A DNA stretch of 64,000 nucleotides from Rhodospirillales bacterium (lineage in GTDB: Bacteria > Pseudomonadota > Alphaproteobacteria > Rhodospirillales > Shumkoniaceae). The notes beneath the pieces were generated by a model, which made no database searches, was not told the origin of the DNA, and was given only the letters and a program-made list of their open reading frames with translations. Location of the stretch: positions 1-64,000 of the forward strand of contig JANQJG010000177.1 of NCBI GenBank assembly GCA_028281785.1, read 5' to 3'. This document shows, one piece after another, positions 1 through 64,000 of the stretch. Positions within the stretch are counted from its first letter, which is position 1; each line of letters starts with the position of its first letter. Made by a program: the position numbers and the translations under genes.

Positions 1-582
1 ATCGCAGAGACCGAGAAGTACGCTCACGTGACCTTCTTCCTGAATGGCGGCCGCGAGCAGGTCTTCGAGAACGAGGAACGCATCCTGGTGCCGTCGCCCA
101 AGGTCGCCACCTACGACCTTCAACCGGAAATGTCGGCACCCGAGGTCACGGACAGGCTGGTCGAAGCCATCGGCTCCGGTCGGTTCGACCTGATCATCGC
201 CAACTATGCCAATGGCGATATGGTGGGCCATACCGGGATCCTCGAGGCGGCGGTCAAGGCTGCCGAAACCGTCGACGCGGCCCTTGGCCGGGTCGAGGCC
301 GCCGTGACCGAAGCCGGCGGCGTGCTCTTTGTCACCGCCGATCACGGAAACTGCGAGATGATGCGGGATCCGGAAACGGGCGAGCCCCACACGGCGCACA
401 CGCTCAGTCAGGTTCCTATCATCCTGATCAATGGGCCGGATTGGTCGAGAGGCCTCAGGGATGGCCGCCTTGCCGATGTCGCGCCGACCCTGCTGCGGCT
501 TCTCGGGCTCCCGCAACCGGCGGAGATGACCGGCCGATCGCTGATCGTCGAGGACGGCGTGCAGACCGCCGCCGCCGAATAG
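1..582 (+). CDS. gpmI: 2,3-bisphosphoglycerate-independent phosphoglycerate mutase, C-terminal part
   Basis: Cofactor-independent phosphoglycerate mutase interconverts 3- and 2-phosphoglycerate in cytosolic glycolysis/gluconeogenesis. Only the last 193 residues are in the window; the frame is open from the first base, so the start lies upstream. The visible part holds the family hallmarks [17 protein letters not shown] followed by an alanine-rich helix, and TADHGN, whose Asp and His belong to the metal-binding site. The rest of the metal site and the phosphotransfer serine would lie upstream. The next gene begins directly after the TAG stop, so the two are probably co-transcribed. Identification is firm. 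Confidence 0.95.
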
Positions 583-1941
583 GTGAGCCGGGTCGCCCGC
601 CCTCTACTTTGCGTTCTGTTTCTTCCCGTGGCATGGATGCTCGCCGTCTCGCCGCGCGTTTCTTCGGCGGACGAGGCGACCACCTCCCCAACGACCGGCA
701 ACCGGCTGGAGGAGATCGAGCGGGCGCTGGGTGAGGAGCAGCGGGCCTCCGAGCAGGCGCAGACGCGGGCCACGGAGCTGGACGTCGAGTTGACGCGCCT
801 CCGAAGCGAGCTTGTGCAATCGGGCAAGCGGGCGCAGGAGCATGAAGCAGAACTGGCACGGATCGAAGCGCGCCTGACCGAGCTCTCGGAAAAAGAAACC
901 GCAAGCCGTGAAGTCCTGCGTCAGCGGCGGGATCAGTTCGCCAATGTTCTGTCGGCCTTGCAGCGGATCGCGCGTCATCCCCCGGAAGCGGTCATCGCCC
1001 AGCCGCGCGACGCCAACGAACTCGTTCGCAGTGCCATTCTGCTGCGTTCGGCCGTGCCGGAGATCCAGCGGCTTTCGGATGAGCTGCGGGTTGAACTCGA
1101 GACTCTCGCTGCTACGCGCCGACAGATCGCGGCGCGGCGGGATGATCTCAAGGCATCCTCCACGGAACTCGAAAGGGAACGGGCGCGCCTGGACGGATTG
1201 CTGCGACAAAAGACGCCACTGCTCAAGCAGGCGCTCGCCGAAAGGGAGGCGGCTCAGGGCCGCATGAACGCCCTCGCCCGCGAGGCAAAAAATCTTCGAG
1301 ACCTCATGGCGCGCTTGGAAAGGGAACGGAAGGAACGCGAAGAGCGCGAACGTTTGGCCAGGGAGAAGGCGGAGCGCGAACGTTTGGCGCGCGAAGCCGC
1401 CGAACGTGAACGGCTGGCCCGCGAGGCCAAGGAGCGGGAACGTCTCGCGCTGGAAACCGCGGAGGCGGAACGCCGCGCCCGCGAAGAATCCGAACGCGCG
1501 CAACAGGCTCGACGGCAGGAGTCCGTCGAGCCCTTCAGCAAGGCGAAGGGCCGGCTGCCCCTGCCCGTCGTCGGGCGCGTTCTCGAGCTCTATGGCGAGC
1601 CGACATCCGCCGGCATGACACGCAAGGGCATCGTCATCGAAACCCGCCCCGAGGCCCAGGTCCTCGCGCCCTATCGGGGCCGTGTCGTGTTCGCGGGACC
1701 GTTTCGCGGCTACGGGCAACTCTTGATCCTGGAACACAGCGAAGGATATCATACCCTGTTGGCTGGGTTGTCCCGGATCGACGGGATCGTTGGGCAGGAA
1801 CTGTGGGCCGGTGAGCCGGTCGGCCGGATGGATCAGGTGGATGATCCGAGGCCGTCACTTTATTTCGAACTCAGGCGCAATGGGCGCCCTATCAACCCCC
1901 TACCATGGCTGGCATCACGCGGAACGAAGGTGAGCGGATGA
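583..1941 (+). CDS. EnvC-like murein hydrolase activator (degenerate LytM/M23 protein)
   Basis: A 452-residue secreted protein. A GTG start immediately follows gpmI and gives a signal peptide (about residues 1–29, ending near SSADEA), then a long coiled coil (about 35–315) and a C-terminal LytM/M23 fold (about 335–445). The zinc ligands of active M23 enzymes are missing: the first motif reads TRKGIVIE with no His or Asp, the HxH-type motif reads HSEGYHTLLAGL, and the last motif is LYFEL instead of LHFEI. That pattern fits EnvC-type activators, which regulate amidases and do not cut peptidoglycan themselves. The gene overlaps ctpA by four bases (ATGA). The family call is good; the role in division is inferred. 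Confidence 0.85.
   Translation: MSRVARPLLCVLFLPVAWMLAVSPRVSSADEATTSPTTGNRLEEIERALGEEQRASEQAQTRATELDVELTRLRSELVQSGKRAQEHEAELARIEARLTELSEKETASREVLRQRRDQFANVLSALQRIARHPPEAVIAQPRDANELVRSAILLRSAVPEIQRLSDELRVELETLAATRRQIAARRDDLKASSTELERERARLDGLLRQKTPLLKQALAEREAAQGRMNALAREAKNLRDLMARLERERKEREERERLAREKAERERLAREAAERERLAREAKERERLALETAEAERRAREESERAQQARRQESVEPFSKAKGRLPLPVVGRVLELYGEPTSAGMTRKGIVIETRPEAQVLAPYRGRVVFAGPFRGYGQLLILEHSEGYHTLLAGLSRIDGIVGQELWAGEPVGRMDQVDDPRPSLYFELRRNGRPINPLPWLASRGTKVSG
1342..1521 (+). repeat. Tandem 10-residue coiled-coil repeat inside the EnvC-like gene
   Basis: Six consecutive 30-base units encode a decapeptide of the form ERERLAREKA (residues about 254–313). The first three are nearly identical in protein and similar in DNA; the last three decay (ERERLALETA, EAERRAREES, ERAQQARRQE). 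This is part of the highly charged coiled coil. It looks like in-frame tandem duplication within the gene and could vary in copy number between strains. Confidence 0.8.
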
Positions 1942-3224
1942 AAACCCGATTGATTCTCGCACTTGCCGTTTCGGCATTCCTTTTCGGCCCGGTGGCGAAC
2001 GCCGAGGAAGCATCCAAAAACGGCGCCGATACATACCGCCTGCTCAATTTGCTGGGTGACGTTTTCGAGCGCGTACGCGCCGACTATGTCGAGGAACCGA
2101 CCGACGAACAGCTCATCGAGGCGGCGATCACCGGCATGTTGAGCGCGCTTGACCCACACTCGTCCTATCTCGACGCCAAGAGTTTCGGCGAAATGCAGGT
2201 TCAGACCCGCGGCGAGTTTGGCGGCCTCGGCATCGAGGTCACGATGGAGAACGGCCTTGTGAAGGTGGTGTCTCCGATCGATGACACTCCTGCCCATCGC
2301 GCGGGCATCCAGCCGGGCGACCTGATCAGCCATATCGACGGAGAGCCGGTCGTCGGGCTGAACCTTTCGGAGGCCGTCAAGAAGATGCGCGGCAAGGTGG
2401 GCACGGACATCTTGTTGACAGTGCGACGGCAGGACCAGGAACCTTTCGACGTCACGATTACCCGGGCGGTCATCAAGATCAGCCCGGTGCGCTCCCGGCT
2501 CGAGGACAAGATCGGCTATATTCGGGTGACCCAATTCAACGAACAGGCGCAGGACGGCATCGAAGCCGCGTTGAGCAAGTTTCGGGAAGAGCTTGGAGAA
2601 GAACCCGAGGGACTGATCCTGGATCTTCGCAACAACCCGGGCGGCCTGCTCGATCAGGCTGTGAATGTCTCGGATCTCTTTCTCGAACGCGGCGAGATCG
2701 TGTCCACGCGTTCGCGTCGCGCCGAGGAGACCCAGCGTTTCAACGCCCGTCCGGGGGATATTGCCAATGGGCTGCCATTGGTCGTTCTCATTAACGGGGG
2801 GTCGGCCTCGGCATCCGAGATCGTGGCCGGCGCCCTGCAGGACCACGGTCGCGCCATACTGCTGGGTACCCAGTCCTTCGGCAAGGGATCGGTGCAGACC
2901 ATTGTCCCCCTTGGCGGTCACGGCGCCATGAAACTGACCACAGCGCGCTACTACACGCCTTCCGGACGGTCCATCCAGGCCAAGGGAATCGAACCTGACA
3001 TCGAGGTTCAGCCGGCCCGTATCGAAACCCTTGAGCTGCCGCAAGGGCGGCGCGAGGCCGATCTGCGAGGCGCCCTTGACAGCGCCGAAGAGGGGATGGA
3101 TGCCTTGCGGGAGGGAGCAGACGGCGAAGCGGAGTCCATGGAGGACTATCAGCTCACGCGGGCTTTGGATCTCCTGCGCGGCGTGGTTCTTTATGAGAAG
3201 CGGATGGCACGAAGCCAGGAATAG
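1938..3224 (+). CDS. ctpA: C-terminal processing protease, S41 family
   Basis: Periplasmic serine protease of the CtpA/Prc family, 428 residues. I chose the ATG that overlaps the upstream stop as ATGA, because it opens a clean signal peptide (MKTRLILALAVSAFLFGPVANA). After an N-terminal helical segment there is a PDZ domain around residues 90–175 (GLGIEVTMENG, GIQPGDLI) and the S41 catalytic domain. The catalytic serine lies in NGGSASASEIVAGAL and the lysine in SFGKGSVQT, the expected Ser/Lys dyad. Coupling to an EnvC-like gene upstream and a YibQ-like gene downstream is the usual alphaproteobacterial arrangement and suggests envelope maintenance. The substrate cannot be read from sequence. 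Confidence 0.93.
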   Translation: MKTRLILALAVSAFLFGPVANAEEASKNGADTYRLLNLLGDVFERVRADYVEEPTDEQLIEAAITGMLSALDPHSSYLDAKSFGEMQVQTRGEFGGLGIEVTMENGLVKVVSPIDDTPAHRAGIQPGDLISHIDGEPVVGLNLSEAVKKMRGKVGTDILLTVRRQDQEPFDVTITRAVIKISPVRSRLEDKIGYIRVTQFNEQAQDGIEAALSKFREELGEEPEGLILDLRNNPGGLLDQAVNVSDLFLERGEIVSTRSRRAEETQRFNARPGDIANGLPLVVLINGGSASASEIVAGALQDHGRAILLGTQSFGKGSVQTIVPLGGHGAMKLTTARYYTPSGRSIQAKGIEPDIEVQPARIETLELPQGRREADLRGALDSAEEGMDALREGADGEAESMEDYQLTRALDLLRGVVLYEKRMARSQE

Positions 3225-3275
3225 GGCCTCGGGCCGCCAGACTAGCTTTCGACGGCAGACGACATAGGAGAGGGC

Positions 3276-4514
3276 GTGAGACTCCCCTTCCTCAAATCCA
3301 AAAACCACGAGCGCGACGTCGAGGAGGGATTTGAGGATACCGCGCAAGACGTCGACGAGTTGGATGACGAGACCGACGAGGAAGACCTCGAGCCGGGCGA
3401 CCGTGCCGATCAGATCCGGCGTTTGGTTGTCGGAGGAGCGGCCTCGCTCGCCGGCCTGATCGTCGTTGCCATCGCCGCGCTATGGCTTTTTTCGGGCCAA
3501 CCCGAGAGCAGGTCTGAAGGCACGGCTGCACGGATTGTCGTCGACCTGCCACTCAGACCGGAGATCACCAGGGAAACCTCAAAGGACGGAAGTGCCACGT
3601 CGTCTCCCGCGGGGTGGACGCAACTTCCGGGCTCTCCGGACTCCGGGCTCGCCGTCTCGCCGGCGACGGCGTCGGCTTTCGAGCGGATTCCCGTTCCTGA
3701 CAGCGTCGAAAGCTTGCAGACCACTCCGGATCCCGGACTCCTCGAACAAGGTCCGCACGGGCCGTTGCCACGGATCGGCGAGGATGGACGCCGCCCTTTG
3801 CAGGCTTACGCGCGTCCTTTCGAGGATGGGGGGCAGCACCCCAGGATATCGTTGGTTATTATCGGCCTTGGGTTGAGCAAGGCTGCGACCGAGGCTGCCA
3901 TCCTGCGCCTGCCGGGTGCCGTCACCTTGGCCTTCGATCCTTATGCGTCGGACCTGGAAAACTGGGCCTCGAAAGCCCGGCGAGGCGGCCACGAGTTCCT
4001 TCTCGGTCTTCCCATGGAGCCGATCGACCTCGGTAGCCGCGATCCAGGGCCAAAGGCGCTCATGACGTCTCTCGACGCCGCCGGGAATCGTGACCGGCTC
4101 CACTACCTCCTGAGCCGGGTGAGGGGTTATGCCGGCGTCATCGCAACGATGGGCTCGCGCTTCGTCGCCAATGGAGAGCGGCTTCGACCGGTCCTTGAGG
4201 ACCTGCGTGATCGCGGGCTCCTTTTCGTTGACGCTTTACCCGCCACGGATGCGCAGGGCGGTCGCGTTGCACGGGAGTTGGGTTTGCCCCGTGTGATCGG
4301 CGATGTAACCATCGACAACCCGCCGAACCGGGCCGCCGTCGCTGCGAATCTTGCCGAGTTGGAAGCCATCGCGCGCCGCAAATCCGTGGCCGTTGGCGTG
4401 GCCTCTGCTTATCCCTTGACGCTGGAAGCCGTGGCGACTTGGATCGCGACATTCGAGGAGAAGAACCTTATCCTGACCCCGGTCACGGCGCTCGCCGACA
4501 AGCAAATCCTGTGA
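3276..4514 (+). CDS. Divergent polysaccharide deacetylase family protein (YibQ-like)
   Basis: A 412-residue protein from a GTG start. It has an acidic cytoplasmic N-terminus (residues 1–48), one membrane anchor (about 49–72, GGAASLAGLIVVAIAALWLF), a Pro/Ser-rich linker, and a C-terminal NodB-like barrel (about 185–405). The barrel carries family motifs such as GHEFLLGLPMEP and GVIATMGSRF. The acidic pair usually found at the first strand (…VIDDLG) reads VIIGLGLS here, so the metal-binding aspartates are absent and catalysis is doubtful. Its function is unknown in general. The stop overlaps the GTG of rppH (GTGA), indicating translational coupling. Confidence 0.8.
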   Translation: MRLPFLKSKNHERDVEEGFEDTAQDVDELDDETDEEDLEPGDRADQIRRLVVGGAASLAGLIVVAIAALWLFSGQPESRSEGTAARIVVDLPLRPEITRETSKDGSATSSPAGWTQLPGSPDSGLAVSPATASAFERIPVPDSVESLQTTPDPGLLEQGPHGPLPRIGEDGRRPLQAYARPFEDGGQHPRISLVIIGLGLSKAATEAAILRLPGAVTLAFDPYASDLENWASKARRGGHEFLLGLPMEPIDLGSRDPGPKALMTSLDAAGNRDRLHYLLSRVRGYAGVIATMGSRFVANGERLRPVLEDLRDRGLLFVDALPATDAQGGRVARELGLPRVIGDVTIDNPPNRAAVAANLAELEAIARRKSVAVGVASAYPLTLEAVATWIATFEEKNLILTPVTALADKQIL

Positions 4515-5035
4515 CCAACGCCAGCGAATCCGACACGCGGCCGTATCGACGATGCGTCGGTGCTTTGCTGATCAATCGGCAAGGATTGGTATTCGTAGGC
4601 GCCCGTTCCGATTCCTCCGAAGATGCCTGGCAAATGCCACAGGGGGGACTCCGCAAGCGCGAAACTCCCGAGGAGGCCGTTTTCAGGGAGTTGAAGGAGG
4701 AAATCGGCACGGACAAGGCCGCCATCCTGGCCGAAAGCGGGTCTTGGCTGTCCTATGACCTGCCGACCGAGGCGTCCTACCGCAAGTGGAAAGGCCGCTA
4801 TTGTGGGCAGACCCAGAAGTGGTTCGCTTTGCGCTTCACCGGTATCGACGCCGATATTGATCTCGAAGCGTCGGATCACGCCGAATTCCGAACCTGGCGC
4901 TGGGTGCCAATCGATCGCCTTCCGGGCTTGATCATCCCGTTCAAACGCCCTGTCTACGAGGCCGTTGTGGACGAATTCCGGCATCTGGCCGTTCCCCAAA
5001 CCGACGAGATGATGGCCCCGTCTCGCGACATTTAG
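4511..5035 (+). CDS. rppH: RNA pyrophosphohydrolase (NUDIX)
   Basis: RppH removes pyrophosphate from the 5' end of triphosphorylated transcripts, which starts 5'-end-dependent mRNA decay. The 174-residue product begins at a GTG overlapping the upstream stop, just before the conserved YRRCVGALLIN. The NUDIX box is complete (GGLRKRETPEEAVFRELKEE followed by IG), preceded by the family signature WQMPQGG. The later KWFALRF and FRTWRWV segments also match RppH. It closes the envC–ctpA–yibQ-like run, a conserved order in alphaproteobacteria. Diadenosine polyphosphate hydrolysis is a known side activity of the family. Confidence 0.92.
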   Translation: MTNASESDTRPYRRCVGALLINRQGLVFVGARSDSSEDAWQMPQGGLRKRETPEEAVFRELKEEIGTDKAAILAESGSWLSYDLPTEASYRKWKGRYCGQTQKWFALRFTGIDADIDLEASDHAEFRTWRWVPIDRLPGLIIPFKRPVYEAVVDEFRHLAVPQTDEMMAPSRDI

Positions 5036-5124
5036 AGCGTTGTGTTATTGGCTATGCTCACCATGCCGTTCGCTCAGTTGGCCCTGCCCTTGCCTTGCTT
5101 GGCCGGTTACCCCATCCTCCTCGT

Positions 5125-5895
5125 ATGTCGGAAACATCCTTGAAGGCCGCTCTGGTCACCGGCGCGGGCCAGCGTATCGGCCGCGCCATCGCCTTGGACC
5201 TCGGGGGCCGTGGCTGGTCGGTGGCCGTGCATTACCACGGATCGCATGACGCCGCCCAAGAGGTTTGTGAGGAAATACGGCGCCTCGGGGGTCGCGCGAT
5301 CGCGATCCGTGCGAACCTCGACGACGAACGGGAGGTCGACAACCTCGCGGAACGCGCGGCGGAGACGGTCGGTCCCCTGACCTGCCTCGTCAACAACGCG
5401 TCCATCTTCGAGAAGGACACACCGGAAACGGTGACCCGCGAGTCCTGGAACGCCCACATGCAGATCAACCTTCGGGCGCCCTTCGTGCTGATCCAACGCT
5501 TTGTCGCGCAGCTTCCACAAGATGTTGCAGGCAACGTCATCAACATCATCGATCAGCGGGTTTGGAATCTTACGGGCGCCTTCACATCCTATACAGTCAG
5601 CAAATCGGCGCTCTGGACGCTCACGCGAACCCTCGCCCTGGCGCTGGCGCCGAGGGTTCGGGTCAACGCCGTCGGTCCGGGGCCCACTTTGCCGAGCCCC
5701 CGCCAGACGGACGAACACTTTCGCCGCCAATGGCAGGACACACCGCTTTGCCGGCGCGTGGAGTTGACCGAGATCTGCAACGCCGTGCGTTTCATCCTTG
5801 ACGCCCCATCAATGACGGGCCAGATGGTCGCCCTCGATAGCGGCCAGCATCTGGGATGGGCCACGCCGTCACAAGTCGGAGACATCGAAGAATGA
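5125..5895 (+). CDS. SDR family oxidoreductase, probable dihydromonapterin/dihydropteridine reductase type
   Basis: A 256-residue short-chain dehydrogenase/reductase. The cofactor motif TGAGQRIG (residues about 10–17) has the TGxxxRxG form typical of FolM and pteridine reductases, not the classical TGxxxGxG. VNNAS and the catalytic YTVSK follow. I chose the ATG of MSETSLKAAL because the Rossmann strand starts right after it; the ribosome site is weak and an ATG ten codons earlier is possible. folB lies 43 bases downstream in the same direction, which supports a role in pterin or folate reduction. The exact substrate is inferred. Confidence 0.75.
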   Translation: MSETSLKAALVTGAGQRIGRAIALDLGGRGWSVAVHYHGSHDAAQEVCEEIRRLGGRAIAIRANLDDEREVDNLAERAAETVGPLTCLVNNASIFEKDTPETVTRESWNAHMQINLRAPFVLIQRFVAQLPQDVAGNVINIIDQRVWNLTGAFTSYTVSKSALWTLTRTLALALAPRVRVNAVGPGPTLPSPRQTDEHFRRQWQDTPLCRRVELTEICNAVRFILDAPSMTGQMVALDSGQHLGWATPSQVGDIEE

Positions 5896-5938
5896 AAAAA
5901 CAGGCGCAACGCAGTCGACTCGAAGGAGTGGCACCGTC

Positions 5939-6370
5939 ATGACCGCTGACCGCGCCAAGGTCATCCAGCCACTGCGCGTCGCTCAGCCGCACCAGGGTTT
6001 TCGGCGGGTGTTTATTCGCGACATGGTTCTCCCCTGCTCGATCGGCGTTCACAAGCACGAACACGACGCGCGCCAGCGTGTGCGCATCAATCTCGATCTG
6101 AAGGTGGCGGAGGGTCCCGCGCCCCTGGAGGACAAGCTGTCGAACGTGGTGTGCTACGAGGTCATCGCCGATAGTATTCGCAGCCTGGTCGCACAGGGCC
6201 ACATCCACCTCGTGGAAACCCTCGCTGAGCGGGCCGCCGCAATATGTTTGCAGGACTCGCGCGTCCTATCAGTTCTCGTAAAAGTTGAAAAACTGGATGT
6301 CTTCGCTGACACGGCCAGCGTCGGCGTGGAAATCGAGCGCGGCCGCATGGAAATTGCGAAGTATACTTAG
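5939..6370 (+). CDS. folB: Dihydroneopterin aldolase
   Basis: FolB converts 7,8-dihydroneopterin to 6-hydroxymethyl-7,8-dihydropterin plus glycolaldehyde in folate synthesis. The 143-residue product is slightly longer than the usual 120 because of an N-terminal extension of about 20 residues. Family features include VFIRDMVLPCSIGVHKHE (IGVxxxE region), the VCYEVIADSI strand-helix and HLVETLAERAA, in which the glutamate is a conserved pterin-binding position. The C-terminal VKVEKLDVFADTASVGVEIER completes the T-fold. It is probably co-transcribed with the SDR upstream. The stop is followed by the word TAGAGCAG, one of several similar words at gene ends here. Confidence 0.88.
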   Translation: MTADRAKVIQPLRVAQPHQGFRRVFIRDMVLPCSIGVHKHEHDARQRVRINLDLKVAEGPAPLEDKLSNVVCYEVIADSIRSLVAQGHIHLVETLAERAAAICLQDSRVLSVLVKVEKLDVFADTASVGVEIERGRMEIAKYT

Positions 6371-6684
6371 AGCAGTTTGCGATCCTTCGCCGTGGGTGGG
6401 CAGAACGCGCCGTCGGAAAGTTGTGCACAGGCCATCAACCGTGACCATTTTGTGACCAAACCTTGACACCAACATCACAGTTTTATGAAGCCCAGGGTTG
6501 TGCACAAAAAAAATTTTTGAAATCAACTGCTTAGAGAATCACAACTGGTAATGGCCGACAGGCTCGCGGCGATGAAATCCGCAGGATTCACATGGCCTAG
6601 CCTTCCTTTTCAACAGAACCATCCACAAGCCTGGAATCCGCCGCAAGCGTTGACCAGTGTCGACTCTTTGGCCACATAGCGAGC
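6371..6684. promoter_or_regulatory. AT-rich intergenic region upstream of uvrC with paired motifs
   Basis: This 314-base gap holds no convincing gene and its centre is far more AT-rich than its surroundings. It has two copies of TTGTGCACA: at 6421–6429, and at 6498–6507 as the perfect palindrome TTGTGCACAA. It also has an 11-base-spaced direct repeat GTGACC (6441–6446 and 6452–6457), the spacing of OmpR/PhoB-type half sites. A consensus -35 hexamer TTGACA lies at 6463–6468, with only a weak -10 (TATGAA, 6484–6489, 15-base spacer). An A8T5 run follows at 6506–6518. The region probably contains the uvrC promoter and perhaps regulator sites; a small RNA cannot be excluded. Confidence 0.4.
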
Positions 6685-8640
6685 ATGAGTGCGCAATTTG
6701 ACCCCGAGACGCGGCAGAAAGGCCAAGCCGCGATTGTCGCGCCTGATTCGGATAGTTCCGAAGGCCCCGCGGGGGTAGCGTTCATCGAGCAGCAGCTCAA
6801 GGCCCTCCCGCTGTCTCCAGGCGTCTACCGCATGCTCAACACCGCCGGCGACGTGCTCTATGTGGGCAAGGCCAAGAATCTTAGGAAACGGGTCACAAGC
6901 TACACGCAGCTTCTCCGGCAACCAAACCGCCTGCGACGCATGATCTCCGAGACCGTGGGATTGGAGGTCGTCACAACTCACACCGAGGCCGAGGCCCTGC
7001 TCCTCGAGGCGAACCTCATCAAGCGCTACAAGCCACGCTATAACATCCTGCTTCGCGACGACAAATCCTTCCCATCCATTCTGCTGACGGCGGACCACGC
7101 CTTTCCTCAGGTGCTCAAGCATAGGGGAGCCCGCAACCGGCAGGGTCAGTACTTTGGACCCTTCGCGTCCGCCTGGGCAGTCAATCAAACACTCACCGTC
7201 CTCCAGCAGGCCTTCCTTCTCCGCTCTTGCAGCGACTCTGTGTTCGCCGCCCGCACGCGCCCCTGCCTGCTCCATCAAATCAAGCGGTGCAGTGCGCCCT
7301 GCGTCAGCCGTATCGACGAGGAGAGCTATGGCGGGCTGGTCGAGCAGGCACGCGGATTTCTCACCGGCGACAGCCAGGGGATCCAGAAGGTGCTCGCACA
7401 ACGCATGCAGGAGGCAAGCGACCGCCTGGACTTCGAGGAAGCGGCCCAATATCGCGATCGGATCCGCGCCCTCAGCCGGGTCCAGGCACATCAGGACATC
7501 AATTTGCGCGGTATCGGTGCGGCGGATGTTGTCGCTGCCCATCAGGCCGGCGGACAGACCTGCATCCAGGTGTTCATCCTGCGCGCCGGCAGGAACTATG
7601 GTAACCGGGCCTATTTCCCCTCGCACGCCCGCGACAACGAGGCACCGGAGGTGTTGGAGGCATTTCTGGCACAGTTCTATGACTCGACCGTCCCACCGCG
7701 CGTGATCCTTCTCAGCCACACCCTCCCAAATCAGGCGCTGGTGTCGGAAGCCCTTTCGGTTCGGGCGGGGCACAAGGTCAGGCTTACCGCGCCACAGCGG
7801 GGCGAGAAACGGCGGCTGATCGCTCACGCCCTCGACAACGCCCGCGCCGCGCTTGGCCGGCGGCTTGCCGAAAGCGCGACGCAACGTCGCCTGCTGGACG
7901 GTCTGGCGGAAGTCCTCGATCTCGACGCGCCGCCCGAAAGAATCGAGGTGTTCGACAACAGCCACATCTCGGGGACACGGCCGGTTGGGGCGATGATCGT
8001 GGCCGGACCGGAAGGATTCGCCAAAGGCGCCTACCGGAAGTTCAACATCCGCGGAGACCTCGGGAAGGGAAACAGCACGGCGACGGACGAACCTGCCGCG
8101 ACCGCCGATGACTACGCCATGATGCGCGAGGTCCTGACACGCCGCTTTTCCCGCGCCTTGAAGGAAGATCCGGATCGTACCGGGAACCAATGGCCGGATC
8201 TCGTTCTCATTGATGGCGGCCCCGGGCAGCTCGGCGTGGCGACCGGGGTGCTCGAGGAACTGGGAATCGAGGATGTCGCCTTGGCCGCGATCGCAAAGGG
8301 CCCCGACCGCAGCGCCGGGCGCGAGCGAATCCATCGGCCCGGCAAACCGCCGCTGACCTTGGAACCCCGCCATCCCGTGCTCTATTTTCTCCAGCGCCTG
8401 CGGGACGAAGCCCACCGATTCGCCATCGGCGCCCATCGCGGCCGGCGGTCCAAGGCCGTATCAAAATCTGCGCTTGACCGGATTCCCGGAATCGGGGCGC
8501 GGCGGAAGCGGGCACTCCTGCATCATTTCGGCTCCGCCGAAGCGGTTTCGCAGGCGGGACGCGCTGATTTGGCGGCCGTCGAGGGGATCAGCGAGGCCAT
8601 GGCCAACATTGTCTATGACTGGTTCCATGCCGATGGCTAA
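6685..8640 (+). CDS. uvrC: Excinuclease ABC subunit C
   Basis: UvrC makes the dual incisions around DNA lesions in nucleotide excision repair, acting with UvrA and UvrB. The 651-residue protein has all domains: GIY-YIG nuclease (about 45–125; [20 protein letters not shown]), Cys-rich segment, UVR motif for UvrB contact (about 240–270; [14 protein letters not shown]), RNase H-like second nuclease (DNSHISGT and LIDGGPGQL) and tandem helix-hairpin-helix motifs at the end ([22 protein letters not shown]). The N-terminus has about 35 extra residues, so a later start is possible. pgsA and molybdopterin genes follow in the same direction, a recurring alphaproteobacterial order. Confidence 0.97.
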
Positions 8641-8686
8641 TATGGCGCCGCCCCAAATTGAGTTCGAGGGCCGTAAAAGGAACCCC

Positions 8687-9265
8687 ATGACAAACAATCT
8701 GCCCAACGTGCTTACGGTCTCGCGGATCTTTGCCATGGGCTTGGTGGTCGGCCTTCTCTTCATGGACCCGCCGCTCGGCAGTTGGCTGGCCCTGGCCGCC
8801 TATGTCTATGCGTGCCTGACGGATTTCTTCGATGGCTATTTTGCCCGGGTTCTCGAACAGCAGTCGGCGGTGGGCCGTTTCCTCGACCCCATCGCGGACA
8901 AGCTGCTGGTGTCTGCGGTTCTGCTCATGCTGGTGGCCAACGATCAGATCGCCGGCATCTCGCTGTTGCCCGCCATCGTGATCCTGTGCCGGGAGATCCT
9001 GGTTTCCGGCCTGCGGGAGTTCCTGGCTCAACTCCAGGTCAGCGTGCCGGTCAGCCAGCTGTCGAAGTGGAAGACCATGCTTCAGATGGTGGCGCTGGGC
9101 TTTCTCATCGTCGGTCCGGCGGGGCCCCGCTTCGGCCCCCTGGATAGCACGGAGATCGGCATCTTCGGCCTTTGGGGCGCGGCGGCCTTGACCCTGGTTA
9201 CCGGCTACGACTATTTCCGCGCCGGCCTGCATCACATGCGCAAACCCGTGGATGCTGACGAATGA
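8687..9265 (+). CDS. pgsA: CDP-diacylglycerol–glycerol-3-phosphate 3-phosphatidyltransferase
   Basis: PgsA makes phosphatidylglycerol phosphate, the committed step to phosphatidylglycerol and cardiolipin, in the inner membrane. The 192-residue start (MTNNLPNVLTVSRI) follows an AAAAGG ribosome site. The CDP-alcohol phosphotransferase motif is intact: DGYFAR, an eight-residue spacer, GRFLDPIADK, with the metal-binding aspartates present. Several hydrophobic helices span the protein (for example LADPPLGSWLALAAYVYA-like and LLPAIVILCREILV segments). The stop overlaps the start of mobB as ATGA, so the two are translationally coupled. Confidence 0.95.
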   Translation: MTNNLPNVLTVSRIFAMGLVVGLLFMDPPLGSWLALAAYVYACLTDFFDGYFARVLEQQSAVGRFLDPIADKLLVSAVLLMLVANDQIAGISLLPAIVILCREILVSGLREFLAQLQVSVPVSQLSKWKTMLQMVALGFLIVGPAGPRFGPLDSTEIGIFGLWGAAALTLVTGYDYFRAGLHHMRKPVDADE

Positions 9266-9783
9266 AGACCCTGGGCCTCGTCGGCTGGAGCGGCAGCGGG
9301 AAGACGACCCTGGTGGTTCGGCTGCTTCCCGAGCTCACGGCAAGGGGTCTGCGCGTGTCGACCATGAAACACACCCATCACGACATCGAGCTCGACAAGC
9401 CCGGCAAGGACTCGCATCGCCACAGGTTTGCCGGCGCGACCGAGGTTTTGGTTACCTCGCCGGCACGCTGGGCGCTGATCCGCGAGCTGCGAAGTACACC
9501 CGAGCCCGATCTCGATAGCTTGATCACCCGCATGGAGCCGGTCGACCTGCTCCTCGTCGAAGGCTTCAAGAGCCATCGCTTTGACAAGCTGGAGGTTCAT
9601 CGGCCGTCCAACGGCAAGCCGCTGTTGGCGCGCGAGGACCCGTCGGTGATCGCCGTGGCCAGCGACATGCCGATACCCGGGCTGAATATCCCGCTGTTGG
9701 ACCTCGACGACATGCCGGCGATCGCCGAGTTCATCCTCGGCCATTGCGGCCTGCAGACCAAGATTACCCATGACACGCCTTGA
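9262..9783 (+). CDS. mobB: Molybdopterin-guanine dinucleotide biosynthesis protein B
   Basis: MobB is a P-loop GTP-binding protein that assists MobA in making the guanine dinucleotide form of molybdenum cofactor. The 173-residue product opens with GLVGWSGSGKTTL, a complete Walker A motif, and continues with the MobB signature STMKHTHHD and the GKDSHRHRFAGA segment. DLLLVEGFK corresponds to the Walker B region. It overlaps pgsA upstream by four bases and moeA downstream by fourteen, placing it in one operon with moeA, moaD and moaE. No mobA is in the window. Confidence 0.93.
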   Translation: MKTLGLVGWSGSGKTTLVVRLLPELTARGLRVSTMKHTHHDIELDKPGKDSHRHRFAGATEVLVTSPARWALIRELRSTPEPDLDSLITRMEPVDLLLVEGFKSHRFDKLEVHRPSNGKPLLAREDPSVIAVASDMPIPGLNIPLLDLDDMPAIAEFILGHCGLQTKITHDTP

Positions 9784-11026
9784 CCAGGACTGCTTCGCGC
9801 CCGGATCGGCGTTGATGACCCTCGGGGACGCGCTTGCCCAGATCACCGCCGCAGTGGAACCAGTGACGGGGACGGAGACGGTGCCCCTTCGCGCGGCCCT
9901 GAAACGCGTTCTGGCGGAGCCTGTTCTGGCGTCCCGCGACGTTCCCCCGCATGACAACTCCGCCGTCGATGGCTATGCGGTATTTTTCGACGATTTGTCC
10001 TCGGATGAGGAGACGCGTCTTCCCGTCACGAGCCGGATCGCGGCCGGACACCCCCTCGACCGCTCGGCCCGCCGCGGCGAGGCCTTGCGCATCTTCACCG
10101 GAGCCGCGATGCCGGAGGGGCCGGATACGGTGGCCATGCAGGAAACCTGCCGTGAGGAGGGGGATCAGGTTATCCTTCAGCCGGGCCTCAAACGGGGAGC
10201 CAACCGTCGCCTCAGGGGCGAGGACGTCCGGTCCGGCGATACCGTTCTCTCGCCTGGCATACGCCTGCGCGCCCAGGACGTCGGCATGGCCGCGTCCGTC
10301 GGCCGGTCGGAACTCCTGGTTCGACGGCCGCTCCGGGTCGCGGTCTTCTCGACCGGCGACGAAATCCGTGATCCAGCCGAGGAGATCCCCCGCGGCTGCA
10401 TCTATGATGCGAACCGTTATGCCGTCATGGCCCTCGCCGACGAGCTGGGCTGCGTGGTGACCGATCTCGGCATCCTGCCGGACCGCCTCGAGGCGATCCG
10501 GGACGCCCTGGCCGTGGCCGCCGCAAATCAGGATGTGCTGGTCACGTCCGGTGGCGTCAGCCTCGGCGAGGAGGACCATGTCAAAGACGCCGTCGAAGCG
10601 CTTGGCGCGCTGCATCTTTGGCGGATCGCGATCAAGCCTGGGCGCCCCATCGCGCTTGGGCGGGTCGGCGACGCCGCTTTCGTTGGGCTGCCCGGCAACC
10701 CGGTCGCGGCGATGGTGACCTTCATGCGCATCGCGCGGCCGCTCCTCTTGTTGCTATCCGGACGGTCCGATATCGAGCCCCGAATGACTCCGCTACCCGC
10801 CGCCTTCGACCACAAGAAGAAATTGGGGCGGCGCGAATGGCTGCGGGTGCGGCTCGTAACCGGCCCGGACGGCGGCGTCGCGGTCGCCAAGTTTCCGGCC
10901 GAGGGATCCGGCATTCTGACCTCCATGGTCGCGGCCGACGGCCTCGCCGAACTGGCGGAGGAACGTGGCCCGATCCGGGAGGGCGATATCGTGGACTTTC
11001 TTCCCTTCGCCGAGGTGACCTGGTGA
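9770..11026 (+). CDS. moeA: Molybdopterin molybdotransferase
   Basis: MoeA inserts molybdate into adenylylated molybdopterin, the last step of the basic cofactor. The 418-residue length matches the family. Visible markers are PPHDNSAVDGYA (about residue 60), the molybdopterin-binding GDEIR after VAVFSTGD, TSGGVSLGEEDHVKDAV (about 260) and LPGNPVAA (about 305), followed by the C-terminal beta-barrel domain. It overlaps mobB at the 5' end and moaD at the 3' end (GTGA). Its N-terminus runs inside the end of mobB, a sign of tight coupling. Confidence 0.95.
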   Translation: MTRLDQDCFAPGSALMTLGDALAQITAAVEPVTGTETVPLRAALKRVLAEPVLASRDVPPHDNSAVDGYAVFFDDLSSDEETRLPVTSRIAAGHPLDRSARRGEALRIFTGAAMPEGPDTVAMQETCREEGDQVILQPGLKRGANRRLRGEDVRSGDTVLSPGIRLRAQDVGMAASVGRSELLVRRPLRVAVFSTGDEIRDPAEEIPRGCIYDANRYAVMALADELGCVVTDLGILPDRLEAIRDALAVAAANQDVLVTSGGVSLGEEDHVKDAVEALGALHLWRIAIKPGRPIALGRVGDAAFVGLPGNPVAAMVTFMRIARPLLLLLSGRSDIEPRMTPLPAAFDHKKKLGRREWLRVRLVTGPDGGVAVAKFPAEGSGILTSMVAADGLAELAEERGPIREGDIVDFLPFAEVTW

Positions 11027-11274
11027 GGATTCTCTATTTTGCTTGGCTGCGGGAACGGATCGGCCTTGCCGAGGAGGAGGTCGCGCCGCCGCCAGAGGTG
11101 ACCGACGTTCGGGGATTGGTCGAATGGTGTTGCCGGCGCGGCCGGGGCTACGCAGCGGCCTTCGCCGACCCCTCGCGGATTCGTGTCGCCGTGAACCAAG
11201 AAGCCGTCGGCCTCGATCACCCGGTCGGGAAAGGGGACGAAGTCGCGTTCTTTCCTCCAATGACCGGGGGATGA
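11023..11274 (+). CDS. moaD: Molybdopterin synthase sulfur carrier subunit
   Basis: MoaD is the ubiquitin-like subunit whose C-terminal thiocarboxylate donates sulfur to make molybdopterin. The 83-residue protein starts at a GTG overlapping the moeA stop (GTGA) with MRILYFAWLRE and ends in the diagnostic Gly-Gly (FPPMTGG). The VAVNQE segment and the VGKGDEVAFFPP ending are typical. moaE, its partner in the heterotetramer, follows after four bases. Confidence 0.93.
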   Translation: MRILYFAWLRERIGLAEEEVAPPPEVTDVRGLVEWCCRRGRGYAAAFADPSRIRVAVNQEAVGLDHPVGKGDEVAFFPPMTGG

Positions 11275-11278
11275 GGCC

Positions 11279-11743
11279 GTGATCCGCGTGCAACGGGAAG
11301 ATTTCGATGTTGGCGCCGAACTGGCGCGGCTCGGGCAGGGTAACCGCGCGATCGGCGGCGTCTGTACGTTTGTTGGCTTGGTCAGGGATATGTCGGACGA
11401 CGAAAAGGTCTCGGCCATGACGCTCGAACACTATTCGGGCATGACCGAGAAGGCGCTGGCCGAGATCGAGGAAGAAGCCCGCGCCCGCTGGCCGCTCAAA
11501 GACAGCCTTATCATCCACCGCTACGGCCGCCTTGAGCCGGGAGACCGGATCGTGCTGGTGGCCACCGCCTCCGCGCACCGGGCCGCCGCCTTCGAGTCTT
11601 GTCAATTTCTCGTCGACTGGCTCAAGACCAGGGCGCCGTTCTGGAAGCGGGAAGAGGGGGAGGAGGGCGCCCGCTGGGTCGAGTCCCGGGCCGAGGACGA
11701 GAAGGCCGCTGCTGGATGGGCAAGCGACCGGAAGAAGGAGTAG
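11279..11743 (+). CDS. moaE: Molybdopterin synthase catalytic subunit
   Basis: MoaE is the catalytic subunit that adds two sulfurs to cyclic pyranopterin monophosphate. From a GTG start, the 154-residue protein shows the family pattern: GGVCTFVGLVRD, LEHYSGMTEKAL, IIHRYGRLEPGD, and the catalytic region HRAAAFESCQFLVDWLKTRAPFWKRE, in which the lysines contact the MoaD tail. The C-terminus carries extra charged residues. The following HAD gene starts inside its last codons. Confidence 0.94.
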   Translation: MIRVQREDFDVGAELARLGQGNRAIGGVCTFVGLVRDMSDDEKVSAMTLEHYSGMTEKALAEIEEEARARWPLKDSLIIHRYGRLEPGDRIVLVATASAHRAAAFESCQFLVDWLKTRAPFWKREEGEEGARWVESRAEDEKAAAGWASDRKKE

Positions 11744-12378
11744 GCGCCATTTCGACGGATGCGATTTTCTTCGATTTCGATGGCGTGCTGGTCGAATCGA
11801 CCAACTTCAAGATCAGCGCCTTCGAGGAAATCTATCGCGACTCCCCACCCGACAGGCTTGCCCGGATCATGGCTTATGTGCGGGCGAACGAGGGAATTCC
11901 CAGGTGGGACAAGATCCGCCACTGCCATCGAACCTTCCTTGGCATCGAGCTGGATGATCGCGAGCTTTCGGCCTGGTGCGAGCGCTTTCGCGCGCTGGTA
12001 GAGGACGAGGTCGCATCCTGCAACTGGGTGCCGGGCGCAGCCGAGTTCCTTGAGCGGCACCATCTGGAACTGCCGCTGTTCGTGGTAACCGGCACGCCCC
12101 AGGAAGAGATCCTTCGTATCCTTACGCGGCGCAAGATGAGTCACTACTTCGTCTCGGTGCACGGCGCGCCGCGCCGCAAGCCGCCAATCGTCAAGGATCT
12201 GCTGGATCGCCACGGCTTCACCCCGGAGCGAACGCTCTTCGTCGGCGATGCCCGGGCCGACTATGAGGCCGCCCGGGTCAACGGTGTGCGTTTCGTTGGT
12301 CGTCTCTTGCCCGGGGGCAGCAACGGCTTCCCTTCCGATGTGCCGGTGATCTCCGATCTCACCTCGCTGACACTCTGA
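11716..12378 (+). CDS. HAD-superfamily phosphatase-like hydrolase
   Basis: A 220-residue haloacid dehalogenase-type hydrolase. The start is the first ATG compatible with the fold and overlaps moaE by 28 bases. Motif I is FFDFDGVLVES (nucleophile Asp and the +2 Asp), motif II is the Thr in FVVTGTPQEE, motif III the Lys in RRKPPIVKDLL, and motif IV is FVGDARADYEAA. A helical cap lies between motifs I and II, as in beta-phosphoglucomutase/phosphoglycolate phosphatase-like enzymes. The substrate is unknown. Its link to the molybdopterin operon may be only positional. Confidence 0.8.
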   Translation: MGKRPEEGVGAISTDAIFFDFDGVLVESTNFKISAFEEIYRDSPPDRLARIMAYVRANEGIPRWDKIRHCHRTFLGIELDDRELSAWCERFRALVEDEVASCNWVPGAAEFLERHHLELPLFVVTGTPQEEILRILTRRKMSHYFVSVHGAPRRKPPIVKDLLDRHGFTPERTLFVGDARADYEAARVNGVRFVGRLLPGGSNGFPSDVPVISDLTSLTL

Positions 12379-12379
12379 G

Positions 12380-12396
12380 CAGCCGCTGATCGGCTG
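12380..12396 (+). terminator. Hairpin after the HAD gene
   Basis: A perfect 6-base inverted repeat CAGCCG/CGGCTG with a CTGAT loop starts two bases after the stop. There is no following T tract, so it is a weak intrinsic terminator candidate at best, or a 3'-end stabilising hairpin. It may separate the molybdopterin-linked operon from the LOG-family gene. Confidence 0.3.
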
Positions 12397-12509
12397 TGGC
12401 CGAGCCCTTATCGGTCGTCGGCGAAGCCTCGGCGCCATTGGAAAATGCCCATACGTGCAAGAAATGCTCTACATTGCGCGCCTCATTCCTGTCATCCGAG
12501 GGCGCGCTC

Positions 12510-13325
12510 ATGCCTGAAAACAGAAACCGCCTCCTCAAGGCGTACGAGAACCTCTCCTTCCTTCACGGGCGCAGCGCACGTCCCGTGCGGATCCTCGCGG
12601 AGTATCTCGAACCCGAGTCGCGGTTTGACGACCTCAATGTCAGCGACACCATCGTTTTCTTCGGATCGGCCCGATTCGTCTCCCGGGAGGATGCGGAAAA
12701 GGCCGTGGCGGCAGCGCGCGCCGGCAATGGTGATCTCGACCGCGCCGAGCGCCAGCTCCGAATGTCGCGATACTATGAGGATGCGCGAACCCTCGCCCAT
12801 CGACTGACCGCCTGGTCAAAGGAGCTCGAGGGCCACCGCCGGCGGTTTCTCGTCTGCACCGGGGGCGGCCCCGGCATCATGGAAGCCGCCAATCGCGGCG
12901 CCTCCGAAGCCAAGGGCCTGAACATGGGCCTCAACATCTCGATTCCCGAGGAACAGTTTGAAAACCCCTATGTCACCCGGCAGCTCCTCTTCGAGTTCCA
13001 CTACTTCTTCATGCGCAAGTTCTGGTTCGCCTATCTGGCGAAGGCGATCGTCATCTTTCCCGGCGGCTTCGGCACGCTCGACGAGCTGTTCGAGATCCTG
13101 ACCCTCGTGCAGACGGAAAAGCTCCGCAAACGCATCCCCATCGTTCTCTACGGTCGCGACTATTGGGACAAGGTGCTGAACCTGGAGGCGCTGCTCGACC
13201 ACGGCACCATCGATCCGGGCGATCTCGACCTCTTTTTCCGCACGGACTCCGTCGACGAAGCCTATGATTTCGTCACCAAGGAACTTAGCGAACACGCCCT
13301 CCAGCAGCCCGGCTGGGGCCTTTAG
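12510..13325 (+). CDS. LOG family protein (TIGR00730-like Rossmann protein)
   Basis: A 271-residue member of the LOG/lysine-decarboxylase-like family, in which characterised proteins are nucleoside 5'-monophosphate phosphoribohydrolases. The diagnostic motifs are GGGPGIMEAANRGA (about residue 115) and PGGFGTLDE (about residue 185), the nucleotide-binding and catalytic elements. The chosen ATG (MPENRNRLLK) gives an N-terminal helical extension before VSDTIVFFGSAR; an upstream in-frame extension looks non-coding. The extension and the YFFMRKFWFAYLAKA segment suggest the longer LOG subgroup. The true substrate is not evident. Confidence 0.85.
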   Translation: MPENRNRLLKAYENLSFLHGRSARPVRILAEYLEPESRFDDLNVSDTIVFFGSARFVSREDAEKAVAAARAGNGDLDRAERQLRMSRYYEDARTLAHRLTAWSKELEGHRRRFLVCTGGGPGIMEAANRGASEAKGLNMGLNISIPEEQFENPYVTRQLLFEFHYFFMRKFWFAYLAKAIVIFPGGFGTLDELFEILTLVQTEKLRKRIPIVLYGRDYWDKVLNLEALLDHGTIDPGDLDLFFRTDSVDEAYDFVTKELSEHALQQPGWGL

Positions 13326-13344
13326 ATCGCTCAGCCCAGCCGCG

Positions 13345-14247
13345 TCAAACCGCCGGCACGGTTTCAGCGGGTACCTTGCCGACCGTCTCTTCGTAGTCGG
13401 CGCGCAGAGTCCGCGTGATCTCCCCGACCGTGTAGCGGTGGTCGGCGATCTGCCCGACCGGCGTGACCTCCGCCGCAGTCCCGGTCAGAAACACCTCGGT
13501 GGCCTTGGCAAGCTCCTCGGGAAGGATCGCCCGCTCCACGACTTCGATCCCGCGTTTGCGCGCCAGATCGATGACGGTCCGCCGTGTGATGCCGTCCAAG
13601 AAGCAATCGGGAGTCGGCGTATGCAACCGGCCATCGCCCATGACAAGGAAAATGTTGGCGCCCGTAGCCTCCGCGACCCGTCCGCGCCAGTCGAGCATGA
13701 GGGCGTCCTCGAAGCCCTCGGCCTCGGCCTCATGCTTTGACAGGGTACAGATCATGTAGAGGCCAGCCGCCTTCGTCTTGACCGGAGCCGTGTCCGGAGC
13801 CGGACGGCGCCAACGCGACATGGTCAGACGGATTCCCTTCTCCAAAGCCTCCGGTGAGAAATAGGAGGGCCAAGGCCATGCCGCGACGGCCAGATGGATC
13901 TTTGTGCTCTGGGCGGACACCCCCATCATCTCGCTACCCCGCCACGCCACCGGACGGACATAGCCGTCCTTGATGCCGTTCGCCTCCATCGTGGTCCGGC
14001 AGGCCGCGTCGATCTCGGCAACGGAGTAGGGGATCTTGAAGCCCAGAATCTCCGCACCCTCGACCAAGCGCTCGGTATGCTCCGTCAGCTTGAAGATCTC
14101 GCCACCATAGGCGCGCTCGCCCTCGAACACACAGGACGCGTAATGGAGCGCATGCGTGAGAACGTGCAGATAGGCGTCCCGCCAAGGAACAAGCTCGCCG
14201 TCATACCAGATGGAACCGTCGCGATCGTGAAAGGGGGTGGCAGTCAT
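13345..14247 (-). CDS. ilvE: Branched-chain amino acid aminotransferase
   Basis: PLP-dependent fold-type IV aminotransferase for the last step of leucine, isoleucine and valine synthesis (and the first step of their breakdown). The 300-residue protein has the family opening IWYDGELVPWRDA and HALHYASCVFEGERAY. The PLP-binding lysine lies in VKTKAAGLY; EATGANIF and FLTGTAAEVTPV are the phosphate-binding loops. It is transcribed away from a MarR-type regulator across a 133-base AT-rich gap. That arrangement suggests control by the MarR protein, which is inference. Confidence 0.93.
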   Translation of the reverse strand: MTATPFHDRDGSIWYDGELVPWRDAYLHVLTHALHYASCVFEGERAYGGEIFKLTEHTERLVEGAEILGFKIPYSVAEIDAACRTTMEANGIKDGYVRPVAWRGSEMMGVSAQSTKIHLAVAAWPWPSYFSPEALEKGIRLTMSRWRRPAPDTAPVKTKAAGLYMICTLSKHEAEAEGFEDALMLDWRGRVAEATGANIFLVMGDGRLHTPTPDCFLDGITRRTVIDLARKRGIEVVERAILPEELAKATEVFLTGTAAEVTPVGQIADHRYTVGEITRTLRADYEETVGKVPAETVPAV

Positions 14248-14380
14248 GGAAACTTCTTTCTATCCAACCGTATATACTGTAAGAAAATTGCGTTTTCTAT
14301 TCATCCTGGAAAGGATATTGCGTCTGTTAGCATTTTTTGGCATATACGTCAAGAACGCTGACATATTTTTGTGAGACCCC
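14248..14380. promoter_or_regulatory. Divergent ilvE/MarR regulatory region
   Basis: An AT-rich gap between divergent genes. It holds a 15-base dyad GAAAA-TTGCG-TTTTC (14283–14297), a palindrome GTATATAC (14270–14277) near the ilvE start, and a shorter ATCC/GGAT dyad (14302–14315). For the rightward gene a plausible promoter is TTGCGT (14318–14323), a 17-base spacer and CATATA (14341–14346). MarR-family proteins usually bind dyads in their own divergent promoter, so the first dyad is the best operator candidate. Confidence 0.45.
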
Positions 14381-14875
14381 ATGTCAACCGCCGATCCGGT
14401 CGTGACCGAAACCGAGCTCAGCGAGGAAGAGCTTCGCCAGGCGATCGAGCTGCTTTTCTTTGCGTATCGCGACTTCACGGCGGAGGCGGACCAAGTTCTC
14501 GCGCGTTACGGGTTCGGGCGGGCCCATCACCGCGTGATCTATTTTGTCGGCCGCCACCCCGGCGCGACCGTGAGTCACCTTCTCGGCATTCTGAAGATCA
14601 CCAAGCAGAGTCTCGCGCCGGTTCTCGGACAGCTGGTCCGGGAAGGTTTCGTGCGCCAGGACTCCGATTCCGAGGACGGGCGGCGGCGGCTTCTCCATCT
14701 GACGGAGCGAGGTCGGAAAATGGAGACGCGGCTGACCGCAATCCAGAGCCGGCGCATCGCCCGCGCTTACCATGAAGCCGGAGCCGGCCGCGCCGAGCAG
14801 TTCCGTGCTGTCCTGCGCGGCATCATCAACGAGGAAGATCGTCGGCGTTTCCCGAATATCGGCGGCAAAACTTGA
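14381..14875 (+). CDS. MarR family transcriptional regulator
   Basis: A 164-residue winged-helix regulator. The HTH/wing covers roughly residues 45–115: HHRVIYFVGRHPGATVSHLL, then the recognition helix region ITKQSLAPVLGQLVREGFV, then the wing DSEDGRRRLLHLTERG. Flanking helices form the dimer interface. It is divergent from ilvE with candidate operator dyads between. MarR proteins commonly repress themselves and a neighbour in response to a small ligand; the ligand here could be a branched-chain metabolite, but nothing in the sequence shows it. Confidence 0.88.
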   Translation: MSTADPVVTETELSEEELRQAIELLFFAYRDFTAEADQVLARYGFGRAHHRVIYFVGRHPGATVSHLLGILKITKQSLAPVLGQLVREGFVRQDSDSEDGRRRLLHLTERGRKMETRLTAIQSRRIARAYHEAGAGRAEQFRAVLRGIINEEDRRRFPNIGGKT

Positions 14876-14902
14876 CGCCGCATCTCACGCCGAACGGGTC
14901 GG

Positions 14903-15910
14903 TTACCCGGTCATCGTCAATACCGCCGCGCCATGCACCTGACCGTCCCGCAGTCTTCGCAGGGCCTCGTTGGCCTTTTCCAGGGGGCAGGGCTCGATCG
15001 TCGTCCGCACCGGGACTTCGGGCGCCAGAGCCAGGAACTCCTCGCCGTCACGACGCGTGAGGTTGGCGACGGAGACGATCTCCCGCTCCTCCCAAAGGAT
15101 CTCGTAAGGGAAGCTTGGAATGTCGGTCATGTAGATGCCGGCGCAGACGACCCGCCCGCCCGGCGCCACCGCCCTCAGCGCAAGCGGCACAAGGGCGCCG
15201 ACCGGCGCGAACAGAATGGCCGCGTCGAGCGGTTCCGGCGACGGTTCTTCCGAGGACCCGGCCCAGGCCGCGCCCAGTCCCCGGGCGAAGTCTTGGGCCG
15301 CTTGATCCCCCGGCCTTGTGAAGGCGAAAACGGTCCGGCCCTCATGCGCGGCAATCTGGGCAACGATATGCGCGGCCGCACCGAAGCCGTAGAGCCCAAG
15401 TCGCCTGGCATCCCCGGCGAAGCGCAAAGCGCGGTAGCCGATCAGCCCGGCACACATCAGCGGCGCCGCCTCGGCGTCCGTGTAATCGTCGGAGATGGGA
15501 AAACAGTATCTATGGTCCGCGAGCGCACCCTCGGCGTAGCCGCCGTCGATCTGGTAGCCGGTGTACCGGGCGTTCGGACAGAGGTTCTCCCGGCCGGCCC
15601 GACAGTGTCGGCACTCCCCGCAGCTAAAGCCAAGCCAGGGTACGCCGATCCGGTCGCCGATGGCGAACCGCTCGACTCCTTCCCCCAGCTCCGCCACCCG
15701 ACCGATGATCTCGTGTCCCGGGATGATCGGCAGCTTGGGCTCGGTGAGCTCGCCGTCGACCACATGGAGGTCGGTCCGACAGACGCCGCAGGCGGCGACC
15801 TCGACGAGGATTTGCCCCTTCGCGGGCCGGGGCCACCGCCGCCGCTCCAGACGCAGCGACTGGCCTGGCCTGTCGAGAACCATGGCCCGCATCTCTCCGG
15901 CCCCTGGCAT
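14903..15910 (-). CDS. Zinc-dependent alcohol dehydrogenase family protein
   Basis: A medium-chain dehydrogenase/reductase, 335 residues from the ATG of [10 protein letters not shown]. The catalytic zinc site is present ([15 protein letters not shown]), as are the four structural-zinc cysteines ([15 protein letters not shown]). The nucleotide-binding segment reads [16 protein letters not shown], a GxGxxA-like variant. This layout resembles AdhA-type NAD(P)-dependent alcohol dehydrogenases (typically 330–350 residues). It lies eight bases after the NUDIX gene and is probably co-transcribed with it. The alcohol or aldehyde substrate is unknown. Confidence 0.87.
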
Positions 15911-15918
15911 ATCTGCTC

Positions 15919-16557
15919 CTAGTCGAAATCCGTCGGCAGTTCGGGATCCAGATGATGATCGTAAGCCCGCCTGATATGCGCAGCCAACACCCGCGACAGG
16001 GAGAGGTTCGGCAGATCGGACAGGGGAAAGAAGTCGACCGCCGTCGTTTCGTAGCTCGTGGCAAGCACGCCGCCGACCTCGTCGCAGACGAAGTACAGCT
16101 TGTAGACATGCCGGGGATCCGGCGGCACGTAGGGGTGGCGTCGGCGATCGTACACCCCGGCGAGCTTGCGCGCGGTCACCCGCAGGCCCGACTCCTCCTC
16201 GACCTCGCGCACAACGTTTTCCGCTGGCGAATGATTCACGTCGGCCCATCCACCGGGCAGCGTCCACTTGCCGTCGGACCACTCCCGAACCAGGAGCACC
16301 TCGTCCCTTCGGAATATCGCGCCGCGAACATCGATCTGCGGCGTCGCGTAGCCTGCAAGCCCATTGAAGACCTCGTGAAGGCGGATGGGATCCACCCCGA
16401 AGCCGTCCGCGAAGAGCTGGACCGCAAGCCTCCGGACCTGCTTGTAGCGTTCGAGGTCGAACGGATCTTTCGCATAGGTGAGGCCGGTCTGCGCGATGGC
16501 CTGGAGTTCACGGGCGAGCGCGACCCATTCGGGCTCCCGGTCTTGGCTGTTCGTCAT
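15919..16557 (-). CDS. NUDIX hydrolase with N-terminal helical domain
   Basis: A 212-residue protein. The first 60–65 residues form the helical domain found before NUDIX domains in a family annotated as acting on nucleoside diphosphates linked to X ([33 protein letters not shown]). The catalytic NUDIX box is complete ([20 protein letters not shown] followed by ESG). The pairing with an alcohol dehydrogenase suggests metabolite housekeeping, possibly ADP-ribose or a nucleotide-sugar-like substrate, but the specificity is unproven. Confidence 0.85.
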
Positions 16558-16778
16558 CGAGAAGATCCCGTTCTTTCGCTGCCGCGAGGCTGCAGTGGAA
16601 AAGGCCGGGACGAAACCTACGGGAAATCCGTGGATCGGAAAACCGTGGATGGCGCCGGCTGATGCAAAAAGGGGAGACGCGCCGTCGGCCGCGTTGCCGT
16701 TTGCATGCCCCTGCCTTAAGGGTCCGGCTTGTGGTAGTCTTTTCCCTTATCAATCGGTCCACGCCCGGAGAGCTTGCG

Positions 16779-17480
16779 GTGGAACCAAGGACGGACGCCG
16801 ACCTTCCCCATATCCTGGTGGTTGATGACGATGACAGGCTGCGTGAACTCCTGCGCAAGTACCTGAGTGAAAACGACTTTCTGGTGTCCACGGCAAGTGA
16901 TGCGGCCGATGCCCGGGCCAAGCTGGCAGGGCTCGCCTTCGATCTCATCGTGTTGGACATAATGATGCCGGGCGAGGACGGTCTTTCCCTTACGTCGGAT
17001 TTGCGTCGCGACAATACCGTGCCTATCCTCATGTTGACCGCCATGGGCGAGCCGGAAGACCGCATCGCGGGCCTTGAAAAGGGCGCCGACGACTATTTGA
17101 CAAAGCCCTTCGACCCCCGCGAGCTGCTGTTGCGGATCCAGAACATCTTGCGGCGTGTGCCGACGCCACCTACGCCTGCTCTACCGGCCGAGATCCGAAT
17201 GGGGGCGTTCGTCTATGAACCGGAAGGTGAGCGTCTTTCACGCGATGGCGCGCCGGTCCGGCTGACCTCGATCGAGGCCGCGCTGCTGACCGCTTTGGCC
17301 CACAGGCCCGGTATGACACTGACACGTGAGGAGCTCATCGAACTGACCGGGGCCAGCGGTGGCGGCCGGGCCATCGACGTCCAGGTCACCCGCCTTCGGC
17401 GTAAGATCGAGCCCGATCCCAGGGTGCCGGTATATCTGCAAACCGTGCGGGGCAAGGGATATGTGCTGCGGCCGGACTAG
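16779..17480 (+). CDS. OmpR-family response regulator
   Basis: A 233-residue two-component response regulator. I chose a GTG preceded by GGAG (16767–16770) because the receiver begins about 12 residues later; a longer in-frame extension lacks receiver homology. The receiver has the acidic pair in VVDDDDRLRE, the phospho-acceptor Asp in VLDIMMPGEDG, Thr in LMLTAMG and Lys in YLTKPFD. The C-terminal winged helix contains RLTSIEAALL and GGRAIDVQVTRLRRKIE, ending in VRGKGYVL. It precedes an EnvZ-like kinase by 12 bases, and the length and motifs match OmpR closely. Confidence 0.92.
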   Translation: MEPRTDADLPHILVVDDDDRLRELLRKYLSENDFLVSTASDAADARAKLAGLAFDLIVLDIMMPGEDGLSLTSDLRRDNTVPILMLTAMGEPEDRIAGLEKGADDYLTKPFDPRELLLRIQNILRRVPTPPTPALPAEIRMGAFVYEPEGERLSRDGAPVRLTSIEAALLTALAHRPGMTLTREELIELTGASGGGRAIDVQVTRLRRKIEPDPRVPVYLQTVRGKGYVLRPD

Positions 17481-17492
17481 GGCCTGTCGGAA

Positions 17493-18818
17493 ATGAGGCG
17501 CCACGTAAAGATAGCCATCAAGAGACTGTTTCCCCGGAGCCTTCTGGGCCGGTCTCTGCTCATCATCGTGACCCCGCTGGTGCTTCTCCAGGTGGTCTCC
17601 GCCTTCATCTTCTTCGAGACCCACTGGGAAACCGTAAGCCTTCGCCTAGCCCGCGGCGTCGCCGGCGACATTGCCGCCGTTATCGCCTTGTTGGAAAGAC
17701 ATTCCGAGCCGGGGAACAGGGGCTGGATCTCAGATCTCGCGTCGTCGCAAATGAGCCTTGTGGTTCGTTTCAAGGAAGGTGAGGAGTTGCTGGATGTGAC
17801 GCCAGTCGACATCGGAGGCGGCGAGGGGATGCTGCTTCAGTCTTTGGGGGAACGTGTCCAAGGTCCGTTTCGCATCGACGGTCAGTCCCTGGATCGGCAT
17901 GTGATCGTCGATGTCGCTCGGAAAGGAGGGGTTCTGGAGGTCATCGTCCCGCGAAAGCGCCTGTTCAGCGCCACTACCTATGTTTTCGTCCTCTGGATGG
18001 TGGGAACGTCTCTCCTTCTGTTCGCCCTGGCGACGATTTTCATGCGCAATCAGGTGAAGCCGATCCGCCGGCTGGCCATCGCCGCGGACAACTTCGGGAA
18101 GGGACGGGACGTCCCCAGCTTCAAACCGGAGGGAGCGAAGGAGGTTCGCCAAGCGGCTACGGCCTTCCTCGCCATGCGCGAGCGGATCCTTCGGCAGATC
18201 CGTCAGCGCACGGAAATGCTGGCTGGCGTGTCCCATGACCTGCGCACACCGCTCACCCGCCTGAGATTACAGCTTGAGATGTCCGGCGATTCCGACGACG
18301 TGCGCGACATGAAAGCGGATATCTCCGAGATGGAACATATGCTCGAGAGCTATCTGGCTTTCGCCAGGGGCGAAGGGTCCGAGCTGCCGCAACCCACAAA
18401 CCTGAACGAACTGCTCACCGAAGTCGCGTCCCAGGCTCGGCGCAAGGGTGGAATCGTGGACATCGAGGCCGGGGAGGAAATCGTCCTTCCGCTGCGGCCC
18501 CACGCGATCAAACGATGCGTCACCAATCTCATCGACAACGCGACCCGCTACGCCAGCCGCGTGGCGATCCACGCCCAACGTAGCAACGGCGTGATCGAGG
18601 TCTTTATTGACGATGATGGCCCCGGCATTCCGGCGGAGAAACGGGACGATGTGTTCAAGCCATTCATCCGCCTGGACGGTTCCCGGAAGCCGGGAACCGG
18701 CGGTACTGGTCTTGGCCTGACGATCGCCAGGGACGTCGTCCGCGGCCACGGCGGAGACATCGAGTTGGACGCCTCCCCCAGCGGCGGTTTGAGGGCGAAG
18801 CTCTGGCTGCCGATGTGA
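17493..18818 (+). CDS. EnvZ-like sensor histidine kinase
   Basis: A 441-residue inner-membrane sensor kinase. TM1 covers about 18–40 (LLGRSLLIIVTPLVLLQVV) and TM2 about 160–182 (FVLWMVGTSLLLFALATIFM), enclosing a periplasmic domain of about 120 residues. A HAMP domain follows (QVKPIRRLAIAADNFGKG). The H box is GVSHDLRTPLTRLRL, the N box NLIDNATRYA, and the ATP lid has DDDGPGIP and GTGGTGLGL. The periplasmic part is longer than a minimal sensor and has no recognised ligand domain. It pairs with the OmpR-type regulator upstream; the signal is unknown. Confidence 0.92.
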   Translation: MRRHVKIAIKRLFPRSLLGRSLLIIVTPLVLLQVVSAFIFFETHWETVSLRLARGVAGDIAAVIALLERHSEPGNRGWISDLASSQMSLVVRFKEGEELLDVTPVDIGGGEGMLLQSLGERVQGPFRIDGQSLDRHVIVDVARKGGVLEVIVPRKRLFSATTYVFVLWMVGTSLLLFALATIFMRNQVKPIRRLAIAADNFGKGRDVPSFKPEGAKEVRQAATAFLAMRERILRQIRQRTEMLAGVSHDLRTPLTRLRLQLEMSGDSDDVRDMKADISEMEHMLESYLAFARGEGSELPQPTNLNELLTEVASQARRKGGIVDIEAGEEIVLPLRPHAIKRCVTNLIDNATRYASRVAIHAQRSNGVIEVFIDDDGPGIPAEKRDDVFKPFIRLDGSRKPGTGGTGLGLTIARDVVRGHGGDIELDASPSGGLRAKLWLPM

Positions 18819-18860
18819 GCCGCTGGACCCGCGGGCGGGCGTCCGGGGCATCACCGCGCT

Positions 18861-19196
18861 CTAATAAAGGCGACCGCCGTTGGGAACTGCGTGATCCGGC
18901 CCGATCAGAACCACGTTCCCATCCGCGTCGGGAAAACCCAAGATTAGGACCTCGGACAGGAATTTGCAGATCTGCTTCGGCGGGAAGTTGACAACCGCCG
19001 TCACCTGGCGCCCGATCAGGCGCGCCGGCTCGTAATGGTCCGTGATCTGCGCCGAGGTCTTCTTTTCCCCGATCTCCGAGCCGAAATCGATCCACAGCTT
19101 GATCGCGGGCCATCGCGCCTCCGGAAATGGCTCGGCCCGAAGGATCGTGCCGACGCGGATATCGACACGCTCGAAATCGGCGAAGGAAATGCTCAC
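18861..19196 (-). CDS. csaA: tRNA-binding domain protein, CsaA-like
   Basis: A 111-residue stand-alone tRNA-binding OB-fold protein. It has FERVDIRVGTILRAEPFPEA at the N-terminus and the family end EVLILGFPDADGNVVLIGPD. Proteins of this size and pattern are CsaA, proposed as a secretion chaperone and related to the tRNA-binding domains of MetRS and PheRS. The start overlaps the stop of the TetR-like gene (ATGA on the minus strand). Biochemical role in this organism is uncertain. Confidence 0.85.
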   Translation of the reverse strand: MSISFADFERVDIRVGTILRAEPFPEARWPAIKLWIDFGSEIGEKKTSAQITDHYEPARLIGRQVTAVVNFPPKQICKFLSEVLILGFPDADGNVVLIGPDHAVPNGGRLY

Positions 19197-19867
19197 CGCC
19201 GGGAGGGTCCTTCCTCCGCGTCGGCGGCGCCAGAGCCCGGACCACCACGTCGGTAAAACATGGCCATGAGTGTCTCGGCCTGACGCAGCCCCTTATCCAG
19301 AGCGGCCATGGTCTTCGTCATGTCGGCGGTGTCGTCCCGCAGCCACACCCGCGCCGCGTTGGCCCAGATCATGCTGATCCCCTTGATGCGGATCAGCCCC
19401 TCGAGGCCGGACGAGGACAGCCCGGCCGCCTCCAGCATCCAGGCCATCGAGCGAAGGAAAGCGGGAACGCCACCGAGCCAGACGGAGGGATCGATCCCAT
19501 CCCGCATGATCGCGGCCACCGCCGCCTTGTGCGGGTTCAACGCGTCGAAGCGCCGCATCAGCACCTCGAACAACCGATCCCGAACGGACTCCTCGAAATC
19601 CGCCTCCCCGGCCGCCAGCACCTGCTCGTCGATGCCTCTGATGAAACCGTCGAGTATCGCTCCCTTCGACGGGAAGATCCGATATGCGTCGGCCAGAGAC
19701 AGGCCGGCCGCGGCTGCGATCGAGGAGAGCGAGACACGCCCCCAGCCCTCGATGACAGCGAGTTCCAGGGCCGTCCTGATGATCCGTGAGCGGTCATCCT
19801 CCGTGGCCCGGGCCCGGCCCTTCGGCCGCCGTCCCTTTTTCGGTGCGCCTTCAGCTTCGCCAGCCAT
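19193..19867 (-). CDS. TetR-type regulator with COQ9-like C-terminal half
   Basis: A 224-residue protein. After a Lys/Arg-rich leader, residues about 25–70 form a TetR HTH: IIRTALELAVIEGWGRVSLS, IAAAAGLSLADAYRIFPSKG. The C-terminal half, with WANAARVWLRDDTADMTKTM and LDKGLRQAETLM, resembles the COQ9 lipid-binding fold, which is itself related to TetR proteins. COQ9 proteins support ubiquinone synthesis and ubiK lies three genes upstream in the same direction, so either a regulator or a ubiquinone accessory role is possible. It overlaps csaA by four bases. Confidence 0.72.
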   Translation of the reverse strand: MAGEAEGAPKKGRRPKGRARATEDDRSRIIRTALELAVIEGWGRVSLSSIAAAAGLSLADAYRIFPSKGAILDGFIRGIDEQVLAAGEADFEESVRDRLFEVLMRRFDALNPHKAAVAAIMRDGIDPSVWLGGVPAFLRSMAWMLEAAGLSSSGLEGLIRIKGISMIWANAARVWLRDDTADMTKTMAALDKGLRQAETLMAMFYRRGGPGSGAADAEEGPSRR

Positions 19868-19992
19868 AACCCCTCCGCTTCACGAGAGCGTACCTCATGA
19901 CATCATGCTCTATTCCGATCGGCTCTCAGGATTGTAGGCTTGGCGTGCGATCGGAACAAGCGGCGGCCCATCCAGCGGAAGGCCTGCTCCTT
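19868..19992. other. Gap between proC and the TetR-like gene with an AGAGCATG word
   Basis: A 125-base gap in a leftward gene run. On the minus strand it carries TAGAGCATG (19904–19912) as part of a loose AGAGC…GCTCT dyad (19885–19911). No gene or terminator is evident. The word matches the ends of the 270-bp element near argF and the sequence beside hemF. It may be a remnant of the same repeat family or part of the TetR-gene promoter. Confidence 0.35.
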
Positions 19993-20811
19993 TCAGTCGG
20001 ACAGCTCCCGAGAACGGTTGGCGGCGGCCTCGACCGCGCGGGTCAGCAGGGGTTGCCAGCCCGATTCGCCCATCAGGACCTCCAAGGCCGCGGCGGTCGT
20101 GCCGCCCGGGCTTGTGACATTGCCGCGCAGGGTGGCGGCCGGGTCCGGCGAGCGGAAAAGGAGTTCCCCCGCACCCGTTACGGTAGCACGGGCGAGCCGC
20201 TCCGCCATATCCGGCGGCAGGCCGGCCTCGATGCCCGCTCGGGCGAGGCTCTCGGCGAGAAGAAAGACATAGGCCGGGCCGCTTCCGGATACGGCCGTCA
20301 CCGCGTCCATCAAGGATTCGTCCTCGATCCAGGCGACCTCGCCGACCGCCTCGAGAAGCGTCTGACAGAGCCGCCGCCGCTGCGGCGTCACGTCGCTGTT
20401 GGCGCAGGCAACCGTCATTCCGCGTCCGACCGCGGCCGGCGTGTTGGGCATGCACCGAACGATGGCCGCCCCCTGGCCCAGCCGGTCACCGAAAAATGCG
20501 ATGGTCTTCCCTGCGGCGATCGAAAGACAGGTGCTTCCAGCCTGGGCAAAATAGGCGAAAGGAGGGACCGCCTCGTCCATCACCTGAGGCTTGACGGCGA
20601 ACAACAGAAGGTCGGGCCGCAACGCCGGATCAAGCTCCGCCGCGGAGGCAACCACGGTCACGCCGAGACGCCGCGCCGTTTGGGCGGCCTCGCCACTCGG
20701 TTCGACAACGACGATATTCTCGACGGCGACTCGCTCCTGCAGCCATCCGGTCAACAGGGCGCCGCCCATCTTGCCGCAGCCGATAAGAACGATGGAGGCG
20801 TTCAACCCCAC
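19993..20811 (-). CDS. proC: Pyrroline-5-carboxylate reductase
   Basis: ProC reduces pyrroline-5-carboxylate to proline with NAD(P)H. The 272-residue product begins at a GTG five bases after the YbjN gene; a TTG two codons later is equally possible. The dinucleotide motif is LIGCGKMGGALLTGWL, and the C-terminal domain has the ProC signature AVTAVSGSGPAYVFLLAE and NVTSPGGTTAAALEVL, the proline-binding loop. The tight spacing to the YbjN gene, a very common alphaproteobacterial pair, indicates co-transcription. Confidence 0.92.
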   Translation of the reverse strand: MGLNASIVLIGCGKMGGALLTGWLQERVAVENIVVVEPSGEAAQTARRLGVTVVASAAELDPALRPDLLLFAVKPQVMDEAVPPFAYFAQAGSTCLSIAAGKTIAFFGDRLGQGAAIVRCMPNTPAAVGRGMTVACANSDVTPQRRRLCQTLLEAVGEVAWIEDESLMDAVTAVSGSGPAYVFLLAESLARAGIEAGLPPDMAERLARATVTGAGELLFRSPDPAATLRGNVTSPGGTTAAALEVLMGESGWQPLLTRAVEAAANRSRELSD

Positions 20812-20816
20812 CCTGG

Positions 20817-21311
20817 TTAGGCCTCGCCCACTGTGTCGACCATGGATGCGAGGATCGCCTCCTCGGCTGTCTTCCCGCCCCAGACCACGAACTGGAAGGC
20901 GGGATAGAAACGCTCGCATTCAAGGAGCGCCGTTTCGACCAGGTCCTCGACCTGCTCACGCGTCAAGCCGACTGTGCCACGCAGCGGCAGGGCATGGCGA
21001 AACATCGGCACGGATTCCTCCGCCCAAACACCGAAATGGCCGAGCCAAAGCTTTTCGTTGACGAGCGCCAGAAGCTCGTAGACGGCTTCCCTTTTCTGCA
21101 CGGGAATGCGCATATCGAACGCGCTGCTCAAATGCACCGCGCAGGCCTCTTCGTTCCAGGAGAAATAGAGGCTGATGTCGCACCAAGCCCCGGGGACCTG
21201 AATCGATAGTTCCTGATCGCTGCGGCGATCGAATGGCCAATCATTGGCGACCACCAGCCGCTCGACGATATCGAGGGGATTGACGGCAGCGGACTCGGAC
21301 TGGAACGTCAT
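20817..21311 (-). CDS. YbjN domain-containing protein
   Basis: A 164-residue protein of the YbjN family, which has a type III secretion chaperone-like alpha/beta fold and no known enzymatic activity. Typical features are the WPFDR segment, YFSWNEEACAVHLSSAFDMR and LLALVNEKLWLGHFGVW. I start at the ATG of MTFQSES; a GTG three codons earlier is possible. The conserved position directly upstream of proC argues that the two are co-expressed. The function is not established. Confidence 0.82.
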   Translation of the reverse strand: MTFQSESAAVNPLDIVERLVVANDWPFDRRSDQELSIQVPGAWCDISLYFSWNEEACAVHLSSAFDMRIPVQKREAVYELLALVNEKLWLGHFGVWAEESVPMFRHALPLRGTVGLTREQVEDLVETALLECERFYPAFQFVVWGGKTAEEAILASMVDTVGEA

Positions 21312-21529
21312 CGCGGACACGGGCGCACCTCCCGAACTGGCACCTTCATCCCTGACCAGCCGTTGGCCTCTCAACTGTCACACAACCAACATATTGATGC
21401 GCCAACGACATGTTGAGAGTCCTGATCTCTAGGCCACGAAATCTACCCTGCCAAAAGCGCGACTCGGGCGCAAGACCGGAGTGGCAGACCGATTCGCATT
21501 CCTGTGGATAAGGGCCGAGAGACCCAGGC

Positions 21530-21910
21530 TTAAGGCTTGCTTTTTGACGGCTTCGTTACGGTCTTGGGTCGCCGTTTAGGAGTTGGAGTCGATGTCTTTT
21601 TGCGGCTCTGAGCCGACGGCGTCGACGAGGACCGTCGAGCCGAACCACTAGCCGCGCCTTTGGATCCCTTGAGCTGCGCCTCCAAGATTGCGACGCGCTG
21701 CTCGAGCCGCTCCTGTTCCGCTCGCGCCGTGGCCGCCATCGCCTTGACCGCCTCGAACTCGTCACGCGGGACGGCATCGATGTCGGCCAGCAGCCGCTCG
21801 ACCCGATGACGAACAAGGGCCTCGATCTCGCCCTTAACTCCAGCCAACGTCGAAACCGCGCCGGACGCCACGCGCGCCAAGTCGTCCACGATACGGCTTC
21901 TTGTTTGCAT
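21530..21910 (-). CDS. ubiK: Ubiquinone biosynthesis accessory factor (BMFP/UbiK family)
   Basis: A 126-residue BMFP-domain protein. Residues about 1–80 form a helical and coiled-coil segment (IVDDLARVASGAVSTLAGVKGE, FEAVKAMAATARAEQERLEQRVA), followed by a Lys/Ser/Thr/Pro-rich basic tail. UbiK promotes aerobic ubiquinone synthesis in the cytosolic Ubi complex and binds membranes. The start has a strong GGAGGG site. The basic low-complexity tail is longer than in enterobacterial UbiK, common in alphaproteobacteria. The family is clear; the function is by homology. Confidence 0.8.
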   Translation of the reverse strand: MQTRSRIVDDLARVASGAVSTLAGVKGEIEALVRHRVERLLADIDAVPRDEFEAVKAMAATARAEQERLEQRVAILEAQLKGSKGAASGSARRSSSTPSAQSRKKTSTPTPKRRPKTVTKPSKSKP

Positions 21911-22053
21911 CGATGTCTTCCCTCCGGGCTCAGCCTGTCGCCTCATGATTATGGGGTCCGGAACGACGGCCCGCAACCTCAGGTAGGTCGATTGAAACGA
22001 GGGGCTGGGCCGCCAACCTTGCGGGCGGCCGGCACCGCTCCTATAAACGGCGC

Positions 22054-23040
22054 ATGTTCGTCGTCACCGGCGGGGCCGGATTCATCGGATCGAACATCGT
22101 CGCGGCCCTTGAGGAACGACGAGAGGCGCCGATCGTTGTCTGCGATCGTCTGCGGGCCGCGGATAAATGGCGCAACCTCGCCAAACGCGAGCTGGCCGAC
22201 ATCGTTCCGCCGGAGAAACTCCTGGCTTTCGTGGAAGATCACGCGTCGCGGATCGACGCCATTATCCATATGGGCGCCATTTCCTCAACCATCGAGCGAG
22301 ACGCCGACCTGATTGTCTCGACCAATTTCCGGCTTTCCCTGGACCTTTGGAGGTTGTGCACCCGGCATGCCTTACGCTTGATCTATGCCTCCTCGGCGGC
22401 CACTTATGGCGATGGTGGCCAGGGCTTTGTCGACGACGCGACGCCGGAGGCCCTTGCCAGCCTCCGTCCACTCAATCCCTACGGTTGGAGCAAGCATCTC
22501 TTCGACCGGCGCGTTGCCCGCATCGTCGCCGCAGGCAAGCCGGCTCCCCCGCAATGGGCAGGGCTTAAATTCTTCAACGTCTATGGCCCCAACGAGTACC
22601 ACAAGGGGTCGATGACGAGCGTGGTGAGCAAGATCTTTCCCGATATCAAGGCAGGCCGCGAGGTCCGTCTGTTCAAGTCCCACCACCCCGACTACCCGGA
22701 TGGCGGCCAGCTTCGCGATTTCGTCTGGATCGAAGACTGCGTGGAGGTCGTACTCTGGCTCCTGCGATCACCGGAGGTGAGCGGCCTTTTCAACTTTGGC
22801 ACCGGAAAGGCACGCAGTTTCGCCGACCTCGCCCGTGCCGCGTTTGACGCGCTGGGCCACGAGCCCCGCATCACCTATGTGCCTATGCCCGAGGAGATCC
22901 GCGACCGCTACCAGTACTTTACGGAGGCGGACACCCGCCACCTCAGAGCGGCCGGCTTCGATCGGCCCTTTACCGGCCTCGAGACGGGCGTCGCCGACTA
23001 TGTGACCCGTTTTCTGGACAATGCCGACCCCTACCGGTAG
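22054..23040 (+). CDS. hldD: ADP-L-glycero-D-manno-heptose 6-epimerase
   Basis: HldD (RfaD) epimerises ADP-D-glycero-D-manno-heptose at C6 to supply inner-core lipopolysaccharide heptose. The 328-residue protein starts at the Rossmann motif VTGGAGFIGSNI, has IHMGAIS, the catalytic SSAATYGDG and YGWSKHLFD, and the family segment FNVYGPNEYHKGSMTSVV. These distinguish it from generic UDP-sugar epimerases. It implies a heptose-containing LPS. The kinase/adenylyltransferase partner HldE is not in the window. lgt follows 13 bases downstream. Confidence 0.93.
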   Translation: MFVVTGGAGFIGSNIVAALEERREAPIVVCDRLRAADKWRNLAKRELADIVPPEKLLAFVEDHASRIDAIIHMGAISSTIERDADLIVSTNFRLSLDLWRLCTRHALRLIYASSAATYGDGGQGFVDDATPEALASLRPLNPYGWSKHLFDRRVARIVAAGKPAPPQWAGLKFFNVYGPNEYHKGSMTSVVSKIFPDIKAGREVRLFKSHHPDYPDGGQLRDFVWIEDCVEVVLWLLRSPEVSGLFNFGTGKARSFADLARAAFDALGHEPRITYVPMPEEIRDRYQYFTEADTRHLRAAGFDRPFTGLETGVADYVTRFLDNADPYR

Positions 23041-23053
23041 GTCGATCTGACCC

Positions 23054-23851
23054 ATGACCTTCGTCATCCCGTTTCCCAGCATCGATCCGGTTCTCATCGA
23101 AATCGGCCCCATCGCAATCCGCTGGTATGCCCTAGCTTATGTCGTGGGCCTCCTCTTGGGTTGGCGCTACATGCGCTGGCTGGCGAAGGCGCCGCCACGG
23201 CCTATCGAGCCGCAGAACGTCGACGACTTCCTGGTCTGGGCAACGCTCGGTGTGGTTCTCGGGGGAAGGCTCGGATATGTGCTCTTTTATCAGCCCGCCT
23301 ACTACCTCTCGAATCCGATCGAGATCCTCGCCACTTGGCAGGGAGGCATGTCTTTCCATGGCGGTTTTCTGGGCGTTGTCATCGCCGCCATCCTGTTCGC
23401 GCGGCGACGCGGCATTCCGATGCTGGCCTTCGGCGACCTGATCGCCTGTGCCGCCCCGATCGGCCTCTTCTTTGGACGGCTTGCCAACTTCGTCAATAGC
23501 GAGCTCTACGGCCGGGTATCGGATGTCCCCTGGGCCATGGTCTTCCCAACCGACAGGGATGGATTACCGCGCCATCCCAGCCAGATCTACCAGGCGGTTT
23601 TGGAGGGCGCGGTCCTGTTCGCGGTGCTCTTTTTCCTGTCGCGGCGGGGGCAGGTCAGGGCACGCGACGGCGTGCTTACTGGTGTTTTCCTGATCGGCTA
23701 CGCCCTCGCCCGCTCGATCGGCGAAGTCTTCCGCCAACCCGATGCCCAGATCGGCTTCTTGCTGGGCGGGTCGACGATGGGTCAGTGGCTGTCCCTGCCG
23801 ATGCTGGTCGTCGGCCTCTGCCTCGTCGCCCGTGTTCGCTCGCGCACCTGA
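23054..23851 (+). CDS. lgt: Phosphatidylglycerol–prolipoprotein diacylglyceryl transferase
   Basis: Lgt adds diacylglycerol from phosphatidylglycerol to the lipobox cysteine of prolipoproteins in the inner membrane. The 265-residue protein has about seven hydrophobic segments and the family motifs IRWYALAYVVGLLLGW, GGRLGYVLFY, GGMSFHGGFLG and the signature GRLANFVNSELYGR, where Arg and Asn are essential. Lipoproteins with clear lipoboxes lie downstream in this window. It is coupled to the following methyltransferase by a short spacer. Confidence 0.96.
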   Translation: MTFVIPFPSIDPVLIEIGPIAIRWYALAYVVGLLLGWRYMRWLAKAPPRPIEPQNVDDFLVWATLGVVLGGRLGYVLFYQPAYYLSNPIEILATWQGGMSFHGGFLGVVIAAILFARRRGIPMLAFGDLIACAAPIGLFFGRLANFVNSELYGRVSDVPWAMVFPTDRDGLPRHPSQIYQAVLEGAVLFAVLFFLSRRGQVRARDGVLTGVFLIGYALARSIGEVFRQPDAQIGFLLGGSTMGQWLSLPMLVVGLCLVARVRSRT

Positions 23852-23857
23852 CCATCG

Positions 23858-24949
23858 ATGAACGCGCTGGCGGAGCTCCTTAGACGAAGAATTGCCGTTC
23901 GCGGGCCTCTCACCGTTGCCGAGTACATGACCGAGGCACTGACTCATCCAAAGCATGGTTACTACGCTCGAAGGGATCCTCTCGGCCTCTCTGGTGATTT
24001 TGTCACCGCGCCCGAGATCAGCCAGATGTTCGGCGAACTGATCGGCCTCTGGTGCGCCGTCGTCTGGCAATCGATGGGTAAGCCGTCTCCCGTCCTTCTC
24101 GTCGAGCTCGGGCCCGGTCGCGGAACCTTGCTCGGCGATGCCCTTCGCGCCACCCGGGATGTACCGGGATTCCATCAGGCGGTTGCTCTTCATCTCGTGG
24201 AGATCAGCCGCACACTTCGCGAGCGCCAGGCGGAAACCCTGGGCAAGGCCAATCTATTCCGTGATCCGACTTGGCACGATGGTGTGGCCGATTTGCCCGA
24301 TGGACCGTCGTTGATCCTTGCCAACGAATTCTTCGATGCCCTGCCGATTCGCCAGTTTCAGCGCGTTGCCGAGGGCTGGCGCGAACGCCTGGTCGACATG
24401 GACGACCGCCCGCCTGGGCTTCGTTTCGTCCTGTCACCGGTCATCCCCCTGTCTCCCCTCATTCCCAATGCGCTTCACGACACGCCCATAGGAGGCATCG
24501 CGGAGGTGTCTCCCGCCGGCCTGAGCTTGGCCCACCATATCGGTGACAAGGTGGCCCGTTTTGGAGGTGCCGCGCTGATCCTCGACTATGGGCCGGCGAG
24601 AACCACGTCGGGCGATACCCTGCAGGCGGTTCGGGGTCACCGCTACCACGACGCTTTGGTTGATCCCGGCAACGCCGATCTGACCGCCTATGTGGACTTC
24701 CAGTCCCTCGCCCGGGCTGGAGAGGAGGGCGGGGCCGCCGCTTTCGGCCCCATGCCGCAAGGTGATTTCCTGGTGCGGCTAGGGCTGAACGCGCGAGCTG
24801 AATCGCTCCTAATCGCGGCCGACAATCGTCAAGCGAGGGAGATCCGAGCGGCCCAACAACGACTCGCCGATCCGGCGCAAATGGGCACGCTTTTCAAGGT
24901 CTTGGCCCTTCAGAACAAAACGTTGCCGACGCCGCCAGGATTTGATTGA
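23858..24949 (+). CDS. SAM-dependent methyltransferase, MidA/NDUFAF7 family
   Basis: A 363-residue class I methyltransferase of the family that includes mitochondrial NDUFAF7, which dimethylates an arginine of complex I. It has the N-terminal GPLTVAEYMTEALTHPKHGYY, the SAM motif VELGPGRGTLLGDAL, ILANEFFDALPIRQF (the family signature) and LILDYGP. The order lgt–MidA-like–pgeF is widespread in alphaproteobacteria. A role in complex I assembly is reasonable by homology but unproven here. Confidence 0.85.
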   Translation: MNALAELLRRRIAVRGPLTVAEYMTEALTHPKHGYYARRDPLGLSGDFVTAPEISQMFGELIGLWCAVVWQSMGKPSPVLLVELGPGRGTLLGDALRATRDVPGFHQAVALHLVEISRTLRERQAETLGKANLFRDPTWHDGVADLPDGPSLILANEFFDALPIRQFQRVAEGWRERLVDMDDRPPGLRFVLSPVIPLSPLIPNALHDTPIGGIAEVSPAGLSLAHHIGDKVARFGGAALILDYGPARTTSGDTLQAVRGHRYHDALVDPGNADLTAYVDFQSLARAGEEGGAAAFGPMPQGDFLVRLGLNARAESLLIAADNRQAREIRAAQQRLADPAQMGTLFKVLALQNKTLPTPPGFD

Positions 24950-25035
24950 GAGTCCGGCGAAAAAACTGGAAGATTAATCGGGTCTTTCCGTCAACTCTCT
25001 TTACCTCTGCGGCCTGCCATCAGCATAGGGCGATC

Positions 25036-25803
25036 ATGATTTCCGCTCACGTTCTGAACGCTCTCAACGGAATTCGACACGGCTTCTTTAGCCGCCGGGG
25101 CGGCGTCAGCGAAGGAGTCTATGAATCCCTCAATTGCGGGTATTCATCGGGTGACTCCCCAGATCGTGTCGAGACGAACCGAGCCCGGGCCATGGAACGG
25201 ATCGAACGCCCGCCGGAAGCGCTGGTCACCGCACGCCAAGTTCACTCTGCGGACGTCATCGACGTGTCCGAAGCTTGGCCCCACGACCTCGCGCCCAAGG
25301 CGGACGGGCTCGTGACCCGAGTCCGCGGCTTGGCCCTGGGCATCCTGACGGCGGACTGCGCACCGGTTCTTTTCGCGGACACACGGGCCAAGGTCATCGG
25401 CGCCGCCCATGCGGGCTGGCGCGGGGGCAAAGCGGGCGTCCTCGAGGCCACGATTGCCACGATGACGGATGTCGGAGCCAAGCGTGCCAATATCGTTGCC
25501 GCCATAGGGCCCTGCATTCGACAGGCATCCTATGAGGTCGGGCCCGAGTTCCTGAAGACGTTCGTCGAGGAGAATCCGCTGAATGAACGCTACTTCTCGG
25601 GCTCGGCAAAGGAGGGACGGTATCACTTCGATCTGCCGGCCTACCTTTTCCGGCGCCTCGATGCGCTCGGGTTGAAAGAGGTGCAATTGCTTCCCATCGA
25701 TACCTGTCGTGAAGAGGACAGGTTTTTCAGCTATCGTCGATCCGTGTTGCGCGGCGAGCCCGATTGCGGACGCGGCCTTTCGGCCATCGCGCTTGCGGAT
25801 TGA
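25036..25803 (+). CDS. pgeF: Peptidoglycan editing factor / purine nucleoside phosphorylase-like (YfiH)
   Basis: A 255-residue multicopper-oxidase-fold protein of the YfiH/PgeF family. Members remove mis-incorporated serine from peptidoglycan precursors and also act as purine nucleoside phosphorylases. The start (MISAHVLNAL) lies 12 residues before GIRHGFFSRRGGVSEG; a TTG overlapping the previous stop would add 30 unrelated residues. The metal ligands are in TADCAPVLF, AAHAGWRGG and IGPCI. The VDTCREEDRFFSYRR-like ending (IDTCREEDRFFSYRR) is typical. Confidence 0.9.
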   Translation: MISAHVLNALNGIRHGFFSRRGGVSEGVYESLNCGYSSGDSPDRVETNRARAMERIERPPEALVTARQVHSADVIDVSEAWPHDLAPKADGLVTRVRGLALGILTADCAPVLFADTRAKVIGAAHAGWRGGKAGVLEATIATMTDVGAKRANIVAAIGPCIRQASYEVGPEFLKTFVEENPLNERYFSGSAKEGRYHFDLPAYLFRRLDALGLKEVQLLPIDTCREEDRFFSYRRSVLRGEPDCGRGLSAIALAD

Positions 25804-25840
25804 GGACAGCCTGCCGCGTCGGGGCCCGGAGCATGATGCC

Positions 25841-25909
25841 ATGCCGTATATCATTCTTATGAGTATCGGCCTTCTGCTCGCTCTGATGGCGACATGCGTC
25901 TTGATGTGA
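25841..25909 (+). CDS. Possible 22-residue single-pass membrane protein
   Basis: A short frame encoding a hydrophobic segment (IILMSIGLLLALMATCVLM after MPY). It has a GGAG about 10 bases upstream and ends nine bases before the next gene, fitting neatly between pgeF and the lipoprotein. There are no charged residues and the whole peptide is one transmembrane helix. I do not recognise a family. Such small membrane proteins are often missed by gene callers, but a chance frame of this length is quite possible. Confidence 0.35.
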   Translation: MPYIILMSIGLLLALMATCVLM

Positions 25910-25918
25910 CGATGCGAC

Positions 25919-26782
25919 ATGCGGCCACTTGGAATCCTCCTGCCCCTACTTATCCTCCTTCATGGCTGCGGGATGGTGCCCCGCCCGTTTCAGCATGACG
26001 AAAAGGCCGACGTCTATCCCCTCACGATCCTCCCATTCGACGTGCGTGTCGAGCCGATCATGGGATTGCCGCCCCAAGCGGCCGCCGGTCTCGCCCGCTC
26101 CTTGGCCCAATCCCTGGGGGGATACGGATTCACCGCGACCTCGCGAAGCGGTGCGGCGGCCCATTTCATCATCGTCGGTGTCTATGTCGCGACGGCTCGG
26201 GAAATACCCGAAACCGACCGTGCCTCCGTCCAATGGACACTCTTCGATACCGAGCGAGCGGCTGTCGGACAACACCGGCAGACGCTCGATCTCGCTCCAT
26301 CAATGGGACAGTGGCAGGAATCCGGGCTCTGGTACGCGGTCGCCGACGAGGCCGCCGAGCCGCTGGCGGCGTTGCTCGAAAAGGAGGCCGATGTCGAGAC
26401 GGTTGTCGATAACGTCGGGCACGGCGTTTTTGTCAGGGGTGTGAGCGGAGCACCCGGCGAGGGCGATCGGGAGTTGGCGAACGCCATGCGGAACGCCCTT
26501 CGGAGCGACGGCCAGGAGTTGGAGGAAGAAGCATCCCAAGCCAGCTTCTTCGTGCAAGGCGAGGTCACCATCGATCCGCCCTTGAACGGGGCTCAACGGG
26601 TCGAGTTGCGCTGGGTCGTCACCGACAAGGAGGGGAAGAGGCTCGGCGAAGCCGCCCAGGAAAACACCGTTCCCGCCGGCAGCCTCGATGGGTACTGGGG
26701 ACCCGTGGCGACCTACGCCGCGATAGCGGCCGCGGAGGGTATCGACGGAATCGTGCAGAAGGCCAAGAGCCGGCTGCGGTAG
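25919..26782 (+). CDS. Predicted lipoprotein of unknown function
   Basis: A 287-residue secreted protein with a lipoprotein signal peptide: a hydrophobic run followed by LLHGC, with Cys17 as the lipidated residue. The mature part has alternating strands and helices (LTILPFDVRVEPIMGLPPQAA, AHFIIVGVYVATARE, FFVQGEVTIDPP). The last repeats the style of lipoproteins that compute a delta between ORFs, but no named domain is evident. I do not recognise the family. It follows the possible small membrane protein and is convergent with the dapA-like gene. Confidence 0.65.
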   Translation: MRPLGILLPLLILLHGCGMVPRPFQHDEKADVYPLTILPFDVRVEPIMGLPPQAAAGLARSLAQSLGGYGFTATSRSGAAAHFIIVGVYVATAREIPETDRASVQWTLFDTERAAVGQHRQTLDLAPSMGQWQESGLWYAVADEAAEPLAALLEKEADVETVVDNVGHGVFVRGVSGAPGEGDRELANAMRNALRSDGQELEEEASQASFFVQGEVTIDPPLNGAQRVELRWVVTDKEGKRLGEAAQENTVPAGSLDGYWGPVATYAAIAAAEGIDGIVQKAKSRLR

Positions 26783-26791
26783 GAGCACACT

Positions 26792-27757
26792 CTATTCCGC
26801 GGCAACCCGTGTGTTTCCCTGGCCGAGGAGGCCCGCCGCTTCGAGAGCGGCTCGCAGCCTTTCGATCTCGGATTCCGGCAGCTTGACCAGCGGCGGCCGC
26901 ACGACCGCCTGGCGCTGGCGACCGAGGAGCACCAGGGCCTCCTTCATGCGGTTGTGCATATCGGCCAGGGGCGGCGCGTAGAACGCCTGCGTGGCCGGAA
27001 AGATCCGGTCGTTGACGGCGCGGGCGCGGGCCATGTCCTGAGCCTCCACGGCCGCGAAGAGTTCGGCCTGGAGATCGGCGATTACGCTTCCCGCCCCCGA
27101 AAGGAGACCGCGGCAACCGAGCATCAGCGACGCGTACAGCCAGGCGCTATGAGTCGACAACACGTTGACCGGCCGGTCGAGGGCATGGAAGCGCCGAATG
27201 TTCTCCTCATGCTGCTTGGGATCGCCGCACATGTCCTTGACGGCGCGGATCCGGGGTACCTCCTCGAAAAGACGAAGCAGGGTATCAGGCGGATAGTGGA
27301 CGTTGGTCCAGGCCGGGTAGAGGAAACAGATGAGGGGCAGGTCCGCCGCCTCGGCCACCGCCTGGAAATGCGCGACCGCCATTTCCGGCCTGAGATAGCC
27401 GCCGAACGCCAGCGTCCAGGGCGGAAAGACGAGCAGCGCCGAGGCCCCGCCCTCGGCGGCCATGCGGGCGATCCGCGCCGCCTCCAAGCTGCCGTCGGCA
27501 CAGACCCCAGCGACTACGGGAACGCGGTCACCCGCCTCGTCCATGGTGATATCGAGCACCCGCTTCTGCTCCTCGAAGGAACAGGCATGGACCTCCGTCG
27601 AATGGCAGTTGGTCGTGATCGCCGACACCCCCTCGACGGCAACGACGTCGCGCAGGTGGCTACGATAGGCCGCCTCGTCGATGGCGAAATCCGCATCGAA
27701 GGGCAGCAGCACCGCCGGGATCACGCCCCGCGGAACGAAGTCCTCGACCCTCGCCAT
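26792..27757 (-). CDS. Dihydrodipicolinate synthase-family lyase/aldolase
   Basis: A 321-residue class I aldolase of the DapA/NanA superfamily. The Schiff-base lysine lies in IRAVKDMCGD and the catalytic tyrosine in LICFLYPAW. The usual GTTGE carboxylate-binding loop is replaced by TTNCHSTEV, so the substrate differs from that of DapA itself. Biosynthetic DapA is unlikely. It is the last gene of a leftward run with a gamma-glutamyltransferase and a TIM-barrel isomerase-like protein, which suggests catabolism of an unidentified amino or sugar acid. Confidence 0.82.
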   Translation of the reverse strand: MARVEDFVPRGVIPAVLLPFDADFAIDEAAYRSHLRDVVAVEGVSAITTNCHSTEVHACSFEEQKRVLDITMDEAGDRVPVVAGVCADGSLEAARIARMAAEGGASALLVFPPWTLAFGGYLRPEMAVAHFQAVAEAADLPLICFLYPAWTNVHYPPDTLLRLFEEVPRIRAVKDMCGDPKQHEENIRRFHALDRPVNVLSTHSAWLYASLMLGCRGLLSGAGSVIADLQAELFAAVEAQDMARARAVNDRIFPATQAFYAPPLADMHNRMKEALVLLGRQRQAVVRPPLVKLPESEIERLRAALEAAGLLGQGNTRVAAE

Positions 27758-27781
27758 GCCTCTCCTCCTTGCCGAAGGGGC

Positions 27782-29374
27782 TCAGTACCCGATGGCGCAG
27801 CCGTCCTTCCGCGGGTCGGAGCCGCCCGTCAGCACCCCTTCCTCCCAGTCGATCCGGATGGCCTGGCCGCCGCCATGCGGCCTTTCCGTCGGCCCCGTGC
27901 GATGCCCCAGCCGTTCCAACCCCGCGACGGCCTCCGCCGGGACCCCGCTCTCCACCTCGACGACGCCGTCGGCGTTGGGAAATACACGGGGCAGATCCAA
28001 GGACTCCTGCAGATCGAGCCCGAGATCCAGATGATTCGTGAGCAAATGGGCATGACCGACCGCCTGGTACTGTCCGCCCATGACGCCGAAGGGCATGACC
28101 GCGTGCCCGTCCTTGACCAGCATGCCGGGGATGATCGTGTGGAACGGCCGCTTGCCGGGCGCGATGCAATTGGGATGCTCCGGATCGAGGACGAACCCGC
28201 AGCCCCGGTTTTGAAGGGCGACCCCGGTCCGGGGGCTGACCAGCCCGCTTCCGAACGAGTTGAACAGGGAGTTGATGAAGCTGACCGCGTTTCGGTCGGA
28301 GTCGACGACGCAAAGATAGACCGTGTCGGAACCGGCCGTCATATGGTTGGGCGGCACGGCCTGCATCGCGCGGTCGCGGCGGATCGCGGCGCGAAGACGC
28401 TGCGCATGCCTGTCCGACAGTAGTTCGGCGACCGGGACCCGAGCTTTGGACGGGTCGGCGACGTAGCTGTTTCGGTCCCGATAGGCGAGCCGCGCGGCCT
28501 CGATCTCCAAATGCAAACGCTCCGCCGACAAGGGCTCGAGCGCCGCGAGATCGAAGCCCGAGAGAATGTTCAGCATGATCAGCGCGGTGATGCCCTGGCC
28601 GTTCGGTGGGCATTCATAGACCTCGTAACCCCGGTAGACGGTCTTGATGGGCTCCACGTACTCGCCTTCGGCGGCCTCGAAATCCTCGATGGCGTGAAGG
28701 CCGCCGAGCGACCGCAGATAGGTCACGATATCCTCGGCGACGGGTCCCTTGTAAAAACCGTCACGCCCGTGCTCGGCGATGCATTCGAGGGTCGCGGCGA
28801 GTTCGGGCTGGCGGTGAAGCTGCCCGGGTTTGGGAAGGTCGCCACCCGGCAGGAAGATCCGCGTGGCGGTCGGATCGCGCCTGAGAATGTCTACTTGCGA
28901 GGCGAAATCCTCGGAGACCCGCGAATGGATCGGGTAGCCGTCGCGGGCATATCGGATCGCGGGCTCCAGCACCTCACCCAAGGTCTTGCGGCCGTGATCG
29001 GCAACCAGCCGCGCCCAGGCGTCGACGGCACCCGGCACGGTTACGGCGTGGGGCGTCGTGCGCTGGATTCGGTCGATCCCGTTGGCGGCGAACCAATCCG
29101 CCGTCGCAGCCATCGGTGCCCGCCCCGATCCGTTATAGGCGACGATGCCGGTGCCGCCGCGGGGGGCGAAAAGAGCAAAGCAGTCGCCACCGATTCCTGT
29201 CGATTCCGGCTCGACAACACATTGCACGGCACAGGCCGTGACCGCCGCGTCGACGGCATTGCCGCCCGATTGCAGCATGGTGATGGCCGCCATGGTGCTC
29301 AGAGGATTGGAGGTCGCCGCCATGCCGCCTGTCGCGTGCACGGGCGAACGGCCCGGTAGTTCGAGATTTCGCAA
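27782..29374 (-). CDS. Gamma-glutamyltransferase family protein
   Basis: An Ntn-hydrolase of the gamma-glutamyltransferase family, 530 residues. It should self-cleave before the nucleophile Thr in GSDTVYLCVVDSD, giving large and small subunits. Other family motifs are SGGNAVDAAVTACAVQCVVEP, ESTGIGGDCFAL, NGQGITAL and PGKRPFHTIIPGM. There is no clear signal peptide, unlike periplasmic Ggt, so it may be cytosolic. Divergent members hydrolyse other amides or acylated compounds. It sits between the isomerase-like and dapA-like genes in one leftward operon. Confidence 0.87.
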   Translation of the reverse strand: MRNLELPGRSPVHATGGMAATSNPLSTMAAITMLQSGGNAVDAAVTACAVQCVVEPESTGIGGDCFALFAPRGGTGIVAYNGSGRAPMAATADWFAANGIDRIQRTTPHAVTVPGAVDAWARLVADHGRKTLGEVLEPAIRYARDGYPIHSRVSEDFASQVDILRRDPTATRIFLPGGDLPKPGQLHRQPELAATLECIAEHGRDGFYKGPVAEDIVTYLRSLGGLHAIEDFEAAEGEYVEPIKTVYRGYEVYECPPNGQGITALIMLNILSGFDLAALEPLSAERLHLEIEAARLAYRDRNSYVADPSKARVPVAELLSDRHAQRLRAAIRRDRAMQAVPPNHMTAGSDTVYLCVVDSDRNAVSFINSLFNSFGSGLVSPRTGVALQNRGCGFVLDPEHPNCIAPGKRPFHTIIPGMLVKDGHAVMPFGVMGGQYQAVGHAHLLTNHLDLGLDLQESLDLPRVFPNADGVVEVESGVPAEAVAGLERLGHRTGPTERPHGGGQAIRIDWEEGVLTGGSDPRKDGCAIGY

Positions 29375-29470
29375 GGTTGTACTCCCCGGTCTTCTGCGTC
29401 CGCGCCCGGCAGGGCGCGATTGGGCTTTCCTGGTCAGCGGTCGAGCCAGAATAGCACGTCCGGACTGTCC

Positions 29471-30337
29471 TCAGTCCACCGCGAGAAGCCGCAACAGGAA
29501 ATCCCGGCTCGCGAGGGTCGCTTCGGCCGGCTGCTCCGGGGCGAAGATCTCAAGGGTCACGGCGCCGGGAAACGTGGCGAGAAAATCGGCCATCACCGAG
29601 AAGTCTCCCGTCCCGTCACCAAGGGGCAGTTCTTTGTCTGCACCGGGGGTGCGACCGTCATTCAGATGGATCTGGGCGATACGTTTTTGAAGGATTGCGA
29701 ACTCCTGCGCCAGACCGCCTCCGATCACCGAGTTACCCGTGACGAGGTTGGCCCGTGCGTTCTCGCGGCCGATCGTGTCCAAAAGTCCGGCTAGGATCCC
29801 CGCCGTCTGTGCCACGGTGTGGGGAACATGGCCCTCGTTCTTGATGGCTAGAACAAGACCGGCCTGGGCGATCAGGTCCGCCCAGTCGGCAAGAGTTTCG
29901 ATGGCACGGGCGCGGGCGTCGACAAGGATTAGCTCGCGTTCGAAACGAAGGGTTTCGAAGCGGTGTCCATGGCTTTCAAGGGCCGTCAGCTCCCGAGCGA
30001 CCCCCGGATGCACACTCAGAACGGGGCTCCCGAGCAGCCGCGCGATGTCCACCGACCGCTTGAGCAGGTCGACATCCCGCATACAGTCCTCGGGCAAGGC
30101 CGCCGCGGGATTGACGCTGTCGGGTATCTGGAAGACATAACCGATTCCCTCCCCGTCGCCGATGAGTTCGAGCTCGGCGAGACTGCGGCGCGGCGCGGTG
30201 GTCGGCCAGAAATCCAGGGGGTTGGGGCGGATATCGAGGCCGGCGAAGCCCTCCCGCGCGGCAAAGCGGGCCGCCTCCACCACGTCCATGACGGGCATCA
30301 GCGCGCCGCTGCTGGCGAAGATTCTCGGTTTGCCCAT
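29471..30337 (-). CDS. Sugar phosphate isomerase/epimerase-like TIM-barrel protein
   Basis: A 288-residue xylose-isomerase-like (AP endonuclease 2 family) TIM barrel. The start ([11 protein letters not shown]) follows a strong GGAGGAAG. Likely metal-binding residues lie in [20 protein letters not shown] (Glu), [10 protein letters not shown] (His and Asp) and VTLEIFAPE (Glu). It is the first gene of the operon with gamma-glutamyltransferase and the DapA-like enzyme. The substrate is unknown; members isomerise sugars, inositols or hydroxypyruvate-like compounds. Confidence 0.75.
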
Positions 30338-30638
30338 TCTTCCTCCATCGCCGCGCCCAAAACCCCTCACCTGTTGCCAGTATAGCCTTGGATCACACCG
30401 GTTCGACAAGCGGCAAACGATCCGGCTGCCGCCGCGTCGAGCCCGGAATCACGCGAGGATCCACGCCGTTACCGGCGCCGGGCTCCTACTCAAACGTTGT
30501 TCTGGCCAAGACCGTTGTCATGCGCGAATCGCCTTGATACATTCCGCGGCATCTCGCGGTCGGGGACCGATCCATCCCGACACCGCAATTGCTCTCCAAG
30601 CCCAGGTCCTTGCGAACATTTCGACGGAACCGGACCCC
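30338..30638. promoter_or_regulatory. Divergent region between the isomerase operon and prs
   Basis: A 301-base gap with divergent genes on both sides and no credible small gene. The best promoter-like pair for prs is TTGTCA (30515–30520) with GATACA (30536–30541) after a short 15-base spacer, a poor match. No strong dyad or purine riboswitch-like structure was recognised. The prs leader would be about 90 bases long if this promoter is used. Confidence 0.3.
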
Positions 30639-31571
30639 ATGAAAATCATGGCCTGCAACAGCAATCGGCCGTTGGCGGAAGCGATTGCCGCCTATCTCAA
30701 CCTGCCGCTGACCAAGGCCGTCGTCCGGCGCTTCTCCGACATGGAGGTCTTTGTCGAGATTCAAGAGAATGTGCGCGGAGAGGATGTCTTCGTGATCCAA
30801 TCCTCGTCCTTCCCGGCCAACGACAATCTGATGGAGCTGCTGGTTGCGATCGACGCTTTGAGACGCGGTTCGGCCCGCCGAATTACCAGTGTCATCCCCT
30901 ATTTCGGTTACGCCCGGCAGGACCGCAAATCGGGTCCGCGCACGCCGATCTCCGCCAAGCTGGTCGCCAACCTCATCACCGTCGCCGGCGCCGACCGGGT
31001 GCTCACCATGGATCTTCATGCCGGCCAGATCCAAGGTTTCTTCGATATCCCCGTGGACAATCTTTACGGCACCCTGGTCTTCAATCAGGACATCCAGGAC
31101 CGGTTCGACGGCGAGGATCTGGTCATCGTTTCCCCGGATGTCGGCGGCGTTGTGCGCGCCCGCGGCATGGCCAAGAAACTCAATGCCGATCTCGCGATCG
31201 TCGACAAGCGCCGCGAGCAGGCCGGAGTCTCCGAGGTCATGAACATCATCGGCGAAGTGAAGGGGCGCCACTGCATTCTGGCCGACGACATCGTCGATTC
31301 CGGCGGCACCTTGTGCAACGCGGCCGTGGCCTTGGCCGAGGAGGGCGCGACCTCGGTCTCCGCCTACGTCACCCACGGCGTGCTTTCCGGCGGTGCCGTC
31401 GCGCGCATCACGTCCTCGCCTCTCGACCGCCTGGTCATCACCGATAGCATCCTGGCGACGGAAGCGGTGCGCGTCTCGCACTCCATCGAGCAGTTGACGA
31501 TCGCCCCTTTGATGGCGGAGGCGATCCGCAGAATCAGTGAGGAGTCCTCGATTTCGGTTCTCTTCAACTGA
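30639..31571 (+). CDS. prs: Ribose-phosphate pyrophosphokinase
   Basis: Prs makes PRPP from ribose 5-phosphate and ATP for nucleotide, histidine, tryptophan and NAD synthesis. The 310-residue protein starts at [16 protein letters not shown]. Family motifs are FGYARQDRK, the flexible-loop region after it, [21 protein letters not shown] (pyrophosphate loop) and the PRPP-binding [10 protein letters not shown]. The length matches the bacterial class I enzyme. rplY follows, a conserved prs–rplY–pth–ychF order. Confidence 0.97.
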
Positions 31572-31590
31572 TTTGATACTTGACGAACGA

Positions 31591-31615
31591 GGCCGCGACC
31601 GGTAAGGCGGCCCGG
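31591..31615 (+). terminator. Hairpin between prs and rplY
   Basis: GGCCGC (31591–31596) pairs with GCGGCC (31607–31612) across a 10-base loop, followed by CGG and a short TTT. It could attenuate or end prs transcription. A consensus-like -35 TTGACG (31580–31585) with a weak TAAGGC -10 overlaps the same stretch, so a promoter for rplY is an alternative reading. Confidence 0.3.
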
Positions 31616-31674
31616 TTTCACGGCGTCGGCACCCCTGGAGGCCGGCGCATCGCACCCAGGAGGATACTCTCGAT

Positions 31675-32349
31675 ATGGCCGACATAAACGTCTTCCCGGC
31701 CGAGGCGCGGGAGCGGGCAGGTAAGGGGGCAGCCCGCGCATTGCGCCGAGACGGCCGGGTACCGGCGGTGATCTATGGCAACAAGATCGAGCCGGTGCTC
31801 ATCTCTCTCGATCCGATCAGGCTCCATCAGGAACTCCATAAACCCGGCTTCTTCGGGCGTGTCTTCGAGGTTCGGGTCGGCAAGAACCGTCACCGGGTTC
31901 TCGCCCGCGACGTTCAGTTCGATCCGGTCAGCGATCGTCCGCTGCATGTCGACTTCATGCGCTTCAGCGCGGATACCCGCATTCAGGTCGAAGTCGCCGT
32001 GAATTTCCTGAACGAGGAAGACGCCCCCGGCATCAAACGCGGCGGTGTCTTGAACGTCGTTCGCCGGGAAATCGAAATGATCTGTTCCCCGGAAAGCATT
32101 CCCGAATCGATCATCGTGGATCTGGCGGGACTTGAGATCGGTGATTCGGTGCATGTGAGCGACGTCGACATTCCAGACGATGTCGAGCTCGCCATCGCCG
32201 ATCGCGATTTCACCATCGCCACGATCGCGGCGCCGACCGCGGTCAAGGACGAGGCGGCGGAGGCGGCGGAAGCGGAAGCGGCCGAAGGCGAGGAGGAAGC
32301 GCCTGCGGAGGCCGGCGCGGCCGAGGAGCCGGAGTCACAAACCGAGTAA
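31675..32349 (+). CDS. rplY: 50S ribosomal protein L25/general stress protein Ctc
   Basis: L25 binds 5S rRNA. The 224-residue product is the two-domain CTC form: an N-terminal L25 domain (about 1–95; GKGAARALRRDGRVPAVIYG, HVDFMR) and a C-terminal TL5-like beta domain (about 100–185), followed by an acidic Ala/Glu-rich tail of about 40 residues. A strong AGGAGG lies ahead of the ATG. The same gene order (prs, rplY, pth, ychF) occurs in many proteobacteria. The acidic tail is common in alphaproteobacterial copies. Confidence 0.95.
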   Translation: MADINVFPAEARERAGKGAARALRRDGRVPAVIYGNKIEPVLISLDPIRLHQELHKPGFFGRVFEVRVGKNRHRVLARDVQFDPVSDRPLHVDFMRFSADTRIQVEVAVNFLNEEDAPGIKRGGVLNVVRREIEMICSPESIPESIIVDLAGLEIGDSVHVSDVDIPDDVELAIADRDFTIATIAAPTAVKDEAAEAAEAEAAEGEEEAPAEAGAAEEPESQTE

Positions 32350-32385
32350 CAGGCGGCGTCCTGCACGCCCACTGGGGAGTCCGCC

Positions 32386-33048
32386 ATGCTGTTCGTGGTG
32401 GGTCTGGGCAATCCGGGCTCTGACTACGCTCGGAACCGGCACAATATCGGCTTCATGGCGGTTGACGCGATCGCCGGCCGGTACGGCTTTTCCCCGTTTC
32501 GCGGCAAGTTTCACGGCAAGCTCGCCGAGGGTAAGATAGCGGACCACAAGGTCATCGCTTTCAAGCCGATGACCTATATGAACCGGTCCGGGGACGCGGT
32601 CCTCGGTGCCCTTCGGTTCTTCAAGCTGCCGCCCGAAGACGTTCTCGTCTTCCACGACGAAATCGATCTCGTCAGCGGCAAGCTCAGGGTGAAACGGGGG
32701 GGCGGCCATGCCGGGCATAACGGCCTGCGCTCGATTCACGCCCGCATCGGTCCCAATTACGGCCGCGTCCGGCTGGGGATCGGCCATCCCGGCGACAAGG
32801 CTCGGGTCGCCCGTCACGTCCTCCGCGATTTTTCCCGGTCGGACCGCGATTGGGTCGACCCGATGATGGACGCCGTCGCCGAGGCTTTTCCCCTGCTCGT
32901 CAGGGGGGACGATTCCGGCTTCATGACCAAGGTGGCGCTGATCCTAAATCCGCCGACGCACCGCAAACGCCCAACGCCCGCCGAGCAAGGCTCCGCGCCA
33001 AAACGCCCAGAATCGCCGCCCTCCGAAGGAGAAAAGGATGAGCCTTAA
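32386..33048 (+). CDS. pth: Peptidyl-tRNA hydrolase
   Basis: Pth releases peptides from peptidyl-tRNA that has dropped off ribosomes. It has [21 protein letters not shown] with the catalytic His and neighbouring Asn, [13 protein letters not shown], and [29 protein letters not shown], all diagnostic. The 220 residues include a C-terminal extension rich in Pro/Lys/Glu beyond the usual 195. The last 11 bases overlap ychF, so the two are coupled. Confidence 0.96.
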
Positions 33049-34138
33049 CTGCGGGATTGTCGGCCTGCCCAATGTCGGCAAGTCGACGCTGTTCAACGCC
33101 CTGATTCAGAAGGCCGGCGCCGAGGTCGCGAACTACCCGTTCTGTACGATCGAACCCAATGCGGGCCGGATCGCGGTCCCCGATCCGCGGCTGGACCAAA
33201 TTCTCAGGTTGAGCAAATCGCCGCGCGCCACACCGACCTTTCTCGAGTTCGTGGACATTGCCGGCCTCGTAAAGGGGGCCAGCAAGGGCGAAGGTCTCGG
33301 CAACCAGTTCCTGGCCAATATCCGGGAGGTGGACGCGATCGTCCACGTCCTGAGATGTTTCGAGGACGACAACATTCTGCACTCGGAAGTCAACATCGAC
33401 CCCGTTCGTGACGCCGAGGTTGTCGGTACAGAGCTGCTGCTCGCCGACCTTGAAAGCCTCGAACGTCGGATCGAGCCGATCGGCAAGAAAGCACGCGGCG
33501 GCGATAAGGACGCGAAGGCGAGGCTCGCCGCCGTCGAACCGATCCTGGAGGCGCTGCGCGAAGGCCGCTCCGCCCGCACCGTGCCCGTTCCACCCGAGCA
33601 TCGGCGGGAGGTGCGCAACCTGCAGCTCCTGACGACCAAGCCGGTCCTCTATGCCTGCAACGTCGATGAAGGCGCAGCCGCCGACGGCAACACGCATACG
33701 CAGGCGGTGGCGCGGCTGGCCGAAGCCGAGGGCGCCGAATCGGTGATCATCTCGGCCAAGATCGAGGCGGAGGTCGCCCAGCTCACGGACGAGACGGAAC
33801 GCCGCGAGTTCCTGGAAACACTCGGCCTCGAGGAAACCGGCTTGGCCCGCGTGATCAGCGCCGGATATCGGCTCCTCAACCTCATCACCTTCTTCACGAC
33901 GGGCCCCAAGGAGACCCGCGCCTGGACCGTGGTGGAGGGATCGAAGGCACCCCGGGCGGCGGGCGCCATCCATACCGATTTCGAGCGCGGCTTCATCTGC
34001 GCCGAGACGATTTCCTTCGAGGATTTCGTCACCCAGGGCGGGGAGCAGGGGGCCCGCGAGGCCGGCAAGATGCGCCAGGAGGGACGCGACTATGTTGTCC
34101 GTGACGGCGACGTGATACTTTTCCGCTTCAACGTCTAG
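33038..34138 (+). CDS. ychF: Redox-regulated ATPase/GTPase YchF (Obg family)
   Basis: A 366-residue Obg-family P-loop ATPase that interacts with ribosomes. G1 is [15 protein letters not shown]3 is [11 protein letters not shown], and the base-specificity motif is NVDE instead of NKxD, which explains its ATP preference. A coiled-coil insertion and a C-terminal TGS-like domain ([13 protein letters not shown]) follow. A good AAGGAG site precedes the ATG. Pairing with pth is almost universal in proteobacteria. Confidence 0.97.
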
Positions 34139-34244
34139 CCACGAACGCTAGCTCGGCCCACCAATACGGCCGAGAAAATCAGCCCCCGCCCTTCGGTTTC
34201 GCCCGTTCGGCGAAAGGTCGCTCGCGGCGACGGGAGCCTTGAAC

Positions 34245-35420
34245 TTGAGACTTCTGACCATCGCCCTTGTCGCCCTCCTGGCGCAGCAAACCCTCACGGC
34301 CATGAGCCGCCTTGTCCTGCCGGTCACGGCGCCCGTCCTCGCCGAGGATCTGGGCATCAATCCAGCCTTGATCGGCGTTTACTCAGGCATCCTGTCCGGC
34401 GTGGCCATGATCGTCGCGACCGGCTGTGGCGGCTTGATCCGCCGGTTCGGGGCTTGGCGTATCAGCCAGGTCGCGTTGGTCGCCATGGGCTGCGGGCTGA
34501 TGGCGGCAAGTCCGGGTGTCCTGGCCTTTTTCGTCCTTTCGGCGATCCTCGTCGGGCTCGGCCCGGGTTCCGCCACGCCCGCCGGCTCCCATGTCCTCGC
34601 GCGCTACTGCCCGCCGCGCCACGCGCCGTTGGTTTTTTCGATCAAGCAAAGCGGTGTTCCCCTCGCCGGTCTTCTGGCCGGCCTCGCCATTCCGTTCCTT
34701 GTCCTTCAGCTTGGCTGGCAGGGGGCCTTTGTCGTCATCGGCTGTGCCTATCTGATCCTGGCCCTTCTGTTCCAACCTTTCCGGGCTGAATTCGACGGTG
34801 ATCGCGACCGCGATCATCGCTTGGGATTTTCGGATTTTCGCGGGTCATTGCGCGAGGTGATCCACGACCGCGCCATTCGTGAATTGGCGCTGGCCGCCTT
34901 TGCTTTCGTCGGCCTTCAGGTCGCCTTCGACACGTTTTTCGTGACTTATCTGGTCAAGGGGCTGGGCGTCTCGCTGACGGCCGCCGGCTCGGTGTTCGCG
35001 CTGGGTCAGGGGGTCGCCGTTTTCACGCGGGTGTTTTGGGGCGGGCTTGCCGGCCGTTTCGTCCCCCCACGCCACGTTCTGGCGGGATTGGCCATCGTCA
35101 TGGCCGGCGCGGCGGCGGCGATGATGCTGTTAGACGCCTCCTGGTCGTTAACGGCGATCGCCATCGTAACCGTTCTCTATACGGCGACGGGCTTCAGTTG
35201 GCACGGCGTCCTCCTCGCCGAGGTCGCCCGCCTCGCCCCGGATGGTCGGGTCGCATCGGTCACGGGCGGCGTGCTGGCGGTCATCATGTGTGCCGCGATG
35301 ATCTATCCCATCTGCTTCGCCGCCATTCTCCAGGCCACCGGCAAATACGGCTATGGCTATCTGATGGTCGCCGTTCCGGCCTTGCTCATCGGCATTCAAC
35401 TCTTCCGTCGGCGAGGCTGA
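34245..35420 (+). CDS. MFS transporter
   Basis: A 391-residue major facilitator with about 12 membrane segments. The preferred start is TTG at 34245 because GGGAG lies about eight bases upstream; a TTG two codons earlier is closer to that site. The loop between TM2 and TM3 has a variant of the MFS signature (GLIRRFGAWRISQ). Helix motifs include GPGSATPAGSH in TM4 and SIKQSGVPLAGLLAG in TM5, a pattern seen in transporters related to the CynX/NimT group. The substrate is unknown. Confidence 0.82.
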   Translation: MRLLTIALVALLAQQTLTAMSRLVLPVTAPVLAEDLGINPALIGVYSGILSGVAMIVATGCGGLIRRFGAWRISQVALVAMGCGLMAASPGVLAFFVLSAILVGLGPGSATPAGSHVLARYCPPRHAPLVFSIKQSGVPLAGLLAGLAIPFLVLQLGWQGAFVVIGCAYLILALLFQPFRAEFDGDRDRDHRLGFSDFRGSLREVIHDRAIRELALAAFAFVGLQVAFDTFFVTYLVKGLGVSLTAAGSVFALGQGVAVFTRVFWGGLAGRFVPPRHVLAGLAIVMAGAAAAMMLLDASWSLTAIAIVTVLYTATGFSWHGVLLAEVARLAPDGRVASVTGGVLAVIMCAAMIYPICFAAILQATGKYGYGYLMVAVPALLIGIQLFRRRG

Positions 35421-35484
35421 GCGCCCACGGTCTGCCCGCGCCGCTAGAGCGTGTTGCAGGCCCGGCGAGAACCTGAAAGACTGG

Positions 35485-35502
35485 CCTTTTCAACGCAAAA
35501 GG
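35485..35502 (+). promoter_or_regulatory. Hairpin overlapping the mtnP ribosome-binding site
   Basis: CCTTTT (35485–35490) and AAAAGG (35497–35502) form a perfect 6-base stem with a CAACGC loop. The right arm runs into GGGAG, the probable Shine-Dalgarno about 10 bases before the mtnP ATG. The stem could modulate translation. It does not resemble a known SAM riboswitch. Confidence 0.35.
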
Positions 35503-35514
35503 GAGACACACATC

Positions 35515-36399
35515 ATGGCGGAACCGGGCACGCCGCCGGTGATCGGGGTCATCGGCGGCAGCGGCGTCTACGAAATCGACGGGTTGGCGAACGCACGCTG
35601 GGAACACATCAACTCGCCTTTCGGCGCACCCTCGGACGAACTCCTGTTCGGGGAGCTCGACGGACAGCCCATGGTGTTCTTGCCACGACACGGCCGTGGC
35701 CACCGCATTCCGCCGAGCGAGCTGAACTTCCGGGCCAACATCGACGCCCTGAAGCGGGCCGGAGTCACCGAGATTCTGTCGATCAGCGCCTGCGGTTCGC
35801 TGAAGGAGGAGCTTCCGCCCGGGACCTTCGTGCTGGTGGACCAGTTCATCGACCGCACCTTCAAACGCGAGAAGAGCTTCTTCGGGACCGGTCTCGTCGC
35901 CCATGTCGGCTTCGGACACCCGGTCTGCGCCCGGCTCGGCGACGCCCTGGAATCGGCCGCGCGTGCGCTGGGCATACCGGTGGTGCGCGGCGGCACCTAT
36001 CTGGCCATGGAAGGGCCGCAGTTTTCGACCCTCGCGGAGTCCAACCTTTACCGAAGTTGGGGCTGCGACGTGATCGGCATGACCAACATGCCGGAGGCCA
36101 AGCTGGCCCGCGAGGCGGAGATGTGCTACGCGACCGTCGCCATGGTCACCGACTACGATTGCTGGCATCCCGACCATGACCACGTGACCGTTGAGGCCAT
36201 CATCAAGGTCCTTCTGGAGAACGCCGACCGGGGACGGGCCCTGGTCAAGCAGGTGACGGGCAAGCTCTCGGATCGCTCCGAGTGTTGCCGGGAAGGCTGC
36301 CACACCGCCCTGGACACGGCTGTCATTACCGCTCCCGAGGCTCGCGACACCATTCTCGCCGGCAAACTCGACGCCGTCGCCAAGCGTGTCCTGGGCTGA
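35515..36399 (+). CDS. mtnP: S-methyl-5'-thioadenosine phosphorylase
   Basis: MtnP phosphorolyses methylthioadenosine to adenine and methylthioribose 1-phosphate in methionine salvage. The 294-residue protein belongs to the PNP/MTAP family 2: GVIGGSGVYEIDGL (phosphate loop), LPRHGRGHRIPPSELNFRANI, TFKREKSFFG, and the purine-site segment VGRGGTYLAMEGPQFSTLAES-like (PVVRGGTYLAMEG, QFSTLAES) with MTNMPEAKLAREAEM. The DYDCWHPDHDHVT segment separates MTAP from PNP. Neighbouring respiratory genes are probably not functionally linked. Confidence 0.94.
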   Translation: MAEPGTPPVIGVIGGSGVYEIDGLANARWEHINSPFGAPSDELLFGELDGQPMVFLPRHGRGHRIPPSELNFRANIDALKRAGVTEILSISACGSLKEELPPGTFVLVDQFIDRTFKREKSFFGTGLVAHVGFGHPVCARLGDALESAARALGIPVVRGGTYLAMEGPQFSTLAESNLYRSWGCDVIGMTNMPEAKLAREAEMCYATVAMVTDYDCWHPDHDHVTVEAIIKVLLENADRGRALVKQVTGKLSDRSECCREGCHTALDTAVITAPEARDTILAGKLDAVAKRVLG

Positions 36400-36436
36400 T
36401 CCGGAAAAAGCACGGTCAGCGTTCAATTTATTCGCG

Positions 36437-36456
36437 AAACCGTGGAGCCGGTTTTT
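36437..36456 (+). terminator. Intrinsic terminator after mtnP
   Basis: AAACCG (36437–36442) pairs with CGGTTT (36449–36454) over a 6-base loop and is directly followed by further T residues (five Ts in all from 36452). It lies 38 bases after the mtnP stop and before the small cytochrome gene. This is the best rho-independent terminator seen in the window. Confidence 0.5.
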
Positions 36457-36546
36457 GCGTTTACGGATCGGAGTGGTAGAATCAATTCAGCGCCAGCCCA
36501 CGGCCGGCGGGGATGCGTCCGGGACAACGAGAAGAATGAGGTCGAT

Positions 36547-36939
36547 ATGTTTTTGAATTTTCCGACCCGCATGCTTTTGGGTTTGGGGGTCTGCTCAGCC
36601 CTTTCGCTGTGGCTGTCGAACGGTGTGGCGGCCGATCGCATCAGCTACAAGGACGACGTGTTTCCCATCATCGAGGTCCGCTGTCTGGAGTGCCATAAGC
36701 CCGGCGGCGAGGGCTATGAGACCAGCGGCCTGGATCTCTCCTCATACGAGACCTTGATGAAGGGCACCAAATTCGGCCCCATTGTCGTTCCGGGCCAAGC
36801 CTTCACCAGCAACCTCATGGTTCTGGTGGAGGGGCGGGCCTCGCCCGAGATTCAGATGCCGCACAACAAGAAGAAGCTCACCAAGCCGGAGATCAGCATC
36901 CTCAGGCGTTGGGTCAACGGCGGCGCCAAGGATAACTGA
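36547..36939 (+). CDS. Small c-type cytochrome with planctomycete-type cytochrome C domain
   Basis: A 130-residue exported protein with an N-terminal signal anchor (LLGLGVCSALSLWLSNGVAA) and one haem c motif CLECH (about residue 47). The segment DVFPIIEVRCLECHKPGG and SGLDLSSYETLMKG match the PSCyt1-type domain often found in planctomycetes and in some proteobacterial cytochromes. The start (MFLNF) follows GAGG. It lies between mtnP and the leftward bc1 genes and may be a periplasmic electron carrier; its partner is unknown. Confidence 0.82.
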   Translation: MFLNFPTRMLLGLGVCSALSLWLSNGVAADRISYKDDVFPIIEVRCLECHKPGGEGYETSGLDLSSYETLMKGTKFGPIVVPGQAFTSNLMVLVEGRASPEIQMPHNKKKLTKPEISILRRWVNGGAKDN

Positions 36940-36961
36940 CGGCACCGAGCACCTTTCGGAT

Positions 36962-38152
36962 TCAGGAAACGGCGGGGATCCGGCCGCTTTGGGCCTTGAG
37001 CCAAACGAGGGCGGTGGTCGCTGCCAACACGAACGGTACGGCCACGAACTGCAGGGTGTCCCAGTCGAAGAGGTGGAGGATGGCACCCGACAGGAGCGAG
37101 GCCGTCGCCACCGAACCGAAGACGAGGAAGTCGTTCGTGGCCTGTACCTTGGCCCGTTCCGCCGGTTTGTAGGTCTCGGTGAGCAGGGTCGAGGCACCCA
37201 CGAACGAGAAGTTCCATCCCAGACCCAGCGCCACCAGCGCGATCCAGAAGTTCAGGATATCGATCCCGGCCAGCGCCACGGCCACGCAGGTGGCGAGCAG
37301 CCCCATGCCGATCAGCATGATGTTGAGCACACCAAAACGGCGGATGAGGCTGCCCGTGACGAAGGACGGCCCGAACATCGCGAGCACATGCCATTGGATC
37401 ACCGTCGCCGCGTCACCGACGACGAAGCCGCAAGCGACCATGGCCAGCGGAGTCGAGGTCATGATCAGACTCATGACACCGTAACCGACCATGCCGCTCA
37501 GCACCGCGACGCCAAAGGCCGGCTGGCGGGCGATGCGGACGAGGGAACGCCCGGGGTCCTTGGCTTCCTGAACGGTCAGACGCGGAATATCCAGCAGCAG
37601 CAGAAGCAGGATGGCTGCCACGGGAAGCGCCGCGATGACGAGATAGGACGCGAGGAAAACAAGAGGCGCCAGCATCTCGCTGGTCCATTTCACCAGTTCC
37701 GGGCCGGCCACGGCGGCGACCACGCCGCCCGCCAGAACCAGGGAGATGGCCTTGCTTTTGAAGTCCGGCGCCGCCACGTCGGCGGCCGCGAACCGGTAGA
37801 ACTGGGCGAAGCCGCCCTGGACGCCGCACAAAAAAGTGCCGAAGGTGAACAGCCAGAAGTCTTGAATGTACAACGCGAAGGCGGCGATGGCCCCGCCAAG
37901 GACGCCGATGATGGTCCCGATTATGAAGCCAAGGCGCCGCCCCGTCCTCTTCATCATGAGGGACGCCGGTATCGTCGCCGCGAGGACACCGGTCACCGTC
38001 GCCGAAATGGGCAATGTGGCCAGGGCCTTGTCGGCCGCCAAGCTGGCGCCCACCAAGCCGCTCATGATGATCAGCATGCTCTGGCTGCTGGCGAAGAGGG
38101 CTTGGCAGGCCGCGAGCACGGCCACGTTACGGCGATCGCGGGACAGCCTCAT
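36962..38152 (-). CDS. MFS transporter
   Basis: A 396-residue major facilitator with about 12 hydrophobic helices. The N-terminus (MRLSRDRRNVAVLAACQALFASS) leads into TM1, and the TM2–TM3 loop carries MKRTGRRLGFIIG, a variant MFS signature. It starts 31 bases after petC of the first bc1 operon and runs in the same direction, so it may be read through from it. It is not similar in obvious detail to the other MFS protein at 34245. The substrate is unknown. Confidence 0.85.
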   Translation of the reverse strand: MRLSRDRRNVAVLAACQALFASSQSMLIIMSGLVGASLAADKALATLPISATVTGVLAATIPASLMMKRTGRRLGFIIGTIIGVLGGAIAAFALYIQDFWLFTFGTFLCGVQGGFAQFYRFAAADVAAPDFKSKAISLVLAGGVVAAVAGPELVKWTSEMLAPLVFLASYLVIAALPVAAILLLLLLDIPRLTVQEAKDPGRSLVRIARQPAFGVAVLSGMVGYGVMSLIMTSTPLAMVACGFVVGDAATVIQWHVLAMFGPSFVTGSLIRRFGVLNIMLIGMGLLATCVAVALAGIDILNFWIALVALGLGWNFSFVGASTLLTETYKPAERAKVQATNDFLVFGSVATASLLSGAILHLFDWDTLQFVAVPFVLAATTALVWLKAQSGRIPAVS

Positions 38153-38183
38153 CCGATCCCCCAGGCTTGGAGGAGCCGGCCAC

Positions 38184-38945
38184 TCAGTGTACGTCGGACC
38201 AGATCTGCCGTTTGAGCGCGTAAAGCATTCCCGTGAGCACGACCAGGAAGATCAGGACGGATATGCCCATGTTCTTCCTGGCCTCCATCTCCGGAGATGC
38301 GGCCCAGGTCATGAACACGGTCACGTCCTCGGCCATCTGCTCGATAGTAGCCGGGGTGCCGTCCTCGTATTCCACCTGATCCTCGACCATAGGTGCCGGC
38401 ATGGCGATTTGATGCCCCGGGAAGTAGTCGTTGTAATACATGCCGACGTTAAGCTCGAACCCCTCGGGTGGTTCATCTCGGTAGCCCACCAGAAGGGCAC
38501 GGATGTAGTCGGCCCCGCCTTCCCGGGCCTTGACGATGAGGGACAGGTCTAGCGGATAGGCGCCCCCGTTTGCCGCCCGCGCGGCCGCCTCGTTTTCAAA
38601 CGGCGAGACGAAGCGGTCGGCGGGCCGGGCCGGGCGGAAAAACATCTCGCCGTCCTCGTCGGGTCCGTCCTCGACCTCGTACTCGGCGGCGATCTCGGCA
38701 ATCTCGCCGCCGCTGAACCCGATGCTTCCGAGATTGCGATAGGCCACGCGTTTCATGGCGTGGCAACTGGAACACACCTCTTTGTAGACCTGGAATCCCC
38801 GGCGCAGGGCATCTCGATCATAGGTTCCGAAAAGCCCCGTGAAAGACCAGTCATGCGCCGGTGCCTCGGGGGTCTCGGCCGCCTGGGTCGCGCTGGCGGC
38901 CATAAGAGCCGCGCCGGCCAGCGCCGTGATCAGGAATCTGTGCAT
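38184..38945 (-). CDS. petC: Cytochrome c1, bc1 complex copy 1
   Basis: Haem c1 subunit of ubiquinol–cytochrome c oxidoreductase, 253 residues. It has a signal peptide (FLITALAGAALMAASATQA), haem motif CSSCH about residue 55, and the distal Met ligand region IAMPAPMVED. A C-terminal membrane anchor (LIFLVVLTGMLYALKRQIW) follows DVTVFMTWAASPEM. The start codon overlaps the petB stop by one base (TGATG). Expected periplasmic orientation with the C-terminus inside. Order petA-petB-petC is canonical. Confidence 0.95.
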   Translation of the reverse strand: MHRFLITALAGAALMAASATQAAETPEAPAHDWSFTGLFGTYDRDALRRGFQVYKEVCSSCHAMKRVAYRNLGSIGFSGGEIAEIAAEYEVEDGPDEDGEMFFRPARPADRFVSPFENEAAARAANGGAYPLDLSLIVKAREGGADYIRALLVGYRDEPPEGFELNVGMYYNDYFPGHQIAMPAPMVEDQVEYEDGTPATIEQMAEDVTVFMTWAASPEMEARKNMGISVLIFLVVLTGMLYALKRQIWSDVH

Positions 38946-40228
38946 CACGCCGTCCCCTCCGCCGCGAGACCGCGTCGCGTGACCGGCGTGCTGATGCTTT
39001 CGGGCAGCGGTCGCGGCCGCTCCAACCATCCGATCAGCGGAATGATCACCAGGAAGTGGAGGAAATAGTATGCCGTCGTGATCTTTCCGAGGTGGATGTA
39101 CTGGAACCACTCGACACCACCGAAGACGGGGTCATTCGGGGGATGCTTGCCGACGACCCCGAGCAAGATGCAGACCAGGAAGAAAATCCAGAAGAATTGC
39201 TTGTAGATGGGCCGGAAGCGGGCGCTGCGCACCGGGCTCCGGTCCAGCCAGGGCAGGAAGAACAGCACCGCGATGGAGGCGAACATGGCGATCACGCCGA
39301 TCAGCTTGGCGGAGACGAACCAGATGTCGAAGTCGATCGACCTGAGAATCGCATAGTAGGGCAGGAAGTACCATTCGGGCACGATATGCGGCGGGGTGAC
39401 CAGGGGATTCGCCGGTTCGTAGTTGATGGCTTCGCCGAAGAAGTCCGGGGCGAAGAAAACGAAGCCGAGATAGAAGATCATGAAGGCGCCGAGCCCGAAC
39501 GCATCCTTGATCGTGTAGTAGGGATGGAAGGGGATCGTGTCCTGCGGACCCTTGGTGTCGATGCCCAGCGGATTGTTGGACCTGTGGACATGCAGCGCCC
39601 AGAGATGGACGAAGACCAAGCCGAAGATCACGAAGGGCAGGAGGTAGTGCAGGGAGAAAAACCGGTTGAGCGTCGGGTTGTCCACCGAGAAACCGCCCCA
39701 CAGCCAGGTCACGATCGATTCACCGACCAGGGGAATGGCCGAGAACAGATTGGTGATCACCGTCGCCGCCCAGAAGCTCATCTGCCCCCAGGGCAGCACA
39801 TAGCCGACGAAGGCGGTGGCCATCATGGCGAATAGGATGAGCACGCCGACGATCCACAGGATCTCGCGCGGCGCCTTGTAGGAGCCGTAGTACAGGGCGC
39901 GAAACATGTGGATGTAGACGACCAGGAAGAACATCGAGGCGCCGTTCATGTGGAGATAGCGGATCAGCCAGCCATAGTTGACGTCCCGCATGATGCGTTC
40001 GACGCTGTCGAAGGCGTAATCGACATGGGGCGTGTAGTGCATCGCCAGGAAAACGCCGGTCGCGATCATGATGACCAGCGTGATTCCGGCCAGCGAGCCG
40101 AAATTCCACCAATAGCTCAGATTCTTCGGCGTCGGATAGTCCACCAGGTGGTGGTCCATGAAGGAAAACACCGGCAGCCGGTAATCGATCCACCGGATGA
40201 TGGGATTGTTCCAGGTGCGTGTCGTCAT
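38945..40228 (-). CDS. petB: Cytochrome b, bc1 complex copy 1
   Basis: Membrane subunit carrying haems bL and bH and the Qo and Qi quinone sites, 427 residues with eight predicted helices. Haem ligands are the paired His in helix B ([18 protein letters not shown]) and helix D ([15 protein letters not shown]). The Qo motif is PEWY ([15 protein letters not shown]). The sequence is close to canonical alphaproteobacterial cytochrome b. It is 10 bases after petA and overlaps petC by one base. Confidence 0.97.
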
Positions 40229-40237
40229 GCCTGCGCT

Positions 40238-40807
40238 TCAGCCAATTCGGATGGTTTCGTCATCGACGAAGGTGTAGGTCGGGATGTCGAGATTACGCGG
40301 CGCGGGGCCTTTGCGGATGCGACCCGAGGTGTCGTAGTGCGAGCCATGGCACGGGCAGAACCAGCCATCGAAGTCCCCCCGCGGGTCCGCGGAACGCTGC
40401 CCCAGCGGGATGCAGCCGAGATGCGTGCAAATGCCGAGGGTGACAAGCCATTCCGGTTTCTGGACTCGCTCCTCGTCGGATTGGGGATCGGGAAGATCAC
40501 CCAGATCGACCGCCCGAGCCGCCTCGATCTCTCCTATTGTACGACGGCGAATGAAAACCGGTTTTCCCCGCCAGACGACGGTGATGGCCTGGCCCTCCTC
40601 GATCGCCGACAGATCCACGTCGGTGGATGCCAGCGCCCTCACGTCGGCCGCCGGGTTCATGCTGTCTATGAAAGGCCACGCTGCCAGGCCCGCGCCAATT
40701 GCGCCGACCGTGGCCGTGGCGATGAGAAGAAAATCGCGCCGAGTTTCGTTCTCCCCGTCTGCCTCGCCCTCGGGAGCAGCGGTCGCGGAGTTCGCCGTGT
40801 CCGTCAT
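40238..40807 (-). CDS. petA: Rieske iron–sulfur protein, bc1 complex copy 1
   Basis: 2Fe-2S subunit of the bc1 complex, 189 residues. A Tat-like N-terminus ([19 protein letters not shown]) provides the membrane anchor. The cluster loops are fully canonical: CTHLGC and CPCHGS followed by HYD, including the Ser and Tyr whose hydroxyls hydrogen-bond the cluster and raise its potential. A GGAG ribosome site precedes the ATG. A candidate promoter lies about 110 bases upstream. It starts the first bc1 operon. Confidence 0.95.
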
Positions 40808-40916
40808 GAGTCTCCTCGTCTTGGCCCGCGCGGATCTTGTAACCCCGGGATGGCGGGACGCCGCGCAAGGTGCAGCAAAGGACGCGAGCTCCGGTCGCGC
40901 GGGTATTGAAATCAAA

Positions 40917-40945
40917 ATTAGTCAAGAGAAAGGATATACCGGCAA
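40917..40945 (-). promoter_or_regulatory. Candidate promoter of bc1 operon 1
   Basis: Read on the minus strand: TTGCCG, a 17-base spacer and ACTAAT, about 110 bases ahead of the petA start in a locally AT-rich stretch. Both hexamers match the sigma-70 consensus at four of six positions. No operator is obvious within it. Confidence 0.4.
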
Positions 40946-41057
40946 GCCGCGCGTGTGGAAAGCCCTAAGATCGCCCTGCTTTCCGGGTATTTCCCAAATT
41001 CCGCGTCACAACAATCCCGGGAATCGTCCATTGGCAGATCCAGCCCGCGTCATAGAT

Positions 41058-41085
41058 TTGTCATGCCCCACGGCGAGGGTATACC
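41058..41085 (+). promoter_or_regulatory. Candidate promoter of the cytochrome c gene
   Basis: TTGTCA (41058–41063), a 16-base spacer and TATACC (41080–41085), with the cytochrome c ATG at 41158. The -35 matches the consensus at five positions and the -10 at four. The -10 lies inside a perfect palindrome, described next. Confidence 0.5.
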
Positions 41086-41088
41086 CTC
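41075..41088. promoter_or_regulatory. Perfect 14-bp palindrome over the -10 of the cytochrome c promoter
   Basis: GAGGGTATACCCTC is a fully self-complementary 14-mer covering the predicted -10 element. It is immediately followed by a second inverted repeat CATAA-TGC-TTATG (41088–41100). The position predicts a repressor binding site, possibly for a dimeric redox or metal regulator. No matching known motif is recalled with confidence. Confidence 0.5.
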
Positions 41089-41157
41089 ATAATGCTTATG
41101 GCCTCTATATGAAGACTGAACCCGGGATTCCGAAGAAGAACTGGGAAGGGAACGAGA

Positions 41158-41571
41158 ATGCCACGTTTCGTGCTGCCGGTTTTGATGAGCGCCCTCATGG
41201 TCATGGCCACGGGCGGCCGCGCCCTGGGTGATGGCGACCCGGAAGTCGGACGCAACATCTTCGACCGCAAATGCAAGTCCTGCCACATCGCGGAAAAGGA
41301 TGGTCCCAAGCGGCGTGGGCCGAATCTGTTCGGCGTCGTCGATCGAAAGGCCGGCACATTGGAGGGGTTCAAATACGAGGAAGACTATGTCGTGGCGGGA
41401 AAGAACGGCCTCATCTGGTCGGAAAATGACATTGTCGCCTATCTCAACAACCCGAAGGCTTTCCTCCGCGAAAAATCAGGCAACCCCAAGGCCCGGCCGC
41501 GCATGGCCTTCCGAATCGCCTTCGAGCAGGATGCCCGCGCCATCGTCGCCTACCTGAGATCCCAGAAGTGA
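41158..41571 (+). CDS. Class I c-type cytochrome
   Basis: A 137-residue periplasmic cytochrome c: signal peptide (FVLPVLMSALMVMATGGRALG), haem motif CKSCH near residue 39, GPNLFGVVDRKAG and a Met-ligand region with PRMAFRI near 116. This matches soluble alphaproteobacterial cytochrome c2-like proteins that carry electrons from bc1 to the terminal oxidase. It lies between two bc1 operons, divergent from the first and convergent with the second, so it may serve either complex. Confidence 0.9.
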   Translation: MPRFVLPVLMSALMVMATGGRALGDGDPEVGRNIFDRKCKSCHIAEKDGPKRRGPNLFGVVDRKAGTLEGFKYEEDYVVAGKNGLIWSENDIVAYLNNPKAFLREKSGNPKARPRMAFRIAFEQDARAIVAYLRSQK

Positions 41572-41608
41572 ACCGAAGGGGGCAGAGGCCTTCCCGATTC
41601 TCCCCTGC

Positions 41609-42385
41609 TCAGTCCAGCCGCGCCCAGATTCGCCGTTTGAGAGCCAGCAGGAGGATAAAAAAGACGGCCAGAAACGCGACCACGCCGAGTCCCAGCCGGT
41701 TCCGGGCGTTGAGATGCGGATCGGCCGTCCAGGCCAGGAAGGCAACGATGTCGCGGGCGTATTGATCGACCGTTTCGGGCGTCCCGTCGTCATAGGCGAT
41801 CAGCCCGTCGCTCAGCGAAGGCTCCATGGCGATGGCCTGGCCCGGAAAGTAGGCATTGAAGAACCGACCTTCGGCCAAATCGAGAGCGGGCGGCGGCTCG
41901 GTGTATCCCGTCAGAAACGCGAACAGATAGTCCGGCCCGCCCCGGCGGGCCTTGACGATGAGTGAAAGTTCAGTTGGGAACACGCCGTCATTCGCCGTTC
42001 GCGCCGCCGCCTCGTTCAGATAGGGCAGGGCGAAGGGATCTTCGGGGCGGGCGCGGCGCATGAACAGCAAGCCCTGATCGTCGACGATGTCGCCGTATTC
42101 GTTGGGGCCGGCCGGAACCTCGTAGCCGGCGGCCAGGCTCTTCACCTCGTCATCGGCGAAGCCGAGGCCGCCGAGATCGCGAAAACGGATATGGTCGAGG
42201 GCGTGGCAACTCCAGCAGGCCTCGGCATAGACCTTGAAACCCCGGCGCGCGGCCGTGGCATCGTGGCCGCCGAGGGGACCTTCGAAGGACCAGCTCTGGT
42301 CCGGCGGCTCGGGGGCTTCGGAAGCGTGTGCTCCCGGCATCAGGAGTGCCGCCGAGACCGCCAGGGCCCTCGCCCAATTACGCAT
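41609..42385 (-). CDS. Cytochrome c1, bc1 complex copy 2
   Basis: A second cytochrome c1, 258 residues. It has a signal peptide (MRNWARALAVSAALLMPGAHA), haem motif CWSCH, Met ligand in AIAMEPSLSDG (canonical MPPPL changed to MEPSL), and a C-terminal anchor (VVAFLAVFFILLLALKRRIW). It is clearly homologous to the copy at 38184 but divergent along its length. It overlaps the end of petB copy 2 by eight bases; GGAGG precedes the ATG. Intact reading frame argues it is functional. Confidence 0.92.
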   Translation of the reverse strand: MRNWARALAVSAALLMPGAHASEAPEPPDQSWSFEGPLGGHDATAARRGFKVYAEACWSCHALDHIRFRDLGGLGFADDEVKSLAAGYEVPAGPNEYGDIVDDQGLLFMRRARPEDPFALPYLNEAAARTANDGVFPTELSLIVKARRGGPDYLFAFLTGYTEPPPALDLAEGRFFNAYFPGQAIAMEPSLSDGLIAYDDGTPETVDQYARDIVAFLAWTADPHLNARNRLGLGVVAFLAVFFILLLALKRRIWARLD

Positions 42386-43619
42386 GGGAGCGCCTCCGGC
42401 GACTGGCTCGCCTCTCCATAATGGCGGCGGAAATGCTCTGCGGCAGGGCGCGCGGCCGCTCGAAAACGGCGATGGCCGGCACCAGAACCAGGAAGTGAGC
42501 GAAGTAGTAGGCGGTCCCGATGCGCGCCAGAAGCAGGGGCACGCCCTCGGCCGGTTGGGTACCGGCATAGGCCAAGAGCACGCAATCCGCGACCAGAATC
42601 CAGAAGAGAACCCTGTAGATCGGGCGAAATCGGGCGCTGCGCACCGGCGATCGGTCCAGCCAGGGCATCGCGAAAAGCACCAGAATCGCGCCCAGCATCG
42701 CGACGATTCCCAGTATTTTGAAGGGGATGGCCTTGAGCATCGCGTAGAAGGGCAGGAGGTACCATTCCGGAACGATCAGATGTGGCGTCGACAGGGGGTC
42801 GGCGGGCTGGAAGTTTTCCGCCGGGGTCAGCAGGTCGGGAGCAAAGAACACGAACCCCGCGAGGACAAGCAGGAACCCGGCCAGTGCCAACATGTCCTGA
42901 ATCGTGAAAAAGGGGTGGAACGGGATCACGTCCCGGCTGTCCTGGACCTCGATCCCGAGCGGGTTGTTGGAGCGCTGGGCGTGCAGCGCCCAGACATGGG
43001 CGGCGGCCACCGCCGCGATGACGAAGGGCAGGAAAAAGTGCAGCGCATAAAACCGCGCGAGCGTCGGGTTGCCGACCTCGTATCCGCCCCGGATATAAGC
43101 CACCACGTCCTCTCCGACGACCGGAACCGCCGTGACCATGCTGGTCACCACCGTCGCCGCCCAATAGCTCATCTGCCCCCAGGGGAGGACATAGCCCATG
43201 AAGGCCGTGGGAATCATCAGGGCGAGCAGGGCCACGCCCAGCGACCAAAGGACCTCCCGCGGCGCCTTGTAGGAACCATAGTAGAGGCCGCGGAACGTGT
43301 GGATATAGACGACGGCGAAGAACAGCGAGGCCGCGTGCGCGTGGAGCGGCCGGATCAGCCAGCCATAGGGAACATCCCTGACGATGCGTTGCACGCTTGC
43401 GAAGGCGAAGTCGGCATGGGGCGTGTAGTGCATGGCCAGGAAAACGCCGGAGACGATGAGCACGAGCAAAGCGGTGCCGGATAGGAAACCGAAGCTCCAC
43501 CAATAGTTCAGGTTTCGCGGCTGCGGATAGTCGACGAGTTCGCCGCGCAGAAAGGAGATGATCGGCCAGCGGCGGTCGATCCATCCAAGAAGCCCGCGTG
43601 TCCTGTCGGCGTTCTCCAT
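42378..43619 (-). CDS. Cytochrome b, bc1 complex copy 2
   Basis: A second full-length cytochrome b, 413 residues. The four haem-ligand His are retained (RPLHAHAAS, YIHTFR, ALHFFLPF, AAHVWALH) and so is the Qo PEWY motif (IVPEWYLLPFYAMLK). Differences from copy 1 include HAHAAS in place of HMNGAS, altering the usually invariant Asn-Gly near haem bL/bH, and a more variable helix C–D region. The frame is open and motif-complete, so it should assemble. Confidence 0.94.
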   Translation of the reverse strand: MENADRTRGLLGWIDRRWPIISFLRGELVDYPQPRNLNYWWSFGFLSGTALLVLIVSGVFLAMHYTPHADFAFASVQRIVRDVPYGWLIRPLHAHAASLFFAVVYIHTFRGLYYGSYKAPREVLWSLGVALLALMIPTAFMGYVLPWGQMSYWAATVVTSMVTAVPVVGEDVVAYIRGGYEVGNPTLARFYALHFFLPFVIAAVAAAHVWALHAQRSNNPLGIEVQDSRDVIPFHPFFTIQDMLALAGFLLVLAGFVFFAPDLLTPAENFQPADPLSTPHLIVPEWYLLPFYAMLKAIPFKILGIVAMLGAILVLFAMPWLDRSPVRSARFRPIYRVLFWILVADCVLLAYAGTQPAEGVPLLLARIGTAYYFAHFLVLVPAIAVFERPRALPQSISAAIMERRASRRRRSHA

Positions 43620-43629
43620 GGCGTCGATC

Positions 43630-44175
43630 TCAGCCGATCACCAGGGTGCCGTCGTCTCGGAAGTCATGTGGGGGAACCGGTAGATTGCTTGGCGAAGGCC
43701 CCGCGCGCACGCGGCCGGATTCATCGAAATGCGACCCATGGCAGGAGCAGAACCAACCGCCGTAGTCACCGCGAGGTTCGCCGTCGCGCTGGCCCTGAAG
43801 AACACAGCCGAGATGTGGGCAGACGCCGAGGACGACCAGCCATTGCGCGCGGCGGACCCGCGTGTCATCGGGCTCCGGGCTGGGGAGGTCCTCCAGCGCG
43901 ACCGCCCTCGCGGCCGAGATCTCGGCCTCCGTTCGATGCCGGATGAAGACCGGTTTCCCCCGCCAGACCACGGTAATAGCCTGCCCCTCCGCCACAGGGG
44001 TCAGGTCGACATCTATCGTGGCCAGGGCGCGCGCCTCCGCGCCGGGTCCCAGGCTCGCGATGAATGGCCACGCCGCCAGGCCCGCCCCGGCGGCGCCCAT
44101 CGTCCAGGCGGCGAGGCCGAGGACATCGCGCCGAGGCCTGTTCGCGCTCGTTGTCTTCGTCGGGTCGGTGGTCAT
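43630..44175 (-). CDS. Rieske iron–sulfur protein, bc1 complex copy 2 (altered cluster loops)
   Basis: A second Rieske subunit, 181 residues, with a twin-arginine-like leader (RRDVLGLAAWTMGAAGAG). The four ligands and the disulfide cysteines remain, but the loops read CPHLGC and CSCHGS instead of CTHLGC and CPCHGS. The following Tyr is Phe (HGSHFD). In characterised Rieske proteins that Tyr hydrogen-bonds a cluster-ligand sulfur and its loss lowers the midpoint potential, so this copy probably works at lower potential than copy 1. GAGGAAAC precedes the start. Confidence 0.92.
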   Translation of the reverse strand: MTTDPTKTTSANRPRRDVLGLAAWTMGAAGAGLAAWPFIASLGPGAEARALATIDVDLTPVAEGQAITVVWRGKPVFIRHRTEAEISAARAVALEDLPSPEPDDTRVRRAQWLVVLGVCPHLGCVLQGQRDGEPRGDYGGWFCSCHGSHFDESGRVRAGPSPSNLPVPPHDFRDDGTLVIG

Positions 44176-44225
44176 GGCTGTTTCCTCAGCCCCGTTTAGC
44201 CCGGGAGCTTTCTTCGCGGGTCGTG

Positions 44226-44253
44226 TTCCGTATGCGGGATTTTCGTTACGGAA
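44226..44253. promoter_or_regulatory. Dyad between bc1 operon 2 and trmL
   Basis: TTCCGTA (44226–44232) and TACGGAA (44247–44253) form 7-base inverted arms separated by 14 bases, in the 145-base gap between divergent petA copy 2 and trmL. It may be an operator for either side. It differs from the palindrome at the cytochrome c promoter. Confidence 0.35.
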
Positions 44254-44320
44254 TGATGACATTTTCCTAAAGACCGACCGAGCTTGGCGGTCTGACGGCG
44301 CGTCCCGTATCATCCAGGCC

Positions 44321-44788
44321 ATGCGATTGGCCCTCTACGAACCCGACATCCCGCAGAATGCCGGCACGCTGATTCGCCTCGCAGTCTGCCTTGGCCTTTC
44401 GGTCGACGTCATCGAGCCCTGCGGATTCGTTTGGGACGACCGCAAGCTCAAGCGCGCGGGCATGGACTATCTGGACCGGGCGGACGTCCGGCGCCATGTG
44501 TCTTGGCGGGCCTTTTTCGCCGAGCACAGGTCGGGCGGAAGCCGCCTCGTCCTGCTTACGACAAGGGGAGACGAGAGGTACACCGACTACGCGTACCGCT
44601 CGGACGACTGCCTCCTCGTCGGACGGGAGAGCGCCGGCGTGCCAGCCAATGTCCATGCCGCCGCCGATGCCCGCCTACGGATTCCGCTGGCCGCCGGCGA
44701 ACGTTCCTTGAATGTGGCCGTCGCCGCGGCCATGGTCGTCGGCGAAGCCTTGCGGCAGACCCTGGGATTTCCGGAGCCCCCGCCATGA
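44321..44788 (+). CDS. trmL: tRNA (cytidine(34)-2'-O)-methyltransferase
   Basis: A SPOUT-class methyltransferase of the TrmL family that 2'-O-methylates the wobble base of leucine tRNAs. The 155-residue protein starts at [21 protein letters not shown], has [18 protein letters not shown], a [10 protein letters not shown] turn and the trefoil-knot region [20 protein letters not shown]. It is coupled to hemF by an ATGA overlap and is divergent from the second bc1 operon, a gene order I recall in Rhodospirillales. Confidence 0.93.
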
Positions 44789-45660
44789 CCGCCTTCACTG
44801 ACGATCACAAGCAGCGCGCCGCCGCCTGGTTCGAGGCGTTGCGCGACGACCTTTGCGCCGCCCTCGAATCCGTCGAGGAGGAGGTCGCCCAGCCCGACGG
44901 CGCCGGCGGCGCCCCGCCAAGCCGGTTCGAACGCCGCGCCTGGTCGCGCGACGCGGGCGAAGGCGGCGGCGAGGGCGGCGGTGGCGTGATGGCGATCCTG
45001 CGGGGCCGCGTGTTCGAAAAGGCCGGTGTCAACGTCTCCACCGTTTGGGGCACGTTCTCGGAGGAGTTTCGGAACCGCATCCCGGGTGCCGCCGAGGATC
45101 CGCGCTTCTGGGCGTCGGGCATCTCCGTCGTCATCCATCCGTCCTCGCCCCTGGTGCCAGCGGCGCATATGAACACCCGCATGATCGTGACCACGCGTGG
45201 CTGGTTCGGGGGCGGTGCCGACATGACCCCGGTCTTTGCTGTGGAGGAAGACACGAGCGCCTTCCACGCCGCCCTCAAGGCCGCCTGCGACGCCTATTCG
45301 GATGACGCCTATCCCCGCTTCAAGAAATGGTGCGACGAATACTTCTATCTTCCGCATCGCGGCGAGGCGCGGGGCGTCGGCGGCATCTTTTACGACGATC
45401 TGAACGCCGGCGACTGGGAAGCGGACTTCACCTTCACCCAGGCGGTCGGCCGCACGTTCATGGACGTCTACCCCCGCCTGGCCCGCCGCCATATGCACGA
45501 GCCCTGGACCGAGGAGCAGCGCCGCCAGCAGCTCGTCAAGCGCGGCCGATATGTCGAGTTTAACCTGCTTTATGACCGCGGCACCCTGTTCGGCCTCAAG
45601 ACAGGCGGCAATGTCGAGGCGATCCTGATGTCGCTGCCGCCGATGACCGCCTGGCCGTAG
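44785..45660 (+). CDS. hemF: Oxygen-dependent coproporphyrinogen III oxidase
   Basis: HemF converts coproporphyrinogen III to protoporphyrinogen IX using O2, a haem biosynthesis step. The 291-residue protein has [34 protein letters not shown], the signature [12 protein letters not shown], and [17 protein letters not shown], ending in [18 protein letters not shown] Gly/Glu-rich stretch (about residues 53–63) precedes the core. It is coupled to trmL and close to the bc1 genes, whose cytochromes need haem. Confidence 0.96.
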
Positions 45661-45682
45661 AGCATTCTGTCATTAGAGCATG
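45658..45682. repeat. Paired TAGAGCAT words between hemF and the CCA-enzyme gene
   Basis: TAGAGCATT (45658–45666, overlapping the hemF stop) and TAGAGCATG (45674–45682, overlapping the stop of the leftward CCA-enzyme gene) sit 16 bases apart around CTGTCATT. The second word matches the outer arms of the element near argF. It may be a degenerate remnant of the same repeat. Confidence 0.4.
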
Positions 45683-46947
45683 TCAGGTTCCTGCCCGATC
45701 AGCTCTCTTAGTCGGGCCAGGCAGGCGTCGCGGTCGGCCTGGAAATCACCATCTTCCCACCAGGCTTCGACCTCGGCCAGCAGGCGCCCAATCTCCGGGC
45801 CCCGCGGCAGCCCGAGCTTCTGCGCATCGCGGCCGGCCAGCGGGAAATCGGGAATCGTCCAGCGGTCCGCAGCATCGAGTCGATCGATCCAGGCGATGTT
45901 GCGCCCGGCCTCGCCTCCCGGTTCGATCGACAGCTCCGTCGCCCAGTTGAGCAGAATGAGATCCCGCACCCGGTCGCGGCCGATGCGGTAGAGCGCGCGA
46001 TGCAGGCTGTGATCACTGGTCTTCGCCGTGAGGTCGAATCCCGGATTGAGAAGCAGGGCGAGGCGGTCTCGATCCCGATTCGAAAGACGCAGCCGCCACG
46101 CCACCCCGTCGGCGTCGCTCTGCTCCGAATCCAGAAGCGCCGCGAGTCGCCGCAAAGTATCGGCGGCAATGCCGTCGCGTTTGAATGCCCGGGTCTCCAG
46201 CCAGACCAAGCCGCGCAGGCGGCCGACCAGAGTCCCCTCCGGAAGGGTCTGCTCGAGCACATGCTCGCCGCGCATCAGGGCGATCGTCTCCGCGCAGTTC
46301 GCCAGCGAAAGTATGCGGAACACCTCGTCCCTCACCCGCTCCCCGGAAAGGCGCCTCAGCTCGGGCGCCAGCAGGCGGCAAGCGGCAAGTGCCTCCGGGT
46401 CGGCCGGCGGCCGGCCATAGTCTCCGTAGAATCGGAAAAAGCGCAAAAGCCGGAGGGTGTCTTCGGCGATCCGCTCGCGCGCCACGCCGACGAACCGGAT
46501 TCGCCCCCGCCCGAGATCCTCGAGCCCGCCGAAGGGGTCATAGACATCGCCATCGAGGGTGCAGGACAGCGTGTTGATCGTGAAGTCACGGCGTGCGGCA
46601 TCCTCTTTCCAATCATCGGTGAAGGCCACCCTCGCGTGTCGCCCATCCGTTTCCACGTCCACACGCAGCGTGGTGATCTCGAAATGGGACGCGCCGACGA
46701 CCGCGGTGACGGTGCCGTGCTTGAGCCCGGTGGGAATCACCTTGATGCCGGCCCGCTCGAGGGCGCGGATCACCTCTTCGGGAGATCGCGGCGTCCCCAT
46801 ATCGATATCCTTCACCGGCCGCTTCAGCACGGAATCTCGAACGCAGCCGCCGACGAAGCGCACATCCGCCCCGTCAGTCGTAAGAGCCGCCATCACAGCG
46901 CGCGTTTCCGACGCCGCCATCCAGGGCTGGGGGGCGATCTTTCCCAT
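45673..46947 (-). CDS. CCA tRNA nucleotidyltransferase/poly(A) polymerase family protein
   Basis: A 424-residue class II nucleotidyltransferase. The palm has FVGGCVRDSVLKRP and DIDMGT (catalytic acidic pair), and further residues EEDAARRDFTINTL-like (DWKEDAARRDFTINTL) and EDTLRLLRFFRFY, which define the family. Alphaproteobacterial members of this length usually add CCA to tRNA 3' ends. The first ATG (MGKIAPQPW) is chosen; an upstream GTG with GAGGA is also possible. A good -35 lies upstream. The stop carries the AGAGCATG word. Confidence 0.86.
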   Translation of the reverse strand: MGKIAPQPWMAASETRAVMAALTTDGADVRFVGGCVRDSVLKRPVKDIDMGTPRSPEEVIRALERAGIKVIPTGLKHGTVTAVVGASHFEITTLRVDVETDGRHARVAFTDDWKEDAARRDFTINTLSCTLDGDVYDPFGGLEDLGRGRIRFVGVARERIAEDTLRLLRFFRFYGDYGRPPADPEALAACRLLAPELRRLSGERVRDEVFRILSLANCAETIALMRGEHVLEQTLPEGTLVGRLRGLVWLETRAFKRDGIAADTLRRLAALLDSEQSDADGVAWRLRLSNRDRDRLALLLNPGFDLTAKTSDHSLHRALYRIGRDRVRDLILLNWATELSIEPGGEAGRNIAWIDRLDAADRWTIPDFPLAGRDAQKLGLPRGPEIGRLLAEVEAWWEDGDFQADRDACLARLRELIGQEPDML

Positions 46948-46978
46948 CGGTTCCACGACGCCAGCGTTCCTCAACTTT

Positions 46979-47006
46979 CGGTTAAAGATTCTCTCACGAT
47001 TGTCAA
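46979..47006 (-). promoter_or_regulatory. Candidate promoter of the CCA-enzyme gene
   Basis: On the minus strand, consensus TTGACA (47006–47001), a 16-base spacer and TAACCG (46984–46979), about 32 bases ahead of the ATG. The -35 is perfect but the -10 is weak. It could give this gene expression independent of the DUF6111 operon upstream. Confidence 0.4.
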
Positions 47007-47044
47007 CGCGCTCCGATGCCGATGCCCCGGCTGGTGCGCAACGG

Positions 47045-47311
47045 CTATTCGACCCGGCCCGGAATGACTTGGCCATCCTCGAATCGCGGCGGGATGTAGG
47101 TGCCGCCCGGGTCATTGCTGCCGAAATACGCGGTGAAGCCGAGCACGATTCCCAGGAGGACAAAACCGGTAAGGAGCAGCCAAAAATACGCCCCCTTTGT
47201 CAAGGGATGCGGGTCGCCTTCCTTGCGGCCGCGCACGAGCCACGCCCAAATGAAGTAGAAGACAAAGGGCAGGAGCAGGGGCACGAGATAGGTCAGTAGG
47301 ATTCGTGTCAT
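47045..47311 (-). CDS. DUF6111 family small membrane protein
   Basis: An 88-residue inner-membrane protein with two hydrophobic helices (LTYLVPLLLPFVFYFIWAWL, about 5–25; YFWLLLTGFVLLGIVLGFTAY, about 42–63) separated by a charged loop RGRKEGDPHPLTKG. The length and layout match DUF6111 of alphaproteobacteria. The function is unknown. Its start overlaps the CoA pyrophosphatase stop (ATGA), and the CCA enzyme follows, so the genes are linked in expression. Confidence 0.75.
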   Translation of the reverse strand: MTRILLTYLVPLLLPFVFYFIWAWLVRGRKEGDPHPLTKGAYFWLLLTGFVLLGIVLGFTAYFGSNDPGGTYIPPRFEDGQVIPGRVE

Positions 47312-47916
47312 CTCTCAACCATTCGTTCATAAAGGTTCATCAACATCCCGGCCGTGGCGCCCCAGATGTAGTAATCGCCATGCGTCATCGCATGGAATTG
47401 ACACACCCTATCCGCGATCGCGCGTTCGTGTCGCTGATGATTCGCGGGATCGAGCAGAAACGACAACGGAACCTCGAACGCCTCCGCGACCTCGAACGGA
47501 TCGAGCGTGAGTTCGACGGGCGGCTCGACGACACCGACGACGGGAACGACATCGAATCCGGTGCGCGTGACATAGGGCTCGAGTCGGCCGAGAAGCCGCA
47601 CCCGTTCGGGCGGCAGGCCAATTTCCTCCTGAGCCTCGCGCAAGGCAGCGGATTCGGGCGTGGGATCGTTCACCTCGATTCGTCCGCCAGGAAAGCTGAT
47701 CTGACCGGCGTGGTCCGCAAGGTGATCGGTCCGGCGCGTCAAAAGGATCGTCAATTCCGCGGGGCGCCGGACAACGGGCACCAGAACCGCCGCCGGCGTG
47801 AGCCGGGAAGGCCCTTCCATTCCGGGGTTGAGATCGGCGTCACCACGCCGGACGCACGGCTTCCGTCCTGCCGTCATGGTCTGCCGAAACCGGGCGACAA
47901 ACTGTTCGAGCGTCAT
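47308..47916 (-). CDS. CoA pyrophosphatase (NUDIX)
   Basis: A 202-residue NUDIX enzyme of the CoA/short acyl-CoA diphosphatase type (NudL-like). The NUDIX box (GGRIEVNDPTPESAALREAQ, then EEIG) is preceded by LLTRRTDHLADHAGQISFPGG, whose LLTRR…HxGQISFPGG pattern is the CoA-hydrolase signature. It starts where DUF1285 ends (ATGA) and ends inside the DUF6111 start. It may recycle CoA; this is inferred from family. Confidence 0.88.
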   Translation of the reverse strand: MTLEQFVARFRQTMTAGRKPCVRRGDADLNPGMEGPSRLTPAAVLVPVVRRPAELTILLTRRTDHLADHAGQISFPGGRIEVNDPTPESAALREAQEEIGLPPERVRLLGRLEPYVTRTGFDVVPVVGVVEPPVELTLDPFEVAEAFEVPLSFLLDPANHQRHERAIADRVCQFHAMTHGDYYIWGATAGMLMNLYERMVER

Positions 47917-48491
47917 GACTCGTCGTTCAGTCGGCCAAGCGGAAAGAACTGGCCAGCGCTCCAAATTCCGTAGAATTGCTCCCCCCCGATCTTTTCTTCG
48001 ATCCCCCGCGCCACCACTTCATAATACACCGGGCGCGTAAGCCGCGCGTCGATTCCGTCTCGCAATCGAACATATGGCGATGGCTGCTCGGTGTGGGGAT
48101 CGGTGATAACCTCCAGCGGATGGGCCGAGTCGATCGTCACAATTTCGTCGACGTTGGTGCGCAAACTGAGGACCTGCTCGCGGCCCGCGCCGGCGGAGAA
48201 GAGCTCCACGGCAAGAAAGGGGGCGTCTTCAACCTCAATGCGGACCCGCTCGGTCGGTGTCACCAGCCAGAAGAGGCCCCGCTCGTCGCGGGTCAATGCG
48301 GAGGCGAACAGGCAGACGAGCTCTTTTCGGTGGATAGGAGAACCGCAGTATCGCCAAATGCCGTTTTTATCGATTCGGATATCGATGTGGTCCGAATCCG
48401 GCTCGACGCTGTCCGGCACAGGAACGGCAATGGATGGGTCTTGCGGCGACGACGCGATGGCGGTCTTTTTCGGCCGAGTTGCCTTTGTCAT
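47913..48491 (-). CDS. DUF1285 domain-containing protein
   Basis: A 192-residue soluble protein. After a basic N-terminus, residues about 38–185 match the DUF1285 pattern: DIRIDKNGIWRYCGSPI, ELVCLFASALTRDERG, FWLVTPTERVRIEVEDAPF, ending RPVYYEVV. The fold is known structurally in the family but its function is not. It is the first gene of the leftward DUF1285–CoA pyrophosphatase–DUF6111–CCA-enzyme run and is divergent from the MoxR operon with only 37 bases between. Confidence 0.8.
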   Translation of the reverse strand: MTKATRPKKTAIASSPQDPSIAVPVPDSVEPDSDHIDIRIDKNGIWRYCGSPIHRKELVCLFASALTRDERGLFWLVTPTERVRIEVEDAPFLAVELFSAGAGREQVLSLRTNVDEIVTIDSAHPLEVITDPHTEQPSPYVRLRDGIDARLTRPVYYEVVARGIEEKIGGEQFYGIWSAGQFFPLGRLNDES

Positions 48492-48528
48492 GATGGTCTG
48501 ATCGGCAGCGAAATTCGGAGATGATCTT

Positions 48529-49545
48529 GTGGAAGTAACAACCAAGGATACCTTGAATCTGGATGACTCCAAGGCACTTGTCGAGGGTGTGGAGCAACTT
48601 GGCGACAAAATTGTCGCCGCCCGCGAAGCGATTGGCCGGATAATCTTCGGTCAGCCTCGGGTCGTCGAAGAGACGCTGATCACCCTTCTTGCCCGCGGGC
48701 ACGTGCTGCTGATCGGCGTTCCAGGACTCGCGAAAACACGCTTGGTCGAAACCCTGGGAACGGTTTTCGGGCTCGAGGAACGGCGCGTTCAGTTCACCCC
48801 CGACCTCATGCCCGCTGACATCCTCGGATCGGAGGTGCTTGAGGAATCCGAGAGTGGTCGCCGCTCCTTCCGCTTCATCCCCGGCCCCGTATTCTGCCAA
48901 TTGCTGATGGCCGACGAAGTCAACCGGGCGAGCCCGCGTACACAGTCGGCCCTGCTCCAGGCCATGCAGGAACAGCGCGTCTCGGTCGCCGGGCATTACC
49001 ACGCCCTGCCGGCGCCTTTTCACGTCCTCGCCACCCAGAACCCGCTCGAGCAGGAGGGCACCTACCCTCTGCCGGAGGCACAGCTCGACCGCTTCTTCAT
49101 GCAGGTCGACGTGGACTACCCGGAGCGCGACGCCGAACGGGACATCCTGATCGCCACCACGGGCGCGGTCGAGGAGACGCCGAAACGGGTCATGGGCCCG
49201 ACCGACCTCATGGAAGGTCAGCGGCTCATTCGCCATGTTCCGGTCGGCGAGAGCGTGGTGGAGGCGATCCTTACGCTCGTCCGCAACGGCCGGCCGGAGA
49301 GCAGCGACATTCCCGAGGTCCGGCAGCATGTGTCCTGGGGGCCGGGGCCGCGCGCAAGCCAGGCCCTTATGCTGGCGGTGCGGGCGCGTGCCGTGCTCGA
49401 CCGGCGGCTTGTACCCTCCATCGACGACGTGCTGGCCCTCGCCCATCCCGTATTGCGCCACCGCATGGCGTTGACCTTCGCGGCGCGGGCGGAGGGCGTT
49501 GGCGTCGGTGAGATCATCGACAAGCTCTGCGAGACGATCGCTTGA
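48529..49545 (+). CDS. MoxR-family AAA+ ATPase
   Basis: A 338-residue MoxR ATPase starting at GTG. Walker A is a family variant GVPGLAKTRLVETLG, Walker B LLMADEVNRA, sensor 1 ATQNPLEQEGTYPLPEAQLDRF, and the arginine region lies in the C-terminal lid. MoxR ATPases act as chaperones for vWA-type proteins encoded nearby. The gene leads a rightward operon with DUF58, a BatA/DUF4159 protein and a vWA-like membrane protein; its stop overlaps the DUF58 start. Confidence 0.95.
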   Translation: MEVTTKDTLNLDDSKALVEGVEQLGDKIVAAREAIGRIIFGQPRVVEETLITLLARGHVLLIGVPGLAKTRLVETLGTVFGLEERRVQFTPDLMPADILGSEVLEESESGRRSFRFIPGPVFCQLLMADEVNRASPRTQSALLQAMQEQRVSVAGHYHALPAPFHVLATQNPLEQEGTYPLPEAQLDRFFMQVDVDYPERDAERDILIATTGAVEETPKRVMGPTDLMEGQRLIRHVPVGESVVEAILTLVRNGRPESSDIPEVRQHVSWGPGPRASQALMLAVRARAVLDRRLVPSIDDVLALAHPVLRHRMALTFAARAEGVGVGEIIDKLCETIA

Positions 49546-50438
49546 GTAGTTCCGACACATCCTCGCGTCGACGTGCCGTCCACCACGAAGCCGAGGGCCT
49601 GGCGGCAACGCTGCCGCCGCTACTGGTCGCGGCCGAGCGGGTCGCCGCGACCGTGGCCCAGGGCGTCCATGGCCGGCGCCGCGTCGGCACCGGCGAGACG
49701 TTCTGGCAGTTTCGGCGGTATCAGGGCGGCGACTCCGCTCAGATGATCGATTGGCGTCAATCGGCCAAGGCGGATCCCCTCTATGTTCGGGAAACGGAAT
49801 GGGAGGCGGCGCAAAGTGTCTGGCTGTGGCGGGACGCCTCGCCATCCATGGACTACCGGTCGGCAAGATCGCTTCCGACGAAGGCGAACAGGGCAGACCT
49901 CGTGACCCTCGCCCTGGCTTCGTTGCTGCTGCGCGCGAGCGAACGGGTGGCCCTTCTCGGTACGGGGATGAAACCCAGCTCCGGCCGAATCACGCTGAAC
50001 CGTCTCGCGGCGCTGATCGAAGGCGGCCAGGCCTCCACCGGCAGCCTGCCCGTGGGCGAGCGGCTTCCTCGCCATGCTCGGGTCATCCTCATCGGGGATT
50101 TCCTCGTGCCTCTCGAGGACCTACGGGCCACGGTCGGTGCCCTCGCATCGAGATCTCTTCGCGGCCATCTCTTGCAAGTCCTGGATCCGGCGGAGGAGAC
50201 CCTTCCATTTGGAGGAAGGGTTCGTTTCGAGGGGCCGGAGGAGGAGGGTGACATCCTGTTCGGGCGGGTCGAATCGATTCGTGTCGACTATCGCGAGGAA
50301 ATGACACGCCATCACCGGGGGCTCGAGGCGCTGGCCCGCCAGGTCGGCTGGACCTTTACGACCCATCGGACCGACCGACCGCCGCAAACCCCGCTCCTGT
50401 CCCTTTTCCTTGCCCTGTCAGAAATACCCGATGTGTGA
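49542..50438 (+). CDS. DUF58 domain-containing protein
   Basis: A 298-residue soluble protein from a TTG start overlapping the MoxR stop (TTGA). DUF58 marks are GRRRVGTGETFWQFRRYQGGD, IDWRQSAKADPLYVRETEWE, and a vWA-like strand DASPSMDYRS with the DxSxS metal-site form. The C-terminal part reads VILIGDFLVPLEDLRATV. The MoxR–DUF58 pair is common in bacteria and is thought to act on envelope or regulatory targets. The actual target is unknown. Confidence 0.9.
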   Translation: MSSSDTSSRRRAVHHEAEGLAATLPPLLVAAERVAATVAQGVHGRRRVGTGETFWQFRRYQGGDSAQMIDWRQSAKADPLYVRETEWEAAQSVWLWRDASPSMDYRSARSLPTKANRADLVTLALASLLLRASERVALLGTGMKPSSGRITLNRLAALIEGGQASTGSLPVGERLPRHARVILIGDFLVPLEDLRATVGALASRSLRGHLLQVLDPAEETLPFGGRVRFEGPEEEGDILFGRVESIRVDYREEMTRHHRGLEALARQVGWTFTTHRTDRPPQTPLLSLFLALSEIPDV

Positions 50439-50441
50439 GCC

Positions 50442-53171
50442 ATGTGGACCCTGGGCACCTTAAGCTTCGTCGCACCCTGGGCATTGACCGCCCTCATCGG
50501 CTTGCCGGTCTTGTGGTGGCTTCTGCGGATCACGCCGCCGGCGCCCCGGCGGCTGCGTTTCCCCCCGCTGCGTATCCTCCTCAACCTGGCCACGCGCGAG
50601 GAAAGCGCCGCGAAATCGCCGCTTTGGCTTCTCATCCTCCGCATGACCATCGCGGTGCTGCTCATTTTCGCGGTGGCCGATCCGTTGTTCAACGCGGTAC
50701 AGGGTCTGAGGGGGCAGGGCCCGCTCGTCCTGGTCGTGGACAATGGCTGGGCCTCCGCCCGCGACTGGCCGGCGCGGCAGGCCATGATGTCCGATCTGAT
50801 CGACGAGTCGAGCCGAGCCGAGCGCGCCGTTGTCCTCATGCCCACGGCTCCGGGGCCCGAGGGGCGCTTCCCCGCGGTCGACCTGCTGTCTGCGGACGAG
50901 GCGCGGACCCGGGCCGAAGCGATCCGGCCGCAGCCCTGGCCCACGGATCGGGCCGGCGTGCTCGAAAGCCTTCGCGCCAGCGCCGCCCTGGCCGAGGCGC
51001 CGGCGGGGGATGTGGTGTGGCTCGGTGACGGCCTCGTCGAGGGAGATACCTACGACTTCGTCAGCGGCTTGCGGATGTTTGGCCCGCTAAGGGTTCTTCG
51101 GGAGGGACCCGGGCATCTGGTCGCGCTCCTCCAACCGCCGGTGGCCGAGGGCGACGATCTGATCGCCTCGGCGACGCGCCCCAACGGTCGAGGCGACGCG
51201 GAAATCTGGATCCGCGCCTATGGGGATGACGGCACCTTGCTCGCCCGTCAATCGACCCGCTTCGAGGCCGGAGACCTGGAGACCGCACTCACCCTGAGTC
51301 TGCCGTCCGAGCTTCGCAACCGACTGGCGCGCTTGGAGATCGAGGATCAGACGACGGCCGGGGCGGTCGCCCTTCTTGACGAGCGGTGGCGTCGCCGCCC
51401 GGTCGGCCTGGTAACGGCGGAGCGGAATGCCGACCCGCAACCTCTCCTCAGCGAGTTCTATTACGTGCACAAGGCGCTGCAGCCGTTCACGGAGGTTCGG
51501 CGCGGACCGGTCGAGGAGTTGCTCGGCCGCGAACTGGCGGTGATCGTCATTGCCGATATGAGCCCGCTGTCCGATGCCGACCGCGAACGGATCGCCGCCT
51601 GGATCGGCGAGGGCGGCGTGGCGTTGCGCTTCGCCGGCCCGCGTCTCGCCGAGGGCGCGGCAAACACCGATCCGCAGGCCCTGCTTCCGGTGATGCTGCG
51701 CGATGGAGGACGAACACTGGGCGGCGCTCTGTCCTGGCAGGAGCCGGCAACCCTGGCTCCGTTCGAACCGGCCAGCCCTTTCCATGGCCTGGCCGTCCCC
51801 GAAGACGTGACCGTCGAGCGTCAGGTGCTCGCCTTGCCATCGCTCGATCTGGCGGAAAAAACCTGGGCGCGCCTCAGCGATGGGACGCCGCTGGTCACGG
51901 CCGAAAAAAGCGGGCGAGGCTGGTTGATCCTGGTGCACACGATGGCCAATTCGGATTGGTCCAATCTGCCGATCTCGGGTCTGTTCGTCGATATGCTTCG
52001 CCGCATCGTTACCCTGAGCCAGGGCGCCGTGGCCTCACCCGACGCGACGCCGCTGCCTCCCGTGGAAGTGCTGGACGGTTTCGGCCGTCTGGGGCCGGCG
52101 CCGGCCGACACCCTCGCGATTTCCGGCGACGTCTTCACCGAAACCCGGGTCTCGGCGGTGAATCCTCCCGGCTATTACGGGCAGGAAGATGCGCGCCGGG
52201 CCTTGAACCTTGCCCCCCAGCTCGATGAACTGCGCCCCTTGCCGAGCATGCCCTCCGGCGTCGAGGTTTCCGGCTACGACAAGGCGCCCGAGCTCAGCCT
52301 CAAGCCCTGGCTTCTGGCCGCCGCGTTCCTTCTCGCGCTGCTCGACTATATCGCCAGCCTTGCAATGCGCGGCCTCTTGCGTTTCCGGCCCTCAGTGGCG
52401 GCCGGAGCGGCCATTCTCGCGGTCGTGCTGTTCAATGGCGCGGCCCAGGCCCAATCCCTGGATCAGCTGGGCGGCGACCAGTTCGCCTTGGAGGCCAGCC
52501 TGACCACTCGCCTGGCCTTCGTCGCGTCGGGAGACGACGACATCGATTCGGTCAGCCGTGCGGGCCTTCACGGTCTCAGCGTCATCGTCAACCGGCGGAC
52601 GGCGGTCGAGCTCGGCCCGCCGGTTGGGATCGATCCGGAAACCGACGAGCTGCTGTTCTTTCCGTTGCTCTACTGGCCGGTGACGGAGCAGGGCGCCCCT
52701 TCGCCAGACGCGGTGGCACGGCTTCGCGAGTATCTGGCGGCCGGGGGGATGATCCTCTTCGATACCCGCGACCCGAACGGCACCGTATCGATGAACGCGC
52801 TCCGCGGTCTCGCCGACAGCCTTGAGCTGCCGCCCCTCGTTCCCGTCGATTCGGAACATGTCCTGACCCGGTCCTATTATCTGATGCGGGATTTTCCGGG
52901 TCGCTGGACCGGGAGTCTGCTGTGGGTCGAGCAAGCCGGCGAGCGCATCAATGACGGGGTATCCACGGTCGTCGCGGGGAGCCATGACTGGGCCGGCGCC
53001 TGGGCCATGGACGAGTACCAGCGTCACATGTTCGCCGTGGTGCCGGGGGGCGAACGCCAGCGCGAAATGGCCTATCGCTTCGGCATCAACCTGATCATGT
53101 ATGCGCTGACCGGCAACTACAAGGCGGATCAGGTTCACCTTCCCGCCATTCTGGAAAGGCTCGGCCTATGA
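50442..53171 (+). CDS. BatA-like N-terminal domain plus DUF4159 membrane protein
   Basis: A 909-residue protein. The N-terminus is the BatA membrane module (FVAPWALTALIGLPVLWWLL, TM about 8–28; LLILRMTIAVLLIFAVADPL, about 62–82). A vWA-like region follows (LVLVVDNGWASARDW). Two helices lie near 620–672 (WLLAAAFLLALLDYIASLAM, AILAVVLFNGAAQA), then a periplasmic DUF4159 domain of about 220 residues (LLFFPLLYWPVTEQG, GGMILFDTRDPNGT, LTRSYYLMRDFPGRW, HDWAGAWAMDE). It overlaps the next gene by four bases. Confidence 0.87.
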   Translation: MWTLGTLSFVAPWALTALIGLPVLWWLLRITPPAPRRLRFPPLRILLNLATREESAAKSPLWLLILRMTIAVLLIFAVADPLFNAVQGLRGQGPLVLVVDNGWASARDWPARQAMMSDLIDESSRAERAVVLMPTAPGPEGRFPAVDLLSADEARTRAEAIRPQPWPTDRAGVLESLRASAALAEAPAGDVVWLGDGLVEGDTYDFVSGLRMFGPLRVLREGPGHLVALLQPPVAEGDDLIASATRPNGRGDAEIWIRAYGDDGTLLARQSTRFEAGDLETALTLSLPSELRNRLARLEIEDQTTAGAVALLDERWRRRPVGLVTAERNADPQPLLSEFYYVHKALQPFTEVRRGPVEELLGRELAVIVIADMSPLSDADRERIAAWIGEGGVALRFAGPRLAEGAANTDPQALLPVMLRDGGRTLGGALSWQEPATLAPFEPASPFHGLAVPEDVTVERQVLALPSLDLAEKTWARLSDGTPLVTAEKSGRGWLILVHTMANSDWSNLPISGLFVDMLRRIVTLSQGAVASPDATPLPPVEVLDGFGRLGPAPADTLAISGDVFTETRVSAVNPPGYYGQEDARRALNLAPQLDELRPLPSMPSGVEVSGYDKAPELSLKPWLLAAAFLLALLDYIASLAMRGLLRFRPSVAAGAAILAVVLFNGAAQAQSLDQLGGDQFALEASLTTRLAFVASGDDDIDSVSRAGLHGLSVIVNRRTAVELGPPVGIDPETDELLFFPLLYWPVTEQGAPSPDAVARLREYLAAGGMILFDTRDPNGTVSMNALRGLADSLELPPLVPVDSEHVLTRSYYLMRDFPGRWTGSLLWVEQAGERINDGVSTVVAGSHDWAGAWAMDEYQRHMFAVVPGGERQREMAYRFGINLIMYALTGNYKADQVHLPAILERLGL

Positions 53172-55243
53172 GCAGCAGCATAGCTTTCGCGCCTCTGCTT
53201 CCCTGGCCGGCGATCATCGGGCTGGCTACGGTTGCCGCTTTCCTCCTGCTCTTCGCGGCGTTCCGGCGCGCACGCGGCATCCTCTGGCGAACCATCGCCT
53301 TCACTGTCCTGACGCTCGCCTTATTGAACCCGCGGCTGGTGCAGGAAGAGACGGACGCGCAGCCGGACGTGGCCGTCATCATCGCCGACACCTCTCCCAG
53401 CCAGTCGGTGGGCGAACGCCGAGCCCGCCTGACCGCCGCGCGCGAGGATCTCGAGGAACGTCTCGCCGGGGTCGATGATCTTGAAGTCCGTGTCCGCGAG
53501 GCGGGCGGCGCCGGTGCCGACGGGAGCGAGGGAACGCCGCTGATGTCGGCCCTCAACAAAGCCCTTGCCGAGGTTCCGGCGGGACGATTCGCCGGCGCGA
53601 TCTTGATCACCGACGGGCAGGCCCACGATGCTCCGGAGGGGGAGGCGGCCGCGACGGTGCAGGGTCCGGTGCATGTGTTCCTCACCGGCGACCGGGGGGA
53701 GCGGGATCGCCAACTGATCATCGAGACGGTCCCCAGCTATGGCATCGTCGACAAGGAAATCTCCATCGCCTATCGCATCGAGGATCATCCGGCGGATGCC
53801 GAAGGCGCGGCGGGCACGGCGCGAATCGAGCTCAGGCGTGACGGTGAGGTCATCGCCGAGGACATGGTCCCGGTCGGCGTGCGCAATCAGATCAGCATGC
53901 CCCTGGAGCATGCCGGCCCGACCGTGGTCGAGATCGAGGTCGAGGCCATGGAGGAGGAGCTTTCGACCCTCAACAACCGGGCCGTCGTCAACGTCAACGG
54001 GGTCCGCGACCGGCTGCGCGTGCTCCTGGTTTCGGGACAGCCCCATGCCGGCGAGCGCACTTGGCGCAACCTGCTCAAGTCGGACCCGGCGGTGGATCTC
54101 GTGCACTTTACTATCTTGCGACCGCCGGAGAAGGACGACTTCACCCCGCTCCGCGAGCTCGCCCTGATCGCGTTTCCGGTTCAGGAGCTGTTCGAGGAAA
54201 AGCTCTACGATTTCGATCTCATCGTCTTCGACCGCTATATCGTGCGCGACGTGCTGCCGCCAACCTATTTCGAGAATATCGGCAACTACGTGCGCGAGGG
54301 CGGCGCCGTCCTGCTCGCCGTCGGGCCGGAGTTCGCCGGCATGCGCAGCCTGTATCGGACACCGCTGTCCAATGTTCTTCCCGCGGAGCCGTCTGGAGAA
54401 GTCCATGAGGGTGGCTTCCGGCCTCTCGCGACCGATGACGGCCGGCGCCACCCAGTCACCTCCGATCTCATCCGCGAGCGTGACGGGGAGCCGACCTGGG
54501 GCCGCTGGTTCCGACAGATCGAGGCGACGACCGCCGGCCGTGGCGTCGTGCTTCTCAACGGCTACGGCAGCGCCCCGGTCATGATCCTCGACCGCGTCGG
54601 CGAGGGGCGTGTCGCGCAGGTCATGAGCGACCATATATGGTTGTGGGCACGCGGCTATGAAGGCGGTGGCCCCCATGCCGAGGTCATCCGCCGTCTCGCC
54701 CATTGGCTGATGAAGGAGCCCGATCTCGAAGAGGAAGCCTTGCGTGCCGTGGCCCGTGACGGCCGCCTGACAATCGAGCGCCGCAGCCTCGATCCGGGGG
54801 CCGCATCCGTCATCGTGACCTCGCCCTCCGGCGCGACCGAGACCATCGATCTATCGGCGGACGCGAACGGCTTGGCGACCGTGACCCTGCCCGTGACCGA
54901 ACCCGGTCTCTACCGCGTCGAGGACGGCGAACGGGTGACCTTGGCCGCCGTCGGTGCCCTCAACGCGCCGGAGCTGGCCGACCTGCGCGGCACCGAGGAC
55001 CGCCTCGCCCCGCTCGTGGAGGCCTCGGGTGGCGGGTTCACCTGGCTCGCCGACGAAACCTTGCCTCAAATCCGGCGCACCCAACCTGGCCGCGATACCG
55101 CCGGGCGTGGATGGATCGGGCTCGTGCGCAACGGCGCCGAGCTCGTCACCGGCATCAATCAGGCCACGCTGCTGCCCTGGGTTCTGGCGCTTTTGCTCAT
55201 GCTTGGCGGTCTTACCATCGCCTGGTGGCGCGAAGGGCGGTAG
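53168..55243 (+). CDS. Membrane protein with vWA-like and glutamine-amidotransferase-like regions
   Basis: A 691-residue protein with two N-terminal helices (IIGLATVAAFLLLFAAF; TIAFTVLTLALLNP). A vWA-like strand VAVIIADTSPSQS has the DxSxS form, then a beta-rich extracytoplasmic region. A DJ-1/class I amidotransferase-like segment reads FDLIVFDRYIVRDVLPPTYF, ENIGNYVREGGAVLLAVGPE. A C-terminal helix (LPWVLALLLMLGGLTIAWW) closes it. The usual catalytic Cys of amidotransferases is not evident, so it is probably a binding fold. It ends the MoxR operon. Confidence 0.83.
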   Translation: MSSSIAFAPLLPWPAIIGLATVAAFLLLFAAFRRARGILWRTIAFTVLTLALLNPRLVQEETDAQPDVAVIIADTSPSQSVGERRARLTAAREDLEERLAGVDDLEVRVREAGGAGADGSEGTPLMSALNKALAEVPAGRFAGAILITDGQAHDAPEGEAAATVQGPVHVFLTGDRGERDRQLIIETVPSYGIVDKEISIAYRIEDHPADAEGAAGTARIELRRDGEVIAEDMVPVGVRNQISMPLEHAGPTVVEIEVEAMEEELSTLNNRAVVNVNGVRDRLRVLLVSGQPHAGERTWRNLLKSDPAVDLVHFTILRPPEKDDFTPLRELALIAFPVQELFEEKLYDFDLIVFDRYIVRDVLPPTYFENIGNYVREGGAVLLAVGPEFAGMRSLYRTPLSNVLPAEPSGEVHEGGFRPLATDDGRRHPVTSDLIRERDGEPTWGRWFRQIEATTAGRGVVLLNGYGSAPVMILDRVGEGRVAQVMSDHIWLWARGYEGGGPHAEVIRRLAHWLMKEPDLEEEALRAVARDGRLTIERRSLDPGAASVIVTSPSGATETIDLSADANGLATVTLPVTEPGLYRVEDGERVTLAAVGALNAPELADLRGTEDRLAPLVEASGGGFTWLADETLPQIRRTQPGRDTAGRGWIGLVRNGAELVTGINQATLLPWVLALLLMLGGLTIAWWREGR

Positions 55244-55246
55244 ACC

Positions 55247-56161
55247 TCACGCGCGATCCCAGTAGGGCTCTGGCCCGAAGCGCTCGACCAGGAAGTCGAC
55301 GAAGGCGCGGACCTTTGCCGAAAGATGCTGTCGATGGGGATAGACGGCGTAGACCGAGAGCCGCGAGTCCTCATAGTCGGAGAGCACCTCCTCCAGCCGC
55401 CCGGCCCACAAATCGTCGCCGACGATGAAGGTCGGGGCCAGATAGACGCCAAGCCCAGCGAGCGCCGCGTCGCGCAGCGCGTCGCCGTTGTTCGCCTCAA
55501 GACAGCCCGAGACGTGCACCGAGACGGGCCCCTTGGGTCCCTTGAACCGCCATTCGCGCTGCGCCGACAGAGCCGACAGATAGGTGTAGATAAGGCAGCT
55601 GTGGTCCGCGAGGTCCGTCGGGTGCCGGGGCCGGCCACGGCGCTGCCAGTAGTCCGGGCTGGCGCAGACGACCCGGCGGGCAGGCGCGAGTCGCCGGGCG
55701 ACGAAGCTGGAATCCGGGAGCTCGGCGATCCGGATCGCGAGATCGACCCCTTCCTCGATCAGGTCGACCCGGCGGTCCGTCAGCTCCATCGCCACCCGGA
55801 GATCCGGATAGCGGGCCATGAAATCGGCCAGCGCCGGGGCCACATGGCCGATTCCGAAGGACATCGGCATATTGACCCTGAGCGTGCCACGGGGCTCCCC
55901 ATGGAGGCGGGAGATCGCCTGCTCGGCCTCCTCCATCTCGGCGAGAATGCGGACCGCGCGCTCATAGAACGCCGCGCCAACCTCGGTGAGGCTGAGCCGC
56001 CGTGTCGTGCGGTTGATCAGGCGCGCGCCGAGACGGTTCTCAAGGGCGGCGACGCGCTTGCTCACCGCCGACTTGGAAAGGCCGAGATCGCGCGCCGCGG
56101 CCGAGAAGCTGCCCGTCTCCGCCACGCGGGTGAAGACCGCGATGCCGGCATAGGGTTCCAT
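55247..56161 (-). CDS. LysR-type transcriptional regulator
   Basis: A 304-residue LysR regulator. The HTH occupies about residues 1–60: [41 protein letters not shown] substrate-binding domain follows ([37 protein letters not shown]). This pattern matches LysR proteins that control quinone reductase or oxidoreductase genes. It is divergent from the truncated wrbA, and a strong dyad lies 13 bases before its start, consistent with autoregulation. Confidence 0.9.
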
Positions 56162-56173
56162 GCATGGCCTCGA

Positions 56174-56196
56174 ATTGTTTCTCTTCTGGAAACAAT
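56174..56196. promoter_or_regulatory. 23-bp dyad operator of the LysR/wrbA region
   Basis: ATTGTTTC (56174–56181) and GAAACAAT (56189–56196) are perfect 8-base inverted arms around TCTTCTG. The 132-base region between the divergent LysR and WrbA genes contains it near the LysR side. LysR-type boxes are T-N11-A dyads with a similar centre. Position 13 bases from the LysR start suggests autorepression plus control of the WrbA–GHR–DoxX genes. Confidence 0.6.
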
Positions 56197-56293
56197 GTTG
56201 TTCTCAAACCTGCGATTGTCCACGGAATCTCCATCCCCATCTCGCGAGCAGGCGCCGGGGTTCCGGCGGATAAAAAACCAGGAGATTCGAGAG

Positions 56294-56647
56294 ATGACCA
56301 AGGTTCTGGTTCTCTACTACAGCAGCTACGGACATATCGAAACCATGGTCGAGGCCATAGCCAAGGGCGCCCGCGCGGTCGCCGGCACGGCGACGCAGCA
56401 TGGCGGCCAGGAAACGACCATCACCTCCTTTCACACGACCCTTCTGCATCATGGCATGGTGATCGTCGGCCTGCCCTATTCGGCGCAGGGACAGATGACG
56501 TTGGACGAGATCTCCGGCGGTTCACCCTATGGCGTCACGACCATTGCTGGCGGCGACGGCAGCCGCCAGCCGAGCGCCAACGAGGTGGATCTCGCCCGCT
56601 TCCAGGGCCGGCATGTCGTGGAAATCGCCGCCAAGCTGGCCGCGTAG
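56294..56647 (+). CDS. WrbA-like NAD(P)H:quinone oxidoreductase with an internal deletion
   Basis: A 117-residue protein that matches both ends of WrbA (usual length near 198). The N-terminal [18 protein letters not shown] joins at GARAVAG directly to [12 protein letters not shown], and the rest ([25 protein letters not shown]) runs normally to the end. About 80 central residues are missing in frame, including the usual TPTRFGNM FMN-binding loop. It probably cannot bind flavin normally. It has a good GGAG site and is followed by the GHR and DoxX genes. Confidence 0.8.
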
Positions 56648-56678
56648 CCACCACCTATTCTTGAACGGAGAAAACATC

Positions 56679-57671
56679 ATGGGTTTGCTCGTCGAGGGTG
56701 TCTGGCAGGACCGCTGGTACGACACAAAACAGACCAAGGGGCGGTTCGTGCGCCAGGGTAGCGCCTTTCGCAATTGGGTCTCGGCCAATGGCGGAACCGG
56801 CTTCAAGGCCGAATCCGGCCGCTACCATCTCTACGTCTCCCATGCCTGTCCCTGGGCGCATCGCACCCTGATCTTCCGCAGCCTCAAGGGGCTGAAGGAC
56901 ATCATCTCGGTGTCGGTCGTCGAGCCGCTGATGCTTGAGAACGGCTGGTCCTTCGCCCCGGATGGCGATGCCGTCAACAACAGCCGTTATCTCTACGAGG
57001 TCTATCGTAAGGCCAATCCGCGCTACACGGGCCGGGTGACGGTGCCCGTCCTCTGGGACAAGCAATCGGGGACGATCGTCAACAATGAATCGGCCGAGAT
57101 CATCCGCATGTTCAATCGCGAGTTCGACCATCTCGGCGCCGACACCTCGCTCGACTTCTATCCCGAAGCGCTGCGCGACGAAATCGACGCGATCAACGCG
57201 GAGGTCTACGCAACCGTCAACAACGGCGTGTATCGCGCCGGCTTCGCCACCTCCCAGGAGGCATACGAGGAGGCCTTCGACTTTTTGTTTGGCGCCCTCG
57301 ACCGGCTTGAGGCACGTCTTGCCGGTCAGCGCTATCTCGTCGGCGACCGCCTCACCGAAGCGGACTGGCGGCTGTTCACCACGCTGCTCCGCTTCGATCC
57401 CGTCTACTACGGCCACTTCAAATGCAACAAGCGCCGGCTTGCCGACTACCCCAACCTCTGGGCCTATACGCGCGAGCTCTACCAGATTCCGGGTGTCGCC
57501 GAGACCGTGCATATGGATCACATCAAGGGCCACTACTACGGCAGCCACCGTACGATCAATCCGACCGGTGTTGTGCCCAAGGGGCCCGACATCGATTTCG
57601 CAGAGCCCCACGGCCGCGAGCGTCTTGGAGCGGCCAATATCCACGATCTGAAGCGGAGGGCGGCACTATGA
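56679..57671 (+). CDS. Glutathionyl-hydroquinone reductase (GST superfamily)
   Basis: A 330-residue glutathione S-transferase of the Xi class (YqjG/PcpF type), which reduces glutathionyl-hydroquinones to hydroquinones. The catalytic Cys lies in CPWAHRTLIF, preceded by RYHLYVSHA. Family features are VPVLWDKQSGTIVNNESAEI, FNREFD, LVGDRLTEADWRLFTTLLRF and the C-terminal YYGSHRTINPTGVVPKGP. GGAG precedes the ATG. It follows the truncated WrbA and overlaps DoxX (ATGA), a quinone-related detoxification set. Confidence 0.93.
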   Translation: MGLLVEGVWQDRWYDTKQTKGRFVRQGSAFRNWVSANGGTGFKAESGRYHLYVSHACPWAHRTLIFRSLKGLKDIISVSVVEPLMLENGWSFAPDGDAVNNSRYLYEVYRKANPRYTGRVTVPVLWDKQSGTIVNNESAEIIRMFNREFDHLGADTSLDFYPEALRDEIDAINAEVYATVNNGVYRAGFATSQEAYEEAFDFLFGALDRLEARLAGQRYLVGDRLTEADWRLFTTLLRFDPVYYGHFKCNKRRLADYPNLWAYTRELYQIPGVAETVHMDHIKGHYYGSHRTINPTGVVPKGPDIDFAEPHGRERLGAANIHDLKRRAAL

Positions 57672-58138
57672 ACGTCGAACACACATCGGCGCCACGTCCA
57701 TACATCCCCGCGCTGGCTGGACTCTACGAGGCCCTCTCGGGCTGGTCTTGGCCGCTGGTGCGGGCCGTCACCGGCCTGTGGATGATGCCCCATGGCGCCC
57801 AGAAGCTATTCGGCTGGTGGGGCGGCGATATCGCGCAGACGGCCGGCTTCTTCAGCCAGATTGGCTTGGAGCCGGCGCTCCCGCTGGCCTATCTGGTGGG
57901 CGCGACCGAGTTCTTCGGCGGCCTGTTGCTCGTGCTCGGCCTGTGGACGCGGCCGGTCGCGGCGGCGACCACGATCCTCATGCTGGTCGCCGCCTTCAAG
58001 GTGCATCTGGCCAACGGCCTCTTTTGGAGCAATGGCGGCTATGAGTACCCGCTGATGTGGGCCTGCCTGGCTCTGGCGATCGTCTTCCGGGGCGCTGGCC
58101 GGGCCTCGCTCGACGCCCGCATCGGTCGGGAGTTCTGA
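57668..58138 (+). CDS. DoxX family membrane protein
   Basis: A 156-residue inner-membrane protein with four predicted helices. The DoxX signature GLWMMPHGAQKLFGWWGG lies near residues 37–55, followed by YLVGATEFFGGLLLVLGLWTRP and AAATTILMLVAAFKVHLANG. DoxX proteins are linked to thiol/quinone redox systems; the link here to a hydroquinone reductase fits. It overlaps the GHR gene by four bases. Its precise activity is unknown. Confidence 0.88.
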   Translation: MNVEHTSAPRPYIPALAGLYEALSGWSWPLVRAVTGLWMMPHGAQKLFGWWGGDIAQTAGFFSQIGLEPALPLAYLVGATEFFGGLLLVLGLWTRPVAAATTILMLVAAFKVHLANGLFWSNGGYEYPLMWACLALAIVFRGAGRASLDARIGREF

Positions 58139-58167
58139 GCACGCCATCGCATTTCGAGGAGCTCGAG

Positions 58168-58290
58168 ATGATCGACGTCACCCCCTTCGAGGTCGTGCCG
58201 GTACGTGCCGGAACCGCCGTTTCAGAGGATTCCACGCTGGCGATCACGGTCCTCGAAGACGCGGAGGTCGTGCTCGCCGACCTCCCTTGA
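58168..58290 (+). CDS. Possible 40-residue protein after DoxX
   Basis: A short frame with a strong GAGGAG site seven bases before its ATG, 29 bases after doxX. The peptide begins MIDVTPFEVVPVRAG and ends EDAEVVLADLP; it is acidic with no membrane helix and has no family I recognise. It could be a small co-expressed protein or the remnant of a longer one. It is convergent with the lipoprotein hydrolase gene. Confidence 0.4.
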   Translation: MIDVTPFEVVPVRAGTAVSEDSTLAITVLEDAEVVLADLP

Positions 58291-58312
58291 TGGCTGCGCT
58301 GAGGGCGCCTCA

Positions 58313-59497
58313 TCACTTGATGGGGCCAACACTCCGCTCCTCGTCGCGCAGGCTCAGCACGGCATGGATCGCGCGCAGGAGCGTGATCTTGTCGGCGAAG
58401 CCAACGGGCTCCGGCTCGACATGGTTGAGGTTGTCGACGAGATAGAGCCGCGCCCGATCCCCGGGTAGCGCCTCGGCCAGTTTGACGCTCTCGGTTTCGG
58501 GCATCACGGGGTCGTCACGGCCATGGATGAGAACGAAGCGCGTGCCGAGCCGGCTGACGTCGCGCTTGGCCAGATCGAGATCCCTGAAGTCCCGGCGCAC
58601 GCCTTCGGGAAGGGCCGCAATCAGCCCTGACACGCGGTCGGGATCGCGGTTGTCGAGCAAGGCATAGACAGCCCGCCCTTCCGGGCTCAGCCGGTCGACC
58701 AACTCGCTCACATCGGCCGCCGGATCCTGCAGCTTGGTCCTGGCCAGCCCGTCGAGAAGCATCCGGTCGGTGCTGCTCTCCAACTGCGCGATGTTAGAGC
58801 GCAGGAACACCCATTTGCCGTACGGGTTGGGATCGCGGTGGCGCCAGGGCTCGCCGTCCGTCGCGCGGAAGCCTCCGGTGGTGACGAAGGTGACGACGGC
58901 CGTAAGATCGTAATACCCGCCCACGGCGACGACGAAATCGACGGCCGCCTCCGTATCGGGTTCAAACAACGCGCCCACGGCCGGACCCACGGCATAGGAG
59001 ATGGCGGTCACGCCAAGGGGATGTTCCGGCTCGAGTTCCTCCCTGAACCAACGGCTGGCGTCTGCGATGGCCTGGGCGTCGCCGGGCCGCACCCGAAGCT
59101 CGCGGAGATTGGGAAGGTCGGGAACCAGTACCCTGAAGCGAGCCCGCGCCAGCGTGTTGGCGAAGGCCACAAGCCGTGGATCGTCCTTGCCCTGTGGACT
59201 GACCCCCGGAACCAGGACCATCGCGGCCCGCGAAGGCTCACCCGGCACGTAAATGTCCCCGGCATAGGTTCGGCCGTCCATCGCAAAACGCAAGCCGTGC
59301 CGTTCGGGCTTAGGCGTTTCCGCCTTGAGCTCGCTCGGCGCCCAGCCAGCGTCGACATCGGCGAGGACCTTGGCGGACTCCGACCATCTCGCGGGAGAAC
59401 AACCGGCTAGCACAAGGGTGGCGAACAGAAAGAACGCCAACGACGGGAGTGCGTATCGGCTTCGCCGGTCATGGCCTTGTTGGGAAGGCGCCGGCAT
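58313..59497 (-). CDS. Alpha/beta-hydrolase-like lipoprotein
   Basis: A 394-residue lipoprotein: a signal sequence ends in LVLAGC (lipidated Cys near 33). The body is an alpha/beta-hydrolase fold, MVLVPGVSPQGKDDPR at the oxyanion region, a nucleophile elbow in VTAISYAVGPAV (Ser; less canonical than GxSxG), an Asp in VLIHGRDDPVMP and a His in DNLNHVEPE. It may act on esters or envelope lipids. The substrate is unknown. It is probably co-transcribed with the lipoprotein upstream. Confidence 0.75.
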   Translation of the reverse strand: MPAPSQQGHDRRSRYALPSLAFFLFATLVLAGCSPARWSESAKVLADVDAGWAPSELKAETPKPERHGLRFAMDGRTYAGDIYVPGEPSRAAMVLVPGVSPQGKDDPRLVAFANTLARARFRVLVPDLPNLRELRVRPGDAQAIADASRWFREELEPEHPLGVTAISYAVGPAVGALFEPDTEAAVDFVVAVGGYYDLTAVVTFVTTGGFRATDGEPWRHRDPNPYGKWVFLRSNIAQLESSTDRMLLDGLARTKLQDPAADVSELVDRLSPEGRAVYALLDNRDPDRVSGLIAALPEGVRRDFRDLDLAKRDVSRLGTRFVLIHGRDDPVMPETESVKLAEALPGDRARLYLVDNLNHVEPEPVGFADKITLLRAIHAVLSLRDEERSVGPIK

Positions 59498-59519
59498 CAG
59501 CCGCGCCCCGCTCGTGGCG

Positions 59520-60110
59520 CTACAACAGATAGCCACCGAGATGCTCGCGGATATTCTTCTCGAATTCCGCGTTGAAGGTCTGCATCAGGTCTTCCGTCAG
59601 CTTGAACCACAGCTCTTCCCGCTCGTTGAGCGTCGCGCCCTCGACAATTCCCCGCGCCAGGCTTGCCTGTGCCGTCGCGAAGGCGCGCCGGAATCCCTGG
59701 TCGTCGAACACCTCCAATTTGGCGGATACCTTGGCCTCGTACCGTTCCGCCGGCTCCGTCTTGAAAGCGCCCGTAACGCCACCCGTGGTCGGCAACGCGG
59801 TTTCGGTCGCCGCCGCGTTCATGATCGTATAGCGGGCAACGCCACCCGTGCCCTTGGCCACCAGGCGATCGGCGCGCCAGCGCTCCAACGCCCTCTCCGG
59901 CGGGATCGGGAACAGGTGGTCGACATGGGGCGCCTGCAGCGACGCCTGATACTCGTCGACAACCTCGATCCGGGCCACGTTAAGGCCCAGCATGGGCAGG
60001 TGACCGAAGGTAATCTCCGGATATTTCGGGAGGCCGACCGAGCTCTCGCAGCCCGCGAGCATGATCAAGGCAACGAAAGCGGCGATGGGAAAACGGGGAA
60101 TGTTGATCAT
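59520..60110 (-). CDS. Predicted lipoprotein of unknown function
   Basis: A 196-residue protein with a clear lipoprotein signal ending in IMLAGC (Cys21) from the ATG of MINIPRF; an upstream TTG overlapping the hslO stop is an alternative. The mature part has DEYQASLQAPHVDHLFPIPPERALERWRADRL and a RYTIMNAAATETALP strand, resembling periplasmic beta-rich proteins with a C-terminal helix. I do not recognise a named family. It sits between hslO and the hydrolase lipoprotein, all leftward. Confidence 0.65.
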   Translation of the reverse strand: MINIPRFPIAAFVALIMLAGCESSVGLPKYPEITFGHLPMLGLNVARIEVVDEYQASLQAPHVDHLFPIPPERALERWRADRLVAKGTGGVARYTIMNAAATETALPTTGGVTGAFKTEPAERYEAKVSAKLEVFDDQGFRRAFATAQASLARGIVEGATLNEREELWFKLTEDLMQTFNAEFEKNIREHLGGYLL

Positions 60111-60145
60111 GGCGAGACCCATTTTGGCACGCAGCCCAACCTGCT

Positions 60146-61054
60146 TCAAGGCATGTCGTCAAGATCGCGGCGGTCGAAGTCGTACGTCTTCTTGCAAAAT
60201 TCACAGGTCACCGTGATCTTGCCGTCGACAACCATCGACGCGAGATCTTCCCTTGGGAAGGCCGCCAGGGTGTTCGCCACCTTTCGCCGCGAGCAGCGGC
60301 ACCCCTGGCGCAATCGTCGCGTCCGAAAGAGACGAACACCGTCCTCATGGTACAGACGATAGAGAAGCTGCGCCGGTCGCAGCTGGGGATCCAGCATTTC
60401 GTCGGTGGTCACGCTGCTGGTCAGCACCACCGCCTTGCGCCAGTCGTCCTCCGCGTCATCCGAGGCCGGCTCCAGATCCGAGTCGTCGGGGGTGAGCCGT
60501 TGGATCATCAGAGCGGCCGACCGGGCCGGGCCCTGCTTGTGGCTGGTGGCAGCCAAGCTGATGGCCGTCTCCAGTGGTTCGGATTGGCGAAAATAGTGAT
60601 GCGCGCAGTCGGCGATGCGTGACCCCGTGAGCTCGGTGATGCCTTGATAGCGATGGGCGCTGGGGCCGTGATCGACGGTCACCGTCAGCCGGCCGGCTCC
60701 CAGCAGCCTCGGTACCGGCGCTTGGCTGGCGTTCTCGGCCGCGGCAACCCCGCTCGCGTCGAAACGGGCATACCCCCGCATGTCGCCGGTGTGGGTGACG
60801 TCGGTGACCATGAGGTTCAGCGGACCGTTGCCTTGCGTTTGCAGCTTGAATTCACCTTGGAACCTCAGCGCGTTGGCGAGCGCCGCAGTCAGCGCCAGGG
60901 TTTCGCCCATCATTTCGGCCACTGCTTCCGGGTAGCGGTGCGGCGCGAGGATGGCGTCGAGGGCCGGTCCGAGTCTCACGAACCGGCCACGCAACCCCAG
61001 CGCCTCGATCTGGAACGGTTGCACCAGATCCTCGAACGAAGAGGACGCAACCAT
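60146..61054 (-). CDS. hslO: 33 kDa redox-regulated chaperonin Hsp33
   Basis: Hsp33 is a holdase activated by oxidation of its zinc-binding cysteines. The 302-residue protein starts at MVASSSFEDLVQPFQIEAL and has the N-terminal substrate domain and the C-terminal zinc centre with CxC (GCRCSRRK) and CxxC (CEFCKK). The length fits. It lies two bases after yciB, forming a leftward operon with the lipoprotein. It should protect cytosolic proteins during oxidative unfolding. Confidence 0.94.
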   Translation of the reverse strand: MVASSSFEDLVQPFQIEALGLRGRFVRLGPALDAILAPHRYPEAVAEMMGETLALTAALANALRFQGEFKLQTQGNGPLNLMVTDVTHTGDMRGYARFDASGVAAAENASQAPVPRLLGAGRLTVTVDHGPSAHRYQGITELTGSRIADCAHHYFRQSEPLETAISLAATSHKQGPARSAALMIQRLTPDDSDLEPASDDAEDDWRKAVVLTSSVTTDEMLDPQLRPAQLLYRLYHEDGVRLFRTRRLRQGCRCSRRKVANTLAAFPREDLASMVVDGKITVTCEFCKKTYDFDRRDLDDMP

Positions 61055-61055
61055 C

Positions 61056-61664
61056 TCAGCGTCCGCGGTCCGGCCCGGACTTAGTCCCGAGATCGGCCTC
61101 CGCATCCTCGCTCGGCAGACGATGTCGGGTCATGATCGGAACCTGTGAGATCGCAAAAAGCAGGGTCAGGCCGACGATGCCGAAGACCTTGAAGCTGACC
61201 CAGAAATCCGTGCTCTGGGTTCGCCACACAATTTCATTGAGCCCCGCCATAACCAGAAAGAAGCCGCCATAGCGGGCCGTGAGCTTTCGCCACCCGTCGG
61301 CATCCATAGAAATGGTGGCCCCGAGAAGGTTTTTCAAAAGCGGCCGATCGAACAGAAGCCCACCCCACAGGACCGCAGTGAACAGAACCTGCACGATGGT
61401 CGGCTTCATCTTAATGAAGGTGTCGTCCTGGAGCCACAGCGTAAGCCCGCCAAACACGCCGACAACCGCCGCGGTGACCAGCGGCATGGTCGGCACGCGC
61501 CGCTCGAAAATGAGTGAAAGCGCAACGGCCATGGCGGTCGCCGCCATCAGCGCCGCCGTGGCCACGAACAGGTCGAACTTGAAGTAGGTGCCGAAAAACG
61601 CGACCAGCGGGCCGTAATCCACCATCGGACGAAGCCAGCGTGGCGCGGTGCGACTCTCCTCCAT
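61056..61664 (-). CDS. yciB: Inner membrane-spanning protein YciB (septation protein A)
   Basis: A 202-residue multi-pass membrane protein (about five helices) of the YciB/IspZ family, associated with septation and envelope structure. The start (MEESRTAPRW) has AGGA about eight bases upstream; a GTG 12 codons earlier is less likely. Motifs: LVAFFGTYFKFDLFVATAAL, GGLTLWLQDDTFIKMKPTIV, FKVFGIVGLTLLFAISQVP. It follows argF by 45 bases. Confidence 0.9.
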   Translation of the reverse strand: MEESRTAPRWLRPMVDYGPLVAFFGTYFKFDLFVATAALMAATAMAVALSLIFERRVPTMPLVTAAVVGVFGGLTLWLQDDTFIKMKPTIVQVLFTAVLWGGLLFDRPLLKNLLGATISMDADGWRKLTARYGGFFLVMAGLNEIVWRTQSTDFWVSFKVFGIVGLTLLFAISQVPIMTRHRLPSEDAEADLGTKSGPDRGR

Positions 61665-61709
61665 TCCGTGTTTCCTGGTCGATCCGATATGCGCTGTCAC
61701 GAACAGATG

Positions 61710-62615
61710 TCAGCTCAGACACCAGGCGAGCACGCCTTTTTGGGCATGCAGGCGGTTTTCGGCCTCGTCCCAGACCACCGAATGCGGCCCGTCGATCACC
61801 TCGTCCGTCACCTCCTCTCCGCGATGGGCCGGCAGGCAGTGAAGGAACAGGGCATCCGGCTTGGCCAGCGCCATCAGCTTCTCGTCGACGCGATACGGCG
61901 CCAGGACGTTGTGTCGGGTGCCCTCGCTCTCTTGCCCCATCGATACCCAGGCGTCGGTCACCACGGCGTCGGCGCCGGCAACCGCCGTCGCCGGGTCGTC
62001 GACGATGCGGATTCGCCCGCCCTCGGCCTTGGCCCACGCCAGCAGCTCGCTCGACGGCAGCAGCGCCTCCGGGCAGGCCAGTCTGAGCTCGAAGTCGAAA
62101 CGCACGGCGGCATGAACAAAGGACGCCGCAACGTTGTTCCCGTCACCGCACCAGGCGACGACCCGATCGCGGATCGAACCACGATGTTCCTCGAAGGTCA
62201 TAATGTCGGCCATCAACTGGCAAGGATGGGAGTCGTCCGTCAGGCCGTTGATCACGGGAATTGTCGCCGCCTCGGCGAGCTCCATAAGCCGCTCGGCCCT
62301 GCTGGTGCGGATCATGATCGCGTCGGCATAGCGGGAGAGAACACGCGCCGTATCGGCGATGGTTTCGCCGCGCCCGAGCTGGGAATCGCCGCCGCTGAGG
62401 ACGATCACATGGCCGCCCAGCTGCTGCATGCCGACCTCGAAGGAAACGCGCGTTCGCGTGGACGGCTTCTCGAAGATCATGACCAGGGTTCGGCCGGCCA
62501 GCGGCTTGGCGTTGGCGGCGTCGCCGTTCTTGTAGGTCGCCCCCAGGCTCAGCATCTCCCGCAGGGTGGTTTCGTCGAAGGCGTCGAGGTCCAGGAAATG
62601 TTTGATTTCAGTCAT
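61710..62615 (-). CDS. argF: Ornithine carbamoyltransferase
   Basis: ArgF joins ornithine and carbamoyl phosphate to citrulline in arginine synthesis. The 301-residue protein has the carbamoyl-phosphate motif [14 protein letters not shown] (about 45), [15 protein letters not shown], and the ornithine-binding [13 protein letters not shown] (about 260). The start ATG ([10 protein letters not shown]) lies 270 bases from argD. The gap to argD holds the inverted-repeat element. The two genes are in the classical argD–argF order. Confidence 0.96.
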
Positions 62616-62637
62616 CGTTCAGGTTTCCGCTTTGGCA

Positions 62638-62907
62638 AGAGCATGTCTCGTCCATATGGATTCATTCTGACAGAACGGTTTCGGGCCTTGGCCAGGAGGA
62701 CGCCGCCGAGCGTATCGGGGACTACGGTCAAGGCGTCCGACGCCGTCCACGGCCCGAAACCGCCTGCCCCGAAGGGGTGGGCCGCGGCGGCCATCCGCGG
62801 CGTTGTCCGGCTCGCCCGATGGGGTCGCATCGCGCTTCGCCGGACGCCTGACGGGCTGAGCCGCCGCGACGCCATCAGAATGGGTCTATATGGACGAGAC
62901 ATGCTCT
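62638..62907. mobile_element. 270-bp inverted-repeat element between argF and argD
   Basis: Two 33-bp arms (62638–62670 and 62875–62907) are inverted copies with three mismatches: the first 20 bases, AGAGCATGTCTCGTCCATAT, are identical and the shared CATTCTGA closes the arm. Nested inside are inverted pairs CGGTTTCGGGCC (62676–62687) with GGCCCGAAACCG (62751–62762), and GGCGTCCG (62732–62739) with CGGACGCC (62841–62848). The argD stop lies within the right arm. There is no transposase. It resembles a MITE or structured intergenic repeat. Confidence 0.6.
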
Positions 62908-64000
62908 AGCTCGGCAGAGACCCGGTCGATCACGCTCACGGCCTCGTCGATATGTTGCTCCTCAATGATCAATGGCGGCACCAGCCGCACCACGTTGTCG
63001 CCGGCAGCGACGGCCAGCAGGCCGCTTTCCTCCAAGCGATCGATGATACGGGTATTCTCGACCTCGCATTCCAAGGCGAGAAGCATCCCGGCTCCGCGCA
63101 GGCCCTTGAAGATTCGGGGATGCGACACCACCACCTTCTCCAGTCGGCGCCAGAGGATACGCGCCTTGGCGTCGACCGCATCCAGAAAACCGTCGGCCAG
63201 CAGAACATCCAGGACGGCGTTTCCCACCGCCATCGCCAGCGGATTGCCGCCGAAGGTCGATCCGTGGCTGCCCGGCGTCAGCGAGGCCGCCACATGCTCC
63301 TTGGCCAGGCAGGCGCCGACCGGGAAACCGCCGCCCAACCCCTTGGCGACCGACAACAGGTCGGGCTCGATCCCCGCCCATTCATAGGCGAAGAGTTTGC
63401 CGGTCCGCCCAACGCCCGTCTGCACCTCGTCGAAGTACAGCAGCACGCCGAACTCGTCGGCGATCCGCCGAAGCTCGCGCAGATAGTCCAGGGTCGCGGG
63501 TCGGACACCTCCCTCACCTTGCACGGGCTCGACCAGGATCGCCGCGGTTTCCGGCGTGATCGCCGCCCTCAGCTCATTAAGATTGCCGAACGCGACTTGG
63601 TCGAAGCCCTCGGGCAGGGGCGTGAAACCGGCCGTATGCTTGGCCTGGGCGCCGGCGGCGATGGTCGCCAGCGTGCGGCCGTGGAAGCCGCCGGCACAGG
63701 TGACGATGCGGTAGCGCTCGGGCGCGCCGTGATCATCCTGGTATTTGCGGACGAGCTTGAGGCCGCATTCGACCGCCTCCGCGCCCGAATTGCAGAAAAA
63801 GACCGAGTCGGCGAAGGTCGCATCAACCAGGCGTTCGGCCAGCCGGTCCTGTTCCGGAATCTGGTAGAGGTTGGAGCAGTGCCACAGCTTGCCGGCCTGG
63901 GCCTGCAGCGTCTCCACCAGATGGGGATGGCAATGCCCCAGCGCCGTCACCGCAATCCCGGCGCAGAAGTCCAGATATCGTCGGCCCTGCCCGTCCACAA
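62886..64000 (-). CDS. argD: Acetylornithine/succinyldiaminopimelate aminotransferase, truncated by the window
   Basis: ArgD transaminates N-acetylglutamate semialdehyde in arginine synthesis (PLP-dependent class III). The window holds about 371 residues of the C-terminal part, running off the edge with a frame that opens as DGQGRRYLDFCAGIAVTALGH. The PLP lysine is in LLSVAKGLGGGFPVGA, with YFDEVQTGVGRTG (cofactor aspartate). Its last codons and TAG stop lie inside the right arm of the inverted-repeat element, so the C-terminal HVSSI derives from element sequence. Confidence 0.95.
   Translation of the reverse strand, partial: VDGQGRRYLDFCAGIAVTALGHCHPHLVETLQAQAGKLWHCSNLYQIPEQDRLAERLVDATFADSVFFCNSGAEAVECGLKLVRKYQDDHGAPERYRIVTCAGGFHGRTLATIAAGAQAKHTAGFTPLPEGFDQVAFGNLNELRAAITPETAAILVEPVQGEGGVRPATLDYLRELRRIADEFGVLLYFDEVQTGVGRTGKLFAYEWAGIEPDLLSVAKGLGGGFPVGACLAKEHVAASLTPGSHGSTFGGNPLAMAVGNAVLDVLLADGFLDAVDAKARILWRRLEKVVVSHPRIFKGLRGAGMLLALECEVENTRIIDRLEESGLLAVAAGDNVVRLVPPLIIEEQHIDEAVSVIDRVSAELEHVSSI

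Follow-up and report, generated by a model that had tools for sequence, protein, structure and literature searches.

Complex III is as a rule encoded once and is highly conserved. The window analyzed here, a stretch of 64,000 nucleotides from a Rhodospirillales bacterium, had been read from its letters as holding two complete petA-petB-petC sets for this enzyme, both leftward, on either side of a class I cytochrome c gene. Are both sets real, which of them is the inherited one, and what might the other be for? We recovered all seven open frames of this arrangement and call the canonical set A and the divergent one set B (G002 and G004 are genomes of the same family):

38184..38945, minus strand: petC, cytochrome c1, set A (canonical); Pfam Cytochrom_C1, E 8.7e-98; 64% to G002/G004
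38945..40228, minus strand: petB, cytochrome b, set A; Pfam Cytochrome_B; 75-76% to G002/G004; 0/103 near-invariant columns altered
40238..40807, minus strand: petA, Rieske protein, set A (CTHLGC...CPCHGSHYD); TIGR01416, 233 bits; 74% to G002/G004
40808..41157, no strand: intergenic region between the divergent petA of set A and the cytochrome c gene; from the gene layout, likely to hold the promoters of both
41158..41571, plus strand: class I mono-haem cytochrome c (P0004); Pfam Cytochrom_C, E 1e-8
41609..42385, minus strand: petC, cytochrome c1, set B (divergent); Pfam Cytochrom_C1, E 1.5e-77; CxxCH and Met ligand present
42378..43619, minus strand: petB, cytochrome b, set B; Pfam Cytochrome_B; K241Q at the Qi site; 6/103 near-invariant columns altered
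43630..44175, minus strand: petA, Rieske protein, set B (CPHLGC...CSCHGSHFD, GPSP); TIGR01416, 187 bits

Both sets are intact by every feature we compared. In searches against the Pfam and NCBIfam families, the N- and C-terminal Cytochrome_B domains were found in one chain in each set, both Rieske proteins scored over the TIGR01416 (Rieske_proteo) cut-off of 97 bits and carried the UCR_Fe-S_N TAT signal, and both c1 proteins matched Cytochrom_C1 over the full length, with a hydrophobic C-terminal anchor visible by eye on each. The alignment confirmed the earlier claim that no haem or iron-sulfur ligand is missing from either set: the four haem histidines and the PEWY motif of cytochrome b, the CxxCH and the Met ligand of c1, and the C-x-H/C-x-C-H ligands and disulphide Cys pair of the Rieske protein are present in A and B. 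In the source genome (5.24 Mb in 254 contigs, 97.5% complete), exactly two full genes encode a bc1 cytochrome b, both at this locus. Protein identity between A and B is 57% for cytochrome b, 47% for c1 and 61-63% for the Rieske protein, and identity at fourfold sites (0.42-0.55) is slightly over the composition expectation of 0.36-0.41. An assembly duplication or contamination was ruled out, because protein identity is low (47-63%) and the flanks on both sides match those of relatives within one 136 kb contig.

The cytochrome c gene P0004 stands head-to-head with set A on one side and tail-to-tail with set B on the other, and its product is a possible electron acceptor. Its closest relatives (42-46%) are at other loci in G001, G002 and G004; since the family genomes have no relative at the petA-trmL locus, we rejected P0004 as an orthologous marker. 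A sigma-70 scan of 40808..41157 returned one weak match, at chance level, and a terminator scan was likewise uninformative, while a scan for FNR-type boxes, taken as a possible sign of low-oxygen control, gave 11 matches where 11.5 were expected, with none close to either operon. Also near the bc1 genes, at 36442-36939 of the window, is a small PSCyt1 (Planctomycete-type cytochrome c) gene that is conserved in G002, G004, G013 and G499.

Two bc1 sets in one genome are already known (Acidithiobacillus, Mesorhizobium) and are rare in this order. Cytochrome b of bc1 was found in 299 of 317 genomes of the order, nearly all with one copy, and in 319 of 386 sampled genomes of the class; nearly every genome searched at either level has one set, in line with what the sequence-only reading had supposed of most alphaproteobacteria. 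A second set, or a second cytochrome b gene elsewhere, occurs in genomes that include G494, G499, G521, G595 and G594. The copies are on separate contigs in every other genome with a double match, and several double matches are a single gene split between contigs. Side-by-side sets were seen in this genome only, among about 698 distinct genomes (G000-G697). Two further matches deserve mention: a second cytochrome b-like stretch (L232, G385:C34; about 50%) has five in-frame TGA codons and is perhaps a pseudogene, and a contig labeled Stygiobacter (Ignavibacteriota; L072) bears a Magnetospirillum-like bc1 operon and is probably misbinned.

Gene neighborhood and tree both show that set A is the inherited bc1 of the family. 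The gene order in G002 and G004 is mtaP, PSCyt, MFS, a single petCBA, arsR with a cation-efflux gene, trmL, hemF and pcnB, with ychF before mtaP seen in G002; in G013 and others, petA directly adjoins trmL. Set A retains the mtaP/PSCyt/MFS neighbors and shares 75-76% cytochrome b identity with G002 and G004, and in trees built from the concatenation of the three bc1 subunits it grouped with these two genomes (96-98/92-97). Set B and the cytochrome c gene fill the space between A and trmL, where G002 and G004 have unrelated genes, namely the arsR-type regulator and cation-efflux gene (L146, 11069-12043, in G002; L147, 7661-8578, in G004). The petA-trmL gap thus seems open to insertions. The set at 38184–40807 had been called canonical, which its grouping with G002 and G004 bears out. 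The set at 41609–44175 had been described as more diverged and as occupying the ancestral position beside trmL–hemF; it is the more diverged set, but the inherited copy is A.

In the best tree set B joins the sole bc1 of G003, a genome of the same family (95-100/97-98). Both branches are long, that of B being 1.2-1.5, and the composition of B is odd, so the join may be long-branch attraction. Seven residues are private to B and G003 and none to A and B; B also has seven in common with the accessory bc1 of G499. Grouping B with the second sets of G499 and G494 (family f31) alone was not preferred (AU p 0.12); once G003 is added to that group, it is equal to the best tree (difference 0.09). An insert after PEWY in cytochrome b is present in A, G002 and G004 and absent in B and G003; we rejected it as a rare genomic marker and count it as weak evidence, because it comes and goes across the order. 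The sole bc1 of G003 is not near trmL but next to an aa3 oxidase cluster (L145, 1251-13170), in a genome that has no hemF. We conclude from these comparisons that B is of alphaproteobacterial origin and most likely shares its bc1 lineage with the one set of G003.

The sequence-only reading had proposed a tandem duplication followed by specialization. In such a scenario, A would have been duplicated within this lineage and retained its original role, with B then diverging at great speed. The two sets are adjacent, in the same orientation and in the same gene order, as such an event would leave them. Forcing A and B to be sisters cost 20 log-likelihood units with G003 in the tree, at an AU p of 0.17, and with G003 left out the sister arrangement fitted marginally better than the unconstrained tree (AU p 0.56). 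With B and G003 both on long branches, these values keep duplication as a real but lesser possibility; the best tree, the lack of any residue private to A and B, and the homoplasious PEWY insert that B and G003 lack all speak against it. A placement of the sets in unrelated phyla, the outcome named beforehand as refuting duplication, was not found. Transfer of B from a distant phylum would account for its strong divergence from A, but is very unlikely: the best matches searched are all alphaproteobacterial, B reaches a maximum of 62% identity to anything found in the class search, a genome-wide scan for B relatives gave almost only alphaproteobacterial sequences at <=57%, and B groups with a genome of its own family.

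We then compared the near-invariant columns of the three subunits (103 in cytochrome b, 29 in c1 and 34 in the Rieske protein) with 131 to 138 relatives. Set A departs at a single such column across all three subunits (c1 P135L), and set B at 6/103 in cytochrome b, 2/29 in c1 and 5/34 in the Rieske protein, the last being more than in any of the 131 other Rieske proteins (maximum 4). In set-A numbering these five are F26V, T128P, P134L, P152S and A169S; Y158F comes in addition, where 122/131 sequences have Tyr. Four of the five fall at the cluster tip and in the proline loop. The cluster-binding loops contain T128, P152 and Y158, the proline loop contains A169, and the resulting tip changes (T to P, P to S, Y to F and A to S) are near-unique to B. 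The high-potential Rieske subgroup is marked by hydrogen bonds from a Ser and a Tyr; A has both residues, whereas B keeps the Ser and has Phe in place of the Tyr, which puts it outside this subgroup. In cytochrome b, B has K241Q at the Qi site, where Lys occupies 136/138 rows; from alignment knowledge we take this position to be Lys251 of Rhodobacter capsulatus. Both cytochrome b proteins of the window (38945-40228 and 42378-43619) have Ala at the WGQMSxWG position of the Qo site, which is Gly in 117/138 relatives and is the site of the known strobilurin-resistance change G143A.

In the yeast Rieske protein, loss of the Tyr or the Ser hydrogen bond lowers Em by 65 or 130 mV, respectively (PMC12954380), and Tyr165Phe has been linked to reduced activity (PMC10715153). 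The residue beside the first Rieske His is tied to quinone reactivity and not to potential (PMC3758308). Anammox Kustd1480 has Phe yet a potential of +335 mV, and F128Y in the arsenite oxidase of NT-26 was without effect (PMC12954380, PMC3758308). In R. capsulatus, growth is normal with K251M, but the rate of the reverse Qi reaction drops from 400 to 80 per second (PMC5001787). We consider the potential of the B Rieske cluster to be probably altered, and lower. The residue changes fit the earlier suggestion of specialization for a different quinone or acceptor potential, and a different acceptor potential is what the Rieske tip most readily suggests.

The changes at the tip of B could also stem from relaxed constraint. 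B might be a decaying or low-value set, intact but loosely constrained and perhaps assembled with little turnover, a state resembling that of the deranged bc1 in acidophilic Acetobacteraceae, as its very long branch and the altered, otherwise invariant tip residues would suggest. We regard this as unlikely, given that B, unlike the deranged enzymes, has three open frames and every ligand (PMC10715153). Intact frames and ligands, together with 97/103 near-invariant cytochrome b columns kept despite extreme divergence, argue for selection on the function of B. A second bc1 with an adjoining cytochrome c gene, for which dual bc1 systems offer a precedent (PMC2621215), also raises the idea that electron flow through B is reversed (uphill), with a high-potential cytochrome c as the donor for quinone reduction, in the manner of PetI from Acidithiobacillus ferrooxidans. 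This is very unlikely: the cytochrome is mono-haem and not a c4, the block has no sdrA-like gene, and the Qi lysine is gone. Its replacement favors the forward direction, as K251M slows the reverse reaction (PMC5001787).

The reading that we favor, at somewhat better than even confidence, is that A is the housekeeping enzyme and B an accessory, forward-running bc1 from a G003-like lineage whose Rieske potential has changed, probably to a lower value. Set A would be the inherited housekeeping ubiquinol:cytochrome c oxidoreductase and B a complete accessory bc1 placed between A and trmL. B would run the Q-cycle forward with its Rieske cluster at a changed, probably lower, potential and with a slower or different proton step at the Qi site, and would deliver its electrons to one specific cytochrome c, possibly the neighboring P0004, under some growth condition. 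With the iron-sulfur and quinone sites altered in the second set, the bacterium probably operates complex III in two versions with different tuning. With an altered B beside an unaltered A, nature supplies a comparison, within one cell, of the effects that Rieske potential and Qi protonation have on the Q-cycle.

Other accessory sets of the order show related changes. In G499 and G494 a second bc1 lies near a PQQ-dependent alcohol dehydrogenase gene (TIGR03075) and class I cytochrome c genes (L224, 5318-11298, in G499; L226, 9966-14850, in G494, with a PedF-type c550). A second set in G595 (L230, 7901-10314) has petB and petC fused in one frame. The Rieske tips of these second sets read CNHLGC/CPCHGSHF in G499 (T to N, Y to F), CTHLGC/CSCHGAQY in G494 (P to S, S to A) and CTHLGC/CPCHGAHY in G595 (S to A), and the second set of G521 has T, P, S and Y all unchanged. 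Counting B, the tip is altered from T/P/S/Y in 4/5 readable accessory sets, compared with 0/30 canonical sets from the order (Fisher 1e-4). Leaving out B, from which the idea for the test came, gives about 7e-4 when worked by hand. The sample is small and includes two second sets, those of G499 and G494, that form a sister pair, and the test followed the discovery of the pattern. We tentatively raise the possibility that the accessory bc1 complexes of the order are a recurrent, independently evolved class, each near its own cytochrome c and with a repeatedly retuned Rieske tip. If so, a cell with such a set would have complex III at two potentials, for different donors and acceptors. The recurrence of tip changes across separate second sets offers a testable rule on why bacteria keep two.

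Among known systems, A. ferrooxidans likewise has two complete sets, petI and petII, and a linked c-type cytochrome gene, with proposed roles in iron and sulfur oxidation (PMC2621215). Its petI has sdrA and a c4 cytochrome, whereas here there is a single mono-haem cytochrome c, and neither sdrA nor any dehydrogenase gene was found in the block by gene list and Pfam. Mesorhizobium loti MAFF303099 (mll2707, mlr0970) is also an alphaproteobacterium with a second bc1 cluster, one that is expressed only at low oxygen; only a cytochrome b gene is reported beside the Rieske gene in that cluster, and its Rieske pair, unlike A and B, is 79% identical and has Ser and Tyr in both members (PMC6256036). 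In the deranged bc1 of Acetobacteraceae, the long Rieske protein of acetous taxa has Tyr165 changed to Phe, as in B, but the deranged enzymes of acidophiles lose haem bH or cluster ligands, while B has every ligand (PMC10715153). The second bc1 of G499 and G494 resembles B in being accessory, in its altered Rieske tip and in its nearness to class I cytochrome c, and differs in lying at a separate locus beside a PQQ alcohol dehydrogenase gene and in not being the sister of B in the best tree. The sets described here match the canonical alphaproteobacterial petABC operons (Paracoccus, 2YIU; Rhodobacter, 1ZRT/2FYN) in gene order, domains, ligands and TAT-type Rieske N-terminus, and B is set apart from these operons by its near-unique Rieske-tip changes, by Lys to Gln at the Qi site and by the tandem arrangement of the two sets.
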